A DNA stretch of 64,000 nucleotides from Eubacteriales bacterium mix99 (GTDB lineage: Bacteria; Bacillota; Clostridia; Caldicoprobacterales; DTU083). A program made the translations under genes and the position numbers. The stretch covers positions 1,830,500 to 1,894,499 of the forward strand of contig CP121690.1 of the NCBI GenBank assembly GCA_038396605.1, given 5' to 3'. Every line of letters starts with the position of its first letter. Positions within the stretch are counted from its first letter, which is position 1. Positions 1 through 64,000 of the stretch are shown here, one piece after another. The notes under the pieces are model-generated. The model saw only the letters and a program-made list of their open reading frames with translations, ran no database searches and was not told where the DNA came from.

Positions 1-1250
1 CTTAATCCATAATTGGCACCAAAAATCTTCCATATCTGAAAAGAGGACGAAAATGTATAAAATTTCTTTACCGCCTGAAGAAATATTTCCTGCAGTTCCC
101 ATGGTGTCATTGTTTTTGGAACGAATGTAACATTCATCATATCGTACAGGGACCAATCCTCTGTGAGTATCCTGTTTTCCTTTTTATATTGCTGGTACAC
201 GACCGTTCCCGGAAACGGCGTCATAATGGCAGGCTGCAGCTGATAGGCATTGACCTTTTTGGAGAATTCAACACTGTGAAGCATGTCCTCTTTCTGATCC
301 GTGTCAATTCCCAGCACAACGCTCGAAATCAGGCGGATTTTATGTCTTGTGAGTGCTTCGGCACATCGCTCAATGTCGGAAATTTTCTGATGCTTGTTGA
401 TCTCGTCCAGCGATTTCTGGTTCAGGGATTCAATCCCGACAAGCACACGGCTCAGATGTGCCTGCTGCAGCAAGGTAAGGAGTTCTTCGTCATCCGCCAT
501 ATCGGTTCGCCCGAAGAAAAACGTTTCCTTGAATATCAGGCCTTCCTGGATCATTCGCCGGCAAATCTCCCTGGCCCGCTCTTTATTCGCAGTGAAGTTA
601 TCATCCTCGAAATTCATGTATTTGAACCCAAGGCTCTTGTAGTATCGAAGTTCTCCGATCACATTGTCCACACTGCGTTCCCTGTAAGGGTGAAACATAC
701 GGGAAGTCGTGCAGAACGGGCAGCAAAACGGGCAGCCGCGTGTGGATACGACATTTGCACAATCGCAGCGGGTTTTCAAAATGGAGTAATCGGGGAATGG
801 TGCATCATCCAGGTTCTTCAGGCATTGGGCATAGACGATTTTTTCCGAACGGCGTCCCTCCACTACATCGAGAATTGCCGTTTCCCCTTCTCCCACAATA
901 ACCTGATCTGCGTGCCGTGCCGCTTCCTCCGGAAGTGTGCTGGCATGCATTCCCCCGATCAGGATGCGTGCTTTGGATTTCTGATGAAGCATATCAGCAA
1001 TTTCATAAGCTCTCGGAGCATTTGAGGTCATCGTATAGAGGCAGAACACATCCGCGTCCAGCAGTTTCGAATAATCAATATCGGAATAAAGTTCTTCATA
1101 TACTGCAACATCATGTCCTGCATTTTTCAGAATATGACCAAGGATTAAGGGCCCTGTTACGGCATTGGGATGACCATACATCAGATTTCCAATCCGATAA
1201 AGCTTCATTCGGCGCACATCGCTGGCAGGCGTAATAAAAATGATTTTCAA
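1..1250 (-). CDS. B12-binding-domain radical SAM protein, 3' end outside window
   Basis: The frame is open from 1250 to the left edge, about 416 codons with no stop. The start is TTG at 1250, chosen because GGAGGGG lies about 6 bases upstream and the earlier in-frame ATG region is closed by a stop. Residues 1-130 look like a cobalamin-binding Rossmann domain (KIIFITPAS near the start; GGMHAS and VGEGE further on). The radical SAM cluster motif CxxxCxxC is at C173, C177 and C180 within RGCPFCCPFC, followed by the expected downstream TIM-barrel motifs (EDDNFTANKERA, GIESLN). Proteins of this class use a 4Fe-4S cluster and SAM, often for methylation or ring chemistry, but the substrate cannot be told here. 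It is cut by the window, so the C-terminus is unknown. Confidence 0.88.
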   Translation of the reverse strand, partial: MKIIFITPASDVRRMKLYRIGNLMYGHPNAVTGPLILGHILKNAGHDVAVYEELYSDIDYSKLLDADVFCLYTMTSNAPRAYEIADMLHQKSKARILIGGMHASTLPEEAARHADQVIVGEGETAILDVVEGRRSEKIVYAQCLKNLDDAPFPDYSILKTRCDCANVVSTRGCPFCCPFCTTSRMFHPYRERSVDNVIGELRYYKSLGFKYMNFEDDNFTANKERAREICRRMIQEGLIFKETFFFGRTDMADDEELLTLLQQAHLSRVLVGIESLNQKSLDEINKHQKISDIERCAEALTRHKIRLISSVVLGIDTDQKEDMLHSVEFSKKVNAYQLQPAIMTPFPGTVVYQQYKKENRILTEDWSLYDMMNVTFVPKTMTPWELQEIFLQAVKKFYTFSSSFQIWKIFGANYGL

Positions 1251-1728
1251 TGCTTGTCCCCTCCTATTATAATAATTTTCATTTAGGAGATTTTTCGAAA
1301 AACACTATAAAGGTTATTATAACGCTTATGGAGAAAAGTTGCAACCAGTTGCAGTATTTTCCTGCTTTTTATGTATGTATCAGGACCCATTGGCATTTCC
1401 TGCATATGTATAATTCTCAAAGCAGAAGGCTGCATGTTTTTCTCGGTGTATCCCGCCGGGCCACCCTGGAGGGGCCAAGCCGTAGAGCTCCGCTTTGCCC
1501 GAAAAAAGACTGCGGGCGAAGAGTCTGGCGGATGTGGAGCCTAAAAACGGCCTGCTGAAGGACAAGTGGTTGCGCTTTGTGATAATGATGAAGAATGGGA
1601 ACTTTCGTAGTTGGCTGATATACAAATTTTTTTTGCGCTGATTTTCACTGATAACAGGCTAATTTTTGCGTTGTACGGAACGAATTAAACATGTTAAAAT
1701 AGGGATGGATCAGGAAGGGAAGGAGTCT
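1251..1728. other. Intergenic region with a GC-rich block
   Basis: This 478-base gap separates the divergent radical SAM gene and yaaA. Most of it is AT-rich. A GC-rich patch at about 1437-1560 stands out, with short inverted repeats (GCCCG/CGGGC around an A-rich loop, and AGACT/AGTCT). A clean 36-codon frame runs on + from an ATG at about 1435 to a TAA at about 1545, and a longer minus-strand frame also crosses it. Neither looks like a normal protein, so I treat the block as a possible dispersed repeat or structured RNA rather than a gene. Confidence 0.4.
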
Positions 1729-2496
1729 GTGCGAATTATCATCTCTCCTGCAAAGAAAATGAATACGGAAACAGACAGCTTGCCCTGGGAGAGTTTGCCG
1801 CAGTTTTCAGACGAGGCAGAAAGGCTGCTGCGTTGCCTGCAGAGTATGAGTTATGCGGAGCTGAAGGCATTATGGCAATGCAACGATTCCATTGCCAACC
1901 TTAATTACGGGCGTGTACAGACGATGGATCTGAGACGTAACCTGACCCCGGCTATTTTATCCTATGAAGGCATTCAGTTTCAATATATGGCTCCCGGTGT
2001 GTTTGAGGACGGACAGTTCGCGTATATTCAGGAGCATCTGCGTATTCTGTCGGGCTTTTATGGTCTGTTGCGACCTTTCGACGGTGTAACGCCTTATCGC
2101 CTGGAAATGCGGGCGAAGCTTTCGGTGGACGGAAAAAAGGACCTTTATGCCTTTTGGGGGGATAAGCTGGCGCAACAGCTTTGTGCCGAGACCGACTTTA
2201 TTTTAAATCTTGCTTCCAGGGAGTACAGCAAGGCTGTTTCGGCGCACCTGCCGAAGTCCGTCTGTCTTTTAAGATATACCTTTGGAGAGCGGACAGGTGA
2301 CAAGGTGATCGAAAAGGGCACGATGTGGAAGATGGCCCGTGGTGAAATGGTCCGCTGGCTGGCCGGACAGAATATAACCCATCCTGAGGCGATCAAGGGC
2401 TTTGACCGTCTGGGATATACATACCGGGAAGAGCTTTCCGGTCAGGACAATTTCGTATTTATCAAAGAAGAGACCAAAGATGCTGAAAGCTGGTAG
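1729..2496 (+). CDS. yaaA: YaaA family peroxide-stress protein
   Basis: 255 residues, the usual size of the YaaA/DUF328 family. The protein opens with RIIISPAKKM, matching the family's N-terminal ISPAK motif, so I start it at GTG 1729 rather than at the in-frame ATGs at 1705 or 1666. A purine-rich AAGGGAAGGAG precedes the GTG. Further family marks are LSGFYGLLRPFDGVTPYRLEM (in part), LYAFWGD, and NLASREYSKAV in the second half. In E. coli YaaA lowers intracellular free iron during H2O2 stress and binds DNA. That role is known for the family, and in this anaerobe it is inferred. It stands alone here with no obvious operon partner. Confidence 0.9.
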   Translation: MRIIISPAKKMNTETDSLPWESLPQFSDEAERLLRCLQSMSYAELKALWQCNDSIANLNYGRVQTMDLRRNLTPAILSYEGIQFQYMAPGVFEDGQFAYIQEHLRILSGFYGLLRPFDGVTPYRLEMRAKLSVDGKKDLYAFWGDKLAQQLCAETDFILNLASREYSKAVSAHLPKSVCLLRYTFGERTGDKVIEKGTMWKMARGEMVRWLAGQNITHPEAIKGFDRLGYTYREELSGQDNFVFIKEETKDAESW

Positions 2497-2531
2497 CAAA
2501 GCGCCAATCGCATTCCCATTCGCCAACTTTT

Positions 2532-2634
2532 GTCGTCTGATGCTTGGAGACAAAACAGCCGACATAGGTCACATTCCTGAAAACATTATGTATGTGGAAT
2601 CGCTGCGGCGTGGTTACACCGTCAGCGTGGTCTG
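2532..2634 (+). pseudogene. DUF4143-type ATPase C-terminal fragment
   Basis: A short frame reads LGDKTADIGHIPENIMYVES and continues LRRGY. It strongly resembles the conserved GHxLENIVYLELLRRGY segment of AAA-type ATPases with a DUF4143 domain. It ends at a TGA after about 30 codons and nothing upstream continues the domain, so it is a remnant. A separate frame from about 2641 to 2787 (ending ESEVRPLV) has no recognisable family and may be another decayed piece. The region lies between yaaA and tRNA-Pro, a spot that has evidently collected debris. Confidence 0.5.
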
Positions 2635-2857
2635 ACAGCGATATGTTTTGACGGCTTATTGATTCACGATTTCGGCAGAGATGTTTTGGAACGGCATATT
2701 GGCAAGCCGGATGAATTTTATGGATTGGATGATTTGCATAAGCAGTTGAAACATAAAATTGAAAGTGAAGTAAGGCCATTAGTTTGATTTATCATCCCTA
2801 CATCCTTGTACTAAAAGAAGGCGATTGTGGTGTGGGATAGACAGATAGATAAGTAAA

Positions 2858-2886
2858 GCCGCTCAATCCTTACGGACGAGCGGCTT
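2858..2886 (-). terminator. Rho-independent terminator of tRNA-Pro
   Basis: GCCGCTC pairs with GAGCGGC around a loop of about 15 bases. Read on the minus strand it lies 5 bases past the tRNA 3' end and is followed by TTTACTT. Confidence 0.65.
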
Positions 2887-2890
2887 CTGA

Positions 2891-2967
2891 TGGTCTGGGT
2901 GAGAGGATTTGAACCTCCGGCCTCTTGAACCCCATTCAAGCACGCTACCAAACTGCGCCACACCCAG
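2891..2967 (-). tRNA. tRNA-Pro (GGG)
   Basis: 77 bases with the 3' CCA encoded. Acceptor CTGGGTG pairs with the 3' arm, the D arm contains GCGCAGTTTGGTAGCG, and the anticodon stem CTTGA/TCAAG encloses the loop ATGGGGT, giving anticodon GGG. The T arm carries GGTTCAAATCC. All arms pair, so it looks functional. A hairpin terminator follows directly. Confidence 0.96.
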
Positions 2968-3277
2968 TCGAAGAAACAGCTATTATAATACTATATCTGG
3001 TGAAAAAAAGCAAGTGTTTTTAACAAAACGATCTGAAGAGTTGGTATAAGAAATGCAAAAAATCTGAGGGACAGCACATGTTTTTATAAAAATAGCATTA
3101 TTAGAACTATATTTCTTTAAAAGTAAATATATGGGTGTTACTGGGTTAAATTAAGCCAGAGAACCAACTGTAATCCATCAGGACAGCGACATTTGACTAA
3201 AAATGGGTAACACGAATAGACATACACTAGGTATGCCAATTAATTCCAATTGGTAATCTTATGAAAAGCCGGTCTGT

Positions 3278-4754
3278 TCAGCAATTCCTCTTTATCCGGA
3301 ATTTCTGCCTGACACCAAGTATATCCAGTACTTCATCTAAATCAAAGAATGCGTAGTACTTAACGTTGGCGATGATAAGGATTTTACCACCATCCCTTAT
3401 GGATTCCCGCCTTCTCCATTCCCGCAGGCAGTCCCCGTCAGACTGCCTGGGAGCTTCCTTTTTACGCCACCCCAGAAAGGCATAGAAAAGCGTATGAGCA
3501 AAGATGCATAGAATGATATGCATATATGCCGCGTTTTCTGCGTACTTGCCCTTCCTTCTGGGTAACCGCTTCAGATATGCCGCCTGTTTCAGTTCCCGGA
3601 ACCCGCCGTTTTCGATCAGCGACCTCAGCCGATATCTTTTTGGAATGCCTGCCGCATCCTCCTCGGCCGGCAGGCTGGTCAGCAGTACAATCTGATCTTC
3701 CACAGGCACGGCCTGTCCTTTCCACATTGTGACGACCACAGCATTCAGAGGAGTGCCGTTTGTTTTGCTATTGTTCTGTACTCCTTTCGGGTTATACTCA
3801 AGATACGACTGCAGACCGTCCACCCCGTAACCCTGGCATATGCCCTTTCCGTAAACCCACTGTGCCAATGGCTTGTTCTGATACTCCTTCCGCAGAGCTA
3901 TCGCATCTTCACGGATAATCATGCCTGCCTTTGCCGGGATAATAAAGTCAATCTTCAGTCTGTGTTTCAATTCCCATAATTGAGCGCCGTCCAGAAAGCC
4001 CCGGTCCGCAATGACCGTTTCAATGCGGTTTTTCCCACAATTGTGTATGCCCTGCCTGATCATAGGCAAGAAATACTTGTGATCATCCTCATTTGCTGGT
4101 ACAATCTTTACGGCAACAATGATTCGCGACTTTATCTCATACAGCACGAATACTTTGAAGCCGTATATGTATTTGTACTCGGGAGGGTCGCTGGGACGGC
4201 CTTCCTTTTTTCTTTTCGTCTTCCCACACCCCGGAAAATCCGGCCTTGTCTCAACGATTGTAGAGTCCAACGCAAATATTCCGCTCCGCAGCAGTCTCCT
4301 GAGTCTTCGTACAACGGTATTGTAAACCCCCATTGTGCTTTCGATACAGCATTTCTCAATATTGTCTAATACTGTAAACACATTCATGACACAGGGTATT
4401 TTTTTTATAGCCTTCTCCGTGCTGATTGGCGTCTCCTCTTTTACACAGGCCTTCCTTAACGGTCTCCACATCAAAGCCGATCAGACTCATGGCTCCTTTA
4501 TCCCCAAGCAACGCCTCACTGCCCCGTGTTGTTGGGATACCCACAATAATTTTCAGTAAGTACAACAGCACATAAATATGAATTCCAAGCATCGTTCTGA
4601 TATGGGTGCCGGTGATCTTCCTGAGATCCCACAGAATCCCCATATTCCCGAGAAATTTCATGAATGGGCCGATGAACGGCCAATTTGTTTGGATGGCCAT
4701 GTCAACCTTCCTGTTTTTCAGGGCCTTCTTCGCTTCTCTTTTGTTTTCTACCAC
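3278..4754 (-). pseudogene. DDE transposase split by a frameshift in an A8 run
   Basis: Two minus-strand frames together make one transposase: 4754 to about 4400 (MVENKREAKKALKN onward) and about 4400 to 3278. Catalytic-looking acidic residues are D in FALDSTIVET, D in VIADRGFLDG and E in YRLRSLIENGGFRELKQ, which resembles the YREK signature of IS4 transposases. The frames meet at a run of eight A on the coding strand (T8 at 4399-4406). Seven A would make one open frame. So either the run expanded by one base and killed the gene, or slippage still yields some full product. It lies inside the element at 3033-5312. Confidence 0.8.
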
Positions 4755-5154
4755 GTCTTTCCCCCGCTTTCTTTACGAATTCTGTTACGTCCACTTCATA
4801 AAAGGTTTGGATCTGAGCCGCCAATTCATCGATCTCCTGATCCAATGCTTTGATTTGCGCCCGGTTTTCTTTAAACGCCTTGTAATTCTCAGAAAATCTT
4901 CGGGCATCCTCGACTTTGTCCGCCACACAGGAAGTTGAGATCAGCTTCTTGCCCTTCAGGTTCTGGTAGATCCAGGGGAAAGGACCGTGCAGTTCACCGG
5001 ATGCACATTTGCAGTTGGGATTGCCGCACTTGGTCATTCTTTCGTAAAATGACGCAGCCAGCAGCTGTCCCGGGGTCATAATCTTCTCAAGCAGCTCCCA
5101 CCTTTTTTGATTCAGTTGATAGATTTTCTGGTGGATTTGTGAAATGCCTTCCAT
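4702..5154 (-). CDS. DUF6788-like accessory protein of the insertion sequence
   Basis: 150 residues with a helical, coiled-coil-like N-terminus and a CGNPNCKCASGELHGP segment holding three closely spaced cysteines, followed by a long charged helical region ending in RGRKQKRSEEG. This layout matches the small proteins annotated DUF6788 that often precede DDE transposases in Clostridia. AGGAGG-like sequence lies upstream of the ATG at 5154. The 3' end overlaps the transposase start by 53 bases, which suggests coupled translation. Its role is unknown; metal- or DNA-binding is only a guess from the cysteines. Confidence 0.7.
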   Translation of the reverse strand: MEGISQIHQKIYQLNQKRWELLEKIMTPGQLLAASFYERMTKCGNPNCKCASGELHGPFPWIYQNLKGKKLISTSCVADKVEDARRFSENYKAFKENRAQIKALDQEIDELAAQIQTFYEVDVTEFVKKAGERRGRKQKRSEEGPEKQEG

Positions 5155-5384
5155 TCTTTTCCTCCTTTACGTTGTTATTATATATTATAACGTAATATTA
5201 TATCATAAAAAGCAGCGGGATGCAATATTTTTCTAAAATATTTTCCCGCTATCGCTGTAATTGGCTATTTTTATGGCTTTTTTATCGTTGATTTCTTATA
5301 CCAACTTTTCAGAACAAAACGATAGCGTCAATTTACTGCGCGTGAATAGAAAAAGTAACATCCAGAGTCAAGCGACCTCATTTT

Positions 5385-5665
5385 ATGTGTGCCAAAATGC
5401 GCACCTGCCCAACAAAGCCCTGCGTTAAAAAATGCGCCTTCTATGAAGAGCCCATATGTAATCGCCGTGACAAATCTCCGGGAGCCTGCAGCAAATGCAA
5501 GGACAGCCCCGGATGCCATCTCGATAAGTATTACTACAATGCGGTATCGCTGATAAGAAATACCACGATGATCTTGTCGAAACCCGCGAGGGCGTCAACC
5601 TCACAACCGGAGAGCGTGACTCCATTGCCCAAATCCTTGTTCCCCTGCTTAAGAAAATACCCTTC
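5385..5665 (+). pseudogene. IS30-family transposase internal fragment
   Basis: One frame gives CAFYEEPICNRRDKSPGACS followed by CKDSPGCHLDKYYYNAV, the cysteine-rich central segment of large IS30-type transposases. At about 5555 the match jumps one frame and continues ADKKYHDDLVETREGVNLTT then ERDSIAQILVPLLKK. So a single-base loss broke the gene, and both the N-terminal HTH and the C-terminal DDE part are missing. The fragment lies next to the 11-bp duplication of the neighbouring element, so the later insertion landed beside or within this wreck. Confidence 0.65.
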
Positions 5666-5677
5666 ATGAAAAATCAA

Positions 5678-5701
5678 AGAGACTCTCCCGGGAGAGTCTC
5701 T
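5678..5701 (-). terminator. Rubrerythrin terminator
   Basis: A perfect palindrome: AGAGACTCTC and GAGAGTCTCT flank CCGG. On the minus strand it sits about 20 bases after the rubrerythrin stop and is followed by TTTGATTTTT. Confidence 0.85.
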
Positions 5702-5722
5702 GATTCCGCTTTTTCTATCCGG

Positions 5723-6319
5723 TTAATAATTCTCCACGAACAATTCGAAGTAAGATTGGGGATTCAGGCAGGCGGGACATACTTTCGGCGGTGTTTTTCC
5801 GGTGTATACATATCCGCATTTCATGCAAATCCACTGTACAGGTTGTTCTCTCTCAAACACCCTGCTGTTGGCAACATTTTCAGCCAGCTTGTTGTAGCGG
5901 GTTTCGTGTCTCTTTTCCACCTCGATAATCTTCATATAAGCTGCTGCAACCTCCGGAAAGCCTTCTTCCCTGGCGGCTTTTGCAAAGGCAGGATACAGCT
6001 CGTCCCATTCTTCCTTTTCTCCGGCGGCTCCGGCCTTCAGATTTTCAAGGGTGGACCCTTTGGCAACAGGATAACCGGCATCTTTGATTTCCACAGAGGT
6101 GGGCAGTTCCTCTTTCAAGCCTTCCACGAGGAAATTGAAGAATCTCCTGGCGTGCTGCTCTTCATTATCTGCGGTTTCGCGGAAGATTCTGCCGATTTGC
6201 ATATATCCTTCGTCTTCTGCAGCGGCAGCATAGAATACGTACCTGTTTCTTGCCTGGGATTCCCCGGCAAAGGATTTCAATAGGTTCTCACGGGTTTTGG
6301 TACCAACTAAACTTTTCAA
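5723..6319 (-). CDS. Rubrerythrin
   Basis: 198 residues. The N-terminal ferritin-like diiron domain shows the family ligands in ENLLKSFAGESQARNRY and in EEQHARRFF, repeated as AAAYMKIIEVEKRHETRY. The C-terminal rubredoxin-like domain has CMKCGY and CPAC for one FeCys4 site. The start is TTG at 6319 with AAGGAGG 9 bases upstream. Rubrerythrin reduces hydrogen peroxide in the cytoplasm of anaerobes using electrons from rubredoxin or NADH oxidoreductases. It is monocistronic with its own terminator. An ISLre2 element now sits about 210 bases upstream. Confidence 0.95.
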   Translation of the reverse strand: MKSLVGTKTRENLLKSFAGESQARNRYVFYAAAAEDEGYMQIGRIFRETADNEEQHARRFFNFLVEGLKEELPTSVEIKDAGYPVAKGSTLENLKAGAAGEKEEWDELYPAFAKAAREEGFPEVAAAYMKIIEVEKRHETRYNKLAENVANSRVFEREQPVQWICMKCGYVYTGKTPPKVCPACLNPQSYFELFVENY

Positions 6320-6641
6320 TGTAAAAAACCTCCTTGCTTTTGTTCTGCATTTTGCTCACACTTGTTATTTATACCCCCATGGTCTCATCATAAACACAGG
6401 AAGTATGTTTTCCATTTCGCATCTCTTTCAACTTCCGGGCAATGAATAATATACAATATCCATGTCCGGAAAGCAATTGCCGCATTTGTTTTCATATTAT
6501 AGATTTTCACCTTTCAGCGTTGTCGTGAAGGTGTTAGCGTAAAGTTACCGTAGGGATTAAGAGTAATAAATTACCATAAGGATTGAAAAGAAGGTGGCAT
6601 CCTGCTAAAATATTGATCATCAACAAAAATATCAAGAAAGG

Positions 6642-8072
6642 GTGCCACCTTCCATGTACAGTATACAAGATTTTAACGAGTTTGCAAGAAAAACAGAAAA
6701 TAAGGTAAGAGAATTTTTAAGGGAAGGTAAGGATCTGGCGGAACTGACTCTGGGGCTGCAGGAGGATCTGTTTGAACTTGGTCGGAATATACTGGTGGAG
6801 ACTCTTGAGGGGATGGATGAACAGCTTCGAAAGTCCGGGGTCAGGAAAAACAATTGGGAGATTGTCAGGAAAGATGAGACAGGGATCTTAACGACCTTTG
6901 GAACGATCAAGTATAATAGAACGTATTTTAAGCCAAAGAGTGGTGGCAAAAGGAAATATCTCGTTGATGAGCTTGTTGGTCTTAAGCCACATGACAGAGT
7001 GAGTGCGGATGTGGTGATCAATGTGGTGGAAGAGGCCATAGACAGCAGCTACAGGAAAGGTGGAGAAAGAGCCGGATATATGGACGAAATAAGCAAGCAG
7101 GCTGTTATGGATAAAATACATAACCTTGAGATCAGCGAACATGAGCATAAGGTGGACAAGAAGAGGGATGTCAGGATACTGTATGTTGAAGCAGATGAAG
7201 ATCATGTTTCCCTGCAGGGAGAAGACGATAAAAGCAAGATAGCTATGCCCAGGCTGGTTTATGTTCATGAAGGCGTAGATCCCGAAAAAAGCAGCCAAAC
7301 AAGGACCAGGCTTAAAAACGTTAAATATTTTGGCGGCATGTATGATGAGAGTGAGGATCTGTGGCTGGAGGTCATAGAATATATAGACAAGCAGTACGAC
7401 ATGGATTTCATTGAAACCATATACCTTTCCGGGGATGGGGCATCATGGATTAAGGCCGGGCTTGACTGGATTCCCAAAAGCAAGTTTGTGCTGGACAATT
7501 TTCATCTTAAGAAATATATGATAACTGCGACTGCACACTTAAACGATGGAGACATCTATCAGGAGTTGAAGGATGCATTGGATTGGCCGGACAAGGACAT
7601 GGTCAAGGATGTTTTCAAGAAGATCCTCAAACGAACGGTTTCCAAAACGAAGAGGAAGGCAGTTAAGGATGCCAGACGGTACATATTGAATAACTGGCAT
7701 GGAATAGAGATAAAGGCTGATAAGGGCCATGAACTGATAGGATGCAGTGCCGAAGGTCATATAAGCCATGTGTTTTCAAGCAGGCTAAGCAGCAGGCCTA
7801 AGGGATGGTCTGAAAAAGGTGTTGCCAGGATGTCCAAACTTATCGTATATAAGAAAAACGGTGGCAGGATCTATGACCTGGTTATGGCACAGAAGCTTAA
7901 GGAGAAGGAGAACAGGAAACATGAATTGCAGGATGAGTTAATCAAGGAAGTAAGGAAATCATCAGAAAGCAGATATGCTGGTTCATGGAGCAGCAGCCCA
8001 ACTGTAATTACCATGGGGAAAAAGACAGGGCTGTTTAATGAGATGAGGAGTATGGCCGGAATACGCTATTAG
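6642..8072 (+). CDS. ISLre2 family transposase
   Basis: 476 residues from GTG 6642, or 472 from ATG 6654 (MYSIQDFNEF), which fits the family N-terminus better and has AGAAAGG 12 bases upstream. Family-typical segments include GTIKYNRTYF, VVINVVEEAIDSSYRKGG, LYVEADEDHVSLQG, YLSGDGASWIKAGLDWIP and FVLDNFHLKKY. Acidic residues in EADEDH and SGDGASW are plausible catalytic positions. The frame is complete and the element ends are intact, so it may still be mobile. Confidence 0.92.
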   Translation: MPPSMYSIQDFNEFARKTENKVREFLREGKDLAELTLGLQEDLFELGRNILVETLEGMDEQLRKSGVRKNNWEIVRKDETGILTTFGTIKYNRTYFKPKSGGKRKYLVDELVGLKPHDRVSADVVINVVEEAIDSSYRKGGERAGYMDEISKQAVMDKIHNLEISEHEHKVDKKRDVRILYVEADEDHVSLQGEDDKSKIAMPRLVYVHEGVDPEKSSQTRTRLKNVKYFGGMYDESEDLWLEVIEYIDKQYDMDFIETIYLSGDGASWIKAGLDWIPKSKFVLDNFHLKKYMITATAHLNDGDIYQELKDALDWPDKDMVKDVFKKILKRTVSKTKRKAVKDARRYILNNWHGIEIKADKGHELIGCSAEGHISHVFSSRLSSRPKGWSEKGVARMSKLIVYKKNGGRIYDLVMAQKLKEKENRKHELQDELIKEVRKSSESRYAGSWSSSPTVITMGKKTGLFNEMRSMAGIRY

Positions 8073-8144
8073 GCCCTTCATAAAGCTCGTTATGGCGTTT
8101 TTAATAGCCGGGACGACATAGATCAAGCGTTTATGCCGCGAAAG

Positions 8145-8279
8145 CTGCTTGATAACGAGAAGTCGGTGTGGTAGCATTGAGGTACGGCAGCAACCGCTCC
8201 AAAGCCTATCCCGCTGTTAGAGATGGCTGCTGCCGACATCTGCCGTAAGCCACACCGGCAGAGGCTCGTTGTCAAGCAG
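8145..8279. other. Large imperfect hairpin in the ISLre2 tail
   Basis: Nested arms pair over 135 bases: CTGCTTGATAACGAG (8145-8159) with CTCGTTGTCAAGCAG (8265-8279), CGGTGTGG (8164-8171) with CCACACCG (8250-8257), and ACGGCAG (8184-8190) with CTGCCGT (8240-8246). The outer arm has one G-T wobble. No coding frame explains it. It could be a structured RNA, a nested small element or a transposon regulatory structure. Confidence 0.7.
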
Positions 8280-8419
8280 ATCGTGGAATAAATGTAGCTG
8301 ACAAGATTGATTGCTGTTAAAATTAATGAAATCAATCAAGACCACTGTTGCTAGTAAGAATATTTCAGGATGTCTCTATTCTTTCTTTCCCTACAGTAAA
8401 TTGACGCTATCCGTGAAGG

Positions 8420-8456
8420 TTTGTAAATTTACAAAGCTCATATTTTATGCTAATAT
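8420..8456 (+). promoter_or_regulatory. Promoter of the 8507 gene with palindromic box
   Basis: TTTACA (8428-8433), a 17-base spacer and TAATAT (8451-8456) make a good SigA-type promoter. A perfect 16-base palindrome, TTTGTAAATTTACAAA (8420-8435), overlaps the -35 box and could be an operator. Its first base is the last base of the ISLre2 target duplication. Confidence 0.6.
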
Positions 8457-8506
8457 AATTTTAAGATATAAGACGGTAAAGAATGATGGAGAGTAGGTGA
8501 ATATAT

Positions 8507-9130
8507 TTGAATACCGGCTTGAAATTGGCATCCTTTTTCCTTCGGAAACTGACCATCATGTTTGTTGTGCTGCTGTTGATTGTTCTGGCAACTTTTTTTG
8601 CATATGATGTGGCCAATATATATGTTATGGCTAAGGATGGGCTTTCCCAAAGAGCAGAAACCATTATCAACGAGGAGGATACGGACAGCCTGAATCGGTT
8701 TTTCACAAAGAAATTCCTGAATTCGGATTCTTTTCTCCGCAGCCATCCGTATCAGGGCTATCAGATATCGGATTATGGTTATGAACTGAAGATCCGCAGA
8801 ATATGGGTCTGGCCATGGCAGTCCAGGACAAATGTGCTGGTGGAGGAGTCCATACCGGAGTCTTCCTGGAAGTTTTCCATTACCGATGAAATGCGGGAAA
8901 AGCTGACTGCGGAGCAGGGAATCCCGCAGGACGCGGAAAAGGAAGACGGCTCCAATGCAAAGAATGGGGAAACCGCAAAGGTGAAGTTGAATATTCCAAA
9001 GCCCAAGTGGCAGAACGGAGAAAAGGCTGTGGAATTTCGAAAGGTGAAAGGTCAGTGGAAGATCAATCGCATCGCCCTTTCCAAAAGCCCGGGATCAAGC
9101 CAGGATGCGAAAAAGGATTCCGGGGAATAA
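8507..9130 (+). CDS. Membrane-anchored hypothetical protein
   Basis: 207 residues from a TTG start, preceded by GGAGAGTAGG. Residues about 12-34 form one strong membrane helix (LTIMFVVLLLIVLATFFAYD), so the protein is likely anchored with the remaining 170 residues outside. The external part is hydrophilic with a low-complexity stretch rich in Glu, Lys and Ala before the C-terminus. I do not recognise a domain. It is the first gene of a same-strand run leading into dusB and lysS and has its own promoter. Confidence 0.75.
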   Translation: MNTGLKLASFFLRKLTIMFVVLLLIVLATFFAYDVANIYVMAKDGLSQRAETIINEEDTDSLNRFFTKKFLNSDSFLRSHPYQGYQISDYGYELKIRRIWVWPWQSRTNVLVEESIPESSWKFSITDEMREKLTAEQGIPQDAEKEDGSNAKNGETAKVKLNIPKPKWQNGEKAVEFRKVKGQWKINRIALSKSPGSSQDAKKDSGE

Positions 9131-9187
9131 TAAAAGCAGGGTTGCCGGCTTCAGGCCGGTATTTTTCATGGATGGAGGCTGGAACGG

Positions 9188-10198
9188 ATGGAGATGGCCG
9201 GTTTGCGGATCGGACGCCTGTCGATTGAAACGCCCCTGTTTTTGGCCCCTATGGCGGGGGTTACGGACTTTGCGTTCCGAAAGCTGTGCAAGGAGCAGGG
9301 GTGTGGTATGGCATATACGGAAATGATCAGTGCAAAGGGCTTATACTATGGAAGCAGCCGTACCAGGGATTTGATGAAGATCGACGGGAAAGAGCATCCC
9401 ATAGGAGTGCAGATATTTGGATCCGATCCACTGATCATGGCAAGGATGGCGGAGAAAATATCAGAAACCGAAGCGGATCTGATTGATATCAATATGGGCT
9501 GCCCTGCGCCCAAGATCGTAAAAAATGGGGAAGGCAGTGCACTGATGAGAAATCCCTCCCTGGTGGCCGACATCGTACGTGGGATTTCCAGGGCATCTTC
9601 CAAACCGGTCACGGTGAAGATCCGAAAAGGCTGGGATGAAAAAAGTGTAAATGCGGTGGAAATTGCCCGGATTGCGGAGGAAGAAGGAGCAGCTGCCATA
9701 ACGGTGCACGGCAGAACAAGGGAACAATACTACTCCGGTTCGGCGGATTGGAATATTATAAGGAAAGTAAAATCCAGTGTTTCGATCCCCGTCATCGGGA
9801 ACGGTGATGTTTTCACTGCACAGTCTGCCCTGGAAATGAAGAAGCAGACAAACTGCGATGGAATCATGGCAGCCCGGGGTGCCCGCGGCAATCCATGGCT
9901 GTTCCGGGACATTGTTTCTCTGTGGAATACCGGAACGGTACCTCCTCCGCCCGGTGCGGAAGAAAGAATCCACACTGCCCTATGTCATCTGAGGATGCTG
10001 GTGGATCAAAAGGGAGAAAAAGTGGCTGTACCTGAGATGAGGAAACATATTGCATGGTATCTGAAGGGGATGAAGGATTCCGGCAGGATCCGGAGTCAGG
10101 TGAATTCCCTGAATACGGAGGCAGAGGTGCGGGCATTGCTGAACTCCTATGGGGCGGAACGAAGAAGGGAAGAAGCGGAGGAAAGCTACAACGGATGA
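9188..10198 (+). CDS. dusB: tRNA-dihydrouridine synthase DusB-type
   Basis: 336 residues. The FMN-dependent TIM barrel reduces specific uridines in the tRNA D arm with NADPH. Visible marks are the opening LAPMAGVTDFAFRKLC, the catalytic-cysteine motif NMGCPAPKIVKNGEGSALM, the FMN-binding VTVKIRKGW and ITVHGRTREQYYSG, and the phosphate-binding VIGNGDV and MAARGARGNPWLF. Two ATGs lie close together (9188 and 9194); GGAGG lies upstream. Dus genes often precede greA and lysS in Clostridia, as here. Confidence 0.95.
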   Translation: MEMAGLRIGRLSIETPLFLAPMAGVTDFAFRKLCKEQGCGMAYTEMISAKGLYYGSSRTRDLMKIDGKEHPIGVQIFGSDPLIMARMAEKISETEADLIDINMGCPAPKIVKNGEGSALMRNPSLVADIVRGISRASSKPVTVKIRKGWDEKSVNAVEIARIAEEEGAAAITVHGRTREQYYSGSADWNIIRKVKSSVSIPVIGNGDVFTAQSALEMKKQTNCDGIMAARGARGNPWLFRDIVSLWNTGTVPPPPGAEERIHTALCHLRMLVDQKGEKVAVPEMRKHIAWYLKGMKDSGRIRSQVNSLNTEAEVRALLNSYGAERRREEAEESYNG

Positions 10199-10267
10199 AG
10201 CCGGGTGGCATACTTTTCTCACAATGGGAATATAACTGCAGTATAGCAAAACAGGAGTATGGTCTTT

Positions 10268-11329
10268 ATGGATAAATTTGCAGTGGTACTGCAGCCGGAC
10301 GAAGGGGAAGGGATCCTGGCATCCCATCCCGTTCTGAAATATTTGCCCGAAAAATACGCAAGGTGCTGTCTTTCCCGTCTGCCTGCACGGACGGCCGGAT
10401 TCATACTGGATAGGGAGGACAATGACAGGCTGGGTTGTATGGTGAAGGTTCCTGCCTTGTTCCTTCAGCCGGAGAGAGGGAAAGACGGAAGCCGGCTCCA
10501 TCTTTTGAAAGGGATGGCCCGGAAAATGAAAAAGAGGGGCATCCACTACCTTTCTTTTCCGTTTGCGTATGATTTTTTGGATCCGGAAGAGATATTCTGC
10601 CTGGAAGACCGGGGCATTGCTGTGCTGGACGGGTTTTACCCCTTATTGGCGGGCCTGCTTCTTGTATGGAAAGAACTGCTTATTATTCTGGAAAAGGAAC
10701 TCCCTTTTTTTGAAGTCGGCATCTGGGGTGCGGATACGGATATCGGCAGAATTTGGGTGGAATTCATGGTTGGCGTGGTGAATCATATGTGCCTTGGAGG
10801 ACAGGATCGGAAAGTGCTGGAGGAGACAGGCAGGGAGGTTCTGAATACGACCGGGCTGTCCTGTCGGATTACCCAGGATCCGGATACTTGCCTGAGCGAT
10901 AAGCAACTCACCGTACTTGCCGAACCGGTTCCCGTTCCCTATACAATCTGTCAGCCTTCCTTTCATTTCCTGTCCTGTCCGGAAAGCAGCTTTCCCGTCT
11001 CCCAGCAGGATGGGGTACCGTATGAAAGTCCGGGGGTTTATTGGATTGAAATGGGCTGGATGGCATTACCCCGGGACATTGTCATGGAGAAGGAACTGTG
11101 CCCGTGGGATGAACTGGGTATACTGGAAGGCCTGATCACGATCAGCAGTAAAATATACCGGAACGATATCCGCAGCAGCAGATTTTCCCTGCGGCAGATT
11201 GAAAGGATACAGCAGCTGTATGAAAGGTATCCTGTCAAGCTGCAGGGCTTTGTACAAAACGGAAGGAAAATTCACTTCAATCGTTTTCGAAAGGAGTATT
11301 TTTCCAGAAACAACGAAGATATATCTTGA
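10268..11329 (+). CDS. Hypothetical protein between dusB and greA
   Basis: 353 residues. I start it at ATG 10268, 10 bases after AGGAG; the ATG at 10259 has that sequence only 1-2 bases away. The protein has no signal peptide and no clear membrane segment. Features include a GIWGADTDIG segment that looks like part of a nucleotide- or Rossmann-type fold and six or more scattered cysteines. No family assigned. Its frame, codon use and position in the dus-lysS run suggest a real housekeeping-linked gene. Confidence 0.7.
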   Translation: MDKFAVVLQPDEGEGILASHPVLKYLPEKYARCCLSRLPARTAGFILDREDNDRLGCMVKVPALFLQPERGKDGSRLHLLKGMARKMKKRGIHYLSFPFAYDFLDPEEIFCLEDRGIAVLDGFYPLLAGLLLVWKELLIILEKELPFFEVGIWGADTDIGRIWVEFMVGVVNHMCLGGQDRKVLEETGREVLNTTGLSCRITQDPDTCLSDKQLTVLAEPVPVPYTICQPSFHFLSCPESSFPVSQQDGVPYESPGVYWIEMGWMALPRDIVMEKELCPWDELGILEGLITISSKIYRNDIRSSRFSLRQIERIQQLYERYPVKLQGFVQNGRKIHFNRFRKEYFSRNNEDIS

Positions 11330-11355
11330 CAAAATGGAGGGCTGCCACTTATAAT
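11326..11355 (+). promoter_or_regulatory. Strong promoter upstream of greA
   Basis: TTGACA (11326-11331), an 18-base spacer and TATAAT (11350-11355), both boxes perfect. The -35 overlaps the last codons of the preceding gene. Confidence 0.75.
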
Positions 11356-11382
11356 AGTTGTGATTAAAATCGAAGAATTCAG

Positions 11383-11418
11383 GCACTGCAGAAAAGAAAG
11401 GGTATGCAGTGCTTCTTT
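11383..11418 (+). terminator. Terminator or attenuator hairpin before greA
   Basis: GCACTGCA (11383-11390) pairs with TGCAGTGC (11405-11412), followed by TTCTTT. It lies about 20 bases after the expected start of transcription from the promoter at 11326, so it would make a very short RNA or attenuate greA-lysS. A second -10-like TATAAT near 11500 could restart transcription. Confidence 0.6.
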
Positions 11419-11527
11419 AACATAATTAGATTTCCATGGATTGCCAGAGAATAAAATTGAAACGCTGGGAGTATAGTAGCGTCATATTATTTTTTGGTAT
11501 ATAATATTTGAAGGGGAGAATGGAATT

Positions 11528-12004
11528 ATGACCAACAAGGAAACGGTTCTGACTTCGGAAGGAGTGCGAAAACTGGAGCAGGAGCTTCAGAAACTGAAAA
11601 CGGTGCGTCGCAGGGAGGTTGCCGATCGAATCAAACAGGCACTGGCATTTGGTGACCTGAGCGAGAACTCCGAATATGATGAAGCAAAAAATGAACAGGC
11701 TTTTATCGAGGGACGCATCGTGACTCTTGAGAAACTGCTGAGAAATGCCAAGATTATTGATGACGAAGATATCTCCACGGATGTGGTCAGTGTAGGGGCA
11801 ACCGTGAAGGTTCTCGATATTGAATTCGATGATGTCATCGAATATACCATTGTAGGTTCTGCAGAGGCCAATCCGGGCAAAAATAAAATTTCCAATGAGT
11901 CTCCGGTGGGAAGAGCGTTGATTGGGAAACCCATTGGTTCGGAGGTGGAAGTAGCCGTTCCGGACGGGGTTATTAAACTCAAGATACTGGAAATTAAAAA
12001 ATAA
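11528..12004 (+). CDS. greA: Transcription elongation factor GreA
   Basis: 158 residues, the normal GreA length. The N-terminal coiled coil ([18 protein letters not shown] onward, with the conserved [23 protein letters not shown] in part) reaches into the RNA polymerase secondary channel and stimulates cleavage of backtracked transcripts. The C-terminal FKBP-like domain ends with [24 protein letters not shown] precedes the ATG. It lies 14 bases before lysS and is likely co-transcribed with it. Confidence 0.97.
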
Positions 12005-12018
12005 AGGGTGAGAAATCA

Positions 12019-13983
12019 GTGAACCAAAGCAATAGGGATCAGAGTGACAGGAAACAAACGGGACAAGTGCAGACAGAGGAAAGTCTCAACGAGATTCTTC
12101 AGGTGAGAAGGGAAAAGTTAGAGAGTCTGAGAGAAGCAGGAAAGAATCCTTATGAGATCACGAAATTTCGTCCGACCCATTATTCCGAGGATATATTAGC
12201 CCATTTTGATCAGCTGGAGGATCAGAAAGTTACGCTGGCAGGCCGTATGATGTCCAAAAGGATCATGGGAAAAGCAAGTTTTGCACATATTCTGGATTCC
12301 CGGGGAAAGATTCAGATGTATGTTCAGATCAATGCATTGGGCAAAGAAGCGTATGAAGACTTTAAGGCTTATGATATAGGAGATATTGTAGGGGTAACGG
12401 GAAGCGTCTTCCGGACACGCAGGGGAGAGATCACAGTTCGTGCGCAGGAACTCACCCTTCTGTCCAAATCCCTGCAGCCTCTGCCGGAAAAATGGCATGG
12501 TCTCAAGGACCCGGATCTGAGATACCGGCAAAGGTATGTGGATATGATTGTCAACCCGGAGGTGCGTCATACCTTCGTGACCCGCTCCAGAATTCTGCAG
12601 GAAATCCGGAAGTATCTGGACAGCAGGGGCTATCTGGAAGTAGAGACTCCGGTATTGCATAATTCCGCCGGAGGAGCTGCTGCGCGTCCCTTTGTGACTC
12701 ATCATAATGCCCTGGACATTGATATGTACATGAGGATTGCCACGGAGCTTCATTTGAAACGGCTGGTGGTAGGCGGTTTTGACAAGGTATATGAAATAGG
12801 ACGTATCTTCCGCAATGAAGGCATGGACATCAAGCATAATCCGGAGTTTACCACCATTGAACTGTATGAGGCGTATGCGGATTACCAGGATATGATGAGC
12901 CTGACGGAAAACATGGTATCCACTGTAGCAGAAAAGGTACTCGGATCGGATGCCCTGACCTATCAGGGAGAGGAAGTGAACCTGACCCCTCCATGGGACC
13001 GGATTACCATGATCGATGCGGTTCGGAAGTATGCCGGAGTGGATATGTCGGCAATCCAAAGCGATGAGGGAGCACGAAAAGCTGCGGAAGAGATTGGCGT
13101 TCCGACAGAAGGGAAAACAACCTGGGGCGAAGTACTTTATGCCATATTTGAAGAAAAGGTGGAGGAGCAGCTGCGGAAGCCTGCCTTTGTAATGGATTAC
13201 CCCATTGAGATATCGCCGCTGGCAAAGAGAAAGAAAGAGGATCCCAGGCTGACCTACCGTTTTGAAATATTTATCAGCGGACGGGAGCTTGGCAACGCGT
13301 TTTCCGAATTAAATGACCCCATTGATCAGAGAGAACGGTTTGTGGAGCAGGCAAGGCAGAGAGCAGCCGGAAACGAGGAAGCGGAGAGGATGGATGAAGA
13401 CTTTGTCAACGCCCTGGAGGTTGGTATGCCTCCAACCGGCGGCCTGGGAATTGGTATTGACCGCCTGGTGATGCTGCTGACCGATTCCTATTCCATCCGG
13501 GATGTGATTCTCTTCCCCACAATGAAGCCCCTGGATAAATCCGAACCTTCGGTAAAGACGGAAAAGCCGGCAGGAGAAAAGACTGCGAAAGCAGTAAAGG
13601 AAGTCATTGATTTCTCCAAGGTGGAGATTGAACCACTGTTCAAAGACGAAGTCGATTTCGATACTTTCAGCAAGTCAGACTTCCGTGCAGTGAAGGTAAA
13701 AGACTGTTTTGCAGTACCAAAAAGCAAGAAGCTGCTGCAGTTTACTTTGGATGATGGAACAGGCGGGGAACGCACCATTTTAAGCGGAATCCATGCATAT
13801 TACGAGCCGGAGGAACTAATCGGAAAAACACTGATTGCGATCATAAATCTTCCGCCGAGATCAATGATGGGAGTGGATTCCTGTGGTATGCTGCTGAGTG
13901 CAATTCACGAAGAAGAAGGAAAAGAAAATCTTCATCTTCTGATGGTGGATGATCACATTCCGGCAGGGGCAAAACTGTACTAA
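12019..13983 (+). CDS. lysS: Lysyl-tRNA synthetase with C-terminal tRNA-binding domain
   Basis: 654 residues, about 150 more than standard class II LysRS. Residues roughly 1-150 are the N-terminal OB anticodon domain. The catalytic core shows motif 2 in [18 protein letters not shown] and motif 3 in [14 protein letters not shown]. After a Lys/Glu/Ala-rich linker near residue 515-530, a second OB domain begins ([12 protein letters not shown], then [27 protein letters not shown]), like the C-terminal domain of bacterial MetRS and the EMAP/Trbp111 family. This appended domain should add nonspecific tRNA affinity. The start is GTG 12019 after GGGTGAG. A terminator follows. Confidence 0.96.
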
Positions 13984-14027
13984 AAACAGATCCGGGAAAA
14001 GGCAATTATGAATAATCTGTTAATCTT

Positions 14028-14061
14028 GCAGCCGGGAACACCCGGCTGCTTGCCTTTTTTA
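14028..14061 (+). terminator. lysS terminator
   Basis: GCAGCCGGG (14028-14036), loop AACA, CCCGGCTGC (14041-14049), then TTGCCTTTTTT. In the duplicated copy near 29870 the same stem has lost pairing. Confidence 0.9.
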
Positions 14062-14078
14062 TATCGATACTCTATAAT
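14050..14078 (+). promoter_or_regulatory. Promoter of the four-gene block, copy 1
   Basis: TTGCCT (14050-14055), 17 bases, TATAAT (14073-14078). The -35 box is built into the T-run of the lysS terminator. The same arrangement is kept in copy 2. Confidence 0.6.
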
Positions 14079-14162
14079 AATCATAACAAAATAAATTTCT
14101 TTTCACCAGGGAATCAATAAGCTGAAATCATATTGCAGTATAAGAATGGCGGGGATGAATGG

Positions 14163-14879
14163 ATGTATCGCGTACGAATCGATAAGGAAACCATAAGGAA
14201 CCATTTTCATTATGATAAGTGGAAGTATGTGCTGGGGATTGTTCTGACCATTTTCTCCTGGAGCATGCTGGCCACGGTTACAAAACCACAGACGCCGCCG
14301 GACAAGAAAGTGGATATCTATCTGGTAGGCGGCTATATGGCGGAGGATGCTGCAAAGGAGTATGGCGATACCGTGTGCATGGATTTTCCGGGCCTTCGCG
14401 AAGTGAATCTTTTCAACATTGGGATTGAGGGTGATATGGAGTATGCCGGCAGACAAAAGCTTATGGTGATGCTGGGCAGTCAAAGCGGCGATATTTATTC
14501 TTTCCCGAAGGATGAGTTTAAGGATATGGCCAAAGGCGGCGCTTTTCTGCCGCTGGATGATTACACGGATCTGACGAAGCGCTTTACCAAAGAGCAGCTG
14601 GCCGAATACACTTTTTCCACAGAAGATGATAAAACACCCGGAATATATGGGGTTCCGGCTTCGGACATCCAGTCGCTCGGCAAATCCGTTTTTGATACCA
14701 GGGATTCCGTTCTGGCCGTTACGGCCTATAGCAAGAACAGTAAAAAGGCAGTAAAAGTTCTGGAATGGATGGAAGACCATAAAACGGAAGAACAATATCA
14801 GCAGAGAAGAAAGGAGCTCCTGGAGGAAAAGGAACAACAGAAACGGCAAAAGGAGCAGAAGAAGAAAAAGGATCGTTAA
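14163..14879 (+). CDS. Membrane-anchored hypothetical protein, copy 1
   Basis: 238 residues from ATG 14163; TTG 14133 is possible but has no better ribosome site. A short basic N-terminus is followed by one membrane helix at about residues 20-40 (YVLGIVLTIFSWSMLATV). The outside part has a solute-binding-protein flavour (YLVGGYMAEDAAKEYGDTV, QSGDIYSFPKDEF, AKGGAFLPLDDYTD) but is too short for a full binding protein. The C-terminus is a highly charged Lys/Glu/Gln helix. The paralogue at 29999 is nearly identical. The function is unknown; its stable place before a phasin-like gene and a UbiB kinase suggests a linked envelope role. Confidence 0.8.
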   Translation: MYRVRIDKETIRNHFHYDKWKYVLGIVLTIFSWSMLATVTKPQTPPDKKVDIYLVGGYMAEDAAKEYGDTVCMDFPGLREVNLFNIGIEGDMEYAGRQKLMVMLGSQSGDIYSFPKDEFKDMAKGGAFLPLDDYTDLTKRFTKEQLAEYTFSTEDDKTPGIYGVPASDIQSLGKSVFDTRDSVLAVTAYSKNSKKAVKVLEWMEDHKTEEQYQQRRKELLEEKEQQKRQKEQKKKKDR

Positions 14880-14903
14880 AAAGAAAGGAAAGGAGGGGAT
14901 AAT

Positions 14904-15263
14904 ATGTCCCATGTATCCGATTCCATCGGAAAATCAATTGAAGAGTCTTTGAATTTGGGACTGGGCCTTTTGATGTACTCAAGGGAAAAGATTGAAAATC
15001 TGGTGGAAGAATTGGTTGACAAAGGCGATGTGGCAAAGAAGGACGCACGGCAGCTGGCAGGCAGGCTTGTGGAGCAGGGTGAGGAACAGCGGGAAGAGCT
15101 GAAAAAAATGATTCAGAAGGAAACCGCAGATGCTTTGGATAGCCTGAATGTAGCACAAAAGAAAGATATCATCACAAGGGATGAAATTCGGGAGATTGTA
15201 AGGGAAGAGATACAAAAAGCTCTGCAGGAGCAGGGCAGGTCCCGGGAAGAAAACGACAAATAA
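14904..15263 (+). CDS. Phasin-like coiled-coil protein, copy 1
   Basis: 119 residues, almost entirely helical, opening with MSHVSDSIGKSIEES and containing YSREKIENLVEELVDKGDVA, the pattern of small proteins called polyhydroxyalkanoate synthesis regulator phasins. Such proteins commonly precede UbiB-like kinases in Clostridia, as here. AGGAGGGG lies 8 bases before the ATG. No polyhydroxyalkanoate synthase is in view, so a scaffold or partner role for the kinase is more likely than granule coating. Confidence 0.75.
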   Translation: MSHVSDSIGKSIEESLNLGLGLLMYSREKIENLVEELVDKGDVAKKDARQLAGRLVEQGEEQREELKKMIQKETADALDSLNVAQKKDIITRDEIREIVREEIQKALQEQGRSREENDK

Positions 15264-15367
15264 AAGAGCAAAAAAAGGAAAGGATAAATCGGACAGTATG
15301 CCGGGGATCCGGTGAGCGGGGACGGCAAGGGTCATTTTTGGCAGCTTTGTAATGATGGGATGATTAA

Positions 15368-17053
15368 ATGGATCACAGGCAGGTACGCATCAAAAGATAC
15401 AAGGAGATTATCGCTGTTTTTACAAGGCATGGATTTGGAATGTTGTTTCAGCGAGCAGATTCCCGTCCTTTTTTTGCGAAAAAAAAGGGAATATTCGATC
15501 CGGACGCAGCTTCCGGCAATGCCGAAGCTTCCGCCGGAAAGCACCTGAGGATGGCCTTGGAAGAGCTGGGTCCGACATTTGTCAAACTGGGTCAGATTCT
15601 GAGCATCCGGCAGGATATTCTGCCGGATGGAGTTGTGAAGGAATTGAAAAAGCTTCAGGATTCGGTACCGCCATTCCCGTTTCCGGAGGTTCGGGCTTTG
15701 ATCGAAAGCGAGTTTCAAGACAGACTGGAGCATATCTATCAGGAATTCGACCCGGATCCAATCGCCGCGGCTTCTGTTTCCCAGGTCCATCGGGCAAGGC
15801 TGTTTTCCGGAATACAGGTTGCCGTGAAGGTTCAAAGACCGGAAATAGAGGATACCATCGACCTGGATCTGGACATTATGAAAAGCATGGCTCACTTTAT
15901 TGATCGTCATACCAAATTTGGAAAACTTTACGATTTTAACGGCATGGTGGAAGATTTTGAAAGTACCATGAAGGCAGAGCTGAATTTCATGGAGGAAGGA
16001 GAAAACGCAGATACCTTTTTGCATCATTTCCGTCAGGATGAAGGCATTACGGTACCGAAGGTAAAGTGGATCTATACCACAAAACGGGTTCTTACCATGG
16101 AATATTCGGACGGCCTGAAAATAAGCGATCTGGAGGGATTGGACCGGGCAGGGCTGGATCGAAGGAAAATCGGGGAAACGATTGCCACGTCCATATGCAA
16201 TCAGATTTTACGGGATGGCTTTTTCCATGCGGATCCCCATCCGGGCAACATACAGGTTCTGCCGGACGGGACAGTGGTTTTTCTCGATACCGGGATGGTG
16301 GGATATCTGGATGAGAGCCGCAAGGAAATGATCTCCGGATTCTTTGTCGGAGTTACCACCAAAGACAGCGGAATGGTAGTTCGCTCTCTGGTGGATATGG
16401 ATGTTACAGTGGACCAAAAGGATATGAAAAACTTCGAAAAGGATGTTGACACAATCGTTGCGAAATACCTGACCATGCCCATGGATAAAATCCGGATCGA
16501 TGATTTGATCCGGGAAGTCTTTCATACGGTGTATTTGAATCATATCAAAATTCCACATGAATTCACCCTGCTGGCAAAGACGTTGGCGACCCTGCAGGGG
16601 GTGCTGGAAAAGCTGGCCCCGGAGCTCAATGCCATTACCATCGCGGAACCCATCGCCAAAAAGTTGGTCTATCAATCTTTCTCATTGCGAAAGGTAAAGA
16701 CGCAGGTTCGGAAAGGGATATGGAAATACCAAAGGATGCTGCATGAATTCCCGGCTGCGATGCAAAACGTTCTGCACAGAATTGGAGAGCAGGACTTTTC
16801 GGTTCCCATTGAAATAAAGGGCGGGGATTCGCTTCAGAAGCAACTGAATCGGATCACGAACCGAATCTCCCTCAGTGTGATTATGCTGGCCCTCAGTATT
16901 GTTCTGGCAGGAATTCTGATCAGTTTTGGTCTCATTGCGGGGAACAGCGGTGTAACGATCCCTTTCGCCCTGAATGTATTAAAGACAGGAATGATTGTAT
17001 CCGTTCTGATTCTTTTATGCATTATCCTGTTTTTAATCCGATCCTACCGGTGA
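15368..17053 (+). CDS. UbiB/AarF (ABC1) family atypical kinase, copy 1
   Basis: 561 residues. The family signature KxGQ is intact at residues 73-76 (VKLGQ). The kinase-like core follows with AAASVSQVHRARL (the Ala-rich nucleotide loop), VAVKVQRP, FHADPHPGNIQVLPDG and FLDTGMVG, the catalytic and metal-binding loops. Two C-terminal membrane helices (about 500-525 and 535-558) anchor it. Family members bind ATP and support isoprenoid-quinone or lipid metabolism; the role in quinone-poor anaerobes is unclear. The last 21 bases overlap the convergent symporter gene. Confidence 0.92.
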   Translation: MDHRQVRIKRYKEIIAVFTRHGFGMLFQRADSRPFFAKKKGIFDPDAASGNAEASAGKHLRMALEELGPTFVKLGQILSIRQDILPDGVVKELKKLQDSVPPFPFPEVRALIESEFQDRLEHIYQEFDPDPIAAASVSQVHRARLFSGIQVAVKVQRPEIEDTIDLDLDIMKSMAHFIDRHTKFGKLYDFNGMVEDFESTMKAELNFMEEGENADTFLHHFRQDEGITVPKVKWIYTTKRVLTMEYSDGLKISDLEGLDRAGLDRRKIGETIATSICNQILRDGFFHADPHPGNIQVLPDGTVVFLDTGMVGYLDESRKEMISGFFVGVTTKDSGMVVRSLVDMDVTVDQKDMKNFEKDVDTIVAKYLTMPMDKIRIDDLIREVFHTVYLNHIKIPHEFTLLAKTLATLQGVLEKLAPELNAITIAEPIAKKLVYQSFSLRKVKTQVRKGIWKYQRMLHEFPAAMQNVLHRIGEQDFSVPIEIKGGDSLQKQLNRITNRISLSVIMLALSIVLAGILISFGLIAGNSGVTIPFALNVLKTGMIVSVLILLCIILFLIRSYR

Positions 17054-18370
17054 TCCCTTTTGCGTTTCATCATGAATATCATTGTATTTTTTCAAATCCA
17101 GTTCCTTTTCACTTTTGGCAACAATTAAGGCGGTTGTTGCGGCTGCGCTTACATTGGTGGCGGTGCGGGCCATGTCTACAATGGAGCTGATCGGTGCCAA
17201 CAGCACTATAATCTCAATCGGAAGTCCTGCTGCTGCAAACACGGCAGTTGCGGTAATGGTGGCTGTTCCCGGGACCCCTACGGTTCCTATGCTGACCAGG
17301 GTGGTGATCAGAACGAGGAGGATATACTGCACGGCAGAATATTCCATATTCAACCCATGGATTGCAAATACCGCCAGCAAAGTCGGCCAAATACCTGCAC
17401 AACCGGGCATACCGATATTTGCACCCAATGGCACAACAAGGGAAGAAATATTTTCAGAAACTCCTGCCTTTCTCAGGCATTTATCCGTTGCAGGAATCGT
17501 TCCGATACTGCTCTGGGTAGTGAAGGCGATTACCTGTGCCGGCCAGATATGCTGAAAGAACCGGATGGGATTTAATTTAGCCATCGTTCCAATCAATATG
17601 CTGTTGACCCCAAAGGTTTGAAGGAAGCATAATAAATAAGCCACAGCCAGCACTGGCAGGAGAGGCAATAACTTGTCCGGTCCGTTATTGGATACCGCAT
17701 TTGCAACCAAAGCCAGTACGGCATAGGGCGTAAATTCAATGATGTATGAGATGGCAGTATTGTTTACCTTTGAAACAGAGTCCACGAAGCGCTTGAAGGG
17801 CTTTACTCCCTGGGGATCCTTTGCGGACAGCATCACGACAGCTACGCCAATCAACAGGGCAAACAGAATAATGGGTACGACTGTATTCGCCGAAGCCTGT
17901 TCAAAAAAATTCCTTGGGAACAAATCAATAATGACCTGTGATACTTTCGGGATTTCCCTCGCTTCATAATCCGCCGGAAGGGTGATCACCGCACCTTTTC
18001 CGATACCCATCGGCAGGGAAACAAGCAATGAGATTGTGGAAGCGATAAACGTGGTTGAAATAAGCAATCCTATACTTTTCAGTCCAATTGTTTTAAGCTT
18101 TCCTATATTTTCTAAATTGGTGATGCCGGAAATGACACTAAAAAACAAAAGCGGGACGACAAAGGCTGAGATAATGTTGGCATAAATTGTACCAATCGGC
18201 TGCACATAATCCGTGTGCCCTTCAAAAACGATACCCAGTACCAGCCCAAATGCCAGAGCGATGATGGTTCGCAGGCCAAAATCCACTTTTCTCTTTCCTA
18301 AATATGCCAAAATGCCAATGAGCACAATGGCAGCCAGCAGCGCTCCGATTGCCGGATAATCTGCTTTCAT
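17033..18370 (-). CDS. DAACS-family dicarboxylate/amino acid:cation symporter, copy 1
   Basis: 445 residues with about eight membrane helices plus re-entrant loops. Family marks include the serine-rich AFTTQSSIGTIPAT hairpin, NIGMPGCAGIWPTLLA and VGVPGTATITATAVF near the C-terminus, as in GltP/SstT-like Na+ or H+ symporters. AGGAGGATG precedes the ATG. It has its own strong promoter (18417-18445). The C-terminus runs nine residues beyond copy 2 and overlaps the ubiB 3' end convergently. The substrate is probably an acidic or small neutral amino acid or a dicarboxylate. Confidence 0.92.
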   Translation of the reverse strand: MKADYPAIGALLAAIVLIGILAYLGKRKVDFGLRTIIALAFGLVLGIVFEGHTDYVQPIGTIYANIISAFVVPLLFFSVISGITNLENIGKLKTIGLKSIGLLISTTFIASTISLLVSLPMGIGKGAVITLPADYEAREIPKVSQVIIDLFPRNFFEQASANTVVPIILFALLIGVAVVMLSAKDPQGVKPFKRFVDSVSKVNNTAISYIIEFTPYAVLALVANAVSNNGPDKLLPLLPVLAVAYLLCFLQTFGVNSILIGTMAKLNPIRFFQHIWPAQVIAFTTQSSIGTIPATDKCLRKAGVSENISSLVVPLGANIGMPGCAGIWPTLLAVFAIHGLNMEYSAVQYILLVLITTLVSIGTVGVPGTATITATAVFAAAGLPIEIIVLLAPISSIVDMARTATNVSAAATTALIVAKSEKELDLKKYNDIHDETQKGSPVGSD

Positions 18371-18416
18371 GAAATATCATCCTCCTATTCATATATGTTT
18401 GCTATGACTTTATATT

Positions 18417-18445
18417 ATTCTATGTACTTTCCTTCACTTTGTCAA
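18417..18445 (-). promoter_or_regulatory. Promoter of symporter copy 1
   Basis: On the minus strand TTGACA (18440-18445), 17-base spacer, TAGAAT (18417-18422). Conserved in copy 2. Confidence 0.75.
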
Positions 18446-18473
18446 CCCATGGAACAGTATATTCATGAAAAGA

Positions 18474-18492
18474 GGGGACGGTTCACGTCCCC
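18474..18492 (-). terminator. liv operon terminator overlapping the livF stop
   Basis: GGGGACG and CGTCCCC pair across five bases; on the minus strand it is followed by TCTTTT. The livF stop TGA lies in the loop. A copy at 34218 now follows an unrelated transporter gene. Confidence 0.75.
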
Positions 18493-19181
18493 AGATATGC
18501 TTTCCGGACTCCTTCGTTTGCCAGCAGTTCTGCACCGGACCCGCCGAGAGTGATCCGTCCGGTCTCCATTACATAACCGATGTCCGCCGCTTTCAGTGCC
18601 ATGTTTGCATTTTGCTCAATCAGCAGGATCGTTACCCCTTGCCTGTGAATTTCCTGAAGAATACGGAAAATGTCCCTGACGACAATGGGAGCCAGTCCCA
18701 GGGAAGGCTCGTCCATCATGATGAGCCTGGGGCGGCTCATCAGTGCCCGGGCTACCGCAAGCATCTGCTGCTCCCCGCCAGACAGGGTTCCGCCCGGTTG
18801 CCAGGTTCTCTCCTTCAGGTGGGGAAACAGTTCAAATATCCATTTGAGATCTTCCTTCGGATTGTCCTTTCGGAGATATGCGCCGATTTTCAGGTTTTCC
18901 AGGACGGTCAGATCAGGGAATATTTTTCTGCCTTCCGGAACCAGGGTAATACCCTTTGCCACAATATCGGCGGGGCCCTTTTCAGTAATGTCCTCTCCAA
19001 GAAAGGAGATACTGCCGCTGATTGGGCGGATCAGCCCGGAAATGGTGCGAAGTGTAGTGCTTTTGCCTGCGCCGTTGGCACCGATGAGAGTAACAATCTT
19101 TCCTTCCGGTATGGAGAAGGAGATTCCCCTGACAGCTTCAATTCCGCCGTAATTGACTTTCAGTTCCTTTACTTCAAGCAT
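18483..19181 (-). CDS. livF: Branched-chain amino acid ABC transporter ATPase LivF
   Basis: 232 residues starting at ATG 19181 (MLEVKELKVNYGGIEAVRGI); upstream in-frame codons belong to the livG end. Walker A is GANGAGKST, the signature LSGGEQQMLAVARAL, Walker B LIMMDEPSLGLAP and the switch histidine is replaced in LLIEQNAN, as normal for LivF. It pairs with LivG to energise the LivHM permease. It overlaps livG by 8 bases and is last in the operon. Confidence 0.96.
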   Translation of the reverse strand: MLEVKELKVNYGGIEAVRGISFSIPEGKIVTLIGANGAGKSTTLRTISGLIRPISGSISFLGEDITEKGPADIVAKGITLVPEGRKIFPDLTVLENLKIGAYLRKDNPKEDLKWIFELFPHLKERTWQPGGTLSGGEQQMLAVARALMSRPRLIMMDEPSLGLAPIVVRDIFRILQEIHRQGVTILLIEQNANMALKAADIGYVMETGRITLGGSGAELLANEGVRKAYLGT

Positions 19182-20016
19182 CTTCAGCCACCCCCAGATA
19201 TGCTTCCACCACGCACCGGTTGTTTTGAATCTCAGTCGGCGAACCCTGGGCAATCTGCTTTCCAAAGTCCAGCACATAGATACGGTCGGAAATTCGCATG
19301 ACCAGATCCATATGATGTTCGATCAGAAAAATGGTAAGACGGTATTTATTCCGGACATGGACAATGAAATCCGCCAGGCTGCGGGTCTCCTGGGGATCCA
19401 TGCCTGCCGCCGGTTCGTCCAGCAGCAGGAGCTTTGGCTCGGATGCCAGTGCCCGGGCAATTTCAAGCCGGCGCTGCAGTCCATAGGGCAGGCTGCTTGC
19501 CGGTTCGCCGCAGAAGGGAAGCAGATCCTGTTCTTCCAGCAAATCCAGGCATTCCTTCCGGATACGCTTTTCTTCCCGACGATTCATGCGAAAGGTTGCC
19601 GTGAAAACGTTCTGTTTCATGTGCATATGTTTGGCGATCAGAACGTTCTCAAATACGGTAAGATCCTTGAACAGTCTGATATTCTGGAACGTACGGGCAA
19701 TGCCCATTTGGGCTATTTTATCCGGAGTATGTCGGATCACCCTTGTATAGGAATCCTTGTTTTTTCCGATATAGAGCTTTTTCATTTTCCCCTGGGGATG
19801 ATTGGAGGCGATGATCTGTTCTTCGTATCGGATGCATCCGTTTGTGGGTTCATAAACACCGGTGATGCAGTTGAATGCCGTGGTTTTCCCCGCCCCGTTG
19901 GGGCCGATGAGGGCTATAATTTCTCCCCGGTTTATCTCCAGGGAAAGGTTATCCAGGGCAATTACACCGCCAAACTGCATGGTCAGGTTTTCCATCTGAA
20001 GAATATGATCCGTCAT
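19174..20016 (-). CDS. livG: Branched-chain amino acid ABC transporter ATPase LivG
   Basis: 280 residues. Walker A GPNGAGKTT, signature YGLQRRLEIARAL, Walker B LLLLDEPAAGMDPQE and the H-loop FLIEHHMDLVM. The long insert before the signature and the terminal AYLGV are typical of LivG. The start ATG overlaps the livM stop in an ATGA, so translation is coupled. Confidence 0.96.
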   Translation of the reverse strand: MTDHILQMENLTMQFGGVIALDNLSLEINRGEIIALIGPNGAGKTTAFNCITGVYEPTNGCIRYEEQIIASNHPQGKMKKLYIGKNKDSYTRVIRHTPDKIAQMGIARTFQNIRLFKDLTVFENVLIAKHMHMKQNVFTATFRMNRREEKRIRKECLDLLEEQDLLPFCGEPASSLPYGLQRRLEIARALASEPKLLLLDEPAAGMDPQETRSLADFIVHVRNKYRLTIFLIEHHMDLVMRISDRIYVLDFGKQIAQGSPTEIQNNRCVVEAYLGVAEDA

Positions 20017-21098
20017 GCTGGAACATCTCCCTTCTTTTTCTTTTCAGAGCGCTTTCGAAGGAATTGGTAAAGCCCTTCCAGTGAAAGTTCCTTTGTTCCC
20101 ATGATTCCCCTGCTGTAGAACAGCACAATGATCATTACAATGACCGAGAAGACTACCTTTCGAAAACCGGGTCCCAAAAGAGGCACCTGAAAATTGCCGA
20201 TAAAGATGGTGTTATCCAGGAATCTCAGCCACCATTCGCTGCAGGCAATGAACAGGAAGGAGGAAATACAGCTTCCTGTGACGGAACCGATGCCGCCGAT
20301 TACCACAATCAGGAGGATTTCATAGGTCATGGTGGCCCGGAACGCCGATGCCTGTACGGTTGTCTGATACATGGCAAGGAGAGCTCCGCCTATCCCCGCA
20401 AAAAAGGAGCTGATGGTAAAGGAAAGCTGTTTATGATGGGCAAGGTTGATTCCCATTGCCTCCGCTGCAGTTTCATCCTCCCGAATGGCTTTGAAGGCCC
20501 GCCCGTAGGAAGAATTGATCAGGAGAACAATAATGGCAATACAGACTCCTGTTACGGCAAAGGGAAAGATCACGGAGGTAAAAACGGGATATAATTTCAG
20601 AAGATTGGATCCATTGGTAATGGGCCCCAGCTTATCCCATTGGAGGATTGCGCGTATGATTTCTGCAAAGCCCAGTGTGGCTATGGCCAGATAGTCGCTT
20701 TTCAACCTGAGAACCGGCAAGCCGATAAGATAGGCAAAAATGGCTGTTACCAGACCGGCCAGAGGAATGGCAAGGATAACCGGCAGGGCAAGCGGTACGA
20801 TTCCTCCGTCAAAGTATTGATATACCATACCCCGGGCTTCCATGGGAATGGTCAATATGGCATAGGTATAAGCCCCTATGAGCATGAATCCCGCCTGACC
20901 GAGAGAGAACAAGCCGGTAAAACCGTTGAGCAGATTCATGGAGACCGCCACCAGAGCATAAATGGCGCCTTTCTTCAATACCACGAAGAGCATGGAGGAA
21001 GGGGGCAATATTCGTTCCAGTGCCAGAAGCAGTACAAAAAGTGCCATAATCAGAACAACTGCTGTAATGATTTTGTTTTTCATCTTCATAATTTTCAC
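20013..21098 (-). CDS. livM: Branched-chain amino acid ABC transporter permease LivM
   Basis: Up to 361 residues with about ten membrane helices. Marks include GLFSLGQAGFMLIGAY and the EAA-type loop IREDETAAEAMGINLAHHK. The GTG at 21098 directly abuts the livH stop; the ATG at 21089 has AGGTG six bases upstream and may be the true start (358 residues). Forms the membrane channel with LivH. Confidence 0.93.
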   Translation of the reverse strand: MKIMKMKNKIITAVVLIMALFVLLLALERILPPSSMLFVVLKKGAIYALVAVSMNLLNGFTGLFSLGQAGFMLIGAYTYAILTIPMEARGMVYQYFDGGIVPLALPVILAIPLAGLVTAIFAYLIGLPVLRLKSDYLAIATLGFAEIIRAILQWDKLGPITNGSNLLKLYPVFTSVIFPFAVTGVCIAIIVLLINSSYGRAFKAIREDETAAEAMGINLAHHKQLSFTISSFFAGIGGALLAMYQTTVQASAFRATMTYEILLIVVIGGIGSVTGSCISSFLFIACSEWWLRFLDNTIFIGNFQVPLLGPGFRKVVFSVIVMIIVLFYSRGIMGTKELSLEGLYQFLRKRSEKKKKGDVPA

Positions 21099-21983
21099 CT
21101 AAACCTTGTCCATGGATTTCTCGCCGAAAAGCCCAGTGGGTCTGGCGATAAGGATAACAATAAGCAGTGCAAAGGTAAAAGCATCGGAAAAAGTTGTCCA
21201 GCCCAATCCCTTGATGATATTCTCACAAATACCGATCAGGAAGGCTCCCAGAACTGCACCGGATATGCTGCCGATTCCGCCGAAAACGGCTGCAACGAAA
21301 GCTTTCAGACCTGGCATGGATCCGGCAGTCGGTGTAACGGTGGTATAGTTGGTAAAATATAGAATCGACCCAACGGCTGCCAGGAAGGAACCAATAATAA
21401 AGGTGGTACTGATAACGGAATTGATCTTTATGCCCATAAGCTGACTTGTCTCAAAATCCCTGGATACCGCCCGCATTGCCATTCCGATTTTGGTATGGCG
21501 GATGAGCAGAACCAGGGCCGCAACCAGCCCCAGCGTAAACACCGGTGTTAGGATGGTCACCACTTTGGTGGTAGCGGAGAAAACAGTGACGGAATCACTG
21601 ATCCAGGGTATGACAGGAAATTGTTTTGCCAGACCACTGGTCACATACCATGCGCAGTTCTGAATCAGATAGGAAACGCCGATGGCACTGATCATAATTG
21701 ACATGCGCGGAGCTTTTCGGAGCGGTTTGTAGGCAATCCGCTCCACCAGGAAGCCCAGCAGTACGGTCAGTAGAATGACCAGAGGGATGGACAGCCAAAG
21801 TGGCAGGCTGGCAGAAAGATAAACCATCATAAACCCGGCAGTCATGAAGATATCGCCATGGGCAAAATTGATCAGCCGGAGTATTCCATATACCAGGGTA
21901 TACCCAATGGCAATCAGAGCATATTGTCCTCCCACGGAAATGCCGGCCAGGATATAAGGCAGATTGGTTTGAAAAAATCCCAT
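21099..21983 (-). CDS. livH: Branched-chain amino acid ABC transporter permease LivH
   Basis: 294 residues from ATG 21983; the longer frame from TTG 21998 would run through the ribosome site GGGAGG. Typical sequence includes GGQYALIAIGYTLVYGILRL, INFAHGDIFMTAGF and the coupling loop AMRAVSRDFETSQLMGI. About eight membrane helices. It lies 18 bases after the binding-protein gene. Confidence 0.94.
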   Translation of the reverse strand: MGFFQTNLPYILAGISVGGQYALIAIGYTLVYGILRLINFAHGDIFMTAGFMMVYLSASLPLWLSIPLVILLTVLLGFLVERIAYKPLRKAPRMSIMISAIGVSYLIQNCAWYVTSGLAKQFPVIPWISDSVTVFSATTKVVTILTPVFTLGLVAALVLLIRHTKIGMAMRAVSRDFETSQLMGIKINSVISTTFIIGSFLAAVGSILYFTNYTTVTPTAGSMPGLKAFVAAVFGGIGSISGAVLGAFLIGICENIIKGLGWTTFSDAFTFALLIVILIARPTGLFGEKSMDKV

Positions 21984-22001
21984 GTTAAAGCCTCCCAACA
22001 G

Positions 22002-23195
22002 TTAATTCACGCCCTGAATGCCGACGAACTTCCAGGTACCATCCGAATTGTTTGCCTGTTTGATGTAGGCTTCCTCCCGAATGGCGTCCCCATTTTTGTC
22101 AAAGGAGATATCCCCGGTTACTCCGGCGTATTTTACATTCCATAAAGCATCGTTGACCGCTGTCGGATCCGCACTTCCGGCAGTCTTGACTGCTTCGATG
22201 GCAGTCATATAAGCATCATAACCCAGTGCGGAAACGGCTGCCACGATATGATTGCCGCCATTGTTGTTGCGCTTGGCCGGATTTTTGCTCAGCCATGTCT
22301 TGAAATCGGTCACGAACCGGGAGCCGGCAGCGGAATCGTCTCCTTCATCAAAAAAGGTGGACACAAAAACCTTCTGCCCCGAACCTTTGGCGGCATCCAG
22401 GATAACGGAACTGTCCCATGTGTCTCCCGCAAGCAGGGGAATGCCGATATCCTGGGAAGCTGCCTGGCCGATGATCAGGGACGCTGCTTCTGTGGATGTC
22501 GGTGCGAAGATGACGTCTGCTCCTTCGTTGGTGGCAGTAGCCAAATATGCTGTGAAATCGCTGTTTCCCTCCTGAAAGTTTTCCTCCACAACCGTGCCGC
22601 CCATTCCGGTAAAGGCAGTCTTGAAGTAATTTCCAAGACCTGCGGAATAGTCATCCCCGAGTTTTGTCAGGATATATGCCTTTTTTGCCTGAAAATTGTC
22701 AGCAGCAAAGTTGGCAAGTACCGTACCCTGAAAAGGGTCAAGATAGCATACCCGGAAGTAATGGGTATTTCCCAGCGTAACCTGGGGATTGGTACAGGAA
22801 GGACCGATTACGGGAATTCCGGCATTTCGGAATACATCGCTGGCTGCAATGGATACGCTGGAGCCATAGGAGCCGATGGCAGCGGAACACTTGGCACTGA
22901 CCAGTGAGGATGCTGCAGAAGGGCCCTTGTCTGTGGACGATTCGTTATCGACGATTTCCAGTTGGATCTTATAGGGTTTGCCGCCGATTTCAACGGTGTT
23001 GACAACGGCATTGGCGTATTCGATCCCAAGGATCTCCTGTTTCCCTCCGGCACCGTTGTCACCGGACGAAGGCTCATAGACACCGATCCGGATCACATTG
23101 CCACCACCACTTTTTCCGGTGGGAGTGGAGGAGCATCCTGCAGCTGTCAAAAGGACAAGACTGAGGATCAGGTGCATTCCAATGATTTTTTTCAT
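22002..23195 (-). CDS. livJ: Branched-chain amino acid-type ABC substrate-binding lipoprotein
   Basis: 397 residues from ATG 23195, seven bases after TAAGGAGG. The N-terminus is a lipoprotein signal ending LTAAGCSS, so the mature protein is anchored by the cysteine. The fold is a type I periplasmic-binding (leucine-binding) domain: IRIGVYEPSSGDNGAGG, SAAIGSYGSSVSIAASDVF, GIPVIGPSCTNPQVT and ALGYDAYMTAIEAVKTAG. First gene of the liv operon. Its ligand need not be leucine; this family also takes amides and short peptides. Confidence 0.94.
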   Translation of the reverse strand: MKKIIGMHLILSLVLLTAAGCSSTPTGKSGGGNVIRIGVYEPSSGDNGAGGKQEILGIEYANAVVNTVEIGGKPYKIQLEIVDNESSTDKGPSAASSLVSAKCSAAIGSYGSSVSIAASDVFRNAGIPVIGPSCTNPQVTLGNTHYFRVCYLDPFQGTVLANFAADNFQAKKAYILTKLGDDYSAGLGNYFKTAFTGMGGTVVEENFQEGNSDFTAYLATATNEGADVIFAPTSTEAASLIIGQAASQDIGIPLLAGDTWDSSVILDAAKGSGQKVFVSTFFDEGDDSAAGSRFVTDFKTWLSKNPAKRNNNGGNHIVAAVSALGYDAYMTAIEAVKTAGSADPTAVNDALWNVKYAGVTGDISFDKNGDAIREEAYIKQANNSDGTWKFVGIQGVN

Positions 23196-23238
23196 GATTC
23201 GTTGCCTCCTTAAAATAAATCGCCGTCTATTTTTACCT

Positions 23239-23267
23239 ATTCTAATGCATTTTGTATTGAAGTACAA
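23239..23267 (-). promoter_or_regulatory. liv operon promoter
   Basis: Minus strand TTGTAC (23262-23267), 17 bases, TAGAAT (23239-23244). The neighbouring IS4-type element ends 20 bases upstream of the -35 box, so any upstream regulatory site of the operon has been displaced. Confidence 0.65.
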
Positions 23268-23286
23268 TTATAATTTTATATTTATA

Positions 23287-24875
23287 ACTCAAACTTCGCA
23301 TATGGATATAGGCTATGAACCTTGAAAATTCAACAAGAAGCAGGAATCAACCAGAAACATTCTCTTGATTTATGCGGCCTTTAGGCTTCTTAGCAATGTT
23401 GGGGGAAGGGCTTTCATAAATGCATCCATTAAACTAGAAATTTGCTTCTCGGATAATTCAAGATAATCGGATAGCTTTTCCTTGAATGTGTCCATAAGCA
23501 GATGAAATGCTTGTATCCATGTAATATCAGCCATTTCATCAGAGAAGTACAAAAACAGTTCACCCAGAGACCGTTCATCCTGTGATTCACGGTTTTCGAT
23601 GGAGAGCATCATGTATCGGGCGAAAACAACTGCCGTATGAGCAGTTACTGCATCGTATGACAGAGATCTGCATTCTTTGCTTAATCGTAAATAGCTTTTG
23701 CAGACCTTAAAAAAGACTTCGATATCCCAGCGTTTTCCATAAACCTGGATGATTTCTTCTTCCGTCAGGGACAGATCCGTGGATATCAGGCAGAGGTACT
23801 CTTTCCTCTTTCTTTTGTTGCGGACATATACGACTTTAGCCGGGATAACTTTCCCGTCCTTAACAACATCCACTCTGACAGAAAGAAGGTACCGGGACCT
23901 GCCGCGACGTTTTTTGTTGCGCATGTAAATATCGGGTAGTGATAAGCTTTCTCCTTCATAGACAAAGTGCATTTTAGAGGATTTCTTCACCATGCCAATT
24001 ACATCATAGCCAATTTCCTTTACGGCATGAAGAGTTTTCGGGGAAGAAAACCAGCTGTCAAAAAGAACATACTTCGCCGGAATAGCCGCTGCTTTTGCAG
24101 TTTTCAACAGCTCCAGCATTGCTTCCGTTCCCTTTGTCACGGAAAGTTTACGGCGCTTGTATCCAACGGAACGTTTATCCATTTGGCTTGCCTCCGTAAT
24201 ACGATTTTTCTCTTTTTCAGAGGACAGGAGAACACTGTTCACTGGCAGAAAGGTGTTTCCATCTGTCCATCCCAATGTGAGCATACGAAATCCATTGAGA
24301 TAGACATGCTTTGCATGATCGTATATCTTAGCAAGCAGCTCCACCTTTTTGGAGCGATTACGATCGAATACGGAGTCGTCAATCACCAATGCATTGACCC
24401 GATCATCGCTTGTAAGGGGAGCAACCGTATCCTTTATGATTCTGCAAGAAAGGATTGTCGTAAAGCGCATCCAGTTTATATGTGCCATTCTCATGAACCG
24501 GTAGGCAGTATCCTTTGCAAAAGCAGGCACATTCTTTCCTGTCAAAAGATTCATGTACATGGAGCGATTGGAGAAAGCCAACAAAAACAGATACTGGAAG
24601 ATTCGGGCTACAGAAAATCCTTTTTCCTTATATGCATTGGCTGCTTTTAATGCTGACGCGACATGAAATCTTTTGAAAAATCTTTGGACAGTTGATGAAT
24701 TCTGCTTATCATCCTGGGTGGTTTGTGTTATACTTTTATTCATAGCATGAGCCTCCGATTATGATTGTTTTTAGCAATTCAATTATACCAAAATCGAGGG
24801 TCTCATGCTATATCTTTACCAGGATTCATTGAATTTTCAAGGTTCATCGCTCTTTTCAAACTGCGAAGTTTGAGT
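23287..24875 (-). mobile_element. IS4-type insertion sequence, 1.59 kb
   Basis: Terminal inverted repeats begin ACTCAAACTTCGCA at both ends (23287 and, in reverse, 24875). A second inverted block, ATGAACCTTGAAAATTCAA, lies 13-14 bases further in at each end. One transposase fills the element. I see no convincing target-site duplication: the left flank ends TTTATA and the right flank begins AACAAT. The ends may have been modified or one may be misplaced by a few bases. Confidence 0.8.
23370..24743 (-). CDS. IS4-family DDE transposase
   Basis: 457 residues, complete. Catalytic aspartates are in ALVIDDSVFDRNRSKK and YVLFDSWFSSPKTL; the glutamate lies in YGKRWDIEVFFKVCKSYLRL, the YREK-type motif of IS4 transposases. 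The N-terminus (RFFKRFHVASALKAANAYK) is a helical DNA-binding region. Nothing in the frame is broken, so it may be active. Confidence 0.92.
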   Translation of the reverse strand: MNKSITQTTQDDKQNSSTVQRFFKRFHVASALKAANAYKEKGFSVARIFQYLFLLAFSNRSMYMNLLTGKNVPAFAKDTAYRFMRMAHINWMRFTTILSCRIIKDTVAPLTSDDRVNALVIDDSVFDRNRSKKVELLAKIYDHAKHVYLNGFRMLTLGWTDGNTFLPVNSVLLSSEKEKNRITEASQMDKRSVGYKRRKLSVTKGTEAMLELLKTAKAAAIPAKYVLFDSWFSSPKTLHAVKEIGYDVIGMVKKSSKMHFVYEGESLSLPDIYMRNKKRRGRSRYLLSVRVDVVKDGKVIPAKVVYVRNKRKRKEYLCLISTDLSLTEEEIIQVYGKRWDIEVFFKVCKSYLRLSKECRSLSYDAVTAHTAVVFARYMMLSIENRESQDERSLGELFLYFSDEMADITWIQAFHLLMDTFKEKLSDYLELSEKQISSLMDAFMKALPPTLLRSLKAA

Positions 24876-24920
24876 AACAATTTAATACCCGATTTAGCAC
24901 CGAGACAGGTTGTGGAAAAC

Positions 24921-24949
24921 GGTGGCTGATGCATTTTGTATCAGCCACC
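24921..24949. other. Perfect stem-loop between IS element and deacetylase
   Basis: GGTGGCTGAT (24921-24930) pairs with ATCAGCCACC (24940-24949) over a nine-base loop. No T-run follows on +; on the minus strand GTTTTCC follows. It may be a terminator left from a gene lost when the neighbouring element inserted. Confidence 0.5.
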
Positions 24950-25090
24950 CATCTGTATCAGAGAAATTGTTTGGATAGAAGAGAATCCAATGGTCTCTCT
25001 TTACTGGCTATGCTGAAAAGATACTGGTATTTTCTGAGATGAAAAGTCGGTTTATTGTGTGAAGAAGTCGGAAAATTACATTTTACAATT

Positions 25091-25118
25091 TTTCAAAGAA
25101 TCATATTTCGTGTATAAT
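25091..25118 (+). promoter_or_regulatory. Probable promoter of the deacetylase gene
   Basis: TTTCAA (25091-25096), 16 bases, TATAAT (25113-25118), 50 bases before the start codon. The -10 is perfect, the -35 weak. Confidence 0.45.
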
Positions 25119-25167
25119 AAGTATTGGCAATCTGGTGAAAGTACGGCACAATAGAAGGAGAAAGAGA

Positions 25168-25872
25168 ATGAATGGTTGGAAGAAAGCTTTAACGTTCAGT
25201 TATGATGATGGTGTGCTGCAGGACAGGCGCATGGTAGCATTGTTGAATAAATACGGTATGAAGGCTACATTTAATCTTAATTCGGAACTCTTGGGTCAGG
25301 AAAATTACCTTATCAGGGAAGGCGTTAAGGTAAATCACACAAAGGTAGCGGCAAAGGAAGTGCGTGGGCTTTATGAAGGACATGAGATCGCAGTACATAC
25401 CTTAAGACACACCAATTTATCCAGAATTACAGATACAGCAACGATTATTCGCCAGGTAGAGTCGGACAGAGAGAATTTAAGCTGTTTGGCCGGGTATCCT
25501 GTGGTGGGAATGGCATATCCGGGAGGCGGAGTAAATTATACAGAAAAGGTTGCTGAATTAATTAAAAATTATACGGAAATAAAATACGCCCGCACGACCA
25601 TATGTAATTACGGATTTGAGAAGCAAAGGGATCTGTTTCAGTTTAAACCCTCGGTATATCACGTGATGGAGATGGAAAAAATGTTTGATCTTGGCAGAAA
25701 ATTTCTGGAAATGAAGCCGGACAGCCCACAGATTTTTTATATTTGGGGCCATAGTTATGAACTGGACATTCATGACACCTGGAGCGAGTTTGAACGATTT
25801 CTGGAGATGCTCTCGGGAAATGAGGATATTTTTTATGGAACCAATAGGGAGGTATTATTGGATTCCCTATGA
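25168..25872 (+). CDS. Polysaccharide deacetylase family protein (CE4-like)
   Basis: 234 residues from ATG 25168, eight bases after AAGGAG. NodB-type motifs: TFSYDDG carries the catalytic base and a metal aspartate, HEIAVHTLRHTNLS the metal histidines, and YPGGGVN the conserved loop; IWGHSYELD near the C-terminus fits the late histidine. There is no signal peptide, so the enzyme is cytoplasmic, which suits deacetylation of an imported N-acetyl sugar or related compound rather than cell-wall polymer. It stands alone, convergent with the GntR gene. Confidence 0.87.
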   Translation: MNGWKKALTFSYDDGVLQDRRMVALLNKYGMKATFNLNSELLGQENYLIREGVKVNHTKVAAKEVRGLYEGHEIAVHTLRHTNLSRITDTATIIRQVESDRENLSCLAGYPVVGMAYPGGGVNYTEKVAELIKNYTEIKYARTTICNYGFEKQRDLFQFKPSVYHVMEMEKMFDLGRKFLEMKPDSPQIFYIWGHSYELDIHDTWSEFERFLEMLSGNEDIFYGTNREVLLDSL

Positions 25873-25936
25873 GATTGAGTAATTCTGCAAAACAGATTGT
25901 GGAGGAGATTAAAGAATAGTATCATTTTCTGAGCGC

Positions 25937-26647
25937 TTAATCGTACTTTTCTACATAGTAATCCAGTATATCTGTCAGGATATCCGCCTCATATCTCTCA
26001 AATGCGTGCTCCTTTCCGCCATCAAGACAGAATGATGTTGCATTGATACGAAGGAGAGGCTGTGCACTGTCTATGTGGAGGAAGTCACAGACCTCTTCAT
26101 TTCCACGGACGGCGGAGATATTCTGTGTCGCGCGAGACATATTCAGATCATAGAATGACTTCAGCACATCGTAAAGAGAGCGGCTGTTGAAGTCAAAGAA
26201 CTCCAGTTTCGGAAAACGGTTTTCGGGAAGCACGGAACTGTTGACGCAGTAGGGAGTGCCATCCGCAAAATAAAGGCATTTCAAAATGTAAATATATTCT
26301 TTTTTATCAATGCTGAAAAGCTTTGCGTATTGGTCACCCGCCGGCTCTTTTGTGAGGGAGAGCTGCTTCCGTGAAGGAGTTCTGCCCTGGTTGAGAATGG
26401 CTTCTGTAAAGCTATAAATATGGGAAAGTTTCTGGTCCGCTGTCTCCCGGACGAAACAGCCCTTACGGCTGATGCGGTACAGCATGCCTTCGTTTACCAG
26501 ACAGTCAATTGCTTTTCGTACGGTGATCCGGCTTACGCCGTACTCCTCACACATCTGGTGTTCGGACGGAATAACCTGATTTTCTTTATACTGGTGCGAC
26601 GCGATCTTTGACTTAATGTCATTCATGATCTGTTCGTATTTTGTCAT
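25937..26647 (-). CDS. GntR/HutC family transcriptional regulator
   Basis: 236 residues. N-terminal winged helix (SEHQMCEEYGVSRITVRKAI, then LVNEGMLYRISRKGCFV) and a C-terminal UTRA ligand domain. UTRA domains sense small sugars, amino acids or nucleoside-like ligands. It follows the PnuC gene after a terminator and about 185 bases, on the same strand, and is the obvious regulator of the glycohydrolase-kinase-PnuC operon. Confidence 0.92.
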   Translation of the reverse strand: MTKYEQIMNDIKSKIASHQYKENQVIPSEHQMCEEYGVSRITVRKAIDCLVNEGMLYRISRKGCFVRETADQKLSHIYSFTEAILNQGRTPSRKQLSLTKEPAGDQYAKLFSIDKKEYIYILKCLYFADGTPYCVNSSVLPENRFPKLEFFDFNSRSLYDVLKSFYDLNMSRATQNISAVRGNEEVCDFLHIDSAQPLLRINATSFCLDGGKEHAFERYEADILTDILDYYVEKYD

Positions 26648-26784
26648 TTAGTACCTCTTCATTCCGGATCGGGAACGGAAGTTCCATTCCGATATCCTGA
26701 GCAAATATCATTACAATACACGCACTTTCAGATCCATGCGATAGTCATGTTTTCATATATCTTAACATATCCGGGAAGAAAGAT

Positions 26785-26810
26785 ACAGACCGTCTGTTGT
26801 GACGGCCTGT
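26785..26810 (-). terminator. Terminator after pnuC
   Basis: Ten-base stem ACAGACCGTC/GACGGCCTGT (one G-T pair) with a six-base loop, followed on the minus strand by ATCTTTCTT. Confidence 0.75.
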
Positions 26811-26832
26811 ACCATTACTTCAGGGCTGCTGT

Positions 26833-27528
26833 TCAGGCATCTGCTGCATTGATCTCTTTCGCGATCTTTCTCCAGTTGAAATAGCCGTATGTGGAGTTGA
26901 TCATGTTGATAGCCTTCATGATGATGATCAGCAGAGCCGACTTGTCGCCAGATGCGAATACCATGATCCACATAACGACAGAGAACACATTGACGATGAC
27001 CCACATCAGCCACTGCTCAGAGTAGCGTTTCATGTAAAGGAAACTTGCAACCACCGCGACAACTGTCGTCAGGGAATCCATGAATGCGAATCCGCCGCCC
27101 ATTGCCTTCAGGACTGCCGCATATCCGAAGACACCCGCAATCGTAACTGCGGTCATGAGCAGAATGCCCTTCTTTGTCATCGTGCGGAACTTGACTTCAC
27201 CACCGTCAGCCGTGTTCTTCTTCCAGAGGATGATGGAAGCGATACTGACAGGGATGCTGTATGCGAGGCTGTACATGATCTCACCGTAAAGCGGGATGCC
27301 GAAACACTGAATCGCATAGAGGGCACTGTTGATGATCGCAAAATACAGGCCTTCTACCTTGCCCTTTGCGCCGAGCACAAGGTTGAGTGAACTTGTGAGC
27401 GTCATGACCAGCATGAAAAGGGATTCCTTGTCAATTACCCATGCTACTGTCTGGAAAATCAGAACAAACGCAAGCCATGTTTTTTCTTTCCAACTCCAAC
27501 CGTCGAAATAATGTCTGATCTTATTCAT
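26833..27528 (-). CDS. pnuC: PnuC-type nicotinamide riboside/nucleoside transporter
   Basis: 231 residues with about seven membrane helices. Family features are the aromatic-rich YFDGWSWKEKTWLAFVLIFQ near the start, NLVLGAKGKVEGLYFAIINS, QWLMWVIVNVFSVVMWI and the C-terminal STYGYFNWRK. PnuC proteins are facilitators for nicotinamide riboside, and relatives carry riboflavin or thiamine. With an ADP-ribosylglycohydrolase and a PfkB kinase in the same operon, a ribosylated substrate is likely. Confidence 0.9.
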   Translation of the reverse strand: MNKIRHYFDGWSWKEKTWLAFVLIFQTVAWVIDKESLFMLVMTLTSSLNLVLGAKGKVEGLYFAIINSALYAIQCFGIPLYGEIMYSLAYSIPVSIASIILWKKNTADGGEVKFRTMTKKGILLMTAVTIAGVFGYAAVLKAMGGGFAFMDSLTTVVAVVASFLYMKRYSEQWLMWVIVNVFSVVMWIMVFASGDKSALLIIIMKAINMINSTYGYFNWRKIAKEINAADA

Positions 27529-27610
27529 GATATTTTCCTCCGACTCTCGGTAATTTTTTCTCTATTTACCGGATTTACAAATCCGGTATGATCTGCAAAT
27601 TCTTGTCCGT

Positions 27611-28522
27611 TCATGCTGTAAAGCAGATAATCTGTTTTCGATCAAAATCTTCTTTTGTCATTGTCGGTCCCTGTGTTGCCACGATGGCACCGGCGACACG
27701 ATTCGCAACAGCAATGGATTCCTCCAGGGATTTACCGAGGGCAAGTCCGCTCATGACTGCGCCTATATGGCTGTCTCCTGCGCCAACCGTATCGACGACC
27801 CTGGCCGGTTCAGACGGAATGATTTTTGTCCCGCTTCCGTCGAAATAGGAAGTTCCTTTTGAACCGAGAGTCACGATGACCGGAGCTCCGGTTCTTTCAT
27901 ATAAGATGTGCAGAGCCGTCTCGATATGTTCGTTCTGTGTGAAATCTTTGGCTTCTTTTTCATTGATGTGAAGGATCGGATGCAGGGAGAGAAGTTCATT
28001 CATGATTTTCGAGGAAATTGTTGTGATGACTGGTCCCGGTGCAAAGAAGACTCTGGCGCTCGTCTTCGAATCGCGAAGCCAGTCGGCGAGTATCTGTCCG
28101 GATGCACCGGCGACCTGATAGCCTGCAAGGTAGATCTGTCCGTATTCACTGAGATCGATCCTGTCCAGCCATTCTTTCTCAAAGTGGCCTTCGGCGCCGA
28201 CAACGGTGATGAAGGTTCTCTCACCTGTATTCTCGACAAGACTCAGGCAGTACCCGTTGTCCATTGTATCCGTGTGGAGAAGGACCGGATAGCCGTTTTC
28301 CTTTAGGCCTTTCTGGATCAGATCTGCATACATTCCGGTTCCGACTGGCACGCAGAGGTCATGGGACGCGCCGATATTTCTCATTGTACTGGCAACATTG
28401 AAGGCGCATCCGCCGATGACGGTTTTTGTCTCACGGCATGGGATGTCCTCACCGCTTAGGGGAAGACGGTCAATCATCATCATCTGATCGACAATGGCAG
28501 CACCGACAACAAGTGTTTTCAT
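27611..28522 (-). CDS. PfkB-family sugar or nucleoside kinase
   Basis: 303 residues of the ribokinase fold. The signature DTVGAGDSHIGA carries the catalytic base and anion hole. Earlier marks are GGCAFNVASTMRNIG (substrate-side diglycine motif) and VTLGSKGTSYFDG. It should phosphorylate ribose, a ribonucleoside or a ribosylated compound with ATP. Its start overlaps the glycohydrolase stop in ATGA, so the two are translationally coupled. Confidence 0.9.
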   Translation of the reverse strand: MKTLVVGAAIVDQMMMIDRLPLSGEDIPCRETKTVIGGCAFNVASTMRNIGASHDLCVPVGTGMYADLIQKGLKENGYPVLLHTDTMDNGYCLSLVENTGERTFITVVGAEGHFEKEWLDRIDLSEYGQIYLAGYQVAGASGQILADWLRDSKTSARVFFAPGPVITTISSKIMNELLSLHPILHINEKEAKDFTQNEHIETALHILYERTGAPVIVTLGSKGTSYFDGSGTKIIPSEPARVVDTVGAGDSHIGAVMSGLALGKSLEESIAVANRVAGAIVATQGPTMTKEDFDRKQIICFTA

Positions 28523-29541
28523 TTTAGGATGTCCCGTCCTTTCATGATAATATCAATATAAGAGTCAAAGTTTACGTCGTTCTGCCTGTTGAGAAGATCA
28601 CGATACCCGGCCTTGATGGCCTGTGCGCCGGTAAATGCTCCGCAGATCGCCGTTGCCATCGCTCCGATCGTATCTGTGTCGCCTCCCATGTTGGCGCAGA
28701 GGAAGGCGGATCGGTTCGGATCCTGTGCATAGTAAGCAACGGTGATAGCTGCAGGAACCGATTCAATGATCGGTACGCCGGTCCCGACAACATCGTAGAC
28801 CTTCTGGAGAAATTCTTCGTCCTGGCCCGGATACTGATGAGCAAATCCTACGCCGAGCTTAACGCGTTCCGCAAGACGCGGGCTGCAGGTCTCCGCTCCT
28901 TTGTCGTAACCGATCGGTTCCACTGCGAGAATATCGTCCAGCACCTTCCCGAAGTCATCGTTGACAATTGCGGATGCGACACCTTCTGCAATCATCGCGG
29001 CGCCGGCAATGGTGACATCACTTGTGTGAGTCGCTCTTGTTACACCATAGACATAATCGACGAGTTTTTCCTTTTTGTCCGGGGAGAGCAATGCACCGAT
29101 TGGTCCGATTCTCATAGCGGATCCATTGGAAAGCGCCTTGTCCGTTGTTCCGGATGCATCACGTCCTTCACGGAAGTCGGCAAGTGCGAGCTTTGTGGTT
29201 GGACCAAGAATGTTATTCTCAAAGGCGTTTTCGCGGTCAGCCCACTCAAGCATCCTTTTCGCGATGTCTCTTGCGTCCGGTTCATAATTTGCCGATGCAA
29301 CAGAGTCAAGAAGGACAAGGGCCTGACCTGTATCATCCGTGAATTGGCCCTTCTCATAGTTGAAAGCCACATCGTTCTCATCCGGGCCGTCAATCAATTC
29401 TGTGATCAGGCCACCAAAGAACTTTCTTGCACGTTTCTTTCCCCAAAGCTCGCCAGGCATGCCGAACGCATCACCGAGAGCCTGTCCATAAAGAGCTCCT
29501 GCAACCTTGTCCCGAAGTACAGCTGAATCTAGATTACTCAT
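28519..29541 (-). CDS. ADP-ribosylglycohydrolase family protein
   Basis: 340 residues from ATG 29541, behind AGGAGGAG; upstream in-frame sequence is non-coding. DraG-like metal motifs are QFTDDTGQALVLLDS, with adjacent acidic ligands, and GGDTDTIGAMATAICGAFTG near the C-terminus. Family members cleave ADP-ribose from proteins or small molecules, or hydrolyse related N-ribosides, in the cytoplasm. First gene of a three-gene operon with PfkB kinase and PnuC. Confidence 0.92.
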   Translation of the reverse strand: MSNLDSAVLRDKVAGALYGQALGDAFGMPGELWGKKRARKFFGGLITELIDGPDENDVAFNYEKGQFTDDTGQALVLLDSVASANYEPDARDIAKRMLEWADRENAFENNILGPTTKLALADFREGRDASGTTDKALSNGSAMRIGPIGALLSPDKKEKLVDYVYGVTRATHTSDVTIAGAAMIAEGVASAIVNDDFGKVLDDILAVEPIGYDKGAETCSPRLAERVKLGVGFAHQYPGQDEEFLQKVYDVVGTGVPIIESVPAAITVAYYAQDPNRSAFLCANMGGDTDTIGAMATAICGAFTGAQAIKAGYRDLLNRQNDVNFDSYIDIIMKGRDILK

Positions 29542-29595
29542 ATCTCCTCCTATATAACAAATGATCATTACATATTGTATTGTTTTACTAAATCT

Positions 29596-29624
29596 ATTAT
29601 AAACTTTGAGCGTTAAAAACACAA
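29596..29624 (-). promoter_or_regulatory. Promoter of the glycohydrolase-kinase-pnuC operon
   Basis: Minus strand TTGTGT (29619-29624), 17 bases, TATAAT (29596-29601). Between it and the ribosome site lie AATGATCATT and ACAATATGT, small palindromes that could be GntR sites. Confidence 0.6.
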
Positions 29625-29700
29625 GTATAAAATGAAAGTTCCACGAATCGTATAAAAGACAAGAGCCGGAATGATTAAAAATACATAAAGACATGACATA

Positions 29701-29780
29701 ATATTATATACCATATCACGATGTTATATACCATACCATGATATTATATATCATACATCAATGTTATATATCCTTTCATT
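29701..29780. repeat. Four 20-base AT-rich tandem repeats
   Basis: Consecutive 20-mers at 29701, 29721, 29741 and 29761 share the frame ATRTTATATAYCATAYCA. They alternate ATATTATATA and ATGTTATATA starts, so a 40-base higher order is visible. They lie between the operon promoter at 29596 and the edge of the duplicated block. Confidence 0.8.
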
Positions 29781-29886
29781 GTCCTGTTACCTGGACTTCG
29801 ATGATCCCTGTCAAAGACCCGGGGATAAGGAAATGAAGGACATTATGAATAATCTGTTAATCTTGCAGCCAGGAACTCACGTCTGC

Positions 29887-29915
29887 TTGCCTTTTTTATA
29901 TCAATATTCTATAAT
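29887..29915 (+). promoter_or_regulatory. Promoter of the four-gene block, copy 2
   Basis: TTGCCT (29887-29892), 17 bases, TATAAT (29910-29915), as in copy 1. Here the hairpin upstream is broken, so the promoter has outlived the terminator. Confidence 0.6.
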
Positions 29916-29998
29916 GATCATGACAAATAAATTTCTTTTCATCAGGAAATCAATAGATCGAAATCATATTGCAGTTTAAGAATGGCGGGGATGAATGG

Positions 29999-30715
29999 AT
30001 GTATCGTGTACGAGTCGATAAGGAAACCATAAGGAACCATTTTCATTATGACAAGTGGAAGTATGTGCTGGGAATTGTTCTGACCATTTTCTCCTGGAGT
30101 ATGCTGGCCACGGTTACAAAACCACAGACACCGCCGGAGAAGAAAGTGGATATCTATCTGGTGGGCGGCTATATGATGGAGGATGCTGCAAAGGAATATG
30201 GCGATACCGTATGCATGGATTTTCCGGGCCTTCGTGAAGTGAATCTTTTCAACATTGGGATCGAAGGCGATATGGAATATGCCGGCAGGCAAAAGCTTAC
30301 GGTGATGCTGGGCAGCCAAAGTGGCGATATTTATGCTTTCCCGAAGGATGAGTTTAAGAATATGGCCAAAGGCGGTGCCTTCCTGCCGCTGGACGATTAC
30401 ACGGATCTGACGGGGCGCTTTACCAAAGAGCAGCTGGCCGGGTACACCTTTTCCACGGAAGATGATAAAACGCCCCGAGTGTATGGGGTTCCGGCTTCGG
30501 ACATCCAGTCGCTCAGTAAATCCGTTTTCGATACCAAAGATTCTGTTCTGGCTGTTACGGCCTATAGCAAGAACAGCAAAAAGGCAGTAAAAGTTCTGGA
30601 ATGGATGGAAGACCATAAAACGGAGGAACAATATCAGCAGAGAAGAAAGGAGCTTCTGGAAGAAAAGGAGCAGCAGAAACAGCAAAAGGAGCAGCAGAAG
30701 AAAAAGGATCGTTAA
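29999..30715 (+). CDS. Membrane-anchored hypothetical protein, copy 2
   Basis: 238 residues, aligned end to end with the 14163 gene with scattered substitutions (for example AEDAAKE to MEDAAKE, and YSFPKD to YAFPKD). The same membrane helix, extracellular part and charged C-terminal helix are kept, with no frameshift, so selection seems to have kept it open. AGAATGGCGGGGATG precedes the ATG as in copy 1. Confidence 0.8.
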   Translation: MYRVRVDKETIRNHFHYDKWKYVLGIVLTIFSWSMLATVTKPQTPPEKKVDIYLVGGYMMEDAAKEYGDTVCMDFPGLREVNLFNIGIEGDMEYAGRQKLTVMLGSQSGDIYAFPKDEFKNMAKGGAFLPLDDYTDLTGRFTKEQLAGYTFSTEDDKTPRVYGVPASDIQSLSKSVFDTKDSVLAVTAYSKNSKKAVKVLEWMEDHKTEEQYQQRRKELLEEKEQQKQQKEQQKKKDR

Positions 30716-30741
30716 ATAAAGAAAGGAAAGGAGGGGCTAAC

Positions 30742-31101
30742 ATGTCCCATGTATCCGATTCCATTGGAAAATCAATTGAAGAGTCCTTCAGTTTGGGTCT
30801 GGGTCTTTTGATGTACTCAAGGGAAAAGATTGAAAATCTGGTGGAAGAATTGGTTGACAAAGGCGATGTGGCAAAGAAGGACGCGAGGCAGCTGGCAGGT
30901 AAGTTCATAAAGCAGGGCGAGGAACAGCGGGAAGAGCTGAAAAAAATGATTCAGAAGGAAACCGCAGACGCTTTGGATCACCTGAATGTAGTGCAGAGGA
31001 AAGATATCCTCACAAAGGATGAAATCCGGGAGCTGGTAAGGGAAGAGATACAAAAATCCCTGCAGGATCAGGGTGGACTCCCGAAAGAAAATGGCAAATA
31101 A
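30742..31101 (+). CDS. Phasin-like coiled-coil protein, copy 2
   Basis: 119 residues, same length as copy 1 with changes such as SLNLGLG to SFSLGLG and GRLVEQ to GKFIKQ. Ribosome site AGGAGGGG is kept. The intact frame next to a damaged kinase gene is worth noting if the two normally work together. Confidence 0.75.
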   Translation: MSHVSDSIGKSIEESFSLGLGLLMYSREKIENLVEELVDKGDVAKKDARQLAGKFIKQGEEQREELKKMIQKETADALDHLNVVQRKDILTKDEIRELVREEIQKSLQDQGGLPKENGK

Positions 31102-31206
31102 AGGGGCAAAAAAAGGAAAGGATAAACTGGAGAATACGCCGGGAATCTGACGGAGCGGGGACGGCAAGGGCCATTTATGGCAGCTTTGTAATGATGGGAT
31201 GATTGA

Positions 31207-32800
31207 ATGGATGACAGGCAGGTACGCATCAAAAGATACAAGGAGATTATCGCTGTTTTTACAAGGCATGGATTTGGAATGCTGTTTCAGCAAGCCGATT
31301 CCCATCCTTTTTTTGTGAAAAAAAGGGGAGTGTCCGATCAGGATGTAGCTTCTGACAATGTCGAAGCGTCTGCCGGATGGTGTTGTGAAGGAATTGAAAA
31401 AGCTTCAGGATTCGGTACCGCCGTTTCCGTTTCCGCAGGTCCGGACTTTGATCGAAAGCGAGTTTCACGACAGCCTGGAGCATATCTATCAGGAATTTGA
31501 TCCGGAGCCAATCGCCGCGGCTTCTGTTTCCCAGGTCCATCGTGCAACGCTTTTTTCCGGAGTGCAGGTCGCCGTGAAAGTGCAAAGGCCGGAAATAGAG
31601 GATACCATCGACCTGGATCTGGATATTATGAAAAGCATGGCTCACTTTATTGATCATACCAAATATGGGAAACTCTATGATTTCAACGGCATGGTGGAAG
31701 ATTTTGAAAGCGCCATAAAGGCAGAACTGAATTTCATGGAGGAAGGAGAAAACGCAGATACCTTTTTGCATCATTTCCAGCGGGATGAGGGCATAACGGT
31801 ACCGAAGGTAAAGTGGATCTATACCACAAAACGTGTTCTTACCATGGAATATTCGGATGGTCTGAAAATAAGCGATCTGGAGGAATTGGATCGGGCGGGG
31901 CTGGACCGAAGGAAAATCGGGGAAAGGATTGCCACGTCCATATGCAATCAAATCCTTCGGGATGGCTTCTTTCATGCGGATCCCCATCCTGGCAACATAC
32001 AAGTGTTGCCGGACGGGACAGTGGTTTTTCTCGATACCGGGATGGTGGGACGTCTGGATGAGACCCGCAGGGAGATGATCTCCAGATTCTTTGTCGGAGT
32101 TACCTCCAAAGACAGCGGAATGGTAGTTCGCTCTCTGGTGGACATGGATGTTACGGTGGACCAAAAGGATATGAAAAACTTCGAAAAGGATGTTGACACG
32201 ATCGTTGCGAAATACCTGACCATGCCCATGGATAAAATCCGGATCGATGATTTGATCCGGGAAGTCTTTCATACGGTGTATTTGAATCATATCAAAATTC
32301 CACATGAATTCACCCTGCTGGCAAAGACGTTGGCGACCCTGCAGGGGGTGCTGGAAAAACTGGCCCCAGATCTCAATGCCATTTCCATTACAGAACCCAT
32401 CGCCAAAAAGTTGGTTTATCAATCTTTCTCATTGCGAAAGGTGAAGAAGCAGGTTCGGAAGGAAATATGGAGATTCCAGGGGATGCTGCATGAATTCCCG
32501 GCTGTGATGCAAAACATTTTGCACAGAATCGGGGAGCAGGATTTTTCAGTTCCAATTGAAATAAAGGGTGGAGATTCGCTTCAGAAGCAACTGAGTCGGA
32601 TCACGAACCGAATCTCCCTCAGTGTGATTATGCTGGCTCTCAGTATAGTTCTGGCAGGAATTCTGATCAGTTTTGGCCTTATTGCGGGGAACAGCGGCGT
32701 AACGATCCCCTTCGCCCTGAATATATTAAAGACAGGATTGATTGTATCCGTCCTGTTTCTTTTAATCATTATCCTGTTTTTAATCCGATCCTACCGGTGA
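31207..32800 (+). pseudogene. UbiB/AarF-like kinase, copy 2, missing the KxGQ segment
   Basis: The first 57 codons match copy 1, then 89 bases are absent (copy 1 positions 15539-15627). The join is at GCCGGA, which in copy 1 occurs at both ends of the missing piece, so this is a microhomology deletion. It shifts the frame and removes the segment with the family's KxGQ motif. The remaining 480 codons stay open from ATG 31358 and keep VAVKVQRP, FHADPHPGNIQ and both membrane helices. A shortened product is possible, but no good ribosome site precedes 31358. Confidence 0.8.
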
Positions 32801-32804
32801 TCCC

Positions 32805-34115
32805 TTATGTTTCACCATGTATCTCATTGTATTTTTTCAAATCCAGTTCCTTTTCACTTTTGGCAATAATTAAGGCAGTTGTTGCCGCTGCGCTTACATT
32901 GGTGGCGGTGCGGGCCATGTCCACAATGGAACTGATCGGTGCCAACAATACAATAATCTCAATCGGAAGCCCTGCTGCTGCAAACACGGCAGTTGCGGTA
33001 ATGGTTGCTGTTCCAGGAACCCCCACGGTTCCTATGCTGACCAGGGTCGTAATCAGAACGAGGAGGACATATTGCAAGGCAGAATATTCCATTTTTAATC
33101 CATGGATTGCAAAAACCGCCAGCAAAGTCGGCCAGATACCTGCACACCCGGGCATGCCTATATTTGAACCCAACGGTACAACAAGGGAAGAGATATTTTC
33201 AGAGACTCCTGCTTTCCTCAGGCATTTATCCGTTGCAGGAATTGTTCCGATGCTGCTCTGGGTAGTGAAGGCGATTACCTGTGCAGGCCAGATATGTTGA
33301 AAGAACCGGATGGGATTTAATTTGGCCATTGTTCCTATCAATATGCCATTTACTCCAAAGGTTTGAAGGAAGCATAACAAATATGCCACAGCCAATACAG
33401 GCAGGAGAGGCAATAATTTATCCGGTCCGTTACTGGATACTGCGTTTGCAATCAAAGCCAGTACGGCATAGGGTGTAAATTCAATGATATATGAGATGGC
33501 AGTATTGTTTACCTCTGAAACAGAGTCCACGAAGCGCTTAAAGGGTTTTACTCCCTGGGGATCCCTCGTGGACAGCATCACCACTGCTATGCCAATCAAC
33601 AGAGCAAACAGAATAACCGGTACGACTGTATTCGTTGAAGCCTGTTCAAAAAAATTTCTGGGGAACAAATCAATAATGACCTGTGATACTTTCGGGATTT
33701 CCCTCGCTTTATAGTCCGCCGGCAGGGTGATCGCCGCACCTTTTCCGATACCCAGCGGCAAGGAAACAAGCAATGTGATTGTGGATGCAATAAACGTGGT
33801 AGAAATAAGCAATCCGATGCTCTTTAATCCAATTGTTTTCAGTTTGCCTACATTCTCCAGGTTGGTGATGCCGGAAATGACACTGAAAAACAAAAGCGGG
33901 ACGACAAAGGCTGAAATAATGTTGGCATAAATGGTACCGATCGGCTGCACATAATCTGTGTGGCCCTCAAAAACGATGCCCAGTACCAGTCCAAATGCCA
34001 GAGCGATAATGGTTCGCAGGCCAAAATCCACTTTTTTCTTGCCTAAATATGCCAGAATACCAAGAAACACGATGGCAGCCAGCAATGCTCCGAGTGCCAA
34101 ATAATCTGCTTTCAT
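32805..34115 (-). CDS. DAACS-family symporter, copy 2
   Basis: 436 residues, same motifs as copy 1 (AFTTQSSIGTIPAT, NIGMPGCAGIWPTLLA, VGVPGTATITATAVF). It ends nine residues earlier (EIHGET), leaving a 4-base gap to the kinase instead of the 21-base convergent overlap in copy 1. Promoter and AGGAGGATG site are conserved. It is intact and likely functional; the two copies may differ in substrate or expression. Confidence 0.92.
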   Translation of the reverse strand: MKADYLALGALLAAIVFLGILAYLGKKKVDFGLRTIIALAFGLVLGIVFEGHTDYVQPIGTIYANIISAFVVPLLFFSVISGITNLENVGKLKTIGLKSIGLLISTTFIASTITLLVSLPLGIGKGAAITLPADYKAREIPKVSQVIIDLFPRNFFEQASTNTVVPVILFALLIGIAVVMLSTRDPQGVKPFKRFVDSVSEVNNTAISYIIEFTPYAVLALIANAVSSNGPDKLLPLLPVLAVAYLLCFLQTFGVNGILIGTMAKLNPIRFFQHIWPAQVIAFTTQSSIGTIPATDKCLRKAGVSENISSLVVPLGSNIGMPGCAGIWPTLLAVFAIHGLKMEYSALQYVLLVLITTLVSIGTVGVPGTATITATAVFAAAGLPIEIIVLLAPISSIVDMARTATNVSAAATTALIIAKSEKELDLKKYNEIHGET

Positions 34116-34161
34116 GGGATATCATCCTCCTATTCATATATGTTTGCTATGACTTTATATT

Positions 34162-34190
34162 ATTCTATGTACTTTACTTCACTTTGTCAA
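34162..34190 (-). promoter_or_regulatory. Promoter of symporter copy 2
   Basis: Minus strand TTGACA (34185-34190), 17 bases, TAGAAT (34162-34167), as at 18417. Confidence 0.72.
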
Positions 34191-34217
34191 CCTACAGAAC
34201 AGTATATTCCATGAAAA

Positions 34218-34236
34218 GGGGACTGTTCAAGTCCCC
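34218..34236 (-). terminator. Captured livF terminator after the GntP-like gene
   Basis: GGGGACT/AGTCCCC stem with five-base loop, then TTTT on the minus strand. Both arms carry a compensating change from copy 1 (G-C to T-A), so pairing is kept. Confidence 0.75.
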
Positions 34237-34252
34237 GGATACGCTTTTCGGA
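34227..34252 (-). pseudogene. livF: livF 3'-end scrap at the duplication edge
   Basis: The minus strand reads VRKAYPGT and a stop, against VRKAYLGT and a stop in livF at 18483. It marks the right breakpoint of the duplication and proves the direction of copying. Confidence 0.8.
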
Positions 34253-34258
34253 CTTTTG

Positions 34259-35674
34259 CTAAATCAGGAAGATTGCTGCAATTGTGGTTACTGCCAGACC
34301 GATTATAACCGGTTTCATATTCCGTCGAACCAGGTCAAAGGGGCTGACTCCGCAGATCGCCGCTGCCGGGATAACGGACCATGGGATCAGGGTGCCCCCG
34401 CCTACCCAGATTGCCGCCACCTGTCCAAGGGCGGTTAAAGTAGCCGATCCGCTGCCGATAGCTGTGGAAAACAGTTTTGCCACAGAGCCGGCCAGACTGA
34501 TTCCCGAGAATCCGGAACCATCCAGTCCTGTGATGGAGCCTACTATCGTGGAGGTGGCCGCCGCGACTGCTTTGTTCAGCGGAACGGCATTGGCCAGCGC
34601 GATACCGAGATCATTTACCAGGCCGCTGGATCCGGCTGGCAATACTTCTCCGAAAATATGAGGGAATGCGGCATCCCCCAGGTAGAAGAAGGCAGCAATA
34701 GGGATAACCGGTCCAAAAATCTGAAACCCAAATTTCAGTCCATCAATAAAACAGGAGGTTATTTTCTCCAGACCACTGTTTTTGTGAGAGATCATGGCGA
34801 TCAGAATCAGGATGAAAAGGGAAGTTCCTCCCACAAGGCCAGTGGCATCTCCTCCCTGCAGCTTGAACAGGAACATGGTCAGGAGGTCCGCCAGATATAA
34901 TACCGGGATCAAAACGGCGAGAATTTTTCCTGTTGTTCCGGAAAGGATGCGTTTTTTGTCTTCCTTCCCCTCGGAAGCCTTCCTGGTTTCCTCTTCTTTT
35001 GCCGGATTGGTTTCCATGGTAAGGGTACCCTTTTTCATATCGCGTTTCAGGAAACAAAAAGCGGTTATGGTGGTTACTGCGCCCATAATGATTACCAGGG
35101 GAACACTTGCGGAAAGGACATCGCCTACCGGGATTCCCGCTCCATCCGCTGTCAGCTTTGGAGCTCCCTGAATAATGAAATCACCTGACAAGGCAATGCC
35201 ATGTCCAAAAAGATTCATCGCCATGGCGGCGCCAATGGCAGGCAATTTCACCTGAAGCGCCACGGGAAGCAGAACAGCGCCCATCAGGGCTACTGCCGGG
35301 GAAGGCCAGAAGAACCAGGAGATCACCATCATCAGAATACCGATGATCCAGTAAGCCAGGGAAGGCGATCGAATCAGTTTCGTAAAGGGGCGAACCATCT
35401 CTTCATTGATTCCGGTTTCCAGCATGACCTTGCTCATGCCGGTAATTACAGAGATAATCAGAATCGTACTCAGCAATTCCGTTATTGCATAGATGAAACT
35501 GCTGAAGATGCCCATAACAGACTGGTGCAGGGATCCTGTTGCCACAAGACCAAGGACGAAAATGCCAGCCACGCATACCAAAGTGGTGTCTCTTCTCATT
35601 ATCATAACAACGATGATGAGAACAATGAACAGGAGATAAACCCAATGTAAAGAGGCTAATGCCGTATATTCCAT
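34259..35674 (-). CDS. GntP/DcuC-like membrane transporter
   Basis: 471 residues from ATG 35674 (MEYTALASLHWVYLL), behind GGAAAGGAG; the upstream open frame has no ribosome site. About twelve membrane helices in two halves separated by a charged loop near residues 220-250 (NPAKEEETRKASEGKEDK). Helix-breaking repeats such as GSITGLDGSGFSGISLAGSV and WVGGGTLIPWSVIPAAAICG resemble the anion-binding re-entrant loops of the IT superfamily (GntP, DcuC, short-chain fatty acid permeases). The substrate is likely an organic anion; I cannot be more exact. Confidence 0.75.
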   Translation of the reverse strand: MEYTALASLHWVYLLFIVLIIVVMIMRRDTTLVCVAGIFVLGLVATGSLHQSVMGIFSSFIYAITELLSTILIISVITGMSKVMLETGINEEMVRPFTKLIRSPSLAYWIIGILMMVISWFFWPSPAVALMGAVLLPVALQVKLPAIGAAMAMNLFGHGIALSGDFIIQGAPKLTADGAGIPVGDVLSASVPLVIIMGAVTTITAFCFLKRDMKKGTLTMETNPAKEEETRKASEGKEDKKRILSGTTGKILAVLIPVLYLADLLTMFLFKLQGGDATGLVGGTSLFILILIAMISHKNSGLEKITSCFIDGLKFGFQIFGPVIPIAAFFYLGDAAFPHIFGEVLPAGSSGLVNDLGIALANAVPLNKAVAAATSTIVGSITGLDGSGFSGISLAGSVAKLFSTAIGSGSATLTALGQVAAIWVGGGTLIPWSVIPAAAICGVSPFDLVRRNMKPVIIGLAVTTIAAIFLI

Positions 35675-35906
35675 ATACTTTCTCCTTTCCAGGAATGATA
35701 AGAACGATTGTTCAATAGGATATGGTATAAGATATGCCGGTCGGGTGAAGATGGTACGAAAGGTTCCTGTCAATTTTGAATCGGGTCTGTCATCCCGGAA
35801 CCGGAATGTGTCAATGATCTCCTTCTTTCTGACCCGCTGCCCTGGCGAAAAAAGTGCATTTCTATCTTTATATATGATATTCTGCGAAAAAAGTGGAATA
35901 ATAGGC

Positions 35907-35935
35907 TTGAATCCCGAATAGAATTGTGATATAGT
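35907..35935 (+). promoter_or_regulatory. rRNA promoter P1
   Basis: TTGAAT (35907-35912), 17 bases, TATAGT (35930-35935). Confidence 0.55.
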
Positions 35936-36012
35936 ATTCCTTGCACTTGATACGAGATACGAGCTTTTGAAGTGGCATCGACATAAAAGTGCAAAATATC
36001 TTAAAAAACATG

Positions 36013-36041
36013 TTGACAAAGCGGAGACGATTTGTTAATAT
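36013..36041 (+). promoter_or_regulatory. rRNA promoter P2
   Basis: Perfect TTGACA (36013-36018), 17-base spacer and TAATAT (36036-36041), about 270 bases before 16S. The leader between holds CCTTGAAAACAGAACAG, echoed by CCTTGAAAACTGCACAATGC in the spacer after 16S. Confidence 0.8.
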
Positions 36042-36310
36042 AGGAAAGTCGCCTTGAGGGAGCGGTAAAAGAACGATTAAAGGTTCCCTGCTACAGACAG
36101 GGGCGGCAGAAAGACTGGTCCTTGAAAACAGAACAGTACGAAATCCGTGAGTTGGATTCTGAGAAGGAAGCAGGAGAGATTCTGTGGAGAGCAAAGAGAA
36201 GACAAACGGAGCGAATTGAAATCGAAGTCAATTCAAGAGGAACAACGCAAAGCGGAAGCAAGCGTTAAGGAAAGAGCCAAGCAAACGAAACCCATGAGGG
36301 TTTGAAACTT

Positions 36311-41083
<4,773 letters not shown>

Positions 41084-41120
41084 AATAGAGCATTGTGCAG
41101 TTTTCAGGGTATATCCCTTA

Positions 41121-41236
41121 TCCGGCGGTTACAGCGAAAGGGTCACACCTGTTCCCATCCCGAACACAGCAGTTAAGCCTTTCTGCGCCTATGGTACCTG
41201 GAGGGCGACCTCCCGGAAGAGCAGGTCACTGCCGGA
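41121..41236 (+). rRNA. 5S ribosomal RNA
   Basis: 116 bases; TCCGGCGGTTACAGCG at the 5' end pairs with CTGCCGGA at the 3' end. Internal CACACCTGTTCCCATCCCG and CGAACACAGCAGTTAAGC are typical. Confidence 0.96.
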
Positions 41237-41249
41237 TCTTTATATATAT

Positions 41250-41324
41250 TCCTCAGTAGCTCAATGGTAGAGCACTCGGCTGTTAACCGAGGGGTTACTG
41301 GTTCGAGCCCAGCCTGAGGAGCCA
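41250..41324 (+). tRNA. tRNA-Asn (GTT)
   Basis: 75 bases with encoded CCA. Acceptor TCCTCAG/CTGAGGA; anticodon loop CTGTTAAC gives GTT; T arm GGTTCGAGCCC. It follows 5S by 13 bases and ends the rRNA operon. Confidence 0.96.
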
Positions 41325-41336
41325 CTTTAAATGAGG

Positions 41337-41361
41337 CAGCCCAAAGCTGGACTGTTTTTTT
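41337..41361 (+). terminator. rRNA operon terminator
   Basis: CAGCCC and GGACTG pair with one internal mismatch across AAAGCT, followed by seven T. Confidence 0.6.
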
Positions 41362-41513
41362 ATATTGCAATTTATTCGTTTCACGACTTATCCATTTTAT
41401 CGGTTGTATCCAAAAATAATGAATTTCATGTTTCCTGTTTTACGAATTTGTGATAGATTATATATGGATTGGAAGATAAGTATATCGAAATAAGCTTACA
41501 GGATATTTCCACT

Positions 41514-41543
41514 CTATTATCATAATTTCTATTATCATAATTT
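41514..41543. repeat. Two exact 15-base tandem repeats before the Gfo/Idh gene
   Basis: CTATTATCATAATTT occurs twice without a gap, ending 20 bases before the ATG at 41563. It could be a pair of regulator sites or a slippage product. The rest of the 41362-41513 gap is AT-rich, with no clear promoter. Confidence 0.7.
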
Positions 41544-41562
41544 AGGAAAGGGGCAATTTTTA

Positions 41563-42726
41563 ATGGCAGATAAAAACGACGACATTCTGAATCGGTTTCA
41601 GGAGGATCAGGGGGAGCAGGCGGAAATCGATACCAGCCGCAAACTGCGGATTGGCATTATCGGGACTGGATGGATTGCAGAAGCACATGTGAGTAACTAT
41701 AAAAAGATGCCGGATGTCGAAATCGTTGCAGGTGCTGATATCATTCCCGGAAAAGCCAGGGCATTTTTCAAGAGATTCGGACTTCCGGAGGTACAGTGTT
41801 TTGAGAGTCATACCGAAATGCTGGATTCCGTGGAGCTGGACGCAGTAAGCGTCTGTACATATAACTCGGCACATGCGGTATGCGCGATCGATGCATTGAA
41901 CCGGGGCATTCCTGTCATGCTGGAAAAGCCCATGTGCGTCACCCTGGACGAAGCCGTGGAGATTATGCGTGCGGAGAAGAAGAGTGGGCAGATACTTTCC
42001 ATCGGTTTTCAGCCTCGTTTTGATCCGAATATGCAAAAGATCAAGGAAATTGTGGAATCCGGAGAATTGGGGCAGGTTTATTATATTCAGACCGGTGGTG
42101 GAAGACGGAGAGGGATTCCCACACCATACGGTACTTCCTTTATTGAGAAGGATAAAGGTGCCATTGGTGCATTGGGCGATATCGGGTGCTATTCCCTGGA
42201 TATGGTACTGAATGCCATTGGTTATCCAAAACCTTTGACGGTTACAGGATACACCTCTGATTTCTTTGGAAAAAGGCCGGATTACTACAAGAATCATCCG
42301 GAGTATGCGTCTGTGTTTGGTGTCGATGACTTTGCAGCTGCTTTTGTCCGGCTGGAAGGCGGGATCATCCTGGATTTCCGCATTGCCTGGGCGATGAATC
42401 TGGACACTCCCGGGGATACCATCATTATGGGAACCAAAGGCGGACTGCGCATCCCGTCCACAGAGTGCTGGAACGGCAGTGTCGGCGGACCGATGAAGAT
42501 TTATCATGAAGTGGCTGGCAGCCAGGTTGAAACAGAGATTCCCATCATCAAGAGCGAAACCAATCTGTTTGGACAAAAGCTGCGTTCTTTCCTGAATGCG
42601 GTGAAGAATAATGGCACAGCGCCGGTTCCCAGCAGTCAGATTCTTTATAACCAGGCGATTCTTGATGGGATTACAAAATCCGCCGGGCTGGGCAAGGAAG
42701 TTGAAGTTAGGATACCTGAGATATAA
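41563..42726 (+). CDS. Gfo/Idh/MocA family oxidoreductase
   Basis: 387 residues. N-terminal NAD(P)-binding Rossmann fold with GIIGTGWIAEAHVSNYKK and the family EKP motif in VMLEKPMCVTLDEAVEIM. The C-terminal alpha/beta domain has GDIGCYSLDMVL, the usual histidine/lysine active-site region. An unusual 24-residue polar N-terminal extension precedes the fold. Enzymes of this family oxidise inositols, sugars or sugar acids. Monocistronic: GAAAGGGGC before the start and a strong terminator after. Confidence 0.92.
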   Translation: MADKNDDILNRFQEDQGEQAEIDTSRKLRIGIIGTGWIAEAHVSNYKKMPDVEIVAGADIIPGKARAFFKRFGLPEVQCFESHTEMLDSVELDAVSVCTYNSAHAVCAIDALNRGIPVMLEKPMCVTLDEAVEIMRAEKKSGQILSIGFQPRFDPNMQKIKEIVESGELGQVYYIQTGGGRRRGIPTPYGTSFIEKDKGAIGALGDIGCYSLDMVLNAIGYPKPLTVTGYTSDFFGKRPDYYKNHPEYASVFGVDDFAAAFVRLEGGIILDFRIAWAMNLDTPGDTIIMGTKGGLRIPSTECWNGSVGGPMKIYHEVAGSQVETEIPIIKSETNLFGQKLRSFLNAVKNNGTAPVPSSQILYNQAILDGITKSAGLGKEVEVRIPEI

Positions 42727-42796
42727 AAGACAGGGAAACACAATAAGAATGGGAGCACGGATCATAATTCCATTGATTTGAATGAAAGTTTACAGA

Positions 42797-42835
42797 AGTA
42801 CCACCATCCATGATCCGGGATGGTGGTACTTTTTA
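42797..42835 (+). terminator. Terminator of the Gfo/Idh gene
   Basis: Thirteen-base stem AGTACCACCATCC/GGATGGTGGTACT, loop ATGATCC region, then TTTTT. Confidence 0.92.
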
Positions 42836-43051
42836 GGTATGAGGGGCATACCGTTACTCTGTACTGATCATTCAGAGGGAGCGTAGTTGCCGACAGATCC
42901 CAAAGCGACACAATAATATATTGACAATTATCAAAGGATCTTCTTCTGTTCGATTGCCTGAGATACAGATATAATGAAAAATGAGTTTCAGTAAAAAAGA
43001 TACGGGAATTTTATATGTGAGGAAAGTCGAATCAGAAAGAAAGGGATTGGG

Positions 43052-44404
43052 ATGAAAAAACATTTTACCTTGAAACAGGAAATTCCACTGGATGACAGAT
43101 GGGATGTGATCATAGTCGGTGGCGGTCCGGCAGGATGCACCGCTGCCATTTCTGCCGCCAGGGAAGGCGTAAAAACCCTTCTCATTGAGGCAACCGGAGC
43201 ACTTGGCGGTATGGGGACGAACGGACTGGTGCCTGCATGGTGCCCGTTTTCGGATAAAGAGCGTGTGATCTATGGCGGTCTGGCGCAAAAGATAATGGAG
43301 TCCTTGAAAAGTACCATGCCCCATGTGCCGAAAGATGCTGTGGACTGGGTGCCGATTGATCCGGAACAGCTGAAAACCCTGTATGATGATATGGTTACCG
43401 GGTCAGGAGCTTCTGTTTTGTTCGATACCATGTTAAGCAGTGTGGAGACGGATGACAAGGGTTTGGTAACTGGAATTGTTGTGACCAATAAATCCGGCCT
43501 CTGCGCGTATCAGGCAAAAGTATATGTGGACTGCACAGGAGACGGGGATCTGGCTGTAGGGGCCGGTGCCGGGTACGAAAAAGGCGGAGACAACGGGGAA
43601 CTGCAGCCTGCAAGTCATTGCTTTATGATCAGCAATGTGGATGACTATGGATATCAATGCGGCCCCTGGCTGCACGGATCCAATCCGGACAGTCCGATTC
43701 ATCAGATCGCAAATTCCGATAAGTATCCCCTGATCCGGGATACACATATTTGCAGCAATTTTGTCGGACCCGGCACGGTAGGATTCAATGCCGGACATCT
43801 CTGGGATGTGGACAGCACCGATCCGATCAATCTGTCTCGTGCGTTGATGGAGGGACGCAAGCTGGCCCGTGAGATGCGTGACGGCCTGGCGGAATATTTT
43901 CCGGAAGCCTTTGCAAATTCTTATCTGTCCCAAACGGCCACTTTGATGGGAATCCGGGAAACGCGCCGTATTATGGGGGATTATGTGATCACTGCGGAGG
44001 ATTACATGGCCAGGCGAAGCTTTGAAGATGAGATCTGCCGGAACAGCTATTACCTCGATGTTCACCATTCAGAGAAAGATGCAGAGAAACTGGTCAAAGG
44101 GGCTTCCTTTGAGAAAGTGGTGGAGTCCAAAACCTGTCGCTATGGAAAAGGAGAATCTCATGGGATTCCCTATCGCTGCCTGACCCCGAAAGGGCTGATC
44201 AATGTTTTGGTTGCAGGGCGCTCCATATCCTGTGACAGGGACATTCTGGGAAGTGTCCGGGTGATGCCGGTTTGCCTGGCCATGGGGGAAGCGGCTGGTA
44301 TGGCGGCTGCTCATGCCGGACATATGCCGACAGTGAATGTGCATGAAGTTGATGTGCAGAACCTGAGAAAGCGGCTGCGGGAAGAAGGGGCCTATCTGCC
44401 CTGA
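43052..44404 (+). CDS. FAD-dependent oxidoreductase
   Basis: 450 residues of the FAD_oxidored type. The dinucleotide-binding motif is DVIIVGGGPAGCTAAISAAR at about residue 14-33, followed by LGGMGTNGLVPAWC. YVDCTGDGDLAVGAGAGYEKG and the C-terminal GRSISCDRDILGSVRVMPVC contact FAD; the conserved cysteines there are typical. No signal peptide, so it is cytoplasmic. Relatives occur in sugar-polymer and acid catabolism loci but the substrate is unknown. AAAGAAAGGGA precedes the ATG. Confidence 0.88.
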   Translation: MKKHFTLKQEIPLDDRWDVIIVGGGPAGCTAAISAAREGVKTLLIEATGALGGMGTNGLVPAWCPFSDKERVIYGGLAQKIMESLKSTMPHVPKDAVDWVPIDPEQLKTLYDDMVTGSGASVLFDTMLSSVETDDKGLVTGIVVTNKSGLCAYQAKVYVDCTGDGDLAVGAGAGYEKGGDNGELQPASHCFMISNVDDYGYQCGPWLHGSNPDSPIHQIANSDKYPLIRDTHICSNFVGPGTVGFNAGHLWDVDSTDPINLSRALMEGRKLAREMRDGLAEYFPEAFANSYLSQTATLMGIRETRRIMGDYVITAEDYMARRSFEDEICRNSYYLDVHHSEKDAEKLVKGASFEKVVESKTCRYGKGESHGIPYRCLTPKGLINVLVAGRSISCDRDILGSVRVMPVCLAMGEAAGMAAAHAGHMPTVNVHEVDVQNLRKRLREEGAYLP

Positions 44405-44442
44405 CCGTTAGTGAATTTACATGAATTTAGTCCGGGATAGCG

Positions 44443-44474
44443 CAGAAGTTGCCGAGAGGCGACTTCTGTTTTTT
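44443..44474 (+). terminator. Terminator after the FAD oxidoreductase
   Basis: Eleven-base stem CAGAAGTTGCC/GGCGACTTCTG, loop GAGA, then TTTTTT. The rest of the 44475-44890 gap is AT-rich with a possible promoter: TTGACA at 44758 and AATGAT 17 bases on. Confidence 0.9.
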
Positions 44475-44890
44475 GTTGGCAAGGGAGTGTTATCATTCTT
44501 ATAAGAAAAAATCTTGACCTATATCCTAATGGAACCCGCCTTGTTCTATCCAGGTAATGTCCCTCTGAAATTGTGAGACGAAAAGGTCTGTAGCTTCTCT
44601 GATGCACCAAGGTTTCCTGTCTTCTCTGAGCAAATTGAGTTTTGAAAGAATATGACTTTTCAATGTTTGCAATTAACATTACGAATAACTACGGCAAAAT
44701 ATCTTAAATAGTCGATGGTTTAAGCGATAGCAGTGTATTTAAGCCGTGTTATATATCTTGACAAATTTACATACCTGTGTAATGATGTGTATGTTGATTT
44801 TTTAGCCCGATACATAAGTTCATTTATATGAAATATACGCACAAAATAATGATTTTGTGTTAAGCGCAAACAGAAAGGAATGGAATAACT

Positions 44891-46195
44891 ATGCCAAACA
44901 AACTGCTTGTTCTTTCTGCGGACGGGTTGGTGAAAGAGGATGTGGATGCACTGCGATCCATGAAAAACTTTCGGAAGTATTTTTCCCGGGCCAGCGGCAT
45001 TGAACGGGTACGCTCCATCTATCCAACAATCACGTATCCCTGCCATACTACCATGTGTACCGGAGTCTGGCCGGAAAAGCACGGTGTCTGCGGCAATCTT
45101 CAGATGATGCCGGGAAGCAAAAAGAAGCCATGGAAATGGTTTCGAACCGATAATCTTTGGCCGGATGACATCTTTTTTGCGGCAAAGCGCAGAGGACTGA
45201 CCACCGGGGCAGTATTCTGGCCTGCGACCGGAAATCATCCTGCCATCGATTATCTGGTTGATGAGTACTGGCCTCAGGCAATAAACGATCCGCTGCCAGG
45301 GGTCTTTCGACGTTCCGGTTCATCGGAGGAGGTTCTGTGTGCCATTGAACACAGCTACCAGAATGTTCCTTTGCACAGGCACCCGGAGACCACGGAATTC
45401 ATTATGCGCTGCGCAGTGGACCTGATTGATACCTTTCAGCCGGATGTCCTTTTCCTGCATCCGGCCGATGTAGATGCTGCCCGGCATCAAAACGGAGTGT
45501 TCAACGATCGGGTGGATGTGGCGGTAGCCGCCACAGACGGATATATCGGTATGGTGATGGAGGCACTGGACCGTCATGGATTGATCCCGGAAACCAATGT
45601 GGTACTGACCAGCGATCATGGACTCATTGATGTGAAACAGATCGTTAATGTAAACGTACGGCTGGCGGAAGCGGGGCTCCTGGATGTGAGTGAAGGCGGG
45701 AATCTGATCGGATGGCGCGCCTATTGCCAGTCCGGCGGTACAAGCGCGCTCGTCTATTTGAATGAGGATGTTGGACCGGAGGGATACGATCGTACTTACT
45801 CGGTTCTGAAGGAAATGAGGGAGGATCCGATCTGCGGCATCGGGCGTGTTTTCACGGAAGAAGAGTGCCGGGCTGAACAGCATTTTGGGGGAGAATTTTC
45901 CTTTGTGTTGGAAACGGACGGCTCCACTGCATTTGGAGATGATCTTTGCGGACCGCTGATGAAACAATACGACATAACCGACTACCGATATGGCCGTGCC
46001 ACACATGGACATCTGCCGGATAAGGGACCTCAGCCGGTATTCTGGTGCATTGGCCCCGATTTTCGTGAGAACGTTATTTTGCCGGAAGGACGGCTGATTG
46101 ATCAGGCGCCCACCTATGCAAAGATACTGGGGACAGAATTGAAGGACTGCGATGGCCGTCCATTGACAGAACTCTTACGCCGGGGAATATGTTAA
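44891..46195 (+). CDS. Alkaline phosphatase superfamily phosphodiesterase
   Basis: 434 residues, no signal peptide. Nucleotide pyrophosphatase/phosphodiesterase-type metal and nucleophile motifs: LSADGL near the start, PTITYPCHTTMCTGVWPEKHG with the threonine nucleophile region, DVLFLHPADVDAARHQNG, TSDHGLIDV and RATHGHLPD. These enzymes cleave phosphodiesters or phosphonate/sulfate esters in the cytoplasm. It is followed by a DeoR regulator and a glycerol-1-phosphate dehydrogenase, which suggests a glycerophospho-type diester as substrate (inference). Confidence 0.9.
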   Translation: MPNKLLVLSADGLVKEDVDALRSMKNFRKYFSRASGIERVRSIYPTITYPCHTTMCTGVWPEKHGVCGNLQMMPGSKKKPWKWFRTDNLWPDDIFFAAKRRGLTTGAVFWPATGNHPAIDYLVDEYWPQAINDPLPGVFRRSGSSEEVLCAIEHSYQNVPLHRHPETTEFIMRCAVDLIDTFQPDVLFLHPADVDAARHQNGVFNDRVDVAVAATDGYIGMVMEALDRHGLIPETNVVLTSDHGLIDVKQIVNVNVRLAEAGLLDVSEGGNLIGWRAYCQSGGTSALVYLNEDVGPEGYDRTYSVLKEMREDPICGIGRVFTEEECRAEQHFGGEFSFVLETDGSTAFGDDLCGPLMKQYDITDYRYGRATHGHLPDKGPQPVFWCIGPDFRENVILPEGRLIDQAPTYAKILGTELKDCDGRPLTELLRRGIC

Positions 46196-46279
46196 TGAGT
46201 TACAGTCTCCGGGATTTCCTGTCGTCGCATCGGAAATGACGAAGGGATAGATATCGAAGGGAAGAAAGGAAAGTACAGT

Positions 46280-47032
46280 ATGCACGATCGAAAATCTGAG
46301 ATTATAGATTTGGTGAATCAGCGTGGTCAGGTCACGTTCAAGGAGATAAGGGATCTCTTTCCGGACCTGTCTGAAATGACCATACGACGCGATCTGGAAG
46401 CATTGGATCGGGAACATGCCCTGGTACGTGTCCACGGAGGCGCCAGGTCCATCGGTACCATTGTCGGATCGGAAGATCTGTTCAGAAATCGCGCTGTCTC
46501 CCATATGGAAGAAAAAAGTACAATAGCACAGAAAGCACTGCACTATATCATACCGGGTTACATCATATTTTTCGATTCCGGTTCCACTGTTGCGGAGCTG
46601 GCCAGAATCCTGCCGGATGAGCAAATGATTATTTTCACCGGAAATATTTCGGCTGCATTGGAGATGGCCCGTCTGAAAAAACCTGTGATCCATATTATAG
46701 GCGGGCGGCTGGACGTGCAGAGTCTGTGTGTCAGCGATAGCTGCAGTCTTGATATGCTGAATGATGTGAATATCAATTATGCTTTCTTTGGCGTAACCGG
46801 CTATTCGGAGCGACGTGGTTTCACCTGTGGCAAGGAAGATGAATACCGGCTGAAAAAGATGGTGATCGGCAAAAGCGATAAGGTCATTGTTCTGATGGAT
46901 TCCTCCAAGGCCGGCATATCCTCTGTTTACACCTATGCCATGGACGAAGACATTGATATGGTGATTTCAGATGGCAACCTATCACCCAAATTATTGGAAC
47001 GATTCGGACAAAATGGAGTTGAAGTCCTGTAA
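46280..47032 (+). CDS. DeoR family transcriptional regulator
   Basis: 250 residues. N-terminal HTH (RGQVTFKEIRDLFPDLSEMT, then IRRDLEALD) and the DeoR sensor domain with FFDSGSTVAELARIL and FFGVTGYSERRGFTCGKEDE. The sensor binds phosphorylated sugars. It sits between the phosphodiesterase and the glycerol-1-phosphate dehydrogenase and probably controls both. Confidence 0.93.
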   Translation: MHDRKSEIIDLVNQRGQVTFKEIRDLFPDLSEMTIRRDLEALDREHALVRVHGGARSIGTIVGSEDLFRNRAVSHMEEKSTIAQKALHYIIPGYIIFFDSGSTVAELARILPDEQMIIFTGNISAALEMARLKKPVIHIIGGRLDVQSLCVSDSCSLDMLNDVNINYAFFGVTGYSERRGFTCGKEDEYRLKKMVIGKSDKVIVLMDSSKAGISSVYTYAMDEDIDMVISDGNLSPKLLERFGQNGVEVL

Positions 47033-47177
47033 CCCTGCTATTTTAGCCGCTTGATATCTGGATTATGAGAGATCAGCCGGTGAACAGGGGAAAAATGAGA
47101 TGACGCGAATACGAGTATCATATGTTGGAAAATCAGTGGAAATAAAAAATCAAAACGGAAAGGGGTAAAGGAATAAG

Positions 47178-48464
47178 ATGGATTTCAACAAACTGCTTGG
47201 CAAAAAGATCGTATGCAGATGCGGCATGACGCATTATTGCCCCATCCGGCATGTTATCATTGAAAAGAATGCCATATCCAAACTGAGCGGATTATTGGAC
47301 GGATACCAAAATGTCGTTCTGGTCGCTGACGAGAATACATATGCGGTTTGTGGCCACAGGACGGAAGCACAGATTGGGGCAAGACTGGAAAACAAGGTCG
47401 TCTATAGCGGGGAAGGATTCCTGATTCCGGATGAGTCCTCCATCACCGCTCTCAATACAGCGGTAAGCGGGAAAACAGACCTGATGGTTGGTATCGGTTC
47501 CGGTGTCATCAACGACCTGTGCAAATATATTGGATCACAGCGCGGACTTCCTTACTATATTGTGGCAACCGCCCCCTCTATGGACGGTTATGCATCCGTA
47601 GGCGCGGCGCTGGTGATTGGCGGGATGAAGGTAAACCGTCCTACCGGTACAGCGGAAGCGATCATTGCGGACACGGAGGTGCTTCGCAATGCGCCGCTGG
47701 AGATGATACAATCCGGTTACGGGGATATCATCGGCAAATATTCATGCCTGAATGACTGGAAATTTGCCAGACTGGTCCGGGGGGAGGCCTTCTGTCCATG
47801 GGTTCATGATTTTATCCAGGAAACAGTTCAGCATGTGGCCGGACTGGGCAAAAAGCTTCTGAAGCGGGACGGAGAGAGCATAAAAACGTTGATGGAAGCT
47901 TTGGTATGCACAGGCATCGCAATGAGTTATATCGGGAACTCCCGTCCGGCATCCGGAAGTGAGCATCACCTGTCGCACTTTTTCGAGATCACGGGAATCC
48001 TTGACAAAAAACCTTATTTTCTTCATGGGAGAAACGTTGCCTATTCCACTGTGATCACCCAACGTTTACGGGAAGAGCTTTTAGCCCTTGATAATCCAGT
48101 CTGTCGGTCCTTTGACCGGGACAAATGGGAAAGGGAAATTCACAGACTGTATACCACCGCAGCCAGGAATGTCATTGACCTGCAGAGAAAGGCAGGATGG
48201 TACGAATTGGACTGGCAGTCCTTGTATACCGATAAATGGGCGGAGATACAAGAGCTGTTCGCCGGGATGCCCTCCTCGGTATCCCTGGAACACCTCCTGA
48301 ATACGGTGGGACTGTCCATGGATGAGTTTATCCGGGAGTATGGCGAAGCGAAAATCCGCGATGCAGCCGTTTATGCCAAGGATCTGAAAAACAGATATAC
48401 TGTTCTCTGGCTATACTGGTCCCTGATCGGGGAGGACGGCAGGCTTTCATCTGATTCCGGGTGA
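47178..48464 (+). CDS. egsA: sn-glycerol-1-phosphate dehydrogenase (AraM/EgsA-like)
   Basis: 428 residues of the iron-alcohol-dehydrogenase fold. NAD-binding GIGSGVINDLCKYIG and substrate/metal segments TAPSMDGYASVGAALV, SGSEHHLSHFFE and HGRNVAYST are those of bacterial AraM. The enzyme interconverts dihydroxyacetone phosphate and sn-glycerol-1-phosphate with NAD(P)H. Bacterial versions serve rare glycerol-1-phosphate ethers or catabolism of related sugar-alcohol phosphates. AAAGGGGTAAAGGA precedes the ATG. Confidence 0.88.
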   Translation: MDFNKLLGKKIVCRCGMTHYCPIRHVIIEKNAISKLSGLLDGYQNVVLVADENTYAVCGHRTEAQIGARLENKVVYSGEGFLIPDESSITALNTAVSGKTDLMVGIGSGVINDLCKYIGSQRGLPYYIVATAPSMDGYASVGAALVIGGMKVNRPTGTAEAIIADTEVLRNAPLEMIQSGYGDIIGKYSCLNDWKFARLVRGEAFCPWVHDFIQETVQHVAGLGKKLLKRDGESIKTLMEALVCTGIAMSYIGNSRPASGSEHHLSHFFEITGILDKKPYFLHGRNVAYSTVITQRLREELLALDNPVCRSFDRDKWEREIHRLYTTAARNVIDLQRKAGWYELDWQSLYTDKWAEIQELFAGMPSSVSLEHLLNTVGLSMDEFIREYGEAKIRDAAVYAKDLKNRYTVLWLYWSLIGEDGRLSSDSG

Positions 48465-48522
48465 AAAAATGTAGTAGCGAATAGAAAAGTAACATATGAA
48501 GCAGCAGGGTATCATTGAAACA

Positions 48523-48579
48523 TAAGCACCTACTTTCACGAATCATATCTTCATCATCAACGATATACAATGTAACCAA
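48523..48579 (-). pseudogene. Response-regulator receiver N-terminal stub
   Basis: From TTG 48579, with GGGAG upstream, the minus strand reads MVTLYIVDDEDMIRESR, the start of a YesN-type receiver domain (acidic pocket DDE). The similarity stops there. Such regulators usually control LplABC-type sugar transporters, whose binding-protein tail lies just to the right. Confidence 0.6.
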
Positions 48580-48687
48580 TCTATCGTCTCCCGTCAGAAA
48601 CCCCGTTTACTATATGCCCCATATTGAGCATAACGATATGTGTTCATTATAAGGCATAATGAAAGAAAGTAAAAGGGGGGACATAAA

Positions 48688-49647
48688 CTGATTTCATATG
48701 CTCCACTCTGGGGAACGATGGAAGGAAAGGGCGCTACAACCTATACACTTAGGAACAAAGGAAAAGACAGAAATATCAGTGGTTCGACAGTTGTGCGACT
48801 CCAAAACAATGAATCTGTTTCTACCAATACACTGGATACGTTATGTAAGATCCTTGACTGTAAATTATCTGATATAGCAGAGTTTATACCAGACAAGGAT
48901 ACAATGCTTCAGGGAGCAGAAAAGGCTTTATCAAATCTGAAAAAATTGGAGGAAGAAAAGTTATGGAATCATTTGTTGTTTCATAACAAAGATATCAAAG
49001 ATGAGTTCTCTACGAGGCAAACAGAGATTCTGAAGGAGATAAACCACTCCTTTCGGCAATTCTGCGTCTTTCTGTTCTATTCCCGCTTGCTCTCTAACGA
49101 AGTTATCAAAAGTAAAGTTAAATCCTGGACAGTGAGCTTGCCAGCTCAAGCAGCTTCACTTTTTACCCATACGGAAAACGACAAGACAGTGTGTACTGTC
49201 GTGGCTTTTCGGGACATTGGAGCAAAAAAGAATAACGATGCGGAAGGAATTTTGCAGTATATAACACAGCAATACCCTGCTTCTTTTCATGAAAGCATGG
49301 TTATGGAATCTGGGACTTTTGTAAAAAACATATATGATATCAATAACTCCTACAGGACTGCGCTTCTTTATTCCGACGATAAAACAGTTAACAGTTCTGG
49401 TGTTATTTTTGCTACACTGACGGCAGATCAATCTAAAGCCAGAGCTAGTATCATGAAGGATATAAATACTTATGTAGATGAGATGACTCTTAAGTTTATA
49501 TTTGGAGAGCTGGATATTGATGAAAGCTGGGACGAATATATATCTACTCTCAAGAGTTTGAATATCGAAGAGGCTATCTCTATAACTCAGGAAGCAGTGG
49601 ATACATTTAACGAGAAGGAAATTCCAACTGAATGGTTAGCTAAGTAG
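48688..49647 (+). CDS. Chimera: XRE-type HTH start joined to a solute-binding-protein tail
   Basis: 319 residues from CTG 48688, seven bases after GGGGGG; ATG 48718 would cut into the HTH. Residues 1-70 are an XRE-type helix-turn-helix (ISYAPLWGTMEGKG, SGSTVVRLQNNESVSTNTLD, LCKILDC). Residues about 80-245 are not recognised. The last 75 (TADQSKARASIMKDINTYVD, then WDEYISTLKSLNIEEA) match the C-terminus of LplA-type extracellular sugar-binding lipoproteins. A DNA-binding start and a secreted-protein end do not belong together, so this is probably a fused relic, though the frame is open throughout. Confidence 0.55.
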   Translation: MISYAPLWGTMEGKGATTYTLRNKGKDRNISGSTVVRLQNNESVSTNTLDTLCKILDCKLSDIAEFIPDKDTMLQGAEKALSNLKKLEEEKLWNHLLFHNKDIKDEFSTRQTEILKEINHSFRQFCVFLFYSRLLSNEVIKSKVKSWTVSLPAQAASLFTHTENDKTVCTVVAFRDIGAKKNNDAEGILQYITQQYPASFHESMVMESGTFVKNIYDINNSYRTALLYSDDKTVNSSGVIFATLTADQSKARASIMKDINTYVDEMTLKFIFGELDIDESWDEYISTLKSLNIEEAISITQEAVDTFNEKEIPTEWLAK

Positions 49648-49675
49648 TACAACTATTCATAAGTATTAAATTTCC

Positions 49676-49830
49676 GTTAGCGTAAAGTTACCATAGGGAT
49701 TAAGAGTAATAAATTACCATAAGGATTGAAAAGAAGATGACATCCTGATAACATATTGTTTAGAAAACAATTAACAAAGGGATGTCATTTTCTATCGATA
49801 AAAGTATAAACTTATTCCATACTAAGCTTT
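49676..49830 (+). mobile_element. Solo left end of an ISLre2-family element
   Basis: The first 65 or so bases match the left end at 6533 nearly exactly (GTTAGCGTAAAGTTACC onward) and a ribosome site plus the first codons of a transposase (MSFSIDKSIN) follow. No right end or transposase body remains. The right limit is a guess. Confidence 0.8.
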
Positions 49831-49880
49831 TCATTTTTAGTTGTAAGCGTCTAGTAAGTCAGCGGATAGACTTCCCAATG

Positions 49881-50672
49881 TCAGGCAATATGAAAGACAT
49901 GTTCATCCTTCAGTCCCAACAGTTCAATCACTACGGGCAGATTCCGGAAGGTGCGGCTGAGAGCTTTGGGCTTATGACTGTCGGATCCGCAATAAAACTT
50001 GCATCCGGTGTCCCGGGCAGCCCGATAAATCTTCAGATGTTCGTTTTCGTGTTGTCGCCAGTTTCCACTGAAGGAAGAGCTGTTTAATTCGATACCGGCA
50101 CCTTTGTCGGCAAATGTTTTCATGGCACTGGCAAGTCTTTCCGGATCCATTGCACGATAAACATCCGCTTCATTTCCCTCCCTGAAGACCAGGGAGCAGG
50201 TCGGATGAGCAATTCCTATTTTATGCCATGGAAGAGGCAGCTTCGCCACTTCTTCCATCCGGGTAAGCAAAAGATCCGCTATTTTTTCCGGCGTATCATA
50301 ACTGGAAGGACGCACAAAGTCTACCATATGAAAATGATTCAACGGAACAATAATAAAATCAAACAGATCAAAGTGTTCGGGAGACAATCCCAGTTTTGTG
50401 CCGCCGAGGTATTCTGTCTCACACCCAAACAGGACCCGTGGGTTTTCGCCCTTCGGCAATGGCAGGGACTGCTGGATATGAGCTATATTCTGCGGCCTGT
50501 ACCAGGCGGATGCACCGGGCGCAGAGTCGTCCCACAGGTGATCTGTAATGCAGATGGTATGCATACCATTTTGCCGGGCAAATCTAGTTATGTTTTCCAC
50601 TGTTTGCTCTGGATCGCCACTGCATGTGGACAGGTGGGTATGGATATGATAATCATGATCTATTGAAAACAT
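49881..50672 (-). CDS. PHP-domain phosphatase or phosphodiesterase
   Basis: 263 residues. PHP metal motifs: DYHIHTHLSTCSGD, CITDHLWDD, FGCETEY, ELNSSSFSG and YCGSDSHKP. These place a trinuclear metal site as in histidinol phosphatase and related sugar-phosphate or cyclic phosphodiesterases. No histidine genes are nearby, so a catabolic phosphatase role is more likely. AGAGGAGAG precedes the ATG. Confidence 0.88.
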   Translation of the reverse strand: MFSIDHDYHIHTHLSTCSGDPEQTVENITRFARQNGMHTICITDHLWDDSAPGASAWYRPQNIAHIQQSLPLPKGENPRVLFGCETEYLGGTKLGLSPEHFDLFDFIIVPLNHFHMVDFVRPSSYDTPEKIADLLLTRMEEVAKLPLPWHKIGIAHPTCSLVFREGNEADVYRAMDPERLASAMKTFADKGAGIELNSSSFSGNWRQHENEHLKIYRAARDTGCKFYCGSDSHKPKALSRTFRNLPVVIELLGLKDEHVFHIA

Positions 50673-50699
50673 GGCACTCTCCTCTGGATGTTTTTTAGC

Positions 50700-50724
50700 C
50701 GGGTCACTTTGTTGTTGTGACCCG
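50700..50724 (-). promoter_or_regulatory. Hairpin in the PHP gene leader
   Basis: CGGGTCAC (50700-50707) pairs with GTGACCCG (50717-50724). On the minus strand it ends about 17 bases before the ribosome site. With no T-run it is more likely an operator or an mRNA structure than a terminator. Confidence 0.5.
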
Positions 50725-50735
50725 ATGACCTCTTC

Positions 50736-50763
50736 AGTATATCAACAAGCAGAATAATGTAAA
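50736..50763 (-). promoter_or_regulatory. Possible promoter of the PHP gene
   Basis: Minus strand TTTACA (50758-50763), 16 bases, TATACT (50736-50741). Confidence 0.45.
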
Positions 50764-50957
50764 GCGGAATAACTGCTTGAATATACGGAAAAAGTTCAGA
50801 GACAGCAGATTGCCGCGGCAGTACACGTGGATAGCGTATAAATAAAAGAATTTCTGTGCCATCACTGAGGAAGGTATATCATATAGAAAATAAAAGAATT
50901 GTACTATGATTTCTTGATAATAATTTCGAAAATTTTAATCATATCAAAAATAAATAG

Positions 50958-50986
50958 TTGATAATTTATTACAGTTATGATATGAT
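50958..50986 (+). promoter_or_regulatory. Promoter of the DUF6259/metallo-beta-lactamase operon
   Basis: TTGATA (50958-50963), 17 bases, TATGAT (50981-50986), about 80 bases before the first start codon. The surrounding 50764-50957 is AT-rich with no other feature. Confidence 0.6.
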
Positions 50987-51064
50987 TCTTTGTGTGGATC
51001 ATGTGAGTATATAAACGCTGAGTGATCAAATTTGCGGGTCAAATTGCTTAAGGGGGTTCGGCGA

Positions 51065-53140
51065 ATGTTCCTGCTGAAAAATGAATTTCTGGAAGCGAAG
51101 TTTAATCAAAAGGGTGCGCTCATCTATCTAAAGGACACCAAAAATAATACAGACAACGTAATCTCCTGCCCTGCGGAAAACAGTTTCAAACTTGTCTTTC
51201 AGAAAGGAGATAATTGGGAGAATACGGTATTAGCAGGAGAACAATCCTTTCAGACAAGGCAAAGTGGCAGCAGACTGGAGTTTTCTGCTGATCGGGTATC
51301 TGCCGGAGGCCATGTATTTGAAATCAGCATAAAACTGATTGTTACGCTCAGGGAAGAGGATCTGTTATTCGATGCGGAGATAATCAATTGCGAAGAAGCT
51401 CTTGTCACGGATTTTGAATATCCGAATATCGGTGCGATAAAGTCCTTGTCCGGCGGCCAACCGGATTTGTTATGGCCGAATCAAAGCGGAGAAAAATGTA
51501 TCCGTATCGGTGAATATCTGTCAAATAAGAAAGACAGCAGGGAAGCACATGCAAACGTTCTGGCATTGAGATACCCGGGCGCCCGTTCCATGGCAGGCAG
51601 CATGCAGTGGATGGCTCTTGTGGAGAAGGATCAGACGTTATATTTTGCCGGGCATGACGCGGAGTTCTATACATCTGAGCTGCTTGTTCAGGGCAGCCGG
51701 AAAGACAGGGGAGCCGTCACCCTTACCATGGAAAAGATGCCATTCATAAAAAAAGGAGAGGTATGGGATGCTCCGCTTACCCTGATAAAGCTGTATACCG
51801 GATCCTGGCATCATGGTGCACAGGAATACCGGGCCTGGGCACAGACATGGCGTCCGACTCATGAGAAACCCCGTTGGGTCAAGGACATGATGGGATACTT
51901 TCTGGTGATCAACAAACAGCAATATGGCAGCGAAATGTGGCATTACAGGGAACTGCCGGAACTTTATGAGCTTGCCGTTGCCCATGGCTGTGACACTTTG
52001 GGGCTTTTTGGATGGTATGACAGCGGACATGACAATCAATATCCGGATCTTGAAGTGAGTGAGACTCTGGGCGGGGGAAAACGTCTGAAGGAAAACATCA
52101 AATCCGTTCAGAAAGCCGGCGGACATGTCACGCTTTATCAGCAGGGGCATCTGATGGATCCGACTGCGGACTACTATAAAAACGGCGGCTGGCAGTATGA
52201 ATCCAGAAGCCGGTGGAATACGCCATATCTGGAGGAATACAGCAAGTCTCATGAAAGCTTTTTTCAGATGCATCATTCCAACAAAGTTTTTGCGATATCC
52301 TGTCCTTCCTGTCCGGAATGGCAGGAACTGATGGAGGAAAAAACAGAGTTTGCGGCGGGTTTTGGCCCGGATGGAGTGTTGTTTGACCAGATCGGAGGGA
52401 TGTTCGCCTATCCCTGCTTCAATGAAAAGCACCCGCATGCCAAAGGGAAGCCTTCCCTTTCCATGTCCCAAGGAAGAATCGGGCTTCTGAAACGTATTCA
52501 GAAGCGTACGAAGGAACTCAACAAAGAGTTTGCTTTTTTTACCGAACACATCACAGATGTATATTCCGCATATGTTGATTGCCTTCACGGGATGAACCTT
52601 ACTCCATCGGGGGAGGGGAGCCGAATGCATACAGAGAGCGATAAACCGGGCTTTATTAATTATCCTGAGCTTTTCCGCTACTGCTTCCCGGATGTGATCA
52701 TGACCATACGCAATCCCAATCCTTTTATTCTTCCCCGTGCTGCAAATTTTGCCTTTACTTTTGGTCTTCGTTACGAAATGGAGCTGCGATTCTGGAAGGA
52801 TAAGGATGATATTCTGGCAGATACCTACGCCGAGTATCGTGAGTACGCAGGAAAAGTTACCGATCTTCGCAAAAAATACTGGGATGTATTGGGATATGGT
52901 GAGTTTATGGATGAAACTCCGCTTGTCAATCCGAACCCTGCTGTTCTCGCAAAAGCATTTGTTTGCGGCGATAAACTTGCCCTGACCATGTGGAACGACA
53001 GTAACGGATGCGCGGACCTTAAAATTGAAGTGAAAGGATATCGGCTTATTGAGGTATCCACGATTGAGGATACATGGGAAAGTGTGCCTGCCAGCTTGTT
53101 GCCGCAGCAGATTGCAATAGCTCTTTATGAAAAAATGTGA
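51065..53140 (+). CDS. DUF6259-type putative glycosidase, paralogue 1
   Basis: 691 residues from ATG 51065, eight bases after AAGGGGG. No signal peptide, so cytoplasmic. Residues 1-270 form a beta-sandwich ([20 protein letters not shown]), followed by a TIM barrel in which [12 protein letters not shown] and [19 protein letters not shown] hold the likely acidic catalytic pair, then a small C-terminal beta domain ending [13 protein letters not shown]. The layout recalls clan GH-D/GH31-like alpha-glycosidases. Paralogue 2 at 56324 shares about half its residues by eye. The substrate is unknown. Confidence 0.72.
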
Positions 53141-53169
53141 GGAGATCGAATCGAAAGGAAGGGATCAGG

Positions 53170-56100
53170 ATGAAACGGTTTCACAGTATCTTAACTGTTA
53201 TCGTAATGGCATCCATGTTATTGGCATTGTTTCCTGCAGCTGCATTTGCGCAGGAGGAGATACTATCGGGAGTTACCGAAAATCCAAAAAATCATTATGT
53301 CTATGCAAACGGGAATCCGATTGTGATTAAAGAAACGGAAGAAACGATTGAAGGCAATGTTGTTCAGAATACCTATATTTATGATGTACATGGTGAGACA
53401 AAACTTTTTGATAAACCCCTTGAAGAAGTCCCGTATGTGTTTGGAGGTGCTCAAACTGCCACTGTGGCCAATACAAAAGTGGTAATGGAAAGCGGGAGAA
53501 TCGGAACCCGCACCAGGACTGGAAAAGGATATTTGTATGGCGGTGGAGGAGGAGATGTGGAAGGGACCGCGGAGGTAATTGTCCGGGGAGGGTTTGTTGG
53601 ATCCGTTTATGGCTGTGGAGCTGGTACGACGGGAAGGGTAAAGATAGAATACAACAATACTGTCTCCGATCTTCAGGCATTGGTGGTCGGCGGACAAGGG
53701 AAGATCAGAGGCAATGTTGACATTGTGCTGAACGATCCCAATCTGACCACCCTTTGCGGTGGTGGGAACGGTACATCAGATACTTATGTGGGCGGAAATG
53801 TGAATATCACAATCCGCGGAGGCAGTATCGACAATTTATACGGCGGCTGTGTCCACGGATATGTAAACGGGATGGCTCATATCACCATAGAAGGCAGCAC
53901 GAAAGTCAACAAGGCGTTTCATCCAATGAGAAAGATTTACAATGATCTGGTATATGGAGGAGCTTATGTGTATGTGCCGGAAAATTTTGATACGGACCGG
54001 ATCAAGACGGTTTATGAAGATGGGAAGCCAAACAATGAAATCCGTATTTTCAAAAATGGGACGCAGGTTTATGGGCCTTGCCCGGCTACAGTGGACAGCA
54101 ACGGGAATGTCTATGCAAATGGCACTCCTGTGACAATCAAGGCAGGAAAAGCGGACGGAAAAACCTATTTGTATGATCAAATGGGAGTCAACAAGCTTTT
54201 GGAGGATCCGATTGATCACGGTACCGTCTACGGCGGCAGTGTTGCGGATGATGTTGACCAGACCAGTATCGTCATGGAAAGCGGTGTGGTCTCCGCTGTC
54301 TACGGAGGTGGTTGGAATGGCAATGTGACCGGCAATTCTTCTATCGTTTTGAATGGCGGCGTGGCAGATCATGTTTTTGGAAGCAGTCGGAACGGAACGG
54401 TAAACGGCACGGCTTACATAAAAGTGTCCGAAGGGATGAAAATAGCGGAACGAATTGCTTCCGACAGTGGGAAAGGCAGGTCCCGCGCTTCGGTTCTCTG
54501 GGTTGCCCAAAGTTTTGATATGAGCAAACTCCAGCCGGGTGAAAATACCCGGATTTTCAAGGGTAGTTTCGAAGTGGTGGATCCGGAGATTGCAATACCG
54601 AATACCGTTACAGTCCGGGGGAGTTCTGTGTTCGCAAACGGAATTCCGATTGTTATCCGAAAGGACAGGATAAACGGCAGGACATTTGTTTATGATGCAT
54701 CGGGAAGGAAAAGGCTTCTGACCGCGGATGTCAATGGCAAGGAAATTTATGGCGGAAGTTATCAGGGCATTGTGAACCGTACCAGCGTGACAATGGAAAG
54801 CGGTACGGTATCGCGCATTTACGGCGGCGGCTATCAGGGGGGCGTCTCGGATACTGCAGGGATTACCATTACCGGCGGTGATGTTACGGAAGTGATTTAC
54901 GGAGGATCCTTTGACGGAGATGTAGGCAGCACCTCCATATATGTAAGCGGTCCGTATGTGGCGAAAGGGGTTAATGCGGGCAGCAGAAATGGCTGTGTAC
55001 GGGGCGATACAAAAGTGGTACTGGTGGACAGTGTTGCAAAAGGGCTGTATGCCGGTACCGGCGGAGACGGACGGTTTGGGTGTCCCGGTTCGGATGTCAT
55101 GGGAAATGCTTCCTATACTCTGGTTGGCGGTATGGCGGAATCCATATACGGAGGCTGTAAAACCGGTGTGATTAAGGGAACATCCACCATAACGCTGGAA
55201 GGCCAGATTGTCGTGAAAAAGGTTCTGGATGCTCAGGGAAAAGGCGGTGTATCTGGCGGAGCTACTGTTACAATACCTGAGAATTTCATTTATATGGATA
55301 AGATCGAACAGGGAAAAGGGATCGATATACAACTGACTGCTCCGGTGCCGAAGAATACTGTCCCCGGGATCGGAAAACGTACGGAGGAGGTGCTTTCCAC
55401 CGAAGGGGAAGAAGGAAAACTGGTATTCCGTTTTATCGATCTTCCTCCTGCGGAAGGACAAATGATGGGCAGATCCGGAGAGGCGATATTCATCCACTTG
55501 CCCAATGGCGAAACCATGCTGGTGGATGCAGGAGAGACATTCACGGCTGAACATCTTGTTGATGTGCTGAAACGAATGCATATATCCAGGATTGATCATC
55601 TGGTCGCATCCCACTACCACTCGGATCATATCGGCGGCATGACCCGTATACTCGATGAATTTGATGTTGATACCTTGTATAAGCCAGGCTTTGATGTGAA
55701 GATTGACAAAGACTATTATACGGATTTAAAAGCGAGAATTGACGATCCCAACCGGCCCTTTATTGTAAAGGATTTATGGCGCGGCGATCAGCTGGAAATT
55801 GGCGGCCTGCACATTGAGGTACTTCATCCGCAGAACAGTGAAAGCATCAAAGACGTTATGAGTGGGAATGCCTCCACCGAGGATCACAACAACAATTCCA
55901 TAGTGATGAAAATGACTTTTGGGGAGAATACAGCTTTGCTGACCGGTGACATCTATATGAGTGCAGAATTGGAACTGCTGAAAGAGTTCGGAGCGGAAAG
56001 TCTGAAAGTGGATTTGCTTAAGGTGCCGCATCACGGAGATACGACGTCCAGCGGTCCGGAGTTTGTGGCTGCAGTCCGGCCTGAAATCGCAGTAATGGAT

Positions 56101-56343
56101 CATTTCAGCGATACACTGATTGTCAATAACCGATACAAGGCAATCGGGGCCGATACATATGTTACGGGGAAAGACGGGATTGTAAAAGTTTCTTTTGACG
56201 GCAGGAAACATTCCGCCGAAGTACTGACGGAATACTTTGAAAAACCTGTTATTGTGAAGGATGATGAGGATTCCCCGGAAAATGCCAGGGGAGGACAGGA
56301 TCGAAAAGGAAGGGAGACTGCTTGTGTATATCCTGCAGAATGA
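53170..56343 (+). CDS. Secreted repeat protein with C-terminal metallo-beta-lactamase domain
   Basis: 1057 residues from ATG 53170, after AAAGGAAGGGATCAGG. Residues 1-28 are a signal peptide ending AAAFA. Three modules follow, beginning near residues 44, 314 and 487 (VYANGNPIVI, VYANGTPVTI, VFANGIPIVI). Each runs YxYD, then VYGGS, a VxMESG strand and glycine-rich turns like VYGGGWNGNVTG that suggest a beta-solenoid. From about residue 750 comes a ComEC-like metallo-beta-lactamase domain with metal motif HYHSDH at 815-820, then NNNSIVMKM, LLTGDIY and KVPHHGD. There is no sortase or S-layer anchor. It overlaps the next gene by 20 bases. Confidence 0.82.
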   Translation: MKRFHSILTVIVMASMLLALFPAAAFAQEEILSGVTENPKNHYVYANGNPIVIKETEETIEGNVVQNTYIYDVHGETKLFDKPLEEVPYVFGGAQTATVANTKVVMESGRIGTRTRTGKGYLYGGGGGDVEGTAEVIVRGGFVGSVYGCGAGTTGRVKIEYNNTVSDLQALVVGGQGKIRGNVDIVLNDPNLTTLCGGGNGTSDTYVGGNVNITIRGGSIDNLYGGCVHGYVNGMAHITIEGSTKVNKAFHPMRKIYNDLVYGGAYVYVPENFDTDRIKTVYEDGKPNNEIRIFKNGTQVYGPCPATVDSNGNVYANGTPVTIKAGKADGKTYLYDQMGVNKLLEDPIDHGTVYGGSVADDVDQTSIVMESGVVSAVYGGGWNGNVTGNSSIVLNGGVADHVFGSSRNGTVNGTAYIKVSEGMKIAERIASDSGKGRSRASVLWVAQSFDMSKLQPGENTRIFKGSFEVVDPEIAIPNTVTVRGSSVFANGIPIVIRKDRINGRTFVYDASGRKRLLTADVNGKEIYGGSYQGIVNRTSVTMESGTVSRIYGGGYQGGVSDTAGITITGGDVTEVIYGGSFDGDVGSTSIYVSGPYVAKGVNAGSRNGCVRGDTKVVLVDSVAKGLYAGTGGDGRFGCPGSDVMGNASYTLVGGMAESIYGGCKTGVIKGTSTITLEGQIVVKKVLDAQGKGGVSGGATVTIPENFIYMDKIEQGKGIDIQLTAPVPKNTVPGIGKRTEEVLSTEGEEGKLVFRFIDLPPAEGQMMGRSGEAIFIHLPNGETMLVDAGETFTAEHLVDVLKRMHISRIDHLVASHYHSDHIGGMTRILDEFDVDTLYKPGFDVKIDKDYYTDLKARIDDPNRPFIVKDLWRGDQLEIGGLHIEVLHPQNSESIKDVMSGNASTEDHNNNSIVMKMTFGENTALLTGDIYMSAELELLKEFGAESLKVDLLKVPHHGDTTSSGPEFVAAVRPEIAVMDHFSDTLIVNNRYKAIGADTYVTGKDGIVKVSFDGRKHSAEVLTEYFEKPVIVKDDEDSPENARGGQDRKGRETACVYPAE

Positions 56344-58402
56344 GTACCTGAAGGTAAAGTTTGATGAAAGAGCGAGGCTTGTCTATTTAAGAAATAACAA
56401 AGGCGGCAGGGGAAATATCCTTGCATCCCCTGCCGAATACGGTTTCAAAATGGTATTCCGTAGGGGCCAGGATTGGGAGAAAACAGCTTTTTTAAAGGAA
56501 CGTTCCTTTACTGTGATACAAGATGGAAATCGGGTTGAATTTACGGCTGACCGACTGCAAACCCGGGATGGTATGGCGGATATCGGGTTGAAGCTCATTG
56601 TGCAGTTAAAAGATGAGGATCTGACATTTGATGCGGAGATCAACAGCAAGGAAGACGGGCCGATTACCGACTTTGAATATCCGGTCATAGGGGAAATCCA
56701 GTCCCTTGCAGGCGGAAAGCCGGCTTTGCTTTGGCCAAATCAAAGCGGTGAGAAATATAACAATATCGGTAAATACCTTGCCGATAAAAAGCCGACCAGA
56801 ATGCCGTCCAGCCAGTCCTTATCCATTACCTGGCCGGGCCCGGCAAGCATGCAGTGGATGGCACTGGTCGACAAAAGGGAAGTCCTTTATTTTGCCGGTC
56901 ATGATGCCGATTTTCATGCCACAGAGCTTCGCGCTGCCGGGGGCGGCGAAAATCCTGGCGCCGTTACACTGGTAATGAATAAAATGCCATTTGTCAGGAA
57001 AGGAGAACGATGGACAGGTCCGACGTCGCTGCTGAAACTGTATACCGGCACCTGGCATCATGGGGCGCAGGATTACATCGATTGGTCGAAAACCTGGCGG
57101 CCGGTTCGTGAGAAACCGCAGTGGGTAAAGAATATGACAGGATATTTCATTGTGATCTGCAAGCAGCAGTACGGCGCGGAACTATGGCGATATCAGAAAC
57201 TGCCAAAACTTTATGAGTTGGCTCTTGCCCATGGCTGTGACACACTGGGGGTCTACGGGTGGCAGGAAGGCGGCCATGACAACCGGTATCCGGAGACAAG
57301 GGTGAGTGAATCCCTGGGCGGCGCTCAGGTTCTCCGGGATAACATCAAAACAGTACAGGACAGGGGAGGACATGTTACTTTATATGTACAGGGCCGTTTG
57401 ATGGATATTGCCACCGATTTCTATCAGAACGGAGGCTTTCGGTTTGAGTGCAAAAACCGATGGGGAATGCCCTGTTACGAAGAGTACAACAAGGCACAGA
57501 ACAGTTCATTTTTAAAGGATTATTCCCATAAAGTCTTTTCCGTTGCCTGCCCATCCTGTCCGGAATGGCGGGAATTGATGAAAGAAAAGGCGGATCTGAT
57601 TGCTTCCTTTGGCCCGGATGGCATTTTATATGACCAAATCGGAGGAATGCCGCCCCGTATCTGTTTTGATAAGAGTCATCCTCATGAGAAAGGGAAGGAA
57701 TCCCTGTCCGCAACCAAAGGAACGACGATGCTCCTGGGCGGACTTCAGGCACATATGAAAGAAATAGGTAAGAACTTTGCACTTTTTTCCGATCATATTA
57801 CCGATGTGTATTCTTCCTATGTGGATTGTCTGCACGGGATCGATTCCTATCCCGGGAGGGAAGGCAGCAGAATGGAGACCGGGATGAATCCTGAAAAGCC
57901 AGAGAAGGTGTTTTTCCCGGAGTTGTTCCGGTATTGCTTTCCGGACGTGCCGATCACTGTCTGCAATCCGTATCCTTATATCACAAAGCGCGCAGCCAAT
58001 TACGCCATTACATTCGGCTTTCTAAACGAAGTGGAGGTTCGGTATCAGGCAGACCGGGAGGATATTCTGGCAGATGCCTGGCCTGCATGTCGGGAATATG
58101 TAAAGAAAGTAACGGAACTCCGCAAAAAATATGAGGATATTCTGGGTTACGGCTGGTTTCGGGATGAATTGCCGATTCCAGGCAAAAATCCTGCGATCCT
58201 GGCAAAAGCTTTTGTCAGGGAAAACAAACTTGCAGCTGTCCTGTGGAATGATACGGATTGGGAGAGTAAAACGAATGTAGAGGTCCCGGGATATCGTCTC
58301 ACAGAGGTTTCCACTGTGAACGGGACTCTGGAGAAGCTTCCTGAAACATTGCAGCCGCAGCAGATTGCAGTGGCTCTCTATGAAAAAGAGCGACAGGGAT
58401 AG
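56324..58402 (+). CDS. DUF6259-type putative glycosidase, paralogue 2
   Basis: 692 residues. The start is GTG 56324 (VYILQNEYLKVKFD), which aligns with paralogue 1 and has GGAAGGGAG seven bases upstream, inside the end of the preceding gene. Same architecture: beta-sandwich, TIM barrel with GPDGILYDQIGG and FSDHITDVYSSYVDCLHG, and C-terminal domain ending LQPQQIAVALYEK. Here the second acidic motif is SDH rather than TEH, a possible change at a catalytic position. It ends 5 bases from the convergent RpiR gene. Confidence 0.72.
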   Translation: MYILQNEYLKVKFDERARLVYLRNNKGGRGNILASPAEYGFKMVFRRGQDWEKTAFLKERSFTVIQDGNRVEFTADRLQTRDGMADIGLKLIVQLKDEDLTFDAEINSKEDGPITDFEYPVIGEIQSLAGGKPALLWPNQSGEKYNNIGKYLADKKPTRMPSSQSLSITWPGPASMQWMALVDKREVLYFAGHDADFHATELRAAGGGENPGAVTLVMNKMPFVRKGERWTGPTSLLKLYTGTWHHGAQDYIDWSKTWRPVREKPQWVKNMTGYFIVICKQQYGAELWRYQKLPKLYELALAHGCDTLGVYGWQEGGHDNRYPETRVSESLGGAQVLRDNIKTVQDRGGHVTLYVQGRLMDIATDFYQNGGFRFECKNRWGMPCYEEYNKAQNSSFLKDYSHKVFSVACPSCPEWRELMKEKADLIASFGPDGILYDQIGGMPPRICFDKSHPHEKGKESLSATKGTTMLLGGLQAHMKEIGKNFALFSDHITDVYSSYVDCLHGIDSYPGREGSRMETGMNPEKPEKVFFPELFRYCFPDVPITVCNPYPYITKRAANYAITFGFLNEVEVRYQADREDILADAWPACREYVKKVTELRKKYEDILGYGWFRDELPIPGKNPAILAKAFVRENKLAAVLWNDTDWESKTNVEVPGYRLTEVSTVNGTLEKLPETLQPQQIAVALYEKERQG

Positions 58403-58407
58403 GGAGA

Positions 58408-59271
58408 TCATGGAGAAAAGGGTCCGATATGCTTTTTGGTGGAAACCAGTCTTGTTTTATCCAGATACCGCTTGACGGTATGATATTCATGGCTGACAAC
58501 GGAAGTATAGAGAATATCGATCACAGTCAGCTGACCAATGCGGGAGCCCATTGCCCCGCTGCGGATCAGCGGCTCAGAGGATGAGGAATACAGACGGATG
58601 TCTGCGCGCCCGGACAGCGGGTTTTTGCTGTATCGTGTGATGCTGACCATCGTTGCTTCCGTTTGCCTGACAACATCGGCGGTTTCCAGGATATCTCTGG
58701 TGTCTCCCGTATAGGAAATCAGTACCGCTACATCCCCCTGCTTCAGAGAAGTCGCGGCAAGGATCTGACTATGGGGATCGAGGCCGGACATGCTGGTTTT
58801 ATTGATACGCATAAATTTATTCTGCGCATCCAGCGCTACGATCCCCGATGTGCCGACTCCATAGAAATCCACTCTTTCGGCTGCAACGACCGCTTCCACC
58901 ACATGGGCAAGATCATCGGTATTCAACAGGGTTTGGGTATTTTCAATGGATTTGATATTGCTTATGCAGGCACGATGAATGATGGATTCAATGGAATCCC
59001 CCGGACGAACATCCTGATAAGGCACGGTATCATGCTGATTCAATGCAATGTCTGTGGAAAGGGCACGGCACAGATCCTTGTATCCGGAATAATCCGCCGA
59101 TTTACACAAACGGACGACGGAAGAAGTGCTGGTTCCGCAGGCAGCGGCAAGTTGTTCTATGGACATATTGATTACCTCTTCGGGAAAATCGACAATAAAT
59201 GCGGCAACCTGCTGTTCCTTTGGAGTCAGCGTGTTCATTAATTCTTTTAATCTCAGGCAGCAACCCGACAT
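58408..59271 (-). CDS. MurR/RpiR family transcriptional regulator
   Basis: 287 residues from ATG 59271, after GAAAGGAG. N-terminal HTH_6 (TPKEQQVAAFIVDFPEEVIN and TSTSSVVRLCKSADYSGY) and a C-terminal SIS sugar-phosphate-binding domain (RVDFYGVGTSGIVALDAQNK, VLISYTGDTRDILETADVV). Such regulators respond to phosphorylated amino or neutral sugars. Third gene after the isomerase and ROK kinase. Confidence 0.92.
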   Translation of the reverse strand: MSGCCLRLKELMNTLTPKEQQVAAFIVDFPEEVINMSIEQLAAACGTSTSSVVRLCKSADYSGYKDLCRALSTDIALNQHDTVPYQDVRPGDSIESIIHRACISNIKSIENTQTLLNTDDLAHVVEAVVAAERVDFYGVGTSGIVALDAQNKFMRINKTSMSGLDPHSQILAATSLKQGDVAVLISYTGDTRDILETADVVRQTEATMVSITRYSKNPLSGRADIRLYSSSSEPLIRSGAMGSRIGQLTVIDILYTSVVSHEYHTVKRYLDKTRLVSTKKHIGPFSP

Positions 59272-59317
59272 TTCAATGGCTCCTTTCAAAATGGTAATGC
59301 CTTCAGCTGGTTTACAG

Positions 59318-60253
59318 TTATGAGAACTGCATGGCTCTGGCTGCTCCAGGCAACGATGCATGGTCGATATCAGTTATTGCTTCAATAACCTTCAGCGTCG
59401 GGATCTCTTCCAGTATGCCGCGCAGGGCGGGAAGAAACAAATCAGCGGATTTGCAGATGCCTCCGCCCAGCAACAGGCATTCAAATCTGTTATCCCTTAT
59501 TATATCATATAATATCTCCGCCAGACAGATCCCCATACTCTCGAAGGCCTGGATGGCGTCCGTCTGTCCGGAACGTGCCAGGCTGGCTATGTCTATGACA
59601 TCCATTTCTGAATCGCCTGAAAATGCCCCATTGCAGCGACCACTGCCCTGCCTCAGTTCCATGTAATGTGAGATCAAAGCATGTCTGGACACGTAGTCTT
59701 CCGCTGCCTTTCCCCGGTATGGCATGGCATAGATGCTGATGCCGGGTCCGCCCTGATCATTTTCGTAAATCTTCCCGTCAAACATGGAAGCAAACCCCAG
59801 TCCTGTACCAAGGACTACGCCGGCTATTCGCTGATAGCGGGAGGAAAGGCCGTTTTGTGTGGCGCCCAAAAGAAAAGCGGTGGAATCATGAAGGAAATAA
59901 ACCGGGACCTTCCCGACCGCCTGTTCCAGCCAGGGCCGCATGGAAATACCGTATATGGACTGATATTTATGCCGCATCCGGCTGATTCCGGCGGGGTAAT
60001 CGAAAGGACCCGGAATGCATATACTGATTCCCTCAAGTCTCATTTTATTTTTTTGGGAAAGAGATCGGCCCCGGGAAGCCACTTCGATGTATGCGGCCTT
60101 TATTTCTTCCGCATTTCCTCCGGAATCGACGGGGATTTTGAAGAAACTGCCTTCCACCAGTCTGGCAGATTCTCCGTTTTCCCGAATGAGAGCAGCTTTC
60201 AGGAAGGTTCCTCCTGCATCGATGGCCAGAATACATTTGCTTTTATTATTCAT
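59318..60253 (-). CDS. ROK-family sugar kinase
   Basis: 311 residues. The ATP site is formed by LAIDAGGTFLKAALI and GVVLGTGLGFASMFDGKIY; FLHDSTAFLLGA holds the catalytic aspartate. The usual CxCGxxGC zinc motif of ROK proteins is absent (the region reads GGPGISIYAMPYRGKAAEDY), which is seen in some kinases. It overlaps the isomerase stop by 8 bases. The predicted role is phosphorylation of the sugar released by the glycosidases. Confidence 0.85.
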   Translation of the reverse strand: MNNKSKCILAIDAGGTFLKAALIRENGESARLVEGSFFKIPVDSGGNAEEIKAAYIEVASRGRSLSQKNKMRLEGISICIPGPFDYPAGISRMRHKYQSIYGISMRPWLEQAVGKVPVYFLHDSTAFLLGATQNGLSSRYQRIAGVVLGTGLGFASMFDGKIYENDQGGPGISIYAMPYRGKAAEDYVSRHALISHYMELRQGSGRCNGAFSGDSEMDVIDIASLARSGQTDAIQAFESMGICLAEILYDIIRDNRFECLLLGGGICKSADLFLPALRGILEEIPTLKVIEAITDIDHASLPGAARAMQFS

Positions 60254-62093
60254 TTTCGTAGCCGTCTTTCAGCAATGTCTTGTGCATGGTAACAACTCCT
60301 GCCTTCCGGTTGAGTACCTCATACGGTCCAAATCCTGCCGGGATAATAACCGTATCCAGATAATGCTGCTCAAAAAAGCGGTTTGGATCTGTCAGGGAGC
60401 GAATCAGACAGGTTTCCCCGTCTACCAGAACAAGAACATGAAACCGATCCGTTGTTTCGTCCTCGTACTTTTGATCAAATATCACATTGCGCAGGGAGAA
60501 GTATAACAGATCATGCTCTCCTGTGATAATCTCCCGATATCCGGTTCCTTCCCGAACGGTGCGTGGATTCTGAATGAGATTGGTTGTTACCCAATCCTCC
60601 CGGTAATCCCGGCGCAATACTTTATCAGCATGGCGGAGATGAATCGGACGAAGATTTCCGTCCAGATCCTTACGCAGATAATCGTACATCTTATATGTAT
60701 AGGAGCCGATGGTCAGGCTGCCGATTTCCAGTATCACCTGGTTGCGGCCGGAAGCATGAACGGTGCCGGCAGGAAGCAGAAACTGCATTCCGGGTCGGGA
60801 AGGAACGGAATGGATATAATCGTCATGTTGGAATCCCACTCCGGACTTTTCCGCTTTTTCCGCTTTTGCCAGGAATTCTTCCACATCCGCATCCTGCTTG
60901 AAGCCGCAGTATGTCTTAGCCTGTTGCCCTGCAGTCACGATATAGTAACTTTCGTCCTGGCGGCCAAATTCCCTGTTGTTCCGACGAACATATTCCTCAT
61001 CCGGATGAACCTGGATGGACATATTTCCGCTGGAATGAAACGTATCGTCATAGTTAAAGCGAATTGGGAAATATCCATTGAATTTTTTGGCTGCTTTTTC
61101 CCCCATTAGTTTTGTTCCCACTGTCTGCACAAAAGAATAAAAGGGGAACTCCAGCTCCATCTTTTCCAGGTCCGCCACAATAGAGACTTCCATTGGAATC
61201 AGATCAAATACCCAGGCACAGTTTTTCATTTCTTCCGGCAAATTGCGAATGCGCTTTACATAGAATCCGCCCCATACTCCTTCCAGATAGACAGGCCTGC
61301 AGCGAAGAGGATAGGTGATCATCGTTTCAAATAAAGCCTTCAGGGTTGATACGGGAATGAGACGGAGATTTTCCGGATGGTCTCCTGGCAGGTAATAATC
61401 AATCTCATTGTTTTGAATCAGATATCCCCTCAGTTCTGCAGCTGCGATGAAATCCACATAATAACTGCGCCGCAGCATTTCGGACGGAGATTTGCGTACC
61501 GGTTCTCCCAGATTTCCGCAGACACCGCTGCGAATATTCAAAATGGTGCGTTTTTGCGTCATATCGATGTAAAACTTCAGGTCATAGAAGGGGCGCAGGG
61601 CATCTATCAGGGAACCGTTTCCCCATACAATAAGAACATCTGCTTTTGTATTCCGGAATTCTTTGATTCCTTCTTTCATTTCTGCTATTTTCTTACTCTC
61701 CATCAGGCCCTCATACCCCTCGTGATAAAGGGAGCCATACAGCAGAACCGGATCAATCTCTCTGTCTTCCGGAAGATAGGGTAACAACTTTTGATGAAGC
61801 GCATTGCTGTCAAGGTACAGATTCGATGTGAACAGAGTTCGGACCGTCCAACCTTTTTGGGCGCATTCCATGGAAATCATTGCTGCAAATTGCTCCAAAG
61901 GTGCGCTGATGTAACCATCGATCCCAATGATGCAGGAGGATTGATTGTCTGTTCTATTCCGGATCCCGGAAAGGATTTCTTTCATGGATTCCTGCGAATC
62001 GTCGGTTATGGCCTTGCGAATTTGGGGATCAACGGTAATATGATTAACAGCGGTCGGATCGTCATATGGATATGGTTTGAACATAAAACTCAT
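60246..62093 (-). CDS. Class I mannose-6-phosphate isomerase-like protein with extra N-terminal domain
   Basis: 615 residues from ATG 62093, eight bases after TGGAGG; ordinary type I isomerases have 300-400. Residues about 55-230 resemble a uridine-kinase-like fold (SCIIGIDGYISAPLEQFAAM), but the P-loop glycine-lysine motif is lost. Residues 270-615 carry the cupin isomerase part with the metal motif MSIQVHPDEEYV and the later FLLPAGTVHASGRNQVILEI. It likely interconverts a ketose and aldose phosphate, maybe with the N-terminal domain as a sensor. First gene of the isomerase-kinase-RpiR group. Confidence 0.8.
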   Translation of the reverse strand: MSFMFKPYPYDDPTAVNHITVDPQIRKAITDDSQESMKEILSGIRNRTDNQSSCIIGIDGYISAPLEQFAAMISMECAQKGWTVRTLFTSNLYLDSNALHQKLLPYLPEDREIDPVLLYGSLYHEGYEGLMESKKIAEMKEGIKEFRNTKADVLIVWGNGSLIDALRPFYDLKFYIDMTQKRTILNIRSGVCGNLGEPVRKSPSEMLRRSYYVDFIAAAELRGYLIQNNEIDYYLPGDHPENLRLIPVSTLKALFETMITYPLRCRPVYLEGVWGGFYVKRIRNLPEEMKNCAWVFDLIPMEVSIVADLEKMELEFPFYSFVQTVGTKLMGEKAAKKFNGYFPIRFNYDDTFHSSGNMSIQVHPDEEYVRRNNREFGRQDESYYIVTAGQQAKTYCGFKQDADVEEFLAKAEKAEKSGVGFQHDDYIHSVPSRPGMQFLLPAGTVHASGRNQVILEIGSLTIGSYTYKMYDYLRKDLDGNLRPIHLRHADKVLRRDYREDWVTTNLIQNPRTVREGTGYREIITGEHDLLYFSLRNVIFDQKYEDETTDRFHVLVLVDGETCLIRSLTDPNRFFEQHYLDTVIIPAGFGPYEVLNRKAGVVTMHKTLLKDGYENE

Positions 62094-62203
62094 GTCAGAT
62101 ACCTCCAGAAAGTCACATATTTTTATACCGGATACGATCAGAAGAACGATTGCGAATGGCAGCGCAAACCGTTTTTCCTTTCTGATCGATATCGTCATTC
62201 TTT

Positions 62204-62232
62204 ACTATATATAGTTTTTCTTCCCGCGTCAA
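62204..62232 (-). promoter_or_regulatory. Promoter of the isomerase-ROK-RpiR group
   Basis: Minus strand TTGACG (62227-62232), 17 bases, TATAGT (62204-62209), giving a leader of about 105 bases. Confidence 0.65.
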
Positions 62233-62530
62233 CACAAATTATCGAAAAAACAGTTTAAAAATGATAAAATAATTTGCATTTGAGAGCTTCCATACTTTCC
62301 TGTTTTCTGATCTGTATACAGCGTGCCGAAAAGTCTGAAAATGGAAATAGGGCATATCCTTTCGAACCACTTTCTAAAAAACGCCTGCAAATACGATAAA
62401 ATGAGTACTCCTGGAAATAATGAACGTTTAAACATGCCTTGATATTTTTGGCTAAGGATTCAAAAATGACAAGGAGCATTAGCTGACTGAAAATATTTTC
62501 AAAAAATATTGGCATAATTGTAAAAAATAC

Positions 62531-62559
62531 TTGCAGGTTATTCCGGTGCATGGTATAAT
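62531..62559 (+). promoter_or_regulatory. Promoter of the ABC permease genes
   Basis: TTGCAG (62531-62536), 17 bases, TATAAT (62554-62559). Confidence 0.65.
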
Positions 62560-62675
62560 CGTTATACAGTAACAGACAGTAGATCCTATCAGGTGATAGA
62601 AGGAAAAGGAAACAAATGTCCCCGTTTTTTACGGAGTAATCCTAACCATGTATTCTATTCATTAGGGGGGTTAAC

Positions 62676-63638
62676 ATGTCCACAATGTTGCAAAGGGAAA
62701 CACGACATAGGGAAAAAGGCAGGCTGCAAAGCTTTTTTGGCTATATACGAAAGGATTATATGCTGTATCTGATGATTTTACCCGGATTGGTTTATATCCT
62801 CCTGTTTAGGTATGTACCGATGTATGGTGTGTCAATAGCATTTAAAGATTATAAGGTTACTTCTGATATCTTGTCCGCTCCCTGGGTTGGGCTGACCAAC
62901 TTTACAAACCTGTTTTCTCGCAGGGCCTTTCTCAGGGCACTGCAGAACAATATTCTGATCAGTGTTTACAAATTGGTGTTTGGATTCCCGTTTCCAATTC
63001 TGTTGTCTTTGTTGATTAACGAAATCCGGAGAAGTAGAGCCAAAAAATTTGTTCAGACTGCTGTAATCCTTCCGAATTTTGTTTCCTGGATTGTTATTTA
63101 TAGCTTGCTGTATGCCATTCTTTCCCCGAGTACCGGTGCGATTCATGGTATTGCATCGGCACTTGGTTACAAAGGGTCAATACCCAATCTGTTGACGGAC
63201 AAGGATCACTTTCAGGCAGTTATTGTAGTTTCTCATATCTGGAAGAGCGCCGGCATGGGAACGATCGTGTATCTGTCAGCGATCAGCGGCGTAGATCAAA
63301 ATTTATATGAAGCAGCGGCAATTGATGGGGCCGGTCGTTGGCGGCAGATGTGGCATATTACATTGGCTTCCATTCGTTCAACTATCGTTGTTTTGCTGTT
63401 CTTCCGTATCGGGGAAATGATGTACGCTGGCTTTGATCAAATATTTGCCATGTCCAATAATCTGGTTATTTCTGTGGCGGATATCATCGATACCTATGTT
63501 TACCGTATGGGCCTTGAGCAGAGAAAGTTTTCACTTGCCACCGCAGCAGGTCTGTTTCAATCAGCTATTGGTATGGTATTGGTATTGGCTACAAATTATA
63601 TCGCAAAGAAAATCGATCCTGAAAGCGGAATCATATAG
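62676..63638 (+). CDS. LplB/YteP-type sugar ABC transporter permease
   Basis: 320 residues with six membrane helices, opening after a basic cytoplasmic tail. Family marks: LMILPGLVYILLFRYVPMYG, IAFKDYK, and the EAA loop EAAAIDGAGRWRQMWHITL that contacts the ATPase. Proteins of this group import oligosaccharides such as rhamnogalacturonan or complex-glycan fragments. GGGGGG precedes the ATG. No binding protein lies upstream, so it should follow the second permease, past the window. Confidence 0.94.
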   Translation: MSTMLQRETRHREKGRLQSFFGYIRKDYMLYLMILPGLVYILLFRYVPMYGVSIAFKDYKVTSDILSAPWVGLTNFTNLFSRRAFLRALQNNILISVYKLVFGFPFPILLSLLINEIRRSRAKKFVQTAVILPNFVSWIVIYSLLYAILSPSTGAIHGIASALGYKGSIPNLLTDKDHFQAVIVVSHIWKSAGMGTIVYLSAISGVDQNLYEAAAIDGAGRWRQMWHITLASIRSTIVVLLFFRIGEMMYAGFDQIFAMSNNLVISVADIIDTYVYRMGLEQRKFSLATAAGLFQSAIGMVLVLATNYIAKKIDPESGII

Positions 63639-63659
63639 GATAGGCAGGGAGGCTGTATT

Positions 63660-64000
63660 ATGAGTAAACCTGGGTTAAGGAAAAAAAGCATGGCGGATTG
63701 GATAACGGATATATTTATTGGAACTTTTATGGGAATATTGGTATTTACAACAATTTACCCATTTTGGCATGTGATCATGTATTCCTTATCGGATTCCCAT
63801 GCATCCATGAGCGGGGGACTGTTCTTCCTGCCGCGCAGCTTTACTCTTCTTTCCTATAAAATGCTGTTGAATACCAGGCAAATTTTTGTGGCATATCGGA
63901 ATACCGTATTAAAAACCCTTGTCGGAACACTGATCAGTGTAAGCCTGACGGCGATGACGGCGTATCCGTTGTCCCTGTCGCGTTTTAAAGGCAGAAATGT
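63660..64000 (+). CDS. YtcP/LplC-type sugar ABC transporter permease, cut by window
   Basis: 113 codons are visible from ATG 63660, after CAGGGAGG. It opens MSKPGLRKKSMADWITDIFI and continues TTIYPFWHVIMYSLSD, the family's first helix, and later AYPLSLSRFKGRN. It pairs with the preceding permease as the second membrane subunit. The C-terminal half lies outside. Confidence 0.92.
   Translation, partial: MSKPGLRKKSMADWITDIFIGTFMGILVFTTIYPFWHVIMYSLSDSHASMSGGLFFLPRSFTLLSYKMLLNTRQIFVAYRNTVLKTLVGTLISVSLTAMTAYPLSLSRFKGRN

Follow-up and report, generated by a model that had tools for sequence, protein, structure and literature searches.

Tandem genes for GH129-like DUF6259 proteins in a sugar-import locus, separated by a gene for a secreted metallo-beta-lactamase protein

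The glycoside hydrolases NagBb (GH129; 5wzp) and DagB (GH129-like; 5opq) have a single catalytic residue common to both, Asp435 in NagBb and Asp486 in DagB (PMC5698469). The metallo-beta-lactamase (MBL) domain of ComEC is a Mn-dependent phosphodiesterase and nuclease and is set apart from that of Pce by an Asp in motif II and an Asn in motif III (PMC8579336). Pneumococcal Pce/CbpE, a teichoic acid phosphorylcholine esterase (2bib, 1wra), is secreted and modular and combines an MBL domain containing HxHxDH with repeats. In a 64,000-nucleotide stretch of the Eubacteriales bacterium mix99 genome (the window), two genes for DUF6259 proteins (genes 1 and 3) flank a gene for a repeat protein with an MBL domain (gene 2).

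The DUF6259 proteins share with NagBb and DagB, as judged from a predicted model, the three-domain fold over its whole length, and with NagBb the motif GW..G.DN..PD; identities, however, are 10–14%, with no significant whole-sequence match, and no CAZy family tie of DUF6259 was found in the sources searched. The C-terminal MBL domain of ComEC (9ic4) is the top structural and sequence match to that of gene 2. Both are extracellular and have N..S in the putative motif III region, but the gene 2 protein is without the ComEC/competence membrane domain, keeps the second His of motif II (Asp in ComEC) and is fused to surface repeats. The architecture and HxHxDH motif of Pce/CbpE resemble those of gene 2, but identity is ~16–20%, and the repeats of gene 2 are not choline-binding and are N-terminal, with the MBL domain C-terminal. 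The broad MBL group of gene 2 also includes another surface-repeat/MBL fusion, the extracytoplasmic protein L133 of genome G261, which has another repeat type, and small secreted lipoproteins (L044, L047 and L048) without such repeats. In contrast to the window, none of these has an adjoining DUF6259 gene (the nearest is 4.5 kb away, in G015).

Gene layout and distribution of the locus

Genes 1–3 are all located on the + strand (Table 1), with a 29-base gap between genes 1 and 2 and a 20-base overlap between genes 2 and 3, in agreement with the original prediction. The start of gene 3 was set at a GTG codon because its N terminus then aligns with that of gene 1; the longest reading frame begins at an in-frame upstream ATG (56261). 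The predicted single promoter fared less well. A promoter-like site does precede gene 1, and no terminator-like hairpin was found between the genes of the trio, but counts of promoter-like and terminator-like sites in the region are not clearly higher than in shuffles, and a single promoter is therefore plausible only. Given its position between tandem copies, gene 2 is probably co-transcribed with the flanking glycosidase genes. Genes 1 and 3 are the only DUF6259 places found in the 3.13-Mb genome. The GC content of gene 2 (0.47–0.49; GC3, 0.48) is like that of neighboring genes, so its composition does not support a recent foreign insert.

Table 1. Features of the trio and of the genes around it (window coordinates)
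Feature	Position	Strand	Remarks
Upstream cluster: type I phosphodiesterase, DeoR/GlpR-like regulator, G1P-dehydrogenase-like protein	44891..48464	+	
Promoter-like site TTGATA-17-TATGAT, extended -10	50958..50986	+	~80 bases 5' of gene 1; pattern match
Gene 1: DUF6259 protein, 691 aa	51065..53140	+	ATG 51065, stop at 53140; AAGGGGG ahead of start
Gene 2: secreted repeat and MBL protein, 1057 aa	53170..56343	+	ATG 53170
Type I signal peptide of gene 2, ~residues 1–28	53170..53253	+	MKRFHSILTVIVMASMLLALFPAAAFA followed by QEE; no lipobox
Three diverged repeat modules of gene 2	53278..55374	+	approx. residues 37–300, 301–480, 481–735
MBL domain of gene 2, residues 748–1020	55411..56229	+	C-terminal
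Gene 3: DUF6259 paralogue, 692 aa	56324..58402	+	GTG 56324; GGAAGGGA ahead of start
RpiR-type regulator	58408..59361	-	72% identical in G002
ROK sugar kinase	59318..60253	-	
Phosphomannose-isomerase (PMI)-like protein	60246..62198	-	
Sugar ABC permease	62676..63638	+	

Past the window end (L051) lie genes for a second permease, an SBP, a GH16 enzyme and a sugar-isomerase-like protein. A genome of the same family, G002, has an equivalent locus (L061), in which PMI-like, ROK and RpiR genes face ABC permeases, with an SBP, two adjacent DUF6259 genes, an aldose epimerase, a 460-aa protein of unassigned family and GH16. Nearly the same gene set, in changed order, is found in the window (58408–63638) and L051, with identities of 72% (PMI-like), 53% (ROK), 72% (RpiR), 73 and 78% (ABC permeases), 66% (SBP), 72% (GH16) and 79% (isomerase-like). 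The DUF6259 pair of L061 has no intervening gene.

When 84,980 species genomes were scanned for DUF6259, 15 loci emerged, 14 of them annotated (L068 was read by frame). The subfamily was found in Clostridia and Paenibacillaceae and in one genome each of Bacteroidota and Lentisphaeria. The 14 annotated loci carry a single copy or two (L061, L066 and L068) or three (L067) in tandem, and most adjoin sugar ABC genes: permeases and an SBP lie near DUF6259 in L066–L068 and in the Cohnella/Paenibacillus loci L062, L063, L065 and L074, while L064 is without ABC genes inside 10 kb. In a BLAST comparison, the 14 annotated loci yielded no match to the MBL protein, and their tandem copies adjoin each other directly. 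The arrangement DUF6259-MBL-DUF6259 was absent from these loci and from all other genomes searched. The original prediction had treated the three genes as a system and had itself named occurrence only here as grounds for giving that up; with a single occurrence among everything searched, we reject the trio as a recurring system. The link of gene 2 to the glycosidases rests on one adjacency, in a trio found once.

A DUF6259 tree places gene 1 closest to copy 1 of L061 and gene 3 closest to copy 2, both with weak support; the grouping of second copies is itself supported (97/92). These placements and this group fit an older ordered pair, and the trio looks like such a tandem pair that received an accessory gene in between.

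The outer DUF6259 proteins

The gene 1 and gene 3 products share 56% identity and match Pfam PF19773 (DUF6259) with 83.5 and 83.4 bits, respectively (curated cut-off, 28.7). Inspection by eye revealed no signal peptide in either. Their earlier description as DUF6259-type TIM-barrel proteins without signal peptides is thus upheld by the Pfam scores, the predicted fold and this inspection. Both are probably cytoplasmic and act on imported material, the likely substrate given that signal peptides are missing.

An AlphaFold2 model of the DUF6259 protein, built with 24 aligned sequences as input, reached a pLDDT of 92.6. Foldseek placed DagB, a GH129-like 3,6-anhydro-D-galactosidase, first (E 4e-28), with GH36, GH129 and GH101 enzymes ranked below. 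VIA-align superimposed the model on NagBb with Z 27.1 and rmsd 3.2 over 544 residues. Alpha-amylase barrels also reach Z values of up to 25.7, for the barrel portion alone, so it is the whole-length coverage, not Z, that singles out GH129. The model consists of a beta-sandwich, a TIM barrel and a C-terminal beta domain, as in the GH129/GH129-like family.

The DUF6259 family profile finds NagBb at a marginal E of 0.065, with 41 residues aligned, and pairs GW..GHDN.YPD, around the invariant Asp323, with GW..GYDN.HPD of NagBb. As sequence similarity is this marginal, the specificity of GH129 is not transferable to DUF6259. Asp323 (GHDN) and a second invariant residue, Asp441 (LFDQIGG; gene 1 numbering), are kept in genes 1 and 3. 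Asp441, located where a barrel strand ends, is the likely, inferred counterpart of the catalytic residue common to NagBb and DagB. Glu494, present in gene 1 and most other DUF6259 sequences, is replaced by Asp490 in gene 3, and the paralogues may for this reason differ in specificity. By prediction, both proteins act in the cytoplasm as alpha-glycosidases and belong to the GH129/GH101/GH36 fold group. Our literature search found no paper naming DUF6259; by fold and locus, the subfamily is a candidate new glycoside hydrolase family.

The middle protein and its MBL clade

The signal peptide, three repeat modules and MBL domain with HYHSDH previously described for gene 2 are all present in its sequence. 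In the full-length model (pTM 0.47), the MBL domain is good (pLDDT mostly 85–97) and the repeats are moderate, forming beta-solenoid-like modules with pLDDT mostly 60–87 and several stretches below 50. Each module opens with V(Y/F)ANGxP(I/V)xI(K/R), followed by YGG...V..T strands; at the DNA level the repeats fall into families D1, D2 and D5. No Pfam match was obtained for residues 1–770, and the repeats belong to no named Pfam family. Matches to the modules at E <= 0.001 occur in 6 of 291 class genomes, including its own, and are weak with one exception. The gene 2 product is predicted to be exported, and these modules may tether it at the cell surface or close by. Surface-repeat/MBL fusions appear to have arisen more than once, since the 1729-aa L133 joins another repeat type, of leucine-rich type, to an MBL domain (with SLH-like stretches; domains assigned by eye).

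The MBL domain matches Pfam Lactamase_B with E 1e-13. As the original prediction held, it is ComEC-like: the nearest structural matches of the predicted domain are ComEC (9ic4; Z 30.7, 28% identity) and Pce (1wra; Z 25.2), with RNase J at Z 19. The score against TIGR00361 (ComEC/Rec2) is 93.9 bits, with the MBL part alone aligned (equivalog cut-off, 190). The metal site is intact, and its residues, HYHSDH at 815–820 (55612–55629), N907/S910, D927 and H954/H955, are all kept in relatives; across a 14-sequence alignment, D786, H815, H817, D819, H820, N907, S910, D927, H954 and H955 are invariant. Motif II is of the Pce-like HxHxDH form, with the Asp of ComEC absent and His817 invariant in relatives. 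N907..S910 aligns with the N..S of ComEC, but Pce has a similar N.NS, which leaves the motif III position ambiguous. Gene 2 is predicted, within the explanation set out below, to encode an active surface metal-dependent phosphodiesterase of the ComEC/Pce type. MBL-fold proteins catalyze many reactions, and gene 2 could equally well encode a nuclease or a glycopolymer esterase. Among phage sequences, the domain matches the tail family phrog_7043 and 30 records, each at <60% identity; with no close phage relative, a phage origin was rejected.

A clade model was built from the MBL domain of gene 2 and four relatives. Among the matches listed, members of this set score 415–484 bits, a held-out member from G271 scores 345 bits and every other MBL in 391 class genomes scores <210 bits; no additional members were found in 398 phylum genomes at E 1e-70. 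The members in G015, G021 (two) and G043 are lipoprotein-like and are located with sugar ABC genes. Overall, an ABC permease or SBP gene lies within 1.5 kb at 4 of 8 clade loci, compared with 0 of 16 loci of sister secreted MBLs (hand-computed Fisher p ~0.007, for loci that are few, partly of one order and not all independent). The window MBL has no ABC gene inside 1.5 kb. The clade MBL of G015 has a distant DUF6259 gene on its own strand, 4.5 kb away. A literature search on MBL-linked polysaccharide utilization found nothing relevant. The occurrence of the clade beside sugar importers suggests an unrecognized extracellular phosphodiesterase step in glycan uptake.

Proposed role and alternatives

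We give an even chance to the explanation that this is a sugar-import locus with a tandem GH129-like glycosidase pair, to which this genome alone adds an accessory secreted phosphodiesterase. Oligosaccharides would enter via the sugar ABC transporter of the locus; the two DUF6259 alpha-glycosidases and an intracellular GH16 enzyme would dismantle imported alpha-linked oligosaccharides, and the freed sugars would pass to the ROK kinase, the PMI-like protein and the isomerase-like protein. The exported gene 2 protein would cut a polymer phosphodiester or strip a phospho-substituent (e.g., phosphoglycerol) at the surface, so that fragments become importable. The even chance applies to the explanation as a whole, with its proposed reactions, substrate, co-transcription and tethering. 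It retains from the original prediction the cytoplasmic glycosidase-like paralogues in a sugar-import locus and the secreted phosphodiesterase-type MBL, but not the recurring system; a phosphodiester-containing glycan is a plausible substrate. DUF6259 activity and the MBL phosphodiesterase step are both directly testable with purified proteins.

Gene 2 might instead encode an extracellular nuclease, with repeats that hold DNA for nutrient or phosphate scavenging and an accidental position between the glycosidases. We consider this unlikely. The nearest solved structure is that of the ComEC domain, a phosphodiesterase and nuclease (PMC8579336), but motif II of gene 2 is HxHxDH, as in Pce, not the ComEC form with Asp at the second position (PMC8579336). 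Moreover, several clade relatives adjoin sugar transporters or a glycerol-1-phosphate (G1P) dehydrogenase gene, with no sign of nucleotide salvage genes beside them.

A further reading, which seems rather unlikely, would be a Gram-positive phosphoglycan-utilization locus that combines a surface MBL phosphodiesterase of a new clade, the sugar ABC importers coupled to it and cytoplasmic GH129-like enzymes of an uncharacterized glycosidase family (DUF6259); the MBL would strip or cut phosphodiesters of a phosphoglycerol glycan or teichoic acid, and DUF6259 would finish the fragments.

It is also rather unlikely that gene 2 encodes an esterase of a glycerol-phosphate polymer (lipoteichoic acid or a phosphoglycerol glycan), from which freed sn-glycerol-1-phosphate would be oxidized to DHAP by the upstream G1P-dehydrogenase-like enzyme. 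That enzyme (47178–48464, 4.7 kb upstream of gene 2) is 42% identical to the dehydrogenase of G271, where the clade MBL (locus L077) lies 105 bases ahead of the dehydrogenase gene. It is grouped with a type I phosphodiesterase, its relatives in G015, G037 and G214 have GDPD-like phosphodiesterase genes nearby (by eye), and Pce is a structural neighbor of the MBL domain. These dehydrogenase neighborhoods point, circumstantially, to phosphodiester chemistry, and a functional link of the upstream cluster to the trio is possible. However, the dehydrogenase gene is part of a distinct group that has a regulator of its own, relatives of the enzyme also adjoin arabinose and HAD-phosphatase genes (the AraL-AraM pattern), and a dehydrogenase gene adjoins none of the remaining ABC-linked MBL loci that were read.

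Comparable YGG repeats in the large surface proteins L130–L132 would suit a surface adhesin or S-layer-type protein with a vestigial MBL domain. We regard this as very unlikely: gene 2 retains every metal-site residue conserved among its relatives, and Pfam matched no SLH or sortase anchor, so that the known S-layer or adhesin family with an inactive metal site, against which the original prediction had been staked, was not what was found. The chance of a defense-type MBL (Avs1a, 6A-MBL or LmuA-like) is negligible, as the matches are weak, below curated cut-offs where such exist and far below those of NCBIfam, no partner genes were seen and a secretion signal is present.

The GH16 enzyme of the sugar-import locus gives a weak kappa-carrageenase match. 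A carrageenan-like galactan, hinted at by this match and by DagB, was dropped as a substrate, as GH16 is closer to laminarinases, which match it better.

The MBL domain in other proteins

Gene 2, which encodes the window's secreted repeat and metallo-beta-lactamase (MBL) protein, has a further parallel as a surface-repeat/MBL fusion in a protein of genome G261. Reading its domains by eye, we found leucine-rich-type repeats, an MBL domain of the gene 2 group and SLH-like stretches. The same MBL type is contained in the phage tail protein family phrog_7043 and in phage records; the tail protein is possibly an enzyme acting on a host-surface polymer.

An apparently broken copy and two shortened ones were also seen among the closest relatives of the gene 2 MBL domain (the MBL clade). 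In an MBL lipoprotein gene of G021:C77, a frame break, either a sequencing error or the mark of a decayed copy, separates the lipoprotein start from the MBL part. Genome G043 carries two truncated copies alongside an intact one (in locus L048), and the L078 copy retains the gene 2 linker (53% identity over residues 734-796).

Features in and beyond the window (each locus has its own coordinates)
Feature	Locus	Positions	Genome	Remarks
Surface-repeat/MBL fusion protein	L133	3753-8942	G261	1729 aa, secreted
MBL lipoprotein gene	L046	10738-12057	G021:C77	frame break
Truncated MBL-clade copy	L078	9516-10001	G043	161 aa
Truncated MBL-clade copy	L079	7777-8217	G043	146 aa
460-aa family member	L043	7554-8936		
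460-aa family member	L063	3114-4547		
G1P-dehydrogenase-like gene	window	47178-48464		
Second sugar ABC locus	L051	11370-17566		just past the window

Neighboring families and gene layout

In Cohnella, Paenibacillus and genome G002, DUF6259 is accompanied by a 460-aa protein family with members beyond those tabulated. Searches of Pfam, NCBIfam and PDB sequences with the member from G002 gave no match. Phosphodiesterases of differing fold (type I PDE, GDPD and MBL) lie repeatedly near one subfamily of glycerol-1-phosphate (G1P)-dehydrogenase-like genes (in the window and in loci L124, L126 and L121). Five bases separate the ends of the convergent gene 3 (DUF6259) and RpiR gene (window 58402/58408), and the second sugar ABC locus includes GH130-like and FAD-oxidoreductase genes.

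Follow-up and report, generated by a model that had tools for sequence, protein, structure and literature searches.

The gene at 53170..56343 raises the question of what a metallo-β-lactamase (MBL) domain of ComEC type does at the end of a predicted secreted repeat protein, and whether such a protein belongs to competence. It lies in the window, the 64,000-nt stretch of Eubacteriales bacterium mix99 analysed here (CP121690.1, positions 1,830,500-1,894,499, forward strand). Its ORF opens with a GTG at 53137 and ends at 56343; the likely start is the ATG at 53170, which is preceded by a good ribosome site (aaggaagggatcagg-ATG). The coordinates 53170-56343 of a preliminary description are correct, and its residue numbers are valid when counted from this start. 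The gene and its product, P0001, have the following features:

53170..56343, + strand: whole gene of P0001, a predicted secreted solenoid-MBL protein of 1057 aa, single-copy in its own genome
53170..53253, + strand: putative signal peptide, residues 1-28, with an AFA-Q cleavage-like end
53290..54069, + strand: module 1, residues 41-300, from the repeat alignment; pLDDT mostly 55-80, the least certain part
54100..54585, + strand: module 2 (short), residues 311-472, from the repeat alignment and the whole-protein model
54619..55335, + strand: module 3, residues 484-722, from the repeat alignment and a β-solenoid model
55432..56280, + strand: MBL domain, residues 755-1037 as searched (fold about 746-1024), Pfam PF00753 at E 1.1e-13
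55612..55629, + strand: motif II HYHSDH, residues 815-820, from sequence and alignment
55945..55950, + strand: motif IV, G926 D927, from sequence and alignment
56029..56040, + strand: motif V, H954 H955 G956, with D957 at the Ser728 position of ComEC, from the alignment

P0001 is probably exported by a Sec signal. Its N-terminal segment is of signal-peptide type and is the sole strongly hydrophobic stretch of the protein: the best 19-residue hydrophobicity window scores 2.37 at residue 7 and the best beyond residue 40 scores 0.95. An AlphaFold2 model of the whole protein (pTM 0.51) gives a pLDDT mostly of 70-90 for modules 2 and 3 and a confident MBL fold.

The three modules are homologous, as the preliminary description held. 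Local alignment scores of the module pairs (169, 239, and 220) lie 19-25 SD above those of shuffled sequences (500 shuffles each, means 40-53, maxima 71-88), and modules 1 and 2 are each 34-35% identical to module 3. A module runs from a YANG/FANG box through a TxxYD segment and a MESG box to YGGG/YGGS-like units, spaced 24-26 residues where directly consecutive. YANG/FANG boxes are found at residues 45, 315, and 488, MESG at 106, 369, and 542, and YGGS at 354, 527, and 577. The strings reported earlier as shared are present in the modules but less uniform than claimed: the third module has VFANG and reads FVYD in place of YxYD, and the first has VFGGA for YGGS. At the DNA level the modules have diverged so far that just short matches are found between them, indicating that the repeat is old.

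The solenoid proposed earlier is what structure prediction yields. Module 3 modelled alone, from an input alignment of modules 1 and 2 with two relatives from elsewhere, is all strand (pLDDT 82.1, pTM 0.85) and is predicted to form a regular all-β solenoid whose best matches are β-solenoids. VIA-align ranks first the β-helical antifreeze protein 3p4g (Z 12.5, 2.9 A, 178 residues), followed by a phage fibre, a tapirin, Cthe_2159, Ag43, and other solenoids. Foldseek returned no solved structure matching module 3 at E 0.001, no solved structure related by sequence to the repeat was found, and the solenoid repeat had no Pfam match at E 1. Tapirins and Cthe_2159 (6n2b, 4wa0, 4phb) are β-helical Bacillota surface proteins that bind plant polysaccharide. 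Their likeness to module 3 (Z 10.5-10.7, tied with unrelated solenoids and too low for kinship; Foldseek E 0.19 for tapirins) comes without a detectable sequence relation, so that kinship with tapirins is not established and the resemblance may be merely a shared arrangement.

The repeat is a domain family for which Pfam has no model, common, as judged from alignments, to Clostridia, an archaeon, and a Parabacteroides. Module matches occur in 12 of 391 genomes of the class, own genome included, the other eleven being weak; the own genome is the only one with the solenoid among 30 of the same order, and the only one with the modules in a phylum sample of 398. Across 84,980 genomes the module alignment retrieved two weak repeat proteins, from Methanimicrococcus blatticola and a Parabacteroides bin. 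Plasmids and phages gave no match, and viral contigs searched with the module alignment gave nothing. The YANG box is kept in L009, L012, L035, and L036, with FANG in L010. Neither the ORFs read for the Methanimicrococcus and Parabacteroides repeat proteins nor the six loci read among the eleven others of the class have a visible MBL; all of these encode exported or large surface-type proteins. The occurrence of related YANG/YGG repeats in surface-type proteins without MBL would fit a binding protein or adhesin in which the MBL is structural or vestigial. We hold this to be very unlikely for P0001 in view of its complete ligand set, which is invariant across the family (see below).

Pattern scans of 84,980 genomes, which are of limited reach, confirmed no other full solenoid-MBL protein, and two candidates for further fusions, MBL frames of 1182 and 903 aa, read as ordinary ComEC when translated. 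The fusion is seen only here within the searched samples, a statement that does not extend to absence from the literature. Secreted ComEC-type MBLs fused to other modules are already known in kind, and the combination with a YANG/YGG solenoid is the new part. A secreted location is not exceptional for the fold, contrary to what had been suggested: it is found in Pce, and MBLs of ComEC type are also part of multi-domain proteins of extracellular type with a lamin tail in haloarchaea, with SLH in Monoglobus, and with excalibur in Deinococcus (compare PMC3929857), all with accessory domains that differ from those of P0001.

From residue 771 to 1020 the MBL domain is modelled with a pLDDT mostly of 87-98, interrupted by dips. 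Among solved structures it is closest to the Moorella ComEC domain (9ic4, E 5.9e-18) and to Pce, and fold comparison with both (Z 31.9 and 26.5) confirms the ComEC-like MBL fold announced in the preliminary description. MBL folds with other activities match as well, such as the arylsulfatase 8gyg (E 1.2e-7), and the gene neighbourhood is glycan-like; the domain might thus hydrolyse a sulfate ester, a lactone, or an ester on a decorated glycan. With a Z of 17.5, 8gyg stands well behind ComEC and Pce, and we regard such non-phosphodiester chemistry as quite unlikely.

The active site appears intact, again as claimed: HYHSDH at 815-820, GD at 926-927, and HHG at 954-956 are present and the ligand set is complete. 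H815, D819, H820, N907, D927, H954, and H955 are kept in 39/39 other ComEC-type MBLs, and H817 in 37/39. The position equivalent to ComEC S728 is Asp in P0001 (D957) and Ser in 36 of the 39 others; it is Lys in L182. ComEC is said to differ from Pce by an Asp in motif II and an Asn in motif III (PMC8579336). P0001 carries the Pce-like His in motif II together with the ComEC-like Asn in motif III, and the same combination is found in most class members of the alignment, including 14 of 16 ComEC rows. Motif II is therefore no discriminator.

The MBL domain has the ComEC/Pce fold but P0001 is not a ComEC, as follows from its position in the tree, a missing loop element, the Asp at the S728 site, and the presence of a separate ComEC. 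Two trees were built, one of 40 rows and one of 42 rows with six further relatives added and four earlier rows left out. The first groups the query with L032, L033, and L034 in one clade (support 99/95); in the second this clade gains L182 (99/95) and comprises five exported (secreted or lipoprotein) MBLs in all. ComEC domains split from the rest of the 42-row tree at 100/98, their side containing 13/13 ComEC-length rows and one stand-alone protein (L161). An [HQ]P element of the C-terminal loop is absent in 5/5 clade rows and present in 17/17 outside the clade, a count that rests on the 22 rows reaching this loop, the other 20 being too short. The own genome encodes a separate full ComEC and another stand-alone MBL. 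The branches of L034 and L182 are long in the 42-row tree.

These relationships do not sustain the earlier idea of a ComEC domain moved from the competence channel: P0001 is nearest to exported MBLs that stand alone, and ComEC C-terminal domains are on another branch. L032, L033, L034, and L182 share with P0001 the clade and the missing loop, but are short lipoproteins or stand-alone proteins without the solenoid. The ComEC/Rec2 C-terminal domain (9ic4) is closest in solved fold and in sequence (28% identity) and has the same ligands, including the motif III Asn. Unlike it, P0001 is without the channel, the OB domain, and the NxYGHP-type loop, and has His for Asp at position 2 of motif II and Asp for Ser728. 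ComEC models are the best curated (NCBIfam) matches of P0001 (top ComEC_Rec2, E 6.6e-27), with scores below cut-off. TIGR00361 gives 93.9 bits against a curated cut-off of 190.05, which one domain could hardly reach because the model spans the whole ComEC protein. That top match would suit a split competence component, in which a detached ComEC end domain joined to repeats still serves DNA uptake. The score below cut-off, the place of P0001 off the ComEC branch, and the full ComEC elsewhere in the genome make this extremely improbable, as does the lack of a membrane channel: P0001 has no Pfam match to a competence channel domain and no hydrophobic segment past the signal peptide.

The ComEC domain 9ic4 is described as a Mn-dependent nuclease whose activity is lowered about 3-fold by Ala at Ser728 (PMC12455585). 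P0001 could accordingly be an extracellular nuclease, its solenoid anchoring it on the cell or matrix and its MBL degrading DNA from the surroundings, as a nutrient or in the turnover of biofilm; 9ic4 is its best match in sequence and fold, and all metal ligands are kept. The label "nuclease" used in the preliminary description found no direct support. P0001 branches with exported non-ComEC MBLs and has Asp at the Ser728 position, a Pfam search found no DNA-binding domain in it, and it is surrounded by genes of carbohydrate and glycerol-phosphate type. We judge a nuclease unlikely, though less so than the other alternatives to the reading that we favour below. The net charge of the P0001 MBL falls among the values of ComEC domains and is in this respect compatible with a nuclease. 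Charge was dropped as an indicator of DNA binding, the clade (-6.8 to -8.2 per 100) lying within the ComEC range (-12.4 to -2.1, 40 rows). Before the 40-row comparison the domain had seemed very acidic next to the own ComEC domain.

The following neighbouring genes bear on the function of P0001:

44891..46195, + strand: gene of the PF01663 phosphodiesterase family (Pfam), putatively linked to P0001
47178..48464, + strand: glycerol-1-phosphate-dehydrogenase-like gene (Pfam Fe-ADH_2), putatively linked to P0001
51065..53140, + strand, likely start ATG 51065: upstream DUF6259 gene 1 for a putative cytoplasmic glycosidase, PF19773 at 83.3 bits against a cut-off of 28.7
56324..58402, + strand, likely start GTG 56324: DUF6259 gene 2, 56% identical to gene 1

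P0001 sits between the two DUF6259 paralogues, 29 nt beyond the end of gene 1; its own end overlaps gene 2 by 20 nt, provided that gene 2 begins at GTG 56324. The three genes appear to form an operon-like order. No signal peptide is evident in the translation of DUF6259 gene 1. The DUF6259 proteins resemble known glycosidases weakly (3wnk, E 0.0025; GHL6, 1.8e-6; GH66, 0.0079), and a literature search found no paper on DUF6259. Rightward of the operon, the first genes encode an RpiR regulator (reverse strand), a ROK protein, and a product with no Pfam match; beyond these come permeases of sugar type, a solute-binding protein, a gene of GH16 type, and a two-component system. Leftward are the PF01663 gene, a DeoR regulator, and the dehydrogenase-like gene, followed by an HTH gene and, on the reverse strand, a PHP gene; a regulator and the PHP gene divide the PF01663/dehydrogenase cluster from the operon.

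Carbohydrate or glycerol neighbourhoods surround three of the four clade-mates. G029, of the same order, has on one strand an N-acetylneuraminate lyase (302 bits, cut-off 281), BNR_2, DUF6259, a solute-binding protein, two permeases, and the MBL lipoprotein, the permeases and the lipoprotein signal being assigned by eye. In G271 an AraC regulator and a probable sensor (by eye) accompany the MBL, with a glycerol-1-phosphate-dehydrogenase-like gene directly downstream and PfkB. G798 combines permeases and a binding protein of Ugp type (matches to the UgpA, UgpE, and UgpB models, below cut-off) with the MBL, a glycerol kinase (519, cut-off 498), a PF01663 gene 1.6 kb downstream of the MBL, and pyruvate dehydrogenase. 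The fourth, G043, is outside the glycan/glycerol theme because its neighbours read, by eye, as M81-type and LarA-type proteins.

We favour, with a probability of roughly 40%, the reading that P0001 is an extracellular phosphodiesterase for phosphate-bearing glycans whose solenoid holds the enzyme on its substrate. Pce strips teichoic acids of phosphorylcholine (PMC4929436) and the ComEC domain is described as having general phosphodiesterase activity (PMC8579336); a phosphodiester is the substrate that these activities suggest first. Pce is the nearest characterised secreted relative of the P0001 MBL. Pce/CbpE (2bib, 1wra) is likewise secreted, with HxHxDH, a two-metal site, and an Asp after the motif V histidines, and the Pce catalytic domain (2.8 A over 259 in the fold comparison) is also joined to a long repeat arm. 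Unlike Pce, P0001 has its MBL at the other end; identity is 21%, and the arm of Pce is made of choline-binding repeats, a family absent from the Pfam matches of P0001, not of a YANG/YGG solenoid.

According to this favoured reading, the Sec signal would export P0001 and the three predicted β-solenoid modules would form an elongated arm on a polysaccharide or the cell surface. The C-terminal MBL, with its Pce/ComEC-type two-metal site, would most likely cleave phosphodiesters in glycerol-phosphate or teichoic-type polymers. The neighbourhoods suggest that the freed pieces may be imported by ABC transporters of sugar or glycerol-phosphate type and broken down inside the cell by the two putative DUF6259 glycosidases and glycerol-phosphate enzymes. 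Export signal, solenoid, and two-metal site are here predictions from models or alignments.

More tentatively, the five MBLs that lack the [HQ]P loop may be an unrecognised group of phosphodiesterases acting outside the cell, by which anaerobic Clostridia make phosphate-linked surface polysaccharides of teichoic or glycerol-phosphate type accessible for uptake; in P0001 such an enzyme would be mounted on a new glycan-binding solenoid. We would not presume this wider proposal to be correct. If it were, the solenoid-MBL protein would be the phosphate-directed parallel to the familiar pairing of a glycosidase with a binding module, such anaerobes would have a route to use phosphate-bearing glycans, and the five genes would make a simple test set. 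P0001, its clade, and their neighbours exemplify how the competence label, often put on ComEC-type MBL domains, can mislead: they form a separate exported MBL branch with its own sequence mark, for which polymer breakdown is a likely role.

The window PF01663 protein is 43% identical to its G798 relative over its length, and the window dehydrogenase is 41% identical to that of G271. This kinship is a lead, not proof, because counts are small and other genes separate the window cluster from the operon. The PF01663 gene is present in 3/5 clade carriers (G000, G043, G798) versus 1/10 others (G010), too few to weigh, and its co-occurrence was set aside as an argument. In G010, of the same genus, the gene is found at 94% identity; this genome gave no DUF6259 match and no MBL match at E 1e-35. 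Its contig ends before the syntenic site. Linkage to DUF6259 was rejected as a strong argument, being weak: a stand-alone MBL lies near DUF6259 in 2 of 46 DUF6259 genomes, own included, many of their contigs being short. A third case of MBL-DUF6259 proximity involves a ComEC-length ORF.

The gene of P0001, the secreted protein of three solenoid modules and a C-terminal metallo-beta-lactamase (MBL) domain, is flanked by two putative glycosidase genes of the DUF6259 family, in the following surroundings:

34259-36019 (-), 586-aa ORF
36311-41324, complete rRNA operon (16S, 23S, 5S, tRNA-Asn)
44891-48464, consecutive genes for a PF01663 phosphodiesterase-family protein, a DeoR regulator and a glycerol-1-phosphate-dehydrogenase-like protein
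51065-53140, DUF6259 paralogue
56324-58402, DUF6259 paralogue
60246-62198 (-), 650-aa ORF

The DUF6259 paralogues share 56% identity, and the ribosome-site stretches 5' of P0001 and of the second paralogue are near-copies (gaaaggaaggga and gaaaaggaaggga). The locus looks as if tandem DUF6259 copies had been separated by an incoming gene. Relatives of the PF01663 and dehydrogenase-like genes lie beside MBL genes of the P0001 clade in two other genomes. Neither the 586-aa nor the 650-aa ORF has a Pfam match at E 0.01; the latter gives a weak manA-like NCBIfam match.

The YANG/FANG box that opens each solenoid module, together with YGGG/GG-strand units, recurs in class relatives (L008, L009, L010, L011, L012, L014) and is also present in L035:9374-11851 and L036:9881-12379. 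This repeat has no Pfam model. The proteins that carry it are exported or of surface type and come from Clostridia and, outside this class, from the archaeon Methanimicrococcus blatticola and one Parabacteroides bin; the repeat is possibly a surface module common to gut anaerobes.

Separately, genome G084 encodes a 1182-aa ComEC (L135:79-3627) whose channel is flanked on both sides by long Ala/Gly-rich linkers.
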